34,533 nucleotides of DNA from Pirellulales bacterium. Lineage in GTDB: Bacteria > Planctomycetota > Planctomycetia > Pirellulales > Lacipirellulaceae. The stretch is from NCBI GenBank assembly GCA_025935855.1, contig JAICUM010000005.1, positions 1-34,533 on the forward strand, written 5' to 3'. Below, in pieces: positions 1-34,533 of this stretch. The notes under the pieces were generated by a model, which was given only the letters and a program-made list of their open reading frames with translations, had not been told where the DNA came from and searched no databases. The position numbers were made by a program, and so were the translations under genes. The first letter of the stretch is position 1; every line of letters starts with the position of its first letter.

Positions 1-3000
1 AAGTTCGAGCCCAGGATTTCCGTTTGACCCCCCTCGATATCGACGCCCGCTACAATGTTGTTGGAAATGGCGGCGTTTGAGATGGAAACGCCCATCGGGC
101 TGGCATTCGCCTTGCCCGGCTCGCCGATGCGGATGCCGCGACGGTTATTGTCGAACGTGCCGCCGTTAATCTGCACGTTCGTCAATGTGGCCGGCGTCGC
201 GGTGTAGCTCGTATCGCTTGGGCTGGATCCACGAGCTTTCAACGCCAAGCCGACGCCATTGGTTGACGATGGCGCGAGTGCGTTGCCCGTGACCGTAAGG
301 TTGTTGAAGATCAGGTTCTGATAGTTGCCGCCCTTAAGGTTGATATCAGCGCCGGCATTGACCGCAGAGTTGAAGAACGCATCGTTCCAACCGTTATTGG
401 TAATCGATACGTTCGTGAAGGTGGCGTCGGAAAGCTTTTCGATGTAAAGGCCCTTGGCGGCGTTGTGGTTAAACGTCGCGCCGTTCACGGTGACGTTCGT
501 CACGTTGCTTGCGCCGGGCAACTGCTTCTGGAAGTACCAGCCATAGGTCAGATTGCTGAACTCAGATCCGTTAACGACGTCAAAGTGGCTTAGGCTCGCC
601 GACGACTCGACCCACAGACCGACTTCGCCCTCGGAGCTGTCGGTCGGATTAGTGCCCATCACCTTCACATTGTCGAGCTTCAGATAATCGACCGAATTGC
701 CATCCGGCACGCTGAAGCCGCGTACCCCTGTCGGAGTGACCCGCAGGCCTTGGAGCAACGTGGAATCCGCCATCGTTCCGGACGCGCCGGTAACAACGGT
801 GAAGATGGGCGCCGCGGTCGCATTGCTAATCACCGTGTCGCCGACGCCACTGCCGGCTCCGATGATGTGAACCGACTTATTAACCGTCACGTTCTCGCTG
901 AACGTACCGGCGGCAACATGCACGGTATCGACAACGGCGGAATTGGCGGCGTTGATGGCCGCCTGGATGCTCATCGTGCTGCCGGCGTTATCGAACACGT
1001 AGAAGTTTGTCGGACCGTCGCCGGGGAAGCCGGAATCATCGGCATCCTGGATGTAGCGGTCGTGCCCGTCGATGTGATCCGGGCTGCCGGCCGCGGCGTT
1101 CTGGGCTTGAGCGAGCGTCTGGTAGAAGCGGACGTAACGCGTGTCGTTGGCCCCGCTATTAAACGATTTACCGCTTAGAGCGTAACCAAAGTCGGCCGAC
1201 TGAATGGTCACATCGGCGTTGTCAAGCGGATCATTGCTCCACGTGATCGGGTACGGCATGTTGGTGGCGAAGTTGAACATCTCCAACTGCAAGCCGCCGT
1301 TGGCTGAACTGGATTCGCCGAAGCTGTTCGTCCCCGAGAAGACGATGCCGTTCGTTCCGATGGGCGCGAACTGACCGCTGGTAGCCACCGAGACGCCGGC
1401 CCAGGGATTGTTCAATGTGGTGATGTTGCTGAGCTGAGCGCCCTTGACGTCCGTCAGGAAGATGCCGGCGCCGCCGTTGTCTTGCGACGTGAGGTCATTC
1501 ACGGTGACGTTCGTGACGCCGTGCAGATCAAGACCGGTGCGACGGCTATTGTCGATCGTGACGCCGTCGATCGTCACGCCATCGACAAAATCAACCTTAA
1601 CGCCGTAGCTAGGAAGCGCGGCCGATGGCGTCCGGGTCACGTGAAGATCACGTAGCTCAACATCGTTGGCGCTGATATACACGCCGCCGTTGTTATGGCC
1701 GGCCTTGCCGGTGTAATCGATCGTGGTTCCACCAACGCCATCGCCGGCGCCTAGCACCTTCTGACCGACCTGGCTGATCAACAAATCCTCGGCATACGTG
1801 CCCGCTTCAACATTGATCGTCCAGTTCGCGCTGGCCGCGTCCACGCCGCGCTGAATGCTGGAGTCGGTGGAGGCGGAGAGATCCGGATTTGGTGTCGCCG
1901 GGTTTGTCACGTAGACGTTGTTGGCGACGAATGTCACCAAGCCCTTCGACAGGTCGTCGACCTTGTGGAAGATCTGGTCTTCAATGCGGAAGTTATTGGC
2001 GGTCGGAAATGTGTTGGCGGACTTCAGGGCGTCGAAGCTCGTTGAGCTCTCGTTATCGATGAAGTACTTCGAGGCGCCAAAGACGTTCCCTGAAATGGCG
2101 CCGCCGACAATCGCCACGTCGCCGCCGGTAGCCTCTTCGAGGCGAATATCCGTTTGATTCGCCGTACCAGAGTTGAAGATGTTGCCGGTGATGCCGACGT
2201 TCGCCGTGCGAGCCAGAACGCCTTGCACGAGTACGCCGGTGACAGCCGAGCTGACAGTGTTGCCGCTAATCGTCGCACTTAGATCGACGGCTCCAGGATT
2301 GCCGCCAAGGTCATCGGTCGAAATCTGAATGCCAACGCTATTGGCGTTGACCAGGCCGCTGACCGTGTTGTTTGCGAACGACGCCGAGCCACTCGCGCTC
2401 AACGCCGAGAATGCCGCGAGGCCGGTATTGACGCCGCTCACGACATTGTCGTGAACGCTGACGGCCGCGTTGGTGTTGTAGACAAAGACGCCGCTGCTAT
2501 CAGAGCTGCCAAAGAGAACGCCGCCGCTGATGGTGTTGTCTTTGACCTCGTCTGCCGCGCCGCCGGCGCCGCCACTGTTCGACACTAGAATGCCGGTGTT
2601 TGCGCCGCTAATCGTGTTCGTATCAATGTCCACGCCATCACTCGTCTGAGTGCCGATGGCGTTCACCGCGCTGCTAATGGTGTTGTGATCGATCGTGCCG
2701 TTGCTGTGGAACACCAAAATGCCGAAGGCGTCGCCGCTTGGATTCGTGATGTTCGAGACGGTGTTGTTCGAGACCGTGACCGAGCCCGGCGTCGAGCTGA
2801 AGTTGTTGCCCAGGCGAATGCCACGGTCGGCGAAATTACGCACCGCGTTGTGATGGATGTTGATCCCGGTAAGATCGGGAGATCCATTCGGCGTGGAGGT
2901 GGTGATTCCGACGCTGCCGTCGTTCGCACCCAGCTCTCCATCGATGGTTAGCCCAGCGATTTCCACGCCGCTGACCGTAATCGTGATGGCATTCGAACCG

Positions 3001-6000
3001 CCGGTTGTTGGTTGAAGGACCGAATCGTTCGAACCGTCGCCAGCCGGCGTTCCAGTCGTGCCGCCGCCGACGCCATCGTTGTCGTAGTCCTCGCCGAGGA
3101 TGTGAACCGGCTTGTTGACAACGACGTTTTGACTGTAGCTGCCGTCGTAGACGTAAATCGTGCCGCCATTGGCGACCGCATTGACGGCGTCTTGAATGGT
3201 TGCGAACTCGTCGTAGCCGAAGGCCGTGCCATTGCCCAGCGAATCGCCGCCCGCGCCGTCGGCGTCAACGCCCAGCCCGGTACCGGCCCAGTTGTCGTTG
3301 ACGAACACGACCGAAGCCGGCGGCGTTTGACCCGTCACGGCGTTCGCCGGCGTAAAGAAGACCTGCGTGTATTGCGGGTCATCGGCCGTATGGAAGACAA
3401 CCAGCTCGATCGCACTGGGGACCGCCGTGCCGAATGAGTTGTGACGCGCGTAGACGTTGACGTTGCCGGCCGAATCGAGATTCAGATCGCGAATGGCATA
3501 GTTGCCACTCGGATTGGTTCCACCCGGAACGCCCGTATAGCCCGAAAGATCATTGCCCCCGGTGCTGTTGCCCAGACCGGTCGGGTCGCCGTCGGTCCCG
3601 AAATCGGAACCGGCGTCGACGATCGCGCTATTCTGAACATCAATGCCAATTTGGTTGGAGCGTAGATCGTTGTTTTGAATCTTTGCTTTGGCGCTGCTGC
3701 TGGTAGCCAATACGCCGACGCCGCCGCCGGTGATTGAATTGGAATCGATGACCGCATTGCCGCCTGTCACCAGCACGCCGGCATCGTAGTTAGAAACTGT
3801 ATTCGCCTGACCTAGTGAAGGACCGCCAATAGTGGCGCCAGCCAAAGCCCCGTCGACCTGAATCGCGCCGCCTGCAGAGCTCGAGAACGTATTGCCTTGA
3901 ATGACATTGCCGCCGGCGGTGACATAAAGATCCACCACGCCCGCACCCAGTGTCGAGCTGTTAAACATGTTGCCGGTGATCGTGTTGTTGGCGCCACGAG
4001 CGCGAAGGCTGTTGCCAAAGCGATTCGTCGTGCCCGAGAAGCTGTTGTCGGTGAACGTGGAGTTCAACGCGTCAATGGTTACCAACGTGTTGCCTTGCTC
4101 GTGCGGAGCCACCGGATTTCCGGAGTTGTCCGTCAAGCTTGTGCCGCCGGCGACGCCGGTAATCTGATTGTTCGTAAAGGTAATGTCATGGGCCGACGTC
4201 GTTCCGGTGCCGGAGCCCATCACCACGAGCTGGCGTGGCACATTGGGCAACGTGAATTGGACGCTTGAGTTGGTCCCGGCGGGGTTTGGACCGACAAAGG
4301 TCTGCCCTGAGAAGATATTATTGTCGATCGTGAAATTGAAGATGCTCTGACCCGACTCGGTCAGCAGGCCTTCATCGCCGGCGGCCACAATCTCGTTGTA
4401 GCGGATGTCGGCGCCGCTATGCCCGCCCTGGAAGTACAGCGCCGCGTTCTCAACGCCGGGATTGCCATTGTCGATGCCAATGATTTTGAAGCCATTGCCG
4501 GTCAAGCTGCCAATGTTCACATCGGTCGTGCCACCGGTGACCACAATCGTGCCCAAGGCGCCAACGCCGGAAATGCCCTGGATGGTCGTGCTGCCGCGGC
4601 CGACATTGGACACCAGCGTAAGGTTCTTGTTAAGCGTTATGTTTTCGGTAAACGTGCCCGCTTCGACGTTGACGGTAAAGCCAGCTGGTCCAGCGGCGTC
4701 GACGCCGCGTTGGATGCTGGAATCCGTATCCGTCGAGCCGGCCGAAGCTGTGCCGGGCGCCGTGACGTACACGTTGTTGGCGACCCACGTGATCAGACCC
4801 GCCGCGGTATTGCCGGCATCCACCTGGTGGAACATGTAGTCTTCGATGCGGAAGTTGTCGGTATCAGTTGGCGTAGCCGGAGTCAGTGCGACATCGAGCG
4901 CTTCGTACGTCGTGCCGGTCGTGGTGGACAGATCGATTGGCGTAGCGGCTCGATTGTCGATGAAGTAGGTGTTGCCGCCAAACTGGTTGCCATTGGCGAA
5001 GGTCACGACGCCCGCGTCCGAGTCGATGCGAACGTCAACGTCATTGTCGGTCCCATCGGCTGGACCATTGAAATTATTGCTCGTGAGTGTGCCGGCGCTG
5101 CTGTTGCGGAAGCGAATGCCGATGTCATTGTCGAAAATGTGAGTGCTGGAGATCGTCGCCGTTCCACCGTTCACGTCGATGCCAATGTGGTTGCCGTGAA
5201 TTGAGAGCAGATTATTCGTGACGTCCGCGCTGGCATCAGCGCCGCTCACCAGGATGGCCGTGCCTCCTCCCGTCGAGATATCCGTATTGTTGGTGATGTT
5301 GGCATGCACGGTGACGCTTGGACCGGCGAGCGCGTCGTCAATCATCACGCCGGTTCCGCCTGCGGCGGTCGTAATCGAGACGTTGTTGAGAGTCAAAATC
5401 GCATTAGAAGGAGCGGCTCCAAACGGCCCGGTCGTTTCGTTGTTCGTCAGCAGCACGCCCGTGGCATAGCCGGAAATGGCGCCGCCGACGCCGCCGTTGA
5501 TGGTGACGTTCATCACGTCGTTCGCCGTGCCGTCCCACGCGTACACGCCCACGTCGCCAGCGCCGGTGCCCGTCAGACTGTTCGGCCCAATGGTCGTAGC
5601 TCCGTCAACCGACCACAGCAACAGGCCGGTGCCGCCGTTGCCCGTGGTGATCGTATTGCCGGTCACCGTGACGCTTGCGGAGGTGCTGATTTCGTTGAGC
5701 GCGATGCCATTGGTCGCGTTGATCACGTTGCCCGTAATGGCTGTGCTGCTAGGAGCCGTCGGGTACAGCTGGATTGCCGTGATGCCGGTGGTAGCATTGG
5801 TTACGTTGTTGTCTGTGATTGATGACAACGCACTAAACGCCAAGATGCCGTCGCCGGAATAGAACGAATCGGGGGTCGCCGTGCCGATATTGCGAATGTC
5901 ATTCTGGCTGACCGTGCCGCCGACAGGCGCGGAGCCGGCGTTCACCCAGCTCTGAATGCCGCGGCGGTAGGTGTTCAAAACGCGGTTGTTCAGAACCTGG

Positions 6001-8336
6001 GCGCTATCGGCGTCAATAACGATGCCCCGTGCGGCGTTGCTATCGGCACCGCCCAAAGCCGGCGTGCCGCCGGAAATGGCCGTGTTATCGCCATCAACGG
6101 TGAAGCCATCGACCGTTACGTTCGGCGCAGTAATGGTTACCAAGCCTAATACTTCGTCGGGCGTCGGGGAGGTGATGATGGACTCGGCCGCCACGCGGCC
6201 ACGAGCGTCGGCTCCGAATTGGGAGCCGAGCAGCCGCAGGGCCTGGTTAACGTCGACCTTCTCGGCGTAAGTCCCGGCGGTGACGTCGACGGTGCGGGCG
6301 CTGCCCGTTTGGGCGCCGTCGGCAATGTCGTCGACGCCTTCTTGAATGCGGCCGACCGGACCGGTTTGAGCGCCTCGCCAAGTGACATGCAAGTGCGAGA
6401 AGTCGCCTTGGAAGCCGACGCTAGGCTGTACCGCTGCCGGTGCATCTAAGAAAGGCGTAACGTCGACGGCGCCTTCAGTCTTGCCGACCACTGCGGTGTC
6501 ACTGGTGGTCCCCCACCAGTTCGCGGAAGCATTCACGGTCTTCGACGTCGTCGCGTTGGTGACCGCATGTGGCCCAGTCACGCTGGAGAAGTCGCTGTCT
6601 GTGACGCTCACGTTGGCATTCGAGGTCGCCAAAACGCCGCGTGTGCTGTTAGTCGGAGGCCCTGAGGTCGTGAAGCGGCTGGTGCCGATGTTCACGAGGC
6701 CGTCGGAAGCCAACACGCCCGCGCTGCCGCCAGCATTCACGCTGAATTCGCTGTGGTCCACGGTCGCGGTGGCGCCAGCTCCGCCAACGTTGAGTCCAAA
6801 GACAGAAACGTTCTGAATCCGCGTATGCGACATCGTGAGGTCGCCGTCGTTCGTGCCGCTGCCGTCAACGTTGACGCCCGTGAGTCCGCCCCCCACCATT
6901 CCGCCGTCCACGACGCTATTGGTGAGGTTCAGGGTTCCCTTAACATCGACGACGATTCCCGCAAAACCAGTGTATTGAATGCTAAGTTGGTCGATGTGAG
7001 CCGAGACGTTGTCGTCGACAGAAACGACCGGAGTTGCACTAGAGCTAAGCGAGATCGCGTCGCCGCTGGCGTCTTCGCCGTAGATGTTTACGTTCTTATT
7101 GACGTCGATCGAGCCTGTATAACTCCCCGCCAACACATGGATCGTTCCCCCGGTTGCCACTGCGCTAAGCGCGTCGCCGATCGACGAAAACGCGTTGTAG
7201 CCGAAGGTCTTGCCTGATACCGCGTCGTCACCGGCGCCGGTGTCCGAGGTGACGCTAGCGCCATTGGACGGCGAAGCTGGCAACCACGTGTCATTGACCC
7301 AAACGTCCGTGGGCGCTGGATCGAAGTCGAAGGTCGTCGGAGCCGTCGCGACGGTGTCGATTGTGACGTTGTCCAGGTTTCCAACGAAATTGCCCCAATC
7401 ACCTGGGCCTCCGGCGCCAGAAAGAACGCGCACCCCGCCAAGGGCGCCATCATTCATGATTTTTGCATTGGGGAACGCCGCGATAATGGCGCTCAACGGC
7501 TTGACGCCGGTCCCAGGTGTGGCGCCAGCCGTACTGTTGTTGGCCCACCAGCCTCCGTCTAATGCGTCCCACGTCTGCCACGTGCTTAACTGCAAAGAGG
7601 GCTGGGGATTCGACGGAAAGAAGCTGGAGTCTTGATAAACGGGCTCGAAGAAAATGCGATCGTCTTCGACGTTATCGTTGTTCAAGTCGAGAATCAGGCT
7701 CATGTACGGCGCCTGTCCGCCATTGCCCATGGTTCCCGAGTTCCCGCCGTTATTCTGTTCCACAAAAGTGCTATAGCTGAGGGACTCAACATCGCTCAGA
7801 AGAGTGCCCGAGTAGTTCGGATTGCGCAGCATCGCATAATCATCGCCGCTTCCGCTGATTCTAAACTCGGCGCTTCCCGAACCCAACGGAGGGGTTGCCG
7901 GACCCGATTCAACAACAACGCTGGGGGCTGGCGAGTTAGGGTTATTGTCCGATGCGGTGAACTGCCATCCGTTCGCAAGATTCGGCGTCACCGTGACGGA
8001 CAGCATCTGCCGCGATTCCAGCGACTCAAGCCCCAGCGAGCGAGCGCCAAGCGGCAGACTGACAAACGAGCTGCGGCGGAAGCCGCGGCCCAACCCGGCA
8101 AACAAACTGGTCATTGCGGCGAAGATAGACCCAAACCGCGACACGTTCAGCGGCACGAACCGAACGAACGACTGCCGATAGCGGCTCACACGGTCGGTGC
8201 GCTTGGCGCGAATCGCCAGCAGTCGCTCCTCGGAGCGGAAGCTCGCCCGCTCAGCCCGTTCGCGAATTTGGGCGGCCTTGGCGGCCCGGCGCTTGGGAGC
8301 GGAACCACTGCGGAAGCTAAAACGATTGCGTGCCAT
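1..8336 (-). CDS. Giant extracellular repeat protein with N-terminal LEPR-XLL-like motif and multiple right-handed parallel beta-helix (pectate-lyase/NosD-like) modules; C-terminus lies outside the window
   Basis: ATG at 8336 (MARNRFSFRSGSAPKRRAAKAAQIRERAERASFRSEERLLAIRAKR...). LEPR-XLL-like motif RSLGLESLESRQMLSV at about 7.99-8.04 kb. The frame was checked at 7 points (about 8030, 6293, 4796, 3308, 1940, 50, 2) and is the same and open throughout. Recurrent modules such as TDSSIQRGVDAA..NVEAGTFTENITLNK. Not in the ORF track because no stop occurs in the window. Confidence 0.93.
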   Translation of the reverse strand, partial: MARNRFSFRSGSAPKRRAAKAAQIRERAERASFRSEERLLAIRAKRTDRVSRYRQSFVRFVPLNVSRFGSIFAAMTSLFAGLGRGFRRSSFVSLPLGARSLGLESLESRQMLSVTVTPNLANGWQFTASDNNPNSPAPSVVVESGPATPPLGSGSAEFRISGSGDDYAMLRNPNYSGTLLSDVESLSYSTFVEQNNGGNSGTMGNGGQAPYMSLILDLNNDNVEDDRIFFEPVYQDSSFFPSNPQPSLQLSTWQTWDALDGGWWANNSTAGATPGTGVKPLSAIIAAFPNAKIMNDGALGGVRVLSGAGGPGDWGNFVGNLDNVTIDTVATAPTTFDFDPAPTDVWVNDTWLPASPSNGASVTSDTGAGDDAVSGKTFGYNAFSSIGDALSAVATGGTIHVLAGSYTGSIDVNKNVNIYGEDASGDAISLSSSATPVVSVDDNVSAHIDQLSIQYTGFAGIVVDVKGTLNLTNSVVDGGMVGGGLTGVNVDGSGTNDGDLTMSHTRIQNVSVFGLNVGGAGATATVDHSEFSVNAGGSAGVLASDGLVNIGTSRFTTSGPPTNSTRGVLATSNANVSVTDSDFSSVTGPHAVTNATTSKTVNASANWWGTTSDTAVVGKTEGAVDVTPFLDAPAAVQPSVGFQGDFSHLHVTWRGAQTGPVGRIQEGVDDIADGAQTGSARTVDVTAGTYAEKVDVNQALRLLGSQFGADARGRVAAESIITSPTPDEVLGLVTITAPNVTVDGFTVDGDNTAISGGTPALGGADSNAARGIVIDADSAQVLNNRVLNTYRRGIQSWVNAGSAPVGGTVSQNDIRNIGTATPDSFYSGDGILAFSALSSITDNNVTNATTGITAIQLYPTAPSSTAITGNVINATNGIALNEISTSASVTVTGNTITTGNGGTGLLLWSVDGATTIGPNSLTGTGAGDVGVYAWDGTANDVMNVTINGGVGGAISGYATGVLLTNNETTGPFGAAPSNAILTLNNVSITTAAGGTGVMIDDALAGPSVTVHANITNNTDISTGGGTAILVSGADASADVTNNLLSIHGNHIGIDVNGGTATISSTHIFDNDIGIRFRNSSAGTLTSNNFNGPADGTDNDVDVRIDSDAGVVTFANGNQFGGNTYFIDNRAATPIDLSTTTGTTYEALDVALTPATPTDTDNFRIEDYMFHQVDAGNTAAGLITWVANNVYVTAPGTASAGSTDTDSSIQRGVDAAGPAGFTVNVEAGTFTENITLNKNLTLVSNVGRGSTTIQGISGVGALGTIVVTGGTTDVNIGSLTGNGFKIIGIDNGNPGVENAALYFQGGHSGADIRYNEIVAAGDEGLLTESGQSIFNFTIDNNIFSGQTFVGPNPAGTNSSVQFTLPNVPRQLVVMGSGTGTTSAHDITFTNNQITGVAGGTSLTDNSGNPVAPHEQGNTLVTIDALNSTFTDNSFSGTTNRFGNSLRARGANNTITGNMFNSSTLGAGVVDLYVTAGGNVIQGNTFSSSAGGAIQVDGALAGATIGGPSLGQANTVSNYDAGVLVTGGNAVIDSNSITGGGVGVLATSSSAKAKIQNNDLRSNQIGIDVQNSAIVDAGSDFGTDGDPTGLGNSTGGNDLSGYTGVPGGTNPSGNYAIRDLNLDSAGNVNVYARHNSFGTAVPSAIELVVFHTADDPQYTQVFFTPANAVTGQTPPASVVFVNDNWAGTGLGVDADGAGGDSLGNGTAFGYDEFATIQDAVNAVANGGTIYVYDGSYSQNVVVNKPVHILGEDYDNDGVGGGTTGTPAGDGSNDSVLQPTTGGSNAITITVSGVEIAGLTIDGELGANDGSVGITTSTPNGSPDLTGINIHHNAVRNFADRGIRLGNNFSSTPGSVTVSNNTVSNITNPSGDAFGILVFHSNGTIDHNTISSAVNAIGTQTSDGVDIDTNTISGANTGILVSNSGGAGGAADEVKDNTISGGVLFGSSDSSGVFVYNTNAAVSVHDNVVSGVNTGLAAFSALSASGSASFANNTVSGLVNANSVGIQISTDDLGGNPGAVDLSATISGNTVSSAVTGVLVQGVLARTANVGITGNIFNSGTANQTDIRLEEATGGDVAIVGGAISGNVFGASKYFIDNESSTSFDALKSANTFPTANNFRIEDQIFHKVDDLSKGLVTFVANNVYVTNPATPNPDLSASTDSSIQRGVDAASANWTINVEAGTYAEDLLISQVGQKVLGAGDGVGGTTIDYTGKAGHNNGGVYISANDVELRDLHVTRTPSAALPSYGVKVDFVDGVTIDGVTIDNSRRTGLDLHGVTNVTVNDLTSQDNGGAGIFLTDVKGAQLSNITTLNNPWAGVSVATSGQFAPIGTNGIVFSGTNSFGESSSANGGLQLEMFNFATNMPYPITWSNDPLDNADVTIQSADFGYALSGKSFNSGANDTRYVRFYQTLAQAQNAAAGSPDHIDGHDRYIQDADDSGFPGDGPTNFYVFDNAGSTMSIQAAINAANSAVVDTVHVAAGTFSENVTVNKSVHIIGAGSGVGDTVISNATAAPIFTVVTGASGTMADSTLLQGLRVTPTGVRGFSVPDGNSVDYLKLDNVKVMGTNPTDSSEGEVGLWVESSASLSHFDVVNGSEFSNLTYGWYFQKQLPGASNVTNVTVNGATFNHNAAKGLYIEKLSDATFTNVSITNNGWNDAFFNSAVNAGADINLKGGNYQNLIFNNLTVTGNALAPSSTNGVGLALKARGSSPSDTSYTATPATLTNVQINGGTFDNNRRGIRIGEPGKANASPMGVSISNAAISNNIVAGVDIEGGQTEILGSN

Positions 8337-8603
8337 CGCGCGACTCCAGATGATCGCCGCCGAGCTGGTTTCTTCCGTCCTCGCGACGCCGGCCGCTCAA
8401 ACGGCCGGCCGACGAAGCTCGGGGAAAACCATCCGACGAACTAAATAGGAACTAAGGAATTGTCTAAATGAGATGCGAGTACTGATTCAACAGATCAACC
8501 GACAAAGCAAAACAAATCAATTGCCAATCTCTGCCATGTTCTGAGCTTGCCGCGGCCAATACTCAGTCAACGAGAAGCCCTGCGAATCCTTCGCAGGAGC
8601 TGA

Positions 8604-8996
8604 CTAACCCTGGGCGTTGCTGCGGCCGACGACGCGCTTGTTGACGTCGGTCTCGAGCACGCCAAACGCCTGTTCGTGCCGCTGCACAGAAAGGTGCAGG
8701 GCGTGCAGCAGGCGTTTCGCGGTGAAGTAGTTGGTGACGATCCGCTGCGTGAGAGTGACCGGCTCCTCGGCCACTCCGAATGGCTGCGAATTCAGCCCGA
8801 AGTCGATGATGAGCTCTTCAGGCGTGCCGGTGACGCGGCAAAAGTTGGCGTAGGACGCCGCCTGAAGGTGCTTGTCATCAACGCCGACGCCGCGCTGTGG
8901 CCCCGCCGCGTGCTGCGGCGCGGCGGCTGACAACTCGGTAGGTTCTTTTTCTGATTTACTTGAAGGTGGTGTCTTCGTCTTAGTTGCTTCGCTCAT
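8604..8996 (-). CDS. DUF3467 domain-containing protein
   Basis: 130 aa; YANFCRVTGTPEELIIDFGLNSQPFG...TQRIVTNYFTAKRLLHALHLSVQRHEQAFGVLETDVNKRV is characteristic of DUF3467. Confidence 0.9.
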   Translation of the reverse strand: MSEATKTKTPPSSKSEKEPTELSAAAPQHAAGPQRGVGVDDKHLQAASYANFCRVTGTPEELIIDFGLNSQPFGVAEEPVTLTQRIVTNYFTAKRLLHALHLSVQRHEQAFGVLETDVNKRVVGRSNAQG

Positions 8997-9244
8997 GAAG
9001 GTTCACTTAGATCCTTGAAAAGTGGCCAAGGCGCTAGTCAGTGCTCTACCCGTCTCCGCGATTGCCTGGAGCAACCTGGCGCCACGCATGCAGAGTCCTT
9101 GCCAAGCCGTAAACTATCCTAAGAACGACCAGTCCCCTCAATTCCCATAAACGAGGGGATCGGGTCAATCCTTCGACTCGAACAATTCGGAAATCTCGTT
9201 TGGTGCATCAATGTGCGCACTTCGGACGCAAAATGCAAGTAAGT

Positions 9245-10027
9245 TCAGCTCTGACCTGTCACATACATCGCCAATAACTCCGCACGGCTACTCACGTTAA
9301 GCTTCCTGTAAATTACTTTCAGGTAGTCCGCCACCGTGTGCTCGCTGAGGGTGAGCTTGCGGGCGACCTGCTTACGCGAATCGCCTCCCAGCAGCAGCAG
9401 CATCACCTGGCGCTCCCGTGGAGAAAGCCCTGCCGCCCCATTGCGGCAGCCCTTCGTTTCGCCACAAGGATGCAACCAGGAAACGTTCGGGTACAACACC
9501 TCGACCACGGCCCGATCTCGGGCCGAGAACGGAGGCCGCCCAAGCCGGCGGTGGAACCGCACGCCGCTGTAGCTTCCGTCCGAAAGCGGACAAATAGAGC
9601 ATAAAAACTGATCAAACCCCGCCGCGTGCCACGCCTTTCCGGCCTCGCAGCCGGCCCATTCTTCATCGGAAAACAGCTGATCCCGCGAATGGGTCAGGCA
9701 TTGGTTTTTCTTGAGCGCCTCGTTGATCACGCCCGTGATCATCGACTGCAGCGAGGGATGCGTGATCAGCTTGAGCATCTCGACGCGTTCGTGGCTGTCG
9801 TCCCAGCCGCCGTCCAGCAGCCGCACGGCCATCGTGTCGTTAGGGGCTTCGGCGTTGATTTCGCCCACGCCCCAGATCCAGGCGTCCGACTCGATTAAGT
9901 CGTTCAACCCGTCGAAAAAAGCTCGCTTTCGAGCCGCGATGGTGCGGTCAATCAACGGGTCGCCGGCCGCGGAGAGCAATCGAACTAGCGCGCCCAGATC
10001 CGTGCCATTGAAAGAAGGCGCCTTCAT
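9245..10027 (-). CDS. LuxR-family (GerE-type HTH) transcriptional regulator; start chosen at MKAPSFNG rather than the longer ORF start at 10273
   Basis: C-terminal LSPRERQVMLLLLGGDSRKQVARKLTLSEHTVADYLKVIYRKLNVSSRAELLAMYV is a LuxR-type HTH. Confidence 0.88.
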   Translation of the reverse strand: MKAPSFNGTDLGALVRLLSAAGDPLIDRTIAARKRAFFDGLNDLIESDAWIWGVGEINAEAPNDTMAVRLLDGGWDDSHERVEMLKLITHPSLQSMITGVINEALKKNQCLTHSRDQLFSDEEWAGCEAGKAWHAAGFDQFLCSICPLSDGSYSGVRFHRRLGRPPFSARDRAVVEVLYPNVSWLHPCGETKGCRNGAAGLSPRERQVMLLLLGGDSRKQVARKLTLSEHTVADYLKVIYRKLNVSSRAELLAMYVTGQS

Positions 10028-10492
10028 CGACAAATCAGCGAAACGACATGGCGCGCAATAACAAGAGTCGCCGCGCTCGACGCCAGCACGAGCGGGCAAC
10101 GTAGACCACTTAGGGGAGAACCGTAAAAGCAGCGGCTTTGCCGCCACTCGCGCGACTCTTTTTTTTGTCGGTTTTCTCAGGATGATGAGCTCAAAGGCGC
10201 CGGTAGCCGCCGCAAGTCGCGCAACTGCACTGCTTAAGGTCATGTCCAGTGTTGGCGCACGGACCGCCGGCACAACCCCCGCGCTTGTGGGATTCTAAGC
10301 GTCTTACCGCGTCGTAATACTCGCGGCACGCCGACCAATGTGCTCTTGCCTCATGGACATTGGTCGCGCCTCGGCACAACCCCGCAAGCCCATCTTGCAC
10401 GCCCATTCAGCTCGGCAATTCGATCCACGCAACCAGTAGTCTGAGCCTCCGGCCTGGGACCGCCAGTAATCAAGCCGAAGCTCCGCTGGGGG

Positions 10493-10528
10493 AAGGGCGC
10501 CGTCGCATGACGGCGCCCTTCTTTCTTG
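10493..10528 (+). terminator. Rho-independent-like hairpin
   Basis: AAGGGCGCCGTC-GCAT-GACGGCGCCCTT, a perfect 12-bp stem followed by CTTTCTTG. Confidence 0.6.
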
Positions 10529-10701
10529 ATACCGCAAGCCGTGTTGGAGAAATCGGGACGCCGCCACGTCGATGCGCCGCGCCGTCAGCGCTTCACGACA
10601 TTCTGAAAAACGCGTCGCGCTTTTCAGTGGCGTCTACGTGAGCGGGTCAGTAACATAGGGAACCATCTGGCGTCCCGGGTCCTTTTCCCTTCGCGGAGCT
10701 C

Positions 10702-11316
10702 TTGGAGACAGCCCACTCCATCAGCGTCTGGCTATCGGGCTTGAAAGCTGGCGAGCTGGCGGCAGCAGACCGGCTATGGCGCCGGTACGCTGACAGCCTT
10801 CTGGAGGTCGCTCGCAAGAATCTCCGCGATGCTCCGAAAGTCGGCGGCGACGAGCACGACATCGCCCAAAGCGTCTTTCGCAACATCTGCAGCGGCGCCG
10901 CCGAGGGCCGCTTCCGCGACGTCCGCAATCGTGACGAGCTCTGGTGGCTGCTGCTAACCATCACCCGTCAAAAGGTCGTCGATCACATCCGCCGCGAGAC
11001 GGCCGCCAAACGCGGCGGCGGCAAAGTCATTCGCGAATCCGACGTCCCGGGCGACCCCGATGACAGCGTCTTTACGCTCGACGCCATTGTGGCCGACGAT
11101 CCCACGCCGGAATTCGTGGCGATTCTCGAAGAAGAAACGCAGCGGCTGATGGGGCTGCTGCGCGACGATTTGCTGCGGCAAGTCGCCCTGGCCCGCATTG
11201 AAGGCTACACCGTTCCCGAGATCGCGCAAATGGTCGGCGTCAGCACCCGTTCCATCGAACGGAAGTTAAAGCTTATCCGAAACTCGTGGGCCTCCCATGG
11301 AAGCGAACATCAATGA
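10702..11316 (+). CDS. ECF-type RNA polymerase sigma factor
   Basis: 204 aa, TTG start as tracked; region 2 (DIAQSVFRNICSGAAEGRF..DELWWLLLTITRQKVVDHIRRETAAKRGGG) and region 4 (EGYTVPEIAQMVGVSTRSIERKLKLIRNSW). Confidence 0.85.
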   Translation: METAHSISVWLSGLKAGELAAADRLWRRYADSLLEVARKNLRDAPKVGGDEHDIAQSVFRNICSGAAEGRFRDVRNRDELWWLLLTITRQKVVDHIRRETAAKRGGGKVIRESDVPGDPDDSVFTLDAIVADDPTPEFVAILEEETQRLMGLLRDDLLRQVALARIEGYTVPEIAQMVGVSTRSIERKLKLIRNSWASHGSEHQ

Positions 11317-11360
11317 AGCGTCCACGACATGTCCACCGACGCAACCCGCGTACATGCGAA

Positions 11361-12260
11361 ATGTCAACAACTTTTCGTCATTCTTGTTTTCTTGAGCGCC
11401 GTCGTGTTGGCGTCTTGGCTCACCGCATCGTGGCGCCGCTGCTTGTAATGGCCGCTTTTCATGCGAGGACCGTCGGCGGCGAGGTCGCTTGCACCTTTGA
11501 AGGCCAAATCCGCCAGTCGGCGTCAACGTTCGGCTTGCCTAAGCCTTTCGGACCGCTTAGCGGTCGAATTGTGTACGAAACTTCAAAGCCCGCCGATTAT
11601 CCGCTCATTGGCGACGCTTTGGGTTACCGTCAGCAGCGGCCTGCCGGCCTCTACGCCGACTTTGGCGACATCGAAGTTCGCGCCGACGATTACTTGATGG
11701 AGGTTTTCAACGATCTGCCGCAAGGCGCGTCCGGGGTCGCCGACGTCGTGACATTCGCCTTTGCCAGCGATTTCAACCCACCGCTAACCGCCCCGCTTGT
11801 CGTAGACGGAGTACCGCAACCCGGGGGACAATTTCTGCTGAGCTTTCTGTGGTTCGGCGGACAGAAATTTGAGCATCCAGCGATTGAAGAAGTGGGAGCG
11901 CTGAGCGGCTATGACATCGCCATTGCCCTACTCGGCGACAGCGGACGTAATCAGTCGGCCGATGTGTTTGCCGATCAAATTACCGTTACTGAGATCACCG
12001 CCCTGACCGCCGATTTCAACCATGATCTCACGGTGAATGGAACCGACTTTCTCATCTGGCAGCGCGATCTTGGTGCGGCGACCGTGCAAGCCGATGCGGA
12101 CCAAGACGGAGAAGTCACCGCGCTTGATCTCCAGCAGTGGAGAACACAGTGGGGATTGCGGTCGGCGCCCTCGGCCGTCCCCGTTCCTGAATTCAGCTCC
12201 GGGCTTGCGTTTTTTCAGGCTTTGCTTTGCCTGGCCTTCAATGGCCGTCGCGCGAGGTGA
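11361..12260 (+). CDS. Exported protein with dockerin-like calcium-binding loops and a PEP-CTERM-like C-terminus
   Basis: MSTTFRHSCF..VAPLLVMAAFHARTVGGEV signal-like N-terminus; DFNHDLTVNGTDFLIWQRDLGAATVQADADQDGEVTALDLQQWRTQWG dockerin-like; C-terminus VPVPEFSSGLAFFQALLCLAFNGRRAR. Confidence 0.7.
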   Translation: MSTTFRHSCFLERRRVGVLAHRIVAPLLVMAAFHARTVGGEVACTFEGQIRQSASTFGLPKPFGPLSGRIVYETSKPADYPLIGDALGYRQQRPAGLYADFGDIEVRADDYLMEVFNDLPQGASGVADVVTFAFASDFNPPLTAPLVVDGVPQPGGQFLLSFLWFGGQKFEHPAIEEVGALSGYDIAIALLGDSGRNQSADVFADQITVTEITALTADFNHDLTVNGTDFLIWQRDLGAATVQADADQDGEVTALDLQQWRTQWGLRSAPSAVPVPEFSSGLAFFQALLCLAFNGRRAR

Positions 12261-13239
12261 TGCGGTGCCAACAGCCTCTTCACTCCGCGTCCGGGGTTTC
12301 ACGCTCGTCGAGCTGCTAGTGGTAATCGCCATCATTGGCGTCCTCGTGGGCCTGCTGTTGCCCGCGCTACAATCGGCGCGTGAAACCGTTCGTCGCGCAA
12401 GCTGCCAGAACAACCTTCATCAAGTGGGATTGGCGCTGTTGAACTATGAAGGGTCGTACAAGCATCTGCCGATGGGCGCCCAGCAAGTCGGCGCCGCCGG
12501 CCATTCCTGGTGGGTGGAAATCTTACCCGGCCTGGAGCAGCAGGCCGCGTACGCGCGTTACGACAAGACCGGCGCCAACAATGGCTATGCGCTCTTGCAT
12601 GTGAAGAACGGGCAAGTCGTCGATGGCATGCATGTGTCCGCCATGATGTGCCCGACGTCCACCCTCGAGCCGTTTCTATTCGTTGGCGAGTATCGCCTGA
12701 TGATGCCCTCGTACGTCGGCGTCTCCGGCGCGGCGCCGCACGATGCGAGCGGCTTTAGCGAAAGCCGTGTAAATGTTTGTTGCGTCCCGAAAACAGACGG
12801 GGTGATCGCCGCCGGCGGCGTCCTGTTGCCAAATGCCGCGCTCAAATTGTCCGACGTTCTCGACGGCACATCCTCCACGCTAGTGGTTGCCGAAACATCC
12901 GAAACCACCGCCGATGATTACGGCCTCATGTGGCGGATCGACGGCGGGCATCGCCCCGGCTGGACGATGGGAACGTCGGGGAAGGGCACGCCGCCGAATT
13001 TCTTTGGCGCCGTCCCGGTGTGGAACCTCGCGACCGTCCGCCACCCGATCAACACCCAGCAGTACAACCTGCCTGGCGTCGAGTCGGACCACGGCGCGAA
13101 CAACCCGTTCGTCTCCGGGCACCCAGGCGGCGTCAATGGGCTCAGACTGGACGGATCGGTCAGCTTCCTGGCTGATGATTTTGACGTCGGCGCGCTGAGC
13201 CGAATGGCTACCCGAGACGACTCGTCGCCGGCGCCCTGA
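12241..13239 (+). CDS. DUF1559 domain-containing type II secretion/pseudopilin-like protein
   Basis: Prepilin motif RGFTLVELLVVIAIIGVLVGLLLPALQSARETVRRASCQNNLHQVGLALLNYE; C-terminal HPGGVNGLRLDGSVSFL. The ATG at 12241 is in frame with tracked ORF 12037..13239. Confidence 0.9.
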   Translation: MAVARGDAVPTASSLRVRGFTLVELLVVIAIIGVLVGLLLPALQSARETVRRASCQNNLHQVGLALLNYEGSYKHLPMGAQQVGAAGHSWWVEILPGLEQQAAYARYDKTGANNGYALLHVKNGQVVDGMHVSAMMCPTSTLEPFLFVGEYRLMMPSYVGVSGAAPHDASGFSESRVNVCCVPKTDGVIAAGGVLLPNAALKLSDVLDGTSSTLVVAETSETTADDYGLMWRIDGGHRPGWTMGTSGKGTPPNFFGAVPVWNLATVRHPINTQQYNLPGVESDHGANNPFVSGHPGGVNGLRLDGSVSFLADDFDVGALSRMATRDDSSPAP

Positions 13240-13281
13240 CCATCGCTCGATGCAAGGCGCGGCGCCTTCGCCGACCGCGAT

Positions 13282-14199
13282 TCATCGCTCGCGTCGCCGT
13301 GCGATCGGCAACATGCCCAGCGCCGCGACGGCCAACACGCCCGCCGCCGGCTCCGGCACGCCGACGACAATATTATCGACAATGACGCCGCTCGCCTGGG
13401 TGCTCACCGAATTAAACGGATCGACGCTGCTGATCAGGATGTTGCCCGCCGTGTAATGCCCGCCGCTGTTGTCGTACGTGTTAACCACCGTGCCATTAAG
13501 CAGGAACTTCACCTGCGTGCCGGTCGATTCGATCCGCACCTTCACCCACGAACCCTTCACCGCGGTGGCCGCCGGCGCCGGGCCGCGCGAACCGATGACC
13601 CCTGTCTCAAAGCCAGGAATCGTCCCTGTCGGAACATTGTCATAACTTCCGAGCGACATAGCGCCGTTGGTCGAGGCCGTCCCCTCCTTAAACACGAACA
13701 GATCGTCGGTCGTAAAGCCGTCGCCTGAATACTCCAGCGCCAGCGGCCCGCCCTTGGCGCCGTTCTGATAGGGCGACACCGGATTGGCGTTGTCCAAAAA
13801 CACTCCGGCCATGCCGAACTCGGTCTGCCCGCCAAGGGATTCGTTGTAAACGATCATGTCCATCTGGACGAAGAAGTTGCCTGAGAAGCTCTGGCCATTG
13901 GGATAGATCGAGTACGACTCGCCTTCATCGCCCGGCTGGTTCGTGAGATTCGTGCGAATGTAACCGCCAATGGTGTCGCCGCCGCTGGGATTCGCCAGGC
14001 CAAGGATGCTGTAGTCGAACGCCAGGTTCACATTCCCGTCCGGTGGATTCGAGCCGGTGACATCCTGCTGGCTCACCACCGACCAGCGCGAGCCGGCCAG
14101 GCCGTCGTTAAAGTTCTCAGAAAAGAGTGCTGCGGACGCCTGCGAGGCGCACACGGCCAGCGCTACGAGAATCGCTGCTGCTTGTCGGCTTCCCATCAT
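13282..14199 (-). CDS. PEP-CTERM sorting domain protein, probably exported
   Basis: MMGSRQAAAILVALAVCASQASA signal peptide; C-terminus VGVPEPAAGVLAVAALGMLPIARRRER is a canonical PEP-CTERM arrangement. The tracked ORF extends to 14283. Confidence 0.85.
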   Translation of the reverse strand: MMGSRQAAAILVALAVCASQASAALFSENFNDGLAGSRWSVVSQQDVTGSNPPDGNVNLAFDYSILGLANPSGGDTIGGYIRTNLTNQPGDEGESYSIYPNGQSFSGNFFVQMDMIVYNESLGGQTEFGMAGVFLDNANPVSPYQNGAKGGPLALEYSGDGFTTDDLFVFKEGTASTNGAMSLGSYDNVPTGTIPGFETGVIGSRGPAPAATAVKGSWVKVRIESTGTQVKFLLNGTVVNTYDNSGGHYTAGNILISSVDPFNSVSTQASGVIVDNIVVGVPEPAAGVLAVAALGMLPIARRRER

Positions 14200-14432
14200 T
14201 AGACGCACCTTGTTGTTTGCCCACGTGCGGAAGAGAAAACGCCCCGGAGCACGGCGTTTCCACCGAAACAGCCGGTCGCGCATAAACTAGGAAGATTTTG
14301 ATTGCGAGTTGCGGGGCGTGCAACTATCTTGTGGCCATCGGAAAGGGCGGATTTTCCATGTTTCCTGACGCGCTGGATGCCGATCGAGGGCGGCTATTCC
14401 AATGATTCGTTGCAATTGCGAGGGCTGACAGA

Positions 14433-15230
14433 ATGAATACTGCTGAAATGTTAGCAAAGGGTCGTCTGCTTCGCTCAATCCTTTCTGTGGTAGTCCTGCT
14501 CGGCTTCAGCGCCCAGAGCGCTCACGCACGTGGCCTCCGAGCCCGCCGTTGCCAAACTTGCTGCAGCGCAAACCAATGCTGCATAACGTCATGTTGCAAC
14601 ACTTGCTACAGCACAACTCAGCCCGCCTCTGCACCCGCGGGGTGGTCGCAACCTGGGCCTGTGAGGTTCAAGGACGGCTATCCGTCATGCATTTGCGTGA
14701 TCTACAAGTATCTGGACCTCGGGGGCGGCACGCAGCTTTACTACGCCCACGAGCATGACGAATGCACGCAGAATCAGTGTCCTTATTACGACGAGATCTG
14801 GTATTCCGGGAACAACCTGAATGTCAATGAACTGTGCCCAAACTGTCATGGCGGGATGTATGATGGCTCCCATCGCGCGGAGCCGGACGTCAAACTCGAC
14901 AGCGTGAAAAGCCCGAATTACGACCTGTACACTGATTCGGATCCGTTGAGCATCGTCCAGGGCTCAGGGATCTCAGTGACTCAGGGCCGGACCTTGCAGG
15001 GCATCTTCCGCGATCCGGACACGATGGGAGTTCGCTTCGTCAAGGTCTTCATCATGACCTACCACAAGAACGGCTTTCCCGATCGTGAATTCGCGATCGG
15101 CGTGGAAATCTCCAATCTCAATCAGGCTCCCGATTTCACCAAGAGCGCTGAGCATTATCGCGGCAAGGCGCACGTGTATAAGATCGGCATCGACCCAGGT
15201 CAGCGGGAGTGCATCATCCTGACGCCGTAG
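14433..15230 (+). CDS. Hypothetical exported cysteine-rich protein
   Basis: 265 aa; signal-like LLRSILSVVVLLGFSAQSAHA followed by RRCQTCCSANQCCITSCCNTCYSTTQ. Confidence 0.75.
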   Translation: MNTAEMLAKGRLLRSILSVVVLLGFSAQSAHARGLRARRCQTCCSANQCCITSCCNTCYSTTQPASAPAGWSQPGPVRFKDGYPSCICVIYKYLDLGGGTQLYYAHEHDECTQNQCPYYDEIWYSGNNLNVNELCPNCHGGMYDGSHRAEPDVKLDSVKSPNYDLYTDSDPLSIVQGSGISVTQGRTLQGIFRDPDTMGVRFVKVFIMTYHKNGFPDREFAIGVEISNLNQAPDFTKSAEHYRGKAHVYKIGIDPGQRECIILTP

Positions 15231-15242
15231 CTTCGCGCCCGC

Positions 15243-17531
15243 TCAGGGCAGATCTTCGTACCGCACCAAGGGCTTCGCGCTGCGCACGCATCGAAAGCCA
15301 AGCCCTGGTTCAGTTCTGTCACGTATGACAACAGTTCGAATCCGCGGGTCGCGCGTCTTAGCACTGACTTCGGCATTGCCATGAATCGTCGAAGAGTCGC
15401 CCCCACGCACGATACGTAAGTCCTGGGTTCCGAAAGATACGGACGGCAAAGATACGTCGCGCAAGCTCATCGGCAGTGAGCAAGTCCATTCAGCCTTATT
15501 TGAACAGAGGCCAACTACGGCTGGATTGGATGATAATCGGTCGAAGTCGGCAGTCGCATAAGTGGCGGACTTTGCACCTGCTTCGGAAGGAAACTCGTTG
15601 CCCCAAGGATACCGCTCCTTTCCCCCGTTCGTCGCCGCGAATTCGTATTCCACTTCGGTCGGCAGCCGCATTCCAAAGTCCTCGGCAAATTCGACGGCCG
15701 TATCGTAGCTGCAACTCCACGATTCAGCCGCCGAAGACGCGTCCTTGCCAGGCGGGTATGCCCCCCGGATTTGATAGTAGTCGGCGACCTTAAACTCGCG
15801 AGTGGACATGTAGAATGGCCTCACCACCTTGCGCGTGAGCGATTCACCTTCCGCCTCACCAGCAAGGAACGATTCGCTTCCTTCGATAAAAGCCATTTTT
15901 TCATTCACGTTCTGTTCCGGCATTTGGATCGGCACAAGGCGAAGGCTGCCATCGCTCTGCATTCTTGCGTGTCGATGGTACCCTCCGAACGGAGCCTCAC
16001 CCCTTGCCGGCACCCGTCGTTGCACCTCCTGAAACCGTCCATCTTTCATGATGGCCAGCACCAGATAGTCGCCCGGCAGCATGTCTTGCCGCACCGGCGA
16101 CGCACTTATCCCCGGGATCATCCTCTCGATTTCCGGTTCGCCCGTTGTCTTGTCCAGCGGGAAAAACGCCACCTTCGCGCCTGTCGGCTTAGTCTCTAGC
16201 ACGATCGTCCGATAGCCCGCCAGCTCGCGGCTCTTCCGCTCCGCATGCAGGGCATACGCCGCCGATGAACCCACGGCCAACAGCAACAGCAGGCTCGCCG
16301 CCACCGCCGCCGGATGGCGCTGCACCCAACGCCATCCTTTTCGCGCGAGCCCGGCTCGCCGTGCGAGAATCTCATCGCCCCGCAAGAACCGCCGCAGGTC
16401 CACCGCCATCTCTTGCGCCGTCGCGTAACGCCGGCTCGGCTCCTTGTCGATGGCCGTGAGGCAAATCGTTTCCAGGTCCTGCGGGATCGACCGGTTCGTC
16501 TTCCGCAACGGCGGCGGCTCCACACTGATCACCGCCCGCACCACCGTCGCCTGATCCCCTTCAAACGGCGGCCTTCCGGACAGTAGCTCGTACAGCACGA
16601 CGCCCAGCGCGTACACGTCGCTCCGCGCGTCTACCTCGCGGCCGGCGCCGCGGGCCTGCTCCGGCGACATGTACGCTGGGGTCCCCAGCACCTGCCCATC
16701 GAGGGTTAGCTCCCGCGCGTCCACCGCCAGCTTCGCCAGACCGAAATCGGCGATGTGCGCGGCCCCGGCCGAGTCGATCATGATGTTCGCCGGCTTCAGA
16801 TCGCGGTGGATCACTCCGAGTTGATGCGCATAATCCAACGCTTCGGCCACCGCGGCGCACAGCTCCGCCGCCTCGCGGGCCGAGTAGCGGCGAGTCTTCA
16901 ACGTCGTTCGCAGGTTCTCCCCATCGATAAATTCCGCCGCGATGTACGCCGACTCGCGCTCTCGCCCCGCCTCGAGCACGCCGACGATATTTGGATGCCG
17001 CAGCCGCGCCGCGGCCCGCGCTTCGCGCAGGAACCGATGCAGCTCCTCTTCGCCGAGCGCTTGCGAGCGCGGAATCTTGAGCGCCACCATCCGCTGCAGC
17101 CGCACATCGCGTGCTTTCCACACATCGCCCGCCGCGCCGGAGCCGAGCTTCTCGATCAGCTCAAACCGGTCAAACCGCGCCGGCGCCGCCGCCGGTCGAG
17201 CGGCGCCCGTCTGGTCCGCCTCGCGCACCGTGCTCTCGAAGCTCGACTTGAAGGCGACTTCCTCGATCTCGGAGGCGAACCGCGGATACGCGATCCGATA
17301 ATCTTCCAGGCTGAGCGATTTGCCTGTTCTCCGACGATAGTCCAGATCGAGCGCCAACAATTCTGAGAACAACGGACCCTGCTCCGCCGCTTCGGCCAAC
17401 GACACGAAGGCGCCGAGCTCTGGCCGCTCGCCGCGCCGCCATGCCGACTCGAACAGGTCGCAAATGGCGTCAATCCGGTTGTCTGAAGACAAGTTGGCTT
17501 GCATCGTCCCGAGCATCCGGCGCATTGCCAA
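15243..17531 (-). CDS. Serine/threonine protein kinase fused to a C-terminal formylglycine-generating-enzyme (SUMF1)-like domain
   Basis: Kinase motifs VALKIPRSQALGEE, VIHRDLKPANIMIDSAGAAHIADFGLAKL, GTPAYMSPEQARG; TM segment AAVAASLLLLLAVGSSAAYAL; C-terminal FYMSTREFKVADY..YPWGNEFPSE..VRGGDSS..GFRCVR. Confidence 0.92.
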   Translation of the reverse strand: MAMRRMLGTMQANLSSDNRIDAICDLFESAWRRGERPELGAFVSLAEAAEQGPLFSELLALDLDYRRRTGKSLSLEDYRIAYPRFASEIEEVAFKSSFESTVREADQTGAARPAAAPARFDRFELIEKLGSGAAGDVWKARDVRLQRMVALKIPRSQALGEEELHRFLREARAAARLRHPNIVGVLEAGRERESAYIAAEFIDGENLRTTLKTRRYSAREAAELCAAVAEALDYAHQLGVIHRDLKPANIMIDSAGAAHIADFGLAKLAVDARELTLDGQVLGTPAYMSPEQARGAGREVDARSDVYALGVVLYELLSGRPPFEGDQATVVRAVISVEPPPLRKTNRSIPQDLETICLTAIDKEPSRRYATAQEMAVDLRRFLRGDEILARRAGLARKGWRWVQRHPAAVAASLLLLLAVGSSAAYALHAERKSRELAGYRTIVLETKPTGAKVAFFPLDKTTGEPEIERMIPGISASPVRQDMLPGDYLVLAIMKDGRFQEVQRRVPARGEAPFGGYHRHARMQSDGSLRLVPIQMPEQNVNEKMAFIEGSESFLAGEAEGESLTRKVVRPFYMSTREFKVADYYQIRGAYPPGKDASSAAESWSCSYDTAVEFAEDFGMRLPTEVEYEFAATNGGKERYPWGNEFPSEAGAKSATYATADFDRLSSNPAVVGLCSNKAEWTCSLPMSLRDVSLPSVSFGTQDLRIVRGGDSSTIHGNAEVSAKTRDPRIRTVVIRDRTEPGLGFRCVRSAKPLVRYEDLP

Positions 17532-17671
17532 TGCGGAGAATCGTGAGGCCCAACGAAAAGCAAGTTCGCCTTAGTATGGGATCAGCCCGGTTCGGAAATC
17601 AACGCTGCTTACCTGCCATTAGTGTTCATTTCTGAACCGAACGGGCTGCGAAACGGCTTCATTAGACGCCC

Positions 17672-17797
17672 TTAGGACGCGAGCGTCCACACGACATAGA
17701 TCAGCAGATAAAGAAACAAGCAGGCGGCCAAGGCCCGGATTATCCCCCCGGCGATGTGCAGCCCGCTTTCCTCAGGGCCGTGCTCTGGCTGGCTCAT
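17672..17797 (-). CDS. Small single-pass membrane protein (41 aa), not in ORF track
   Basis: Manual translation: MSQPEHGPEESGLHIAGGIIRALAACLFLYLLIYVVWTLAS*; hydrophilic N-terminus followed by one TM helix. Confidence 0.5.
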   Translation of the reverse strand: MSQPEHGPEESGLHIAGGIIRALAACLFLYLLIYVVWTLAS

Positions 17798-17812
17798 ACG
17801 CGAACGCACCAC

Positions 17813-17858
17813 TCAAAAAAATGCCGCGACGGCCCGGGGCAAATCGGGCCATCGCGGC
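17813..17858 (-). terminator. Rho-independent terminator on the minus strand
   Basis: GCCGCGA-c-GGCCCG / loop GGGCAAAT / CGGGCC-a-TCGCGGC. On the minus strand this is followed by ATTTTTTTGAG. Confidence 0.7.
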
Positions 17859-18162
17859 GAGAGGGGCCGGGGACATTCGTTACGGGAAAGGTAGAAGGCA
17901 ACGAAGCTAACCCGGCTATCGGATAGACCGTAATTCACCTCAAGAACCCGACAGCGGAACCGCTGAATCCCCAAAATCGGACGGCTTTGAAGCCGCCATG
18001 CATCCGACAAAGCGCACCGCCACGCATTTAGCCAAAAGAACGGAAGGCCCGGGGCGCGAGCCTCCCGCTAGAGTCGGACATCGCCTCCACAAGAGACGAG
18101 GACCATGAGCCATCTTAGTTTCCGCCCAGGACCCGTCATTACCCATATTCGTGGGGGGCCGG

Positions 18163-18459
18163 TCAGACTCGAATGGGCGGCGTGGCTTGTTGGCTGACGA
18201 GGCCGTGCTGGCCGATGAGGTTGGCTACGGTGATTTCCCGTTCGACCTGGACGAACTGGACCTCGCCGAGCGCGAACGGCCGCAACTCCTCGCCGGCATG
18301 CCAGGCGCGGTAACGCTGCTCGGGTTCCGGCCGGCGGCGCGAGATCGCCACGACGAATCCGCGTCCCCAGCCGCCGATGTCGTTGCAGATGTGGACGATG
18401 ATCTTTTGGCCGATGGCGTCGGGGCGGGTGGCGTCGCCGGTTTTGTAGGTGATTTGCAT
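18163..18459 (-). pseudogene. Macro-domain (Appr-1''-p processing-like) protein, copy 1, truncated at the C-terminus
   Basis: MQITYKTGDATRPDAIGQKIIVHICNDIGGWGRGFVVAISRRRPEPEQRYRAWHAGEELRPFALGEVQFVQVEREITVANLIGQHGLVSQQATPPIRV*. It ends exactly where copy 2 continues as PPIRYDAVRAGLRRV. Confidence 0.75.
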
Positions 18460-18527
18460 GGCGCTCGCCGGATATCGTCCGGGTCCCCGTGGAGCGATAA
18501 ATGCGCTTGCTTGCGTGTTAACTGCGA

Positions 18528-18875
18528 TCACGGCGTATCTCGCAAGACTGCGATGTAGCCAGCTTGCTCAAAGTGGTGATCAGCCGTCAGCGCCTCGGTG
18601 ATGCCTCGCTCCTTCATGAGCCGGAAGGAAAGGCAATCGGTCAACGACCAGTCTTTGTCAAGTCGCTGCTGGTACAAATCGAGGGCGGCGTTGAATTTGG
18701 TGGCCGATGTAGACGCCACTTCTACAAAAGGTTCGGATTGGAAGCTGCAGAAAAAACGGGCTGCGTATGCGCAATCGTCGTCCGGCGCCGTTTTTCGCTC
18801 CAGCCGAACGAGCTGCCTGGACTTTGATTGACAATCAACATCGTCGCAGAGTAGTATCCGCGCCTGCTCGACCAT
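18528..18875 (-). pseudogene. PIN-domain (VapC-like) remnant, N-terminal part lost or degraded
   Basis: FVEVASTSATKFNAALDLYQQRLDKDWSLTDCLSFRLMKERGITEALTADHHFEQAGYIAVLR matches the C-terminal half of a PIN domain; preceding sequence does not resemble a PIN N-terminus. Confidence 0.6.
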
Positions 18876-19008
18876 CTTTGATTTGCCGTTGCGATTCAGG
18901 CGGCATGAACGTGCCTGCGTAGTTAATCGTTTTTTGTCTTGCCGCCTTCTGGCATCCCTAACTTGTATCGGCCCGGACCATCATTTTCGACTTAAAGGAG
19001 GGAAGCTC

Positions 19009-20310
19009 ATGACGAGACCAGTCACCCGGAAAATCATCCGCCACTTGGTTGCTGCGATCGGCGTCTTGTCTATTTCAGCCTCAAGCGTGCTTCACGCGGC
19101 CTCGTGGTCCCAGTTCCAAGGCGATGCCGCTCATTCCGGGCATATAGATGCAACAATCAATGCTCAGTCACTACACCCGCTTTGGACGCTTAGCAAACAG
19201 GATCTAGGCGCCCAGGGAATCGTGGGCGGCGTCGTCACGTCTCCGGGACGCATCTACCTGACTGCGGCGGTAAGCGGCTCGGCGCCCTACGACGTCATCG
19301 CCGTGAACGCTCAAGACAAAAGTGTTTCTTGGCGGACCGGTTTCGCACCCTATTTCGGCGCGCTGTCAGAACCCTCATTCGGGAACCAAACAATCTATGT
19401 GCACCAATGGGGACATTCGGGCATCTCAGGCGGCAACGCCTCTCAATATCCTTACGTGTGGGGTCTCGACGCCGCCACCGGCGCCAAGAAGTTCGGCACC
19501 AGCCATTCCGGCCAGTGGAGCAGTGGAAGTCGTCCTACCGTTGACGGAAACCAGGTGTTTGCGGCGGGCGGCTACTACGGCGGCTTGGATGCCTACGATT
19601 CTTCGTCAGGGAGCAGAGAGTGGTTTGCGAATGTGAACCAGCAATACGGCTGGATCCCCGCCGCTGACGCCAATCGCGTTTACGTCTACATGGGTTCGGC
19701 CTCGGCGAGCCCCGGGCCGCAGATCGGCACTCTTTTCGGATACGATCGCAGTAGCGGAGCGCGGACCGTTTCGATCGTGAATGGGGACGACCGGTTCACG
19801 ACGTACAACGGAACGCCATTCGTCGGCGGTCAAAACGACGTGCTGGCCTTCACAGTCGGTTCGGCCGGATACACGCTCGTTAGCTTCAATGTGGCGAACA
19901 ATTCTGTGAACTGGCGGACGCCTGGAAATTTTTCTAGTTATCTAGCCGTCGATGATGGTTTGCTATTTGTTCCAAACGGCATCGAACTGACCGTCTTGAG
20001 CGAATCAACTGGGAGCCAGTTGCAACACTGGTTTGCGCCGCCAGGCGAATCGCTCGATGGGAATCTCGTCGTCACCGACAATATTGTCTTTGTTGCGACT
20101 TCCGGTGGAAGCTACGGCATCGATCGATCAAGCATGCAGACAGTTTGGCACTCGACGATCAAGGGCGAACTGGCATTTGGCGACGGGATGCTGCTGATTA
20201 CGAATCCCAACGCGGTTTACGCGTTCGCTGTTCCCGAGGCGCCGAGTTTCGTTTTAGCGATAATGCCGATCGCGGCGTTGATTGGTCTTCGGCGACGACG
20301 CTCCTGCTGA
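19009..20310 (+). CDS. PQQ-like beta-propeller exported protein with PEP-CTERM-like C-terminus
   Basis: Shine-Dalgarno AAAGGAGGG upstream of ATG at 19009; SWSQFQGDAAHSGHIDATINAQSLHPLWTL..; GLDAATGAKKFGT..; C-terminus VPEAPSFVLAIMPIAALIGLRRRRSC. Confidence 0.82.
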   Translation: MTRPVTRKIIRHLVAAIGVLSISASSVLHAASWSQFQGDAAHSGHIDATINAQSLHPLWTLSKQDLGAQGIVGGVVTSPGRIYLTAAVSGSAPYDVIAVNAQDKSVSWRTGFAPYFGALSEPSFGNQTIYVHQWGHSGISGGNASQYPYVWGLDAATGAKKFGTSHSGQWSSGSRPTVDGNQVFAAGGYYGGLDAYDSSSGSREWFANVNQQYGWIPAADANRVYVYMGSASASPGPQIGTLFGYDRSSGARTVSIVNGDDRFTTYNGTPFVGGQNDVLAFTVGSAGYTLVSFNVANNSVNWRTPGNFSSYLAVDDGLLFVPNGIELTVLSESTGSQLQHWFAPPGESLDGNLVVTDNIVFVATSGGSYGIDRSSMQTVWHSTIKGELAFGDGMLLITNPNAVYAFAVPEAPSFVLAIMPIAALIGLRRRRSC

Positions 20311-20393
20311 GCGGCCCGGAGTGTACCAGCTTCCGGCTCGACGGCGCCTCGCCTTCCCATGGCTCAGGCGCGTCGGTCGTTGCCGTGCTGGGC

Positions 20394-21023
20394 TTAGGCC
20401 GCCTTCGTCGGGAGTTCATAGACGGTGACGGGGATGTTGCGGGCGGAGAGTTCTTCGGCGATGAGGGGTTCGATTTGTTCCCAGCGGCCGCCGGCGAGGC
20501 CGCAGCCGATACAGGACATGTGGACGGAGGCGCTTGTCGTGAGTGCGACGTCGCCGACGCGGCGCAGGCCGGCGCGAACGGCGTCGTAACGGATGGGCGG
20601 CGTGGCTTGTTGGCTGGTCAGGCAACACAAAAAACAAACCCGAAGCGTCAGCGAGGGAATTCACCCCCGGCCCTCGCTTACGCAGCGGCTAGTGTGCGCG
20701 AACCGGTCTCGCCTACGCAGCGGCAAATATCCGTGAAGCCAACCCTCGCTTACGCATCGGGTTAGTATCCGTGCTGGCCGATCAGGTTGGCTACGGTGAT
20801 TTCCGGTTCGACCTGGACGAACTGAACTTCGCCGAGCTCGAACGGCTGTGATTCCTTGCCGGCGTGCCACGCGCGGTAACACTGCTCGGGTTCCGACCAA
20901 CGGCGGGAAATCGCGACGACGAATCCGCGTCCCCAGCCGCCGATGTCGTTGCAGATGTGGACGATGATCTTTTGCTGTGGCGTCTGGGCGAGTGGCGTCG
21001 CCGGCTTTGTAGAGGATTTCCAT
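20394..21023 (-). pseudogene. Macro-domain protein, copy 2: frameshifted and interrupted by a repeat element
   Basis: N-terminus MEILYKAGDATRPDA (ATG at 21023). A 2-nt deletion relative to copy 1 near 20974 shifts the frame. The 5' half ends at GQHG near 20773. The 3' half resumes near 20628 as SQQATPPIRYDAVRAGLRRVGDVALTTSASVHMSCIGCGLAGGRWEQIEPLIAEELSARNIPVTVYELPTKAA*. Confidence 0.78.
20637..20763. repeat. 127-bp repeat element with near-perfect 21-bp terminal inverted repeats
   Basis: AACCCGAAGCGTCAGCGAGGG (20637-20657) against CCCTCGCTTACGCATCGGGTT (20743-20763), 19/21 complementary. Two further internal copies: CCCTCGCTTACGCAGCGG (20671) and TCTCGCCTACGCAGCGG (20707). Confidence 0.8.
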
Positions 21024-21027
21024 GGCG

Positions 21028-21088
21028 CAAGTGTAGTCGTCTCGCTCCGCGAGACGAAGCCTCTCGCGGAGCGAGAGGCCTACACTTG
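21028..21088. repeat. REP-like palindromic element, copy 1 (3' flank of RAYT)
   Basis: CAAGTGTAG ... CTACACTTG outer arms enclosing hairpins CGTCTCGC-TCC-GCGAGACG and CCTCTCGC-GGA-GCGAGAGG. Confidence 0.9.
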
Positions 21089-21097
21089 ACGAGATGG

Positions 21098-21826
21098 CTA
21101 CAATTGCTTCGCGTAGTGACGGTAATCGCCGGGATGAAGCTTGGCGCGCGTTGGATTGTCGCGAATGTACTTCCGAAGGCGCTCGAATTGCTCGACGGAT
21201 CGCACCAAGTGGTCGAAATCGTCTATTTGCCAGAACCGGCCGCGGCGGCGGAGGGCGCGATTGAGCTTCGTGGCCGTATAACGCTTCCATGACTCGCACT
21301 GCTGGAGCATGGCGTCCGCATCTGGAAACGCCGCCAAAATATGGACGTGGTTTGGCATGACGACGAAATCGGTCAGATCATAGCGCTCGCCGTCGAAATG
21401 CTGCAAGCTGTCAGCAACGATTTGAGAATGCTCTGGCTTACGCAGCACACAAGCGCCATGGCACTCGTCCAGCCGGTCGTTCCAACGATTCGAGAACTTG
21501 ATCTGAAATTCCCGAAGCAGAGCGGGACCAAGCGACTTCAGAAGCTCGCGCAAGTGTAGCCGTCTCTCTCCGAGAGACGAACCCTCTCGCGGCGCGAGAG
21601 GCCTACACTTGGCGAGATGGCTCGCCTCAATTCCATGCCGCCTCAGCCACTCATCACGCTCGGCAAGCCACTCATTGAGCACCGCTTCTGGAATCGAATC
21701 CCACGTCCGCCACGTGATGAAGGCAATCGTCCCGGCCTGCGACCAGTGCGGAAGGCGCCGCTCGATGACGGCGTAGTCTTGCTTGGGATCAAAGACTTGA
21801 ATGCGCGATTGCAGAGGTTCAGACAT
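21098..21826 (-). mobile_element. REP-associated tyrosine transposase (RAYT, Y1/HUH transposase family)
   Basis: MSEPLQSRIQVFDPKQDYAVIERRLPHWSQAGTIAFITWRTWDSIPE..DECHGACVLRKPEHSQIVADSLQHFDGERYDLTDFVVMPNHVHIL (HUH motif)..LRKYIRDNP (candidate catalytic Tyr). The tracked ORF extends to a TTG at 21868 inside the flanking REP. Confidence 0.92.
21551..21611. repeat. REP-like palindromic element, copy 2, inside the RAYT coding sequence
   Basis: CAAGTGTAG-c-CGTCTCTC-TCC-GAGAGACG-aa-CCCTCTCGCGGCGCGAGAGG-CCTACACTTG. Encodes AKCRPLAPREGSSLGERRLHLRE in frame. Confidence 0.9.
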
Positions 21827-21865
21827 CGCTACAGTGTAACAAGCTCGCCGAGGCATATCGTCGCG

Positions 21866-21984
21866 CAAGTGTAGACGTCTCGCTCCGCGAGACGAATCTC
21901 AACTCGCGAAGCGAGATCTAAAAGCTGAATCGCCGCTTCGCGTGGCGAAGCGGACCCTCTCGCGGAACGAGAGGGCTACACTTG
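21866..21984. repeat. REP-like element, copy 3, expanded to about 119 bp with extra internal hairpins (5' flank of RAYT)
   Basis: Outer arms CAAGTGTAG (21866-21874) and CTACACTTG (21976-21984); inner hairpins CGTCTCGCTCCGCGAGACG, CTCGCGAAGCGAG, CCGCTTCGCGTGGCGAAGCGG, CCCTCTCGCGGAACGAGAGGG. Confidence 0.88.
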
Positions 21985-22043
21985 CGCGCTCGCCGAGCCA
22001 TTTCCGCGCGGACGTAGAGATTCCGACTTAATTGCATCGAGCA

Positions 22044-22475
22044 TTAGGCTGAATGACGTTCAGCTATCGCCAAGATCGTGCGACCTTCATTTTCGCTAAC
22101 CCGAAAATTCGTGCCTTGCTGAAAACCCTTGAAGATTGAAAGTTCTTGCAAGGAATCAATGGACTGGAGCTCGGAGATCGGTAAGTCCGTGCGATGCGTT
22201 AGCTTTCCAGTGACACGACAACGTGCCTCAGTGTCACGTTCCACCCAGTACTGTTGTTCCGCTTCCAATTCTGCCATTTCTTGTGGACTGGAATCCACGC
22301 GCATGACGGCACGGATGCAACGCTGAGGTCCCGTTTCCATCAGAAACGCGGTATCACCTGGAGCGATTTCATTCTTGTACCGCGTTACGAGCCAACTCGT
22401 CTCGTTCATTGGATCAGCCACGCGATCGGATAACCGATAGCGTTTAGGATCACACTTAAATATCCAATAGCTCAT
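22044..22475 (-). CDS. EVE domain-containing protein (PUA-like fold)
   Basis: MSYWIFKCDPKRYRLSDRVADPMNETSWLVTRYKNEIAPGDTAFLMETGPQRCIRAVMRV...; EVE-family start and core. Confidence 0.8.
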   Translation of the reverse strand: MSYWIFKCDPKRYRLSDRVADPMNETSWLVTRYKNEIAPGDTAFLMETGPQRCIRAVMRVDSSPQEMAELEAEQQYWVERDTEARCRVTGKLTHRTDLPISELQSIDSLQELSIFKGFQQGTNFRVSENEGRTILAIAERHSA

Positions 22476-22496
22476 AACGCGGCTCGATTCCTTTTC

Positions 22497-22709
22497 TTAC
22501 GGCCGCTCAAGTCCTAGACCCGCGCAGGAACCATAAGTGCGGTTCAAAAACTCGTGCCAGTCCAATTGATTCCCGTCGGCGCCGGATTGGCGGAGGGGCT
22601 GAATCGTCACGACGACGCCACGCTTGGCTTCGCTTGGACCAAGATTCACTTGGACGTTTAGCACGCCGTCGGGGCCGATTTGGAAGTGGAATTGGAGAGG
22701 CTGAGTCAT
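22497..22709 (-). CDS. Small protein resembling antitoxins of PIN-domain TA pairs
   Basis: MTQPLQFHFQIGPDGVLNVQVNLGPSEAKRG..DWHEFLNRTYGSCAGLGLERP; the TYGSCAGxxLERP tail resembles antitoxin C-termini. Confidence 0.5.
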   Translation of the reverse strand: MTQPLQFHFQIGPDGVLNVQVNLGPSEAKRGVVVTIQPLRQSGADGNQLDWHEFLNRTYGSCAGLGLERP

Positions 22710-22801
22710 CTGAAGGACCCAAGAAGTTCTAGGCGAGGGTGGCGGGTGCGGTCACTAATCCCTCCCCTAACCCCTCCCTTCGAGGGTGGGGGAACATTGA
22801 G

Positions 22802-22884
22802 CGGAGGGCACGGGACTCGAACCCGCAACCGGTTGCCCGGCACCTGAATTCCAATCAGGCTGCTAGCCAATTCGCTTACCCTCC
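22802..22884 (-). tRNA. tRNA-Ser (anticodon GGA)
   Basis: Acceptor GGAGGGT/GCCCTCC; anticodon arm CCTGA-TTGGAAT-TCAGG; long variable arm GCCGGGCAACCGGT; T-arm GCGGGTTCGAGTCCCGT (class II tRNA). Confidence 0.93.
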
Positions 22885-22888
22885 GGAG

Positions 22889-22913
22889 AGCTTCAATGTA
22901 GGACATTGAAGCT
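22889..22913. repeat. Perfect 11-bp inverted repeat between rho and tRNA-Ser
   Basis: AGCTTCAATGT-AGG-ACATTGAAGCT. Confidence 0.7.
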
Positions 22914-23125
22914 TAGCTGTCAGCGGTCAGCCAGATGGGAGGATGCTGGATGCTCGGCATTAGACGAGGCGCGGAAGGGCGTCAGGCGGCATGTACCCGG
23001 CGCTTCACCCCTCCCTATCCCTCCCCATCAAGGGGAGGGGACCGGAAGAACTCTTTCCCATCCCCAGTCGAGCGCCGCTCAGCATCGACGATGAGGGGAT
23101 CTTCTGGCTGAAAGCTGACAGCTTC

Positions 23126-24442
23126 CTAATCCATATTGCTGCCCTGAATCAGTTGCACGAACTCGGCGTTCGATTTGAACTTGCCGAGCTTGCTGGTGAG
23201 CTGCTCCATCGCGTCCACATGATGCATTGAGGACAGCGTCCGCCGCAGCATCGTGGTGGCGTGCAGCATTTCGCCGGGGAGCAGCTTTTCTTCGCGGCGG
23301 GTGCCGGATTGCTCGATGTCGATCGCGGGCCAGACGCGGCGGTCGGCGAGCTTGCGGTCGAGCACGAGCTCCATGTTGCCGGTGCCTTTGAACTCCTGGA
23401 AGATCAGCTCGTCCATGCGGCTGCCGGTGTCGATGAGGGCCGTGCCGCAGATGGTGAGCGAGCCGCCTTCTTCGAACGCGCGGGCCGTGGCGAACAGCTT
23501 CTTGGGAATGTCCATCGCCTTGATATCGACGCCGCCGCTCATCGTGCGGCCGGTATTGCCGACCCACTTGTTGAACGCGCGGGCGAGCCGCGTGATCGAG
23601 TCGAGCAGCAGGAACACGTCCTTGCCCATCTCGGCGAGACGCTGTGCGCGAGCGATGGTGAGCTGAGCTAGGCGGACGTGGCTCTCCACGTCGCGGTCCA
23701 GGCTCGAAGCAAAGACTTCGCCGTTCACGTTGCGGCGCATGTCGGTCACTTCTTCGGGCCGCTCGTCGATCAACAGGACAATCACCGTGAGCTTCGGATA
23801 GTTTTTCGAGATCGCCTGGCTGACCTGTTGCATGAGCACGGTCTTGCCGGTGCGCGGCGGGGCGACGATCAGCGCCCGCTGGCCCTTGCCCAGGGGCGTG
23901 AGCAGATCCATCACCCGCGTGGTGAGCGGCTGCGGGCCGGTTTCCAGGCGGAGCCATTCTTCGGGATTGATCGGCGTGAGCTGGTCGAACGTTTTGACGT
24001 TCAGGTAGTCTTCCGGCGCCATGCCGTCGACGTCGAGGATTTCACGCAGGCGCGGACCCTGCTGCTTGCGGTGGTGCTGGACCATGCCGCTGATGAGCAC
24101 GCCCTCGCGCAGACCGAACTTCTCGATCATCGTGCCGGGCACGAAGGGATCGGTGCGTTCGCGATTGAATCCGGTGGACGGATCGCGGAGAAAGCCGTAG
24201 CCGTTGGGGTGCATTTCGAGCACGCCCGAGCCGGGGGTGAGAGGCATGTAGCCGTCGCCCCCGCCGCCGCCTTCGGGGCCCGGCTCGTAGTCGCGGCGCT
24301 GGTCGTAATAGCGGCGCCGCTGACCCCCGCCCCGGCCGCCCTGACGGTTGCCGTTGCGATACCCGCCGCCGCCTTGCTGTTGTTGATTGTTGTTATTCCG
24401 CCCGCGGTACCGACCGCCCTGGCGTTGGTGCTTCTTTCCCAT
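23126..24442 (-). CDS. rho: Transcription termination factor Rho with Gly/Arg/Asn/Gln-rich N-terminal extension
   Basis: GSGVLEMHPNGYGFLRDP, PLGKGQRALIVAPPRTGKTVLMQQ (P-loop), LLIDERPEEVTDM, DSITRLARAFN; start MGKKHQRQGGRYRGRNNNNQQQQGGGG. Confidence 0.97.
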   Translation of the reverse strand: MGKKHQRQGGRYRGRNNNNQQQQGGGGYRNGNRQGGRGGGQRRRYYDQRRDYEPGPEGGGGGDGYMPLTPGSGVLEMHPNGYGFLRDPSTGFNRERTDPFVPGTMIEKFGLREGVLISGMVQHHRKQQGPRLREILDVDGMAPEDYLNVKTFDQLTPINPEEWLRLETGPQPLTTRVMDLLTPLGKGQRALIVAPPRTGKTVLMQQVSQAISKNYPKLTVIVLLIDERPEEVTDMRRNVNGEVFASSLDRDVESHVRLAQLTIARAQRLAEMGKDVFLLLDSITRLARAFNKWVGNTGRTMSGGVDIKAMDIPKKLFATARAFEEGGSLTICGTALIDTGSRMDELIFQEFKGTGNMELVLDRKLADRRVWPAIDIEQSGTRREEKLLPGEMLHATTMLRRTLSSMHHVDAMEQLTSKLGKFKSNAEFVQLIQGSNMD

Positions 24443-25176
24443 GCGAATCAAGATTCCTGATACTTGCAGAGATGGCCGTGGTTCGGCCGATGGAGTTGGC
24501 GCCTTCGTGGCGTGGATCGAAAAAGAGTTCACTCAGCGACTGTGAGGCGATGTCGGCGTACACGCGCACGCCCTCAGTTAGAAAATGACACGCTCGTCGC
24601 CTGATATGCACTGCTCCTCGTGCTCATGCGTGCGTCGAAATTGACCAGCCAAGTGAATGACGTTCGGCCAAAGGGGCTGGCAGCATCTGGTGCTTCGACC
24701 CACTGGCTTAGCGCGCATCACCAATCCTGATGCAGCGCTGTGAACGCTTCGAGAAAACCTCGCTGAGCCACCTCGACGACAGTAACCGCCGAAACCGTGC
24801 CAGCGCAGCCATCCTCGCTGGAGGGCTGAGCCGCGTATGTGCGAAGTGCGACGACCGTGGTGGGCGCCGCGCGAATGAAATCCGCGTGCCAAATTTGGCA
24901 GCCGCGACTGGTGGCCGGCGGGCGCTTCGGCGGTGAAGATTCACCCCGCGCTCGCAGCACGCAGCCGCTGGAGATCGCTTCTTGCGCATCGTGAGCAAAA
25001 CATGCGCCCACGACAGGCTAACGAACTCGTCCCCGATCCCCCGTCAGACGCCGAAAACCGCTGGGCGTTCTTGGGGCAGCCAAAACTGGCTTCAAGAGCC
25101 TGCGGCAAAACTGCCAGCAGGGTTCTGAACTACGCGCTAATAATAGTCCCTACGGAACCCTTGTCAAGCTGGTTCG

Positions 25177-25238
25177 CAAGTGTAGGCCTCTCGCTCCGCG
25201 AGAGGCAATCATCTCGCGGAGCGAGATGGCTACACTTG
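25177..25238. repeat. REP-like palindromic element, copy 4 (about 3.2 kb from the RAYT gene)
   Basis: CAAGTGTAG-g-CCTCTCGC-TCC-GCGAGAGG-caatc-ATCTCGC-GGA-GCGAGAT-gg-CTACACTTG. Confidence 0.9.
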
Positions 25239-25536
25239 CGCTCCGCAAAAGCCTTACCCGCGAACGCTAGAAGCCCATAATTTCGCCAGATCTCCTTTAG
25301 TATCAGTATTTTATGGATCGATGGCGGCCGGTCGGGCTCTTATTCAAGCCCTCATGCCAGCAGCGGCAAAACCGAAAAATCCCGCCCAATCGGCGCCTTC
25401 CGCCAAAGCCGCAACCGCCCGCATGCCGATGTTGGCGAAGGCGAGCAGGCGTCCGCACGCGCTTCACGGGCGAAATTGCCGGCGCCCTCGTCGCTCGTCT
25501 GAGCACTCTTCACACGCAAACGCGGATGGATTCGCC

Positions 25537-26838
25537 ATGCTTCGTTCCTTTGGCCTAGGTGGTTTGAGCGTCGTGATGTTGGTTGGCTTGGTGCAGGCCG
25601 CCCCGGTCGAGCAGGGCGTGAATTGGCGCTCGAATCTCGAACAGGCGAAGCTCGAAGCGGCACAGTCGAAGCGGTTGCTGCTGGTGCACTTCATGACTCG
25701 CACCTGCGGACCATGCAAGTATCTCGATCAGAACGTGTTCAGCCTGCCGCAAGTCGGCACAGCGATCGAGCAAGACTTCGTGCCGGTGCGGATCGACGCC
25801 GACGCCTCGCCGGCAATGGCCGCAATGTTTCGCGTGGATAAAGTGCCGAACGAATTCATCATGACGCCCGAGGGGAACGTGCTGGCGAATCCGCCGATTC
25901 CCGACAAGGCGGACGCCTACGTCGCGCAACTGCAGGGCATCGCCCGGCACCTCAAGCAACAGGCGGCCGCCGCCTCTCCCGCGGCCACGCAGCAGGCCAC
26001 GGTTAACCCTGCGTACGCCGGGCTGCCGGTGAGCGGCGCCCCGGCCGGCGCGGCTGCGGCGACCATGCCTGGCGCCGTTTCCAATCCAGCCATTTCCGCG
26101 GCACAAGGCGCCGCGATCGGGTCGGCCATGGCCGGACTGCCGAACCTCGGCGGCGCGGCGCCGCCAACGAACGCGATAGCGCCGCAGGCTCAAGCCAATC
26201 CGTTTGTCAACACAAACAGCAGCAATCGCTACGGCCAAGCCCAAAGCGTTTACGCGCCGGCCGCTCAACAAACGCCGGCAGCGCAGCAGAATGCCGCCTC
26301 AGCCGCCGGCACGATGGCCGCCGCCGCACAGAATCCACCGGCCACGGCAACAACGCCAGCCGCAAATGTTACAACAACTGCGTCCGCCAGCCCGGCGGCC
26401 GACGCCGCCGCGGTCGCCACTTCGAAACACGAGCCGCCAAAACTGCCGGCCGGCTCGCCGCCGCTGGCGTTCGACGGCTACTGCCCGGTCACGCTCAAGA
26501 CGCTGAGCCGCTGGACGCCCGGCAACGTGCAGTTCGGCATGGTCCACCGCGGCCGGACCTACTTGTTCGCCGGCGCCGAGCAGCGCGATCAGTTCCTCGC
26601 TAATCCCGATTCCTACAGCCCGGTCTTCTCCGGCCTGGATCCGGTGCTGTTGATCGACAACCAGCAAGCCGTCGATGGCTCGCGGGCGTTCGGCTTTCGC
26701 TACGGCGACGCGTTCTACCTGTTCTCCAGCAAGGAGACGATGGAGAAGTTCAGAAAATCGCCGCAAATGTACGCCGCTGGCGTACGCCAAGCGATGAACC
26801 GCCTCGACGCCTCGAACGGCGGCACGCTGCGGCGGTAA
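25537..26838 (+). CDS. Exported thioredoxin-family protein with Ala/Pro/Gln-rich linker and C-terminal YHS-like repeats
   Basis: MLRSFGLGGLSVVMLVGLVQAAP signal; HFMTRTCGPCKYLDQNVF (CGPC active site); VPNEFIMTPEGN; linker; GYCPVTLKTLSRWTPGNVQFGMVHRGRTYLFAGAEQRDQFLANPDSYSPVFSGLDPVLL and FGFRYGDAFYLFSSKETMEKFRKSPQMYA. Confidence 0.85.
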   Translation: MLRSFGLGGLSVVMLVGLVQAAPVEQGVNWRSNLEQAKLEAAQSKRLLLVHFMTRTCGPCKYLDQNVFSLPQVGTAIEQDFVPVRIDADASPAMAAMFRVDKVPNEFIMTPEGNVLANPPIPDKADAYVAQLQGIARHLKQQAAAASPAATQQATVNPAYAGLPVSGAPAGAAAATMPGAVSNPAISAAQGAAIGSAMAGLPNLGGAAPPTNAIAPQAQANPFVNTNSSNRYGQAQSVYAPAAQQTPAAQQNAASAAGTMAAAAQNPPATATTPAANVTTTASASPAADAAAVATSKHEPPKLPAGSPPLAFDGYCPVTLKTLSRWTPGNVQFGMVHRGRTYLFAGAEQRDQFLANPDSYSPVFSGLDPVLLIDNQQAVDGSRAFGFRYGDAFYLFSSKETMEKFRKSPQMYAAGVRQAMNRLDASNGGTLRR

Positions 26839-26932
26839 ATAGCCCGGCCATTCTGGCCGGAACAAGCACTGAATGTGCTCCGAATAGTAAGCACCACGCG
26901 CAGAAATCGCCGAGCCAGGATGGCTCGGCTAT
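26839..26932. repeat. Paired inverted hairpin repeats between convergent genes (possible bidirectional terminator or REP doublet)
   Basis: ATAGCCCGGCCATTCTGGCCGG (26839-26860) against CCGAGCCAGGATGGCTCGGCTAT (26910-26932); each arm is itself palindromic. Confidence 0.65.
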
Positions 26933-26951
26933 ATAGGTCGCATCGGCGGAC

Positions 26952-27614
26952 TCATTGATTCTTCAGCACGCGCTGCAATTGAATCACCCGCGCGCGCACT
27001 TCTTCCATATTCGGATTCAGCCGCAGCGCCCGGCGGTACGATTCCAGCGCCGCCACCAAATTGTGCTGCATCTCGAACGCTTGTCCCATGACCGCCGCCG
27101 CCTGGAAGTGGTACGGGTTAATCTCCAGCGCCTGATTGCAGTCGCGCGTCGCCGCGTCGTAATGGCCTAGGTGATAGTACGCCTTGCCGCGCTGATACCA
27201 GCCCTGAGCAATCCACGGCGCGTCCTGAATGATCTTGCCGGCCAACTGCGACGCCCGATCGTAATCGCCCTCGTCAATCTTATCAGCGACGGCCCCCAAC
27301 CGACGCTGATGAATCGCCAACCCCACGCGCGGCCAGATCAGCGAGATGGCGTTCTCGGCCAGCGTCCGCACGCCGCGATCAAGATCGACCAGCGCCTTCC
27401 CCAGCACGAAATTCGACTGATAGTCGCTCAGCCGCCCCAGGGCCAGCACGGCGCCGCGGCGGGCCATCCGCTCCCCGTTCAAGGCCAGCCGCTCAAGACT
27501 GCCAATGAAATACCGCTCCGACACCGAACGCAAAAACGTGTTGATCTCCTGGTCTTCGAGGTACTGCTCGAAGTAATCAACCAACAACGGGCTTTGGCGA
27601 TACGCGCGGCTCAC
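26952..27614 (-). CDS. TPR / HEAT-like repeat protein
   Basis: GWYQRGKAYYHLGHYDAATRDCNQALEINPYHFQAAAVMGQAFEMQHNLVAALESYRRALRLNPNMEEVR; N-terminal RMARRGAVLALGRLSDYQSNFVLGKALVD. Confidence 0.85.
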   Translation of the reverse strand: MSRAYRQSPLLVDYFEQYLEDQEINTFLRSVSERYFIGSLERLALNGERMARRGAVLALGRLSDYQSNFVLGKALVDLDRGVRTLAENAISLIWPRVGLAIHQRRLGAVADKIDEGDYDRASQLAGKIIQDAPWIAQGWYQRGKAYYHLGHYDAATRDCNQALEINPYHFQAAAVMGQAFEMQHNLVAALESYRRALRLNPNMEEVRARVIQLQRVLKNQ

Positions 27615-27833
27615 GGCAGTGGGGAAGGCAAACGACCGGGATCAATCGCTTCAGGTGATAAGTTCGACGATCGCCCGCGGCAAATCGTCCATCTACTCGT
27701 TGAGTGTAATTGCCCCTGCCAACTGCTCAATGAAAATGTAAAAAGAAAACGCAGCTTCCCTAACGTCGATTGACCGCGGCCGAGCGCCAATTCCTGCCGT
27801 CGGCTCGCCAAACTCTTGACAGTCGCCCTTCGC

Positions 27834-28997
27834 ATGTTTACTCGCCGGATGACGAACCGATGGATTGCCGCCGCGGCGACGATGCTTGTCGCCGTCGGAA
27901 TCGTCGCGCCGCCATGCAATGCACAAACCAAAGCGGCCGCGCCGTCCGCTGGCATCAAACGCTACGAGCTGCCCGTCACCGTCACCTGGCAAAGCCAAGA
28001 ACTCGCTTCGGGGCTGAACCGTCTGGCTGACTTGCAGCAGACGACCATCTGGCTCGATCGCCGCATCGATCCCTCGACAACCGTTGACCTCTCCGCCAGC
28101 AACGAGCCGCTCATCGACGTGCTGCGCAAGCTCGGCGAGCCGCACGCCTGGTCGGCGACGCCATTGGACGGCGTTGTGTATTTCGGCCCCAAGCAAACCG
28201 CCGACGAGCTCGCGACGCTTGCCGCGATTGCGCGACAACAAGTGGCGCAGGCTCCCGCGACCATGCAAAATCGATGGCTCAAGAGCGAGGCATGGTCGTT
28301 TCCCCGCTTAAGTCAGCCGCGCGAGCTGCTAGTCGCCCTAGCCAAGTCCGTCGGCGCCTCGATCGAGCACGTCGACCTCGTGCCGCTCGATCTGTGGCCC
28401 GCGCACTCCCTGCCGCCGACGCCGCTCGTCGATCGAATGGTGTTGGTACTCGCCAGTTTCGATTTGACCTGCGAGCTATCCAAGGACGGCCGGCAGCTCG
28501 CCGTCGTGCCTATTAAGCGGCCAGTGCAAATCACTCGCGAATTCGCAGTTCCCGCCGCGCGGGCCGCTGCCATTGAGGAGCAATTGCAATTGATGCCGGA
28601 AGCAAAAGTCGATCGCCGCGGGCAGCGATTGATCGTTTCGGCGCGTGTCGAAGAACTCGAAACATTGGCTGTCGTCATGCGCGGTCAAACAACATCCAGT
28701 GCCGCCAGGCAACAGTCCAGCAGCACGAAGCCCGCGCCTTTGGAAGATCAACGCTTCACGCTGCGAATCGAAAACAAACCCGTCGGCGCCGTGATCGACC
28801 AGCTCGCGAAGCAACTGAAGCTCGACGTGACGTGGGACGCTGCTCTTCAAGCCGGCGCGAAGCCCCGCCGCAATGCGCTCATCTCCTGCAACGTCCGCGA
28901 AGTGAACATCGACGCCCTGCTCAAAGCCATCCTCGCACCTGCCAACCTCGCCTTCCACCGCGACGGCCAACGCATCGCCATCCACGCCGCCAACTAG
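27834..28997 (+). CDS. Exported protein with secretin/TonB short N-terminal (STN)-like domains
   Basis: Signal MFTRRMTNRWIAAAATMLVAVGIVAPPCNAQ; VTWQSQELASGLNRLADLQQTTIWLDRRIDPSTTVDLSASNEPLIDVLRKLGEPHAWSATPLDGVVYFGP and a second related unit FTLRIENKPVGAVIDQLAKQLKLDVTWD..NIDALLKAILAPANLAFHRDGQRIAI. Confidence 0.6.
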   Translation: MFTRRMTNRWIAAAATMLVAVGIVAPPCNAQTKAAAPSAGIKRYELPVTVTWQSQELASGLNRLADLQQTTIWLDRRIDPSTTVDLSASNEPLIDVLRKLGEPHAWSATPLDGVVYFGPKQTADELATLAAIARQQVAQAPATMQNRWLKSEAWSFPRLSQPRELLVALAKSVGASIEHVDLVPLDLWPAHSLPPTPLVDRMVLVLASFDLTCELSKDGRQLAVVPIKRPVQITREFAVPAARAAAIEEQLQLMPEAKVDRRGQRLIVSARVEELETLAVVMRGQTTSSAARQQSSSTKPAPLEDQRFTLRIENKPVGAVIDQLAKQLKLDVTWDAALQAGAKPRRNALISCNVREVNIDALLKAILAPANLAFHRDGQRIAIHAAN

Positions 28998-29023
28998 AGT
29001 AGCGCGTTCGCCGCCAGAGAACC

Positions 29024-29329
29024 TCACGACCGCATTAGCCGGTTCAGTTGTTCGCGAATCTCCGTCTCGATCTTCCCCTTGAACATCATCGCCGTCAGCG
29101 GGATGTCGCCCGACACGTCCAGCTTCTTGTCCAGCGACGCGATCGCGCCCGCCACCTTGAAGCCAAACGTCTTGAACGCGAACGTGAGCGTGTTCCCGTT
29201 CCACGCCTGCGTCAGGTCGCTCACCTTGTCCTGGAACTTCGCCTGCAGCGATTCCACGAACCGCTCCAAGCGCGACTTCGCCTCGTCGGCCGATAGATTG
29301 TGAGGCACCTCCAAATGAAACTTAGGCAC
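29024..29329 (-). CDS. Polyhydroxyalkanoic acid system family protein (PHA_gran_rgn-like)
   Basis: GTG start VPKFHLEVPHNLSADEAKSRLERFVESLQAKFQDKVSDLTQAWNGNTLTFAFKTFGFKVAGAI...; ATG-extended ORF to 29362. Confidence 0.75.
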   Translation of the reverse strand: MPKFHLEVPHNLSADEAKSRLERFVESLQAKFQDKVSDLTQAWNGNTLTFAFKTFGFKVAGAIASLDKKLDVSGDIPLTAMMFKGKIETEIREQLNRLMRS

Positions 29330-29576
29330 GCGGCGTTCTCCTGAAGGGAATGATCCGAGCAAAACGCCCAGGATCCGATAGCGGGCGTCGCTTCATTATA
29401 CGCAGATTACCGCGGCATTCTTGATCAACTGAATTGTCCGCAGATGTCGCCGATAGACGCAGATGTGAAGATAAGGAAACAAAAAGCATAAATCGACTGC
29501 CGAATCACTCCATTCACTCCGATCTGCGGCCATCTGTTCCATCTGCGGAAGTACTCTTCTCGATCTGCGGAGCGCG

Positions 29577-29798
29577 TTATGCCTCCTCATCCCAATCCGT
29601 GCGGTCCTCGCCATGCCACAGCGGCAGCCCGGTCCGCACGCGCTCCGCCAGCACGTGCAACTTTTCATCCGTCCCCGGCATGGCGCGCGTGGATTGGAAA
29701 CGACGCTCCTCGACAGCCTCCGGCTCGAAATTCCACTGGCCTTCCTTGATGGCTTCCAGCACTGACTTCGCCACGAGTAGATCCCCCCGAATCTTCAA
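29577..29798 (-). CDS. Small hypothetical protein
   Basis: 73 aa MKIRGDLLVAKSVLEAIKEGQWNFEPEAVEERRFQSTRAMPGTDEKLHVLAERVRTGLPLWHGEDRTDWDEEA; protein-like composition. Confidence 0.55.
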   Translation of the reverse strand: MKIRGDLLVAKSVLEAIKEGQWNFEPEAVEERRFQSTRAMPGTDEKLHVLAERVRTGLPLWHGEDRTDWDEEA

Positions 29799-29905
29799 TT
29801 GGCTAGAGAAGCTTGGCCTTCCTCTGCTCGATTTGCCAATATCGCGGAATGCACGCGCGTGTCAAGAAAATTCCGCGGCGCCCGCAAAACAACACGGGCG
29901 ACAAA

Positions 29906-30625
29906 TCAATGCAAGGCCGCCGCGCCCGCGCGCCGATTGCCGACAAGCCCGTGCAATTGAGCGACGCGGCTTGCGCAAATCACGCCGGTTCTGCCGCCCT
30001 TACAGGCGGCGCCGCGAACGCCCACGACGTCGATCAACTCTAACGGCAGCAGCGCCATGGACTCCACTGTCAGCCGCCCCGCGACAACGGTGCGCTTGCC
30101 TCGATCGCGAATCGAGCCGAGCAAATCCACCAGCGCCGCCCGGTCAAGCACGTCGAGAAGTCCGCCCGCCGATTTATCAAACGTGTCGATCAGCACCCAA
30201 TCGGCGATTGATTCTGACAATAAGGTCAGAATCTCAGCAGGCGAGGGCGCCCGCGCCGTGTTGAAATCGGCGTACATCACCGGCACTAAACCTTGCCCGG
30301 CGTCGCTCGTCGCTTGTTGCACCCTCAGCCATGCATCTTTCCAGTCCTGCGACTTCTGTCCCGCGAGACCCAGCTTCAACAACTTCACTCCCGGAACCGC
30401 ATGCACGAACGCCGGCCCCCAACCGATCCAATCCGACAACTCGCCCGCAGCCGCTGAAACCGGCGCCCGGTTGCCAACCGCAGCCACCACCCGCGCCGCG
30501 ACGTCCGGGTACACGTAACCCAAGGCGCCGCGCGCCGGCTCCTTCAAGTCGATCCAGTCGGCTCCGCCGCGCAGCGCAGCTTCAGCTTCCTCTTCGTCGC
30601 GAACGCTTACCAACAGTTGCGTCAT
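29906..30625 (-). CDS. mfnB: (5-formylfuran-3-yl)methyl phosphate synthase-like protein (MfnB / former DUF556)
   Basis: LLVSVRDEEEAEAALRGGADWIDLKEPARGALGYV..VKLLKLGLAG..VPVMYADFNTARAPSP..VLIDTFDKSAGGLLDVL..VVAGRLTVESMALLPLELIDVVGVRGAACKGGRTGVICASRV. Confidence 0.85.
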   Translation of the reverse strand: MTQLLVSVRDEEEAEAALRGGADWIDLKEPARGALGYVYPDVAARVVAAVGNRAPVSAAAGELSDWIGWGPAFVHAVPGVKLLKLGLAGQKSQDWKDAWLRVQQATSDAGQGLVPVMYADFNTARAPSPAEILTLLSESIADWVLIDTFDKSAGGLLDVLDRAALVDLLGSIRDRGKRTVVAGRLTVESMALLPLELIDVVGVRGAACKGGRTGVICASRVAQLHGLVGNRRAGAAALH

Positions 30626-31200
30626 GTCGCCGACCCGCTACTCGCCGCTTCCGATTCTTCGCGCATCTTCTGCTCCAGATGAATCTCGCGCAGCCGATGA
30701 TTCAGCCGGCGAATCAGCTCGCCGCTCAGCGGCTCGCACCACGTGCCGCGGATGCTGACATACCCGTCGCACCAGCGCGCCAGCGCGTCCTTCACTTCCA
30801 TGTGCGCCCACTCCGGCGCCTTCTGCGACAGCCGGGCCACCAGGTTCACCGTCTCACGTTCCTTACCCGCCACCGCCGGCAAGTGCGACGGCCCCTGGCC
30901 CGCGAAAAACGATTCGACCACCTGCATCGGCACGGCGATCGGCCTGCCGGCGCGCAAGTAGAACAGTACCTCGCCGTCGCGATAAGCAACCCGCGGCCGC
31001 CGCCATTGGCTGACGAGGCCGATGATGAGCACGACGCCCAGGACGATCAGCAGCCACCCGGCGGCGCGAATCCACCACGCCGTCGCGCCGTTTTGCAGGA
31101 GAAACCCGACGCCGATTATCGCCGCCGCCGGTACCATCGACATCGCCAACACGCGGCGATTCGAGCGCAGCCACACCTCGGTTTGTCCTTTAGGTTCCAT
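30622..31200 (-). CDS. Hypothetical membrane protein, overlapping mfnB by 4 bp
   Basis: Two TM segments (VLAMSMVPAAAIIGVGFLL; WWIRAAGWLLIVLGVVLIIGLV); its TGA stop overlaps the mfnB ATG (ATGA). Confidence 0.75.
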   Translation of the reverse strand: MEPKGQTEVWLRSNRRVLAMSMVPAAAIIGVGFLLQNGATAWWIRAAGWLLIVLGVVLIIGLVSQWRRPRVAYRDGEVLFYLRAGRPIAVPMQVVESFFAGQGPSHLPAVAGKERETVNLVARLSQKAPEWAHMEVKDALARWCDGYVSIRGTWCEPLSGELIRRLNHRLREIHLEQKMREESEAASSGSAT

Positions 31201-31313
31201 CGGTAACGATCTTACCTACGACTCCCGCATGACGGCAGGCGCCCAGCGCCATCAACGGACAAGAATCAAACTCACATGTGCATCAACTTCAGAAAGACTT
31301 TCTAAATTAGCCA

Positions 31314-31383
31314 CGGAGCTACGCTCCGCCGGCGCAGTGGCAAGGGACGCTCCACTTCACATCGCCAGCGGAGCGTAGCTCCG
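31314..31383. repeat. Inverted repeat, 16-bp perfect arms that are themselves palindromic
   Basis: CGGAGCTACGCTCCGC (31314-31329) and GCGGAGCGTAGCTCCG (31368-31383). Confidence 0.8.
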
Positions 31384-31423
31384 CGGTTAGGAGGCTTGAT
31401 TGCCTGTCCGCGAGGAAGGGGTC

Positions 31424-31485
31424 GGGAGTCTTTTGCGACTGGTCATTGCGTTTGCGTGGAAGCTCTCCAGTCGTAAAAGACTCCC
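31424..31485. repeat. Inverted repeat, 18/19-bp arms
   Basis: GGGAGTCTTTTGCGACTGG (31424-31442) and CCAGTCGTAAAAGACTCCC (31467-31485). Confidence 0.8.
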
Positions 31486-31543
31486 GGCCCCGTGCGTCCC
31501 CAGCGCTAGACGGCGCACCGCCGCGCCTTTACGCTTGCTCTCC

Positions 31544-33121
31544 ATGACCCTCGACGCTCGAGTTCGTTCACGACCGCGCGATCCTGCGCTGATTCCAATT
31601 CTCGCCGTCATCGTTGCCTACCTGGTCGTGCTGGCGCTCGGCTGGCCGCGGGATTGGACAAACGCCTCGCTGGCCGACCACAGCGCCGCCGCCGAAGCCG
31701 ATCATGGCGCCGCCACAAACGCCCCGCCGAACGAGTCTGCCGCTCCCGCGCTGTGGGCCGTCACGCCGTTCGTGCTCCTGCTGGCGGCCATCGCCGTGCT
31801 GCCGCTGATTCCTCACACTGCCCACTGGTGGGAGAGCAATCTCAGCCGCTTCCTCGTCGCCGCCGGCCTGGCCCTGGTCGCACTTGTCTACTACGCCTTC
31901 ATACACGACGGCCACGTCGTCGCCCATTGGCCCGGGCACGCCGTCATCTCGCGCCAGGATGGCGCCGTCCAATGGGGCTTCGTGAAAACCGTCCTTGCCA
32001 ACGCGTTGCTTGGCGAGTTCATCCCGTTCATCGTCCTGCTGTTCAGTCTGTACACGATCGCCGGCGGCATCCGCATCACCGGCGATTTGCGAGCAAAACC
32101 AAGCACCAACGCCGCCATTATGGCCGTCGGCGCCTTGCTCGCGAGCTTCATCGGCACCACCGGCGCCGCGATGCTCCTCATCCGGCTGCTTCTGGAAACC
32201 AACCGCGAGCGGAAGCACGTCGCCCACACGGCGGTCTTCTTTATCTTCACCGCGTGCAACTGCGGCGGCTGCCTGCTGCCCATCGGCGACCCGCCGCTGT
32301 TCCTCGGCTACCTGCAGGGCGTGAGCTTCTTCTGGACTCTCGGCCTCTGGCCCGAATGGTTGTTCGTCAATGGCATGCTACTGGTCGCGTACTGGGCGCT
32401 CGACCGATTCTACTTCTATCCGCGTGAAGCCGCGCTCGACAGGCAGCGCGACGTCGCCCGTGTGCATGGAATTAAGGTAACCGGCGCCGGCTTGAACGGC
32501 CCGTTGCTGCTCGGCGTCGTGGCGGCGGTCGCCGTGCTCGATCCGAGCAAGGCCGTCCCCGGCACGACTTGGCATCCCTGGATGTACCTCCGCGAGGCCG
32601 TGCTGCTGGCGCTCGTGGCGGCCTCGCTGTTCTTCGGCTCGCACCACACACGCCAGCACAACCGCTTCAACTACTCCGCCATCATCGAAGTGGCCGCGCT
32701 GTTCGTCGGCATATTCATCTGCATGCAGCCGGCCTTGGAAATCCTCAGCGCCAACGGGGCGTATCTTGTCGACCGCTTCCAAATGGGGCCCGGCAAGTTT
32801 TTTTGGGCCTCCGGCATGCTCTCCTCGATCCTCGACAACGCGCCCACGTACCTCGTGTTCTTCCAAACCGCCCGCGACCCCGCCCAGGCCGGGTCGGTCA
32901 CCGGTGGCGTGCCGGAGCCCATTCTCGTCGGCATCAGCCTCGGCGCGGTCATGTGGGGCGCCATGACCTACATCGGCAACGGCCCCAATTTCATGGTCAA
33001 GGCCATCGCCGAATCCTCGGGCGTCCGCATGCCCAGCTTCTTCGGCTACATGGCCTACAGCCTGCTGATCCTGCTGCCGATTCTACTGCTCATGGACTGG
33101 ATTTTCGTCCTCCGCCCCTAG
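31544..33121 (+). CDS. Sodium:proton antiporter, NhaD/ArsB ion-transporter superfamily
   Basis: Many TM segments; IGTTGAAMLLIRLLLETNRERKHVAHTAVFFIFTACNCGGCLLPIGDPPLFLGYLQGV; SSILDNAPTYLVFFQTA; GAMTYIGNGPNFMVKAIAE. Start MTLDARVRSRPRDP chosen over the ORF start at 31400. Confidence 0.85.
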   Translation: MTLDARVRSRPRDPALIPILAVIVAYLVVLALGWPRDWTNASLADHSAAAEADHGAATNAPPNESAAPALWAVTPFVLLLAAIAVLPLIPHTAHWWESNLSRFLVAAGLALVALVYYAFIHDGHVVAHWPGHAVISRQDGAVQWGFVKTVLANALLGEFIPFIVLLFSLYTIAGGIRITGDLRAKPSTNAAIMAVGALLASFIGTTGAAMLLIRLLLETNRERKHVAHTAVFFIFTACNCGGCLLPIGDPPLFLGYLQGVSFFWTLGLWPEWLFVNGMLLVAYWALDRFYFYPREAALDRQRDVARVHGIKVTGAGLNGPLLLGVVAAVAVLDPSKAVPGTTWHPWMYLREAVLLALVAASLFFGSHHTRQHNRFNYSAIIEVAALFVGIFICMQPALEILSANGAYLVDRFQMGPGKFFWASGMLSSILDNAPTYLVFFQTARDPAQAGSVTGGVPEPILVGISLGAVMWGAMTYIGNGPNFMVKAIAESSGVRMPSFFGYMAYSLLILLPILLLMDWIFVLRP

Positions 33122-33308
33122 CATTAAGCTTGCCTGGCGGTTCCCTCCCCTTAATGGGGAGGGCTAGGGAGGGGTCCCATTTCGCTCGCCAAGGCGAAGA
33201 AGCGGGACAAACGTTACTTTTCGTTCCCATCGCCTCGTTTTAGAATGCCTTGATTCTCGCTTCCACATTCCGCTTAAGCAGATAGCCTCGCCGCGCTGAC
33301 TCGCTCCT

Positions 33309-34493
33309 GTGCCTTCGCCGATCATCACCCGCCAGCGCGACCTCGACGACCTCTGCGAGCGGATGGAAGCCGCCGACATACTCGGCTTCGACACCGAGTT
33401 CGTCTCGGAAGACACCTTTCATCCCGAGCTGTGCCTCATTCAGGTGGTGACGCCGCGCGAGCTGGCGGTCATCGATCCGCAAACCGTTGACGTCGGCGGC
33501 TTTTGGAAAGTCGTCGCCCAGGGGGAGCACACCACCGTCGTTCACGCGGGGCGCGAGGAGCTGAGCTTCATGCTCCGCGCGGTCGGCGCCATCCCCAAGC
33601 GGATGTTCGACGTGCAGATCGCCGCCGGCTTCTGTACCAACGAATTCCCCGCGTCGTACGGCTCGGTCGTCGGCAAGTTCCTCGGCCGGCAGCCGATGAA
33701 GGGCGAGCAGCGCACCGACTGGCGCCGGCGCCCGCTGACCGATGCGCAGATCAATTACGCGCTGGAAGACGTCCGCTATCTTTTGCCGCTGCACGAACGG
33801 CTGACGCAAACGCTCGCCAAGCGCAATCGCCTCGCGTGGCTCGAAGAAGAAATGGCCGCCTGGCAGCAGCAGATCATCGAAGCCCAAGAGCGAAAAGATT
33901 GGCGGCGCGTCTCCGGCATTGGCAGCCTCAACGCGCGGAACCTCGCCATCGTTCGCGAGCTGTGGCATTGGCGGCAGGAAGAAGCCAAACGCATCAACCA
34001 GCCGCCAAAGCGTCTGCTGCGCGACGACCTTTTGGTCGAAATCGCCAAACGCAAATCAGACCAGCCGGACCAAATTCTCGCCATCCGCGGCCTGCAGCGC
34101 GGCGACTTGCGGCGCAAGGCCCGCGAGCTAGCCGCCGCCGTCCGCCGCGGCCTCGATGCTCCGCTGGAGCGCGATCACCGTTTGCCGCAGGGCGAACCGC
34201 CGTCGCAGCTCAACTTGCTCGGCCAGTTCCTCACCCCGGCGCTCACGTCGATTTGCCGCCGCGCCGAAGTCGCCGCCAGCATGGTCGGCACCGCCACCGA
34301 TGTGCGCGAGCTGATTGCCTATCGCTACGGCTTCGGCGGCGCCGATCCGGAAGAAACGCCCGTCCTGCTGCAAGGCTGGCGAGCCCAGCTCGTCGGCAAC
34401 CTGCTCGACGATCTGCTCGCGGGCAAAAAATCCATCCGCATCGCCGACCCGTCGCACGAAGACCCGTTGGCGTTTGATGACTTCAAGAAATGA
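33309..34493 (+). CDS. rnd: Ribonuclease D (DEDD 3'-5' exonuclease with HRDC-like region)
   Basis: ADILGFDTEFVSEDTFHPELCLIQVVTP (DxE motif), VVHAGREELSFML, MFDVQIAAGFC, LTDAQINYALEDVRYLLPLHERL. Confidence 0.92.
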   Translation: MPSPIITRQRDLDDLCERMEAADILGFDTEFVSEDTFHPELCLIQVVTPRELAVIDPQTVDVGGFWKVVAQGEHTTVVHAGREELSFMLRAVGAIPKRMFDVQIAAGFCTNEFPASYGSVVGKFLGRQPMKGEQRTDWRRRPLTDAQINYALEDVRYLLPLHERLTQTLAKRNRLAWLEEEMAAWQQQIIEAQERKDWRRVSGIGSLNARNLAIVRELWHWRQEEAKRINQPPKRLLRDDLLVEIAKRKSDQPDQILAIRGLQRGDLRRKARELAAAVRRGLDAPLERDHRLPQGEPPSQLNLLGQFLTPALTSICRRAEVAASMVGTATDVRELIAYRYGFGGADPEETPVLLQGWRAQLVGNLLDDLLAGKKSIRIADPSHEDPLAFDDFKK

Positions 34494-34533
34494 TCGCCCG
34501 CAAATCGAATCGTTTAGCCGCGACCCGCTAGGG

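Follow-up and report, generated by a model that had tools for sequence, protein, structure and literature searches.

The window, that is, the whole stretch of 34,533 nucleotides that was analysed, carries a gene for a RAYT on its minus strand (Table 1). RAYTs are small enzymes that are thought to spread short hairpin repeats. To our knowledge, RAYTs and REPINs are long-lived partners, and the mechanism of REPIN mobility is still unproven. The protein has a Y1 transposase core with the HUH motif NHVH (H160 and H162) and the catalytic tyrosine Y220 within the motif YIRDNP, both of which are intact (numbering from MSEPL); the HuH–Y distance is 58 residues. It is matched by the Pfam model Y1_Tnp (E 2.9e-5, 24.6 bits, cut-off 23) and by the NCBIfam model REP_Tyr_transpos (E 2.2e-16), but with 60.1 bits the latter match stays below its curated cut-off of 80. 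The REPs on both sides of the gene also occur dispersed in the genome. The listed open reading frame (21098-21868) starts at a TTG at 21868 that sits within the upstream REP. The likely start is rather the ATG at 21826, since the N terminus that it would give (MSEPLQSR...) matches MPDSLKSR... of the homologues.

Table 1. Features of the RAYT locus and of its REPIN family in the window.
Feature	Positions	Strand	Description
RAYT / Y1 transposase coding sequence	21098..21826	minus	TAG stop included; ATG start placed by homologues
Intragenic REPIN	21551..21611	minus	outer stem CAAGTGTAG/CTACACTTG and two 8-bp hairpins, read in the RAYT frame
REP-end remnant CAATTGTAGCCATCTCG	21090..21106	minus	near-match to CAAGTGTAG; gives the RAYT its final two codons and its TAG stop
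REPIN 3' of the RAYT gene	21028..21088		61 bp; joint closest copy to the intragenic one, 56 matching positions
Expanded REPIN with several hairpins	21866..21984		119 bp; lies upstream of the RAYT, beginning about 40 bp from its start codon
Further REPIN copy, the fourth in the window	25177..25238		outside the RAYT locus
75-nt block	21548..21622		92% identical to 21025-21099; REPIN and 10 nt (CGAGATGGCT) past its edge

The element within the gene is a palindrome of 61 bp, in which an outer stem of 9 bp encloses the two hairpins with their 3-nt loops. Its position, its arms and its two hairpins are as given in the preliminary description, and it reads without a stop in the RAYT frame, as claimed there. 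It is not a single REP, as which it had been described: either end consists of a GTAG foot followed by a hairpin, meaning two REPs in opposite orientation that are repeated as a unit, i.e. a REPIN. Folded as single-stranded DNA, it reaches -22 kcal/mol (z = -6.8), and no shuffled sequence folds equally well. The exact pattern from arm to arm (CAAGTGTAG...CTACACTTG) occurs 26 times in the own genome, a draft planctomycete-like metagenome bin of 5.16 Mb in 827 contigs that is 82% complete and has its closest named relatives among Planctomycetaceae and other Planctomycetota bins, as opposed to 0 times for the reversed control; hence, the palindrome is not due to chance. With divergence allowed, the family comprises about 40 dispersed copies, of which 36 were extracted with both ends (26 with both ends exact). 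These are 60-65 bp long, most commonly 62, and have sharp ends and unrelated flanks. The family pattern was matched in 0 of the 59 relatives searched.

The intragenic copy was said to share its architecture with the copies that flank the gene. This holds for the 3' copy, which together with one copy on contig C162 is its closest relative in the genome, but not for the 5' copy, in which extra hairpins lie between the two REP ends. The intragenic copy keeps both stems and bears substitutions seen in no other copy. At one stem pair, both sides are altered, G-C having become T-A; among the 72 hairpin halves scored, this is the sole such case at that pair. A second copy within a coding sequence is not supported in this genome: seven other REPIN-spanning open reading frames match Pfam models, but have the repeat ahead of the domain and close to the start of the frame, and a further 13 gave no Pfam match when scanned.

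The RAYT was compared with homologues from twenty loci with an identity of 41-61%, and the segment is present in none of them; one (L054) has a different insert in the same place. From the end of the helix to EFQ, the window RAYT has 49 codons. Of eight homologues compared, seven have 30, and L054, its own insert included, has 44. The net gain is thus 19 residues or 57 nt, as opposed to the 61 nt of the REPIN and to the 20-22 extra residues estimated beforehand. In the best local alignment, about 5-6 residues of the ancestral loop would be missing and about 25 new ones present. Because ancestral residues are missing while new ones are gained, the event would be an insertion with loss or a replacement, and its ends are uncertain since the addition is not a clean 61 nt. 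By this comparison, the intragenic REPIN is a derived in-frame insertion, because homologues of 41-61% identity are without it; it forms a palindromic element in a coding gene whose orthologues lack it, in the manner of the Rickettsia palindromic elements. The proposal that a cognate REP was inserted into its own RAYT with the frame kept thus stands, whereas an ancestral coding sequence that resembles a REP is rejected, as the homologues are without those residues. No empty site was found in the same genus; the nearest homologue has about 61% identity.

An AlphaFold2 model of the window RAYT is of moderate quality (mean pLDDT 69, pTM 0.62), since its alignment was restricted to the window protein and the proteins of related loci. 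In the model, the insert falls between the helices 47-63 and 85-97 and precedes the HUH strand (160-167). Among PDB folds, the best match is 4ER8, the TnpAREP of E. coli, a weak one (E 0.075) because of the model quality. It is plausible from this model that the insert forms a loop clear of the active-site motifs, its position being imprecise.

The occurrence of such inserts was surveyed in 193 distinct RAYT loci, obtained from order- and class-level searches and from two genera, by scanning each RAYT frame for matches to its own flanks. The upstream and downstream flanks share a repeat in 173 of the 182 loci having both, as expected for REP-flanked RAYTs. An internal copy of the own flanking REP in an intact frame is found in eight loci, or about 4% (Table 2).

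Table 2. RAYT loci that carry an in-frame internal copy of their own flanking REP.
Locus	Extra residues	Position
Window RAYT	+19	shared loop
L054	+14	shared loop
L206	+44	shared loop
L203	+36	shared loop
L251	+36	shared loop
L217	+24	shared loop
L284	+41	directly before the HUH strand; repeat matches only part of the extra segment
L253	+19	between HUH and Tyr

In six of the eight carriers, the insert occupies one shared loop that follows the first helix and precedes the HUH domain. In the tree, L206, L203 and L251 group with L252 (support 0.99), which is too short for scoring. The remaining carriers are separate, their nearest neighbours being without an insert, with the exception of L217: its sister L185 retains a remnant of a single hairpin in that position, so that the insertion predates the split of the two. 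The eight carriers hence represent six independent events, four of which (the window; L054; L206/L203/L251; L217) hit the same loop with REP sequences that are unrelated to one another. In a simulation with uniform placement, a crude null, four of six events fall within 10 residues with P = 0.006. Length variants of +5 to +18 residues (e.g. L199, L196, L194, L219 and L282) were left uncounted since the flanking repeats did not match them. L174 was rejected as a case of an internal REP; it consists of two RAYT genes in tandem, with cores that are 98% identical and with one and the same repeat between and around them. Also uncounted is L249, whose RAYT is broken by a stop and has a long inverted repeat (L249:901-1599, arms of about 28 bp) in the same general region with no match to the flanks. 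It may represent a similar event that, unlike the in-frame insertions, broke the frame.

Within the window, the 3' flank is the probable source of the insert. The intragenic REPIN and the 3' copy belong to a shared block of 75 nt, in which the REPIN edge and the common 10 nt are separated by the same spacing of 1 nt in both copies; this block suggests local copying from the 3' flank. Because the 3' copy is a joint closest one and the 10 nt past the edge are shared as well, a local origin is likely. A local bias is also supported by low-copy REP families, which have a sizeable share of their copies in or beside the RAYT gene: one family has three sites at its RAYT locus and few elsewhere (G012), and in another, four of eight exact matches lie there (G249). 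We consider it probable that a flanking REPIN was copied locally into its RAYT gene and that those insertions persist which keep the frame at a tolerant loop. Herein, one of the REPINs arrayed beside the gene would have landed in the loop past the first core helix and before the HUH domain, with some 5-6 loop codons being replaced or lost alongside, giving the net +57 nt and keeping the frame. As the loop tolerates the insert, the transposase would remain a working protein and the lineage would survive. Several planctomycete RAYT lineages have undergone such an insertion independently with different REPs. On this reading, we infer that the copying was RAYT-mediated as well as local, that the window protein would still be active and that its insert would be mostly a passenger which is tolerated, not a means of regulation.

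The clade L206/L203/L251 informs on the upkeep of such inserts. The core of these proteins has an amino-acid identity of 71-76%, while the fourfold sites are only about 32-39% identical. Judged from these near-saturated synonymous sites next to conserved amino acids, these RAYTs are under purifying selection with the insert present, and a natural linker insertion, as suggested in the preliminary description, is a possible role that is in line with this one related clade. In the right REP arm, six of seven codons for conserved residues are identical in all three, while the core has 27 such codons out of 128 (Fisher p = 0.0008); both arms together have eight of 13 (p = 0.0035). Nucleotide conservation of the right arm thus exceeds what the protein needs. 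Arms that differ within the clade (GGTTC/GAACC versus GGATC/GATCC) do so in a compensatory manner, and REPs outside the gene include both types. In all three, the right arm is close to perfect, while the left arm decays in L206 and, to a slight degree, in L203. The internal REP of L054 has TACGTGG where TACGTAGG stands in the flanking copy; read in the internal frame, the latter would give a TAG stop. Taken together, a carrier clade under purifying selection, a conserved arm and the L054 copy without the TAG indicate that RAYTs tolerate internal REP inserts and can keep them.

Such upkeep would be expected if the intragenic REPIN were selected as a cis-acting element, such as the self-regulatory site proposed in the preliminary description, a reading that we regard as unlikely. 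The RAYT would bind the hairpin in its own gene or mRNA, in the gene as DNA that is single-stranded where replication or transcription opens a bubble, and would thereby limit its own expression or stay linked to its substrate. The substrate hairpin would, on this doubtful account, have been acquired repeatedly and sometimes kept at one loop as a built-in target by which the enzyme senses or limits its expression; a hairpin in the gene that keeps the specificities of enzyme and repeat co-evolving is an equally doubtful function. The repeated and independent hits at one site, the conserved right arm, the two stems kept in the window copy with their unique double compensatory change and the concentration of low-copy REP families at the RAYT all speak for such an element. 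However, only about 4% of the RAYT loci carry an internal REP, which is therefore not required, and decay is seen in the left arms of L206 and L203. Conserved arms and compensatory changes fit the maintenance of a hairpin, but they fit gene conversion with the flanks or templated correction of quasi-palindromes equally well.

Local copying into a tolerant loop could also have proceeded without RAYT catalysis, by template switching of the host replication machinery between the near-identical flanking palindromes, which we hold to be rather improbable. The duplicated block of 75 nt runs past the REPIN edge, and the net gain of 57 nt with codons lost resembles a replacement more than a clean insertion; both are in favour of template switching, but the other genomic copies end sharply at CAAGTGTAG/CTACACTTG with unrelated flanks, as expected of transposed units. 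An ancestral REP-like coding sequence or an artefact of the assembly is very improbable: the source is a draft bin in 827 contigs and a typical sequencing read exceeds a REPIN in length, but the residues are absent from homologues, the intragenic copy has private substitutions, the frame is intact on both sides of the insert and the same arrangement exists at this site in five other genomes.

An intragenic REP in its own RAYT belongs to an already published kind of event, because in-frame REPs inside tnpAREP genes were described by Quentin et al. 2018 (PMC6006769). Therein, insertions are found in genes of subclass 2.4, generally between HuH and Y, and in some members of subclass 2.8. Subclass 2.4 is described there as abundant in Cyanobacteria and Bacteroidetes and has a median HuH–Y distance of 88 residues. 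As in that subclass, the window has a cognate REP in frame inside the RAYT that it flanks, tolerated as a peripheral extension. Unlike in subclass 2.4, the insert lies upstream of HuH, outside the HuH–Y interval, and with 58 residues versus the median of 88 the window RAYT does not fit this subclass. Subclass 2.7 is characterized by [ND]HVH, WQ, YI[LR][NQ]NP, a short core and GT[AG]G REPs (PMC6006769); compared by this motif description only, NHVH, WQ and the GTAG feet of the window RAYT and REPIN fit, whereas YIRDNP differs at one position. The inverted, GTAG-footed doublet that is dispersed and flanks a single RAYT resembles the known REPINs and RAYTs (Bertels and Rainey 2011, PMC3116915; PDB 4ER8), unlike which a REP here lies within the RAYT coding sequence. 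Di Nocera et al. 2013 (PMC3733652) described REPs within many genes, listed Planctomycetes as REP carriers and noted GTAG ends that often provide TAG stops to neighbouring open reading frames, just as a REP end supplies the stop of the window RAYT. For the Rickettsia palindromic elements and the intragenic GTAG/CGTC REPs discussed there, which are likewise in frame in genes, tolerance in flexible regions was argued; their carriers are many unrelated genes, whereas here the carrier is the presumed transposase of the repeat itself. New are the different RAYT group, the insert upstream of HuH and the recurrence at one loop; this refers to the open-licence literature, and prior reports are possible.

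A loop repeatedly hit by its own REP is a natural record of insertions that marks where the protein tolerates extra sequence, and its recurrence hints at local copying near the source gene. The carriers are ready-made enzymes with their substrate in cis for direct tests of self-recognition and autoregulation.

Two further features lie close to the RAYT locus. Short repeats (CCCTCGCTTACGCAGCGG) with a spacing of 35-37 bp occupy positions 20668-20760 and have no relation to the REPIN, and a tRNA-Ser (gga) is encoded at 22801-22884 on the minus strand.
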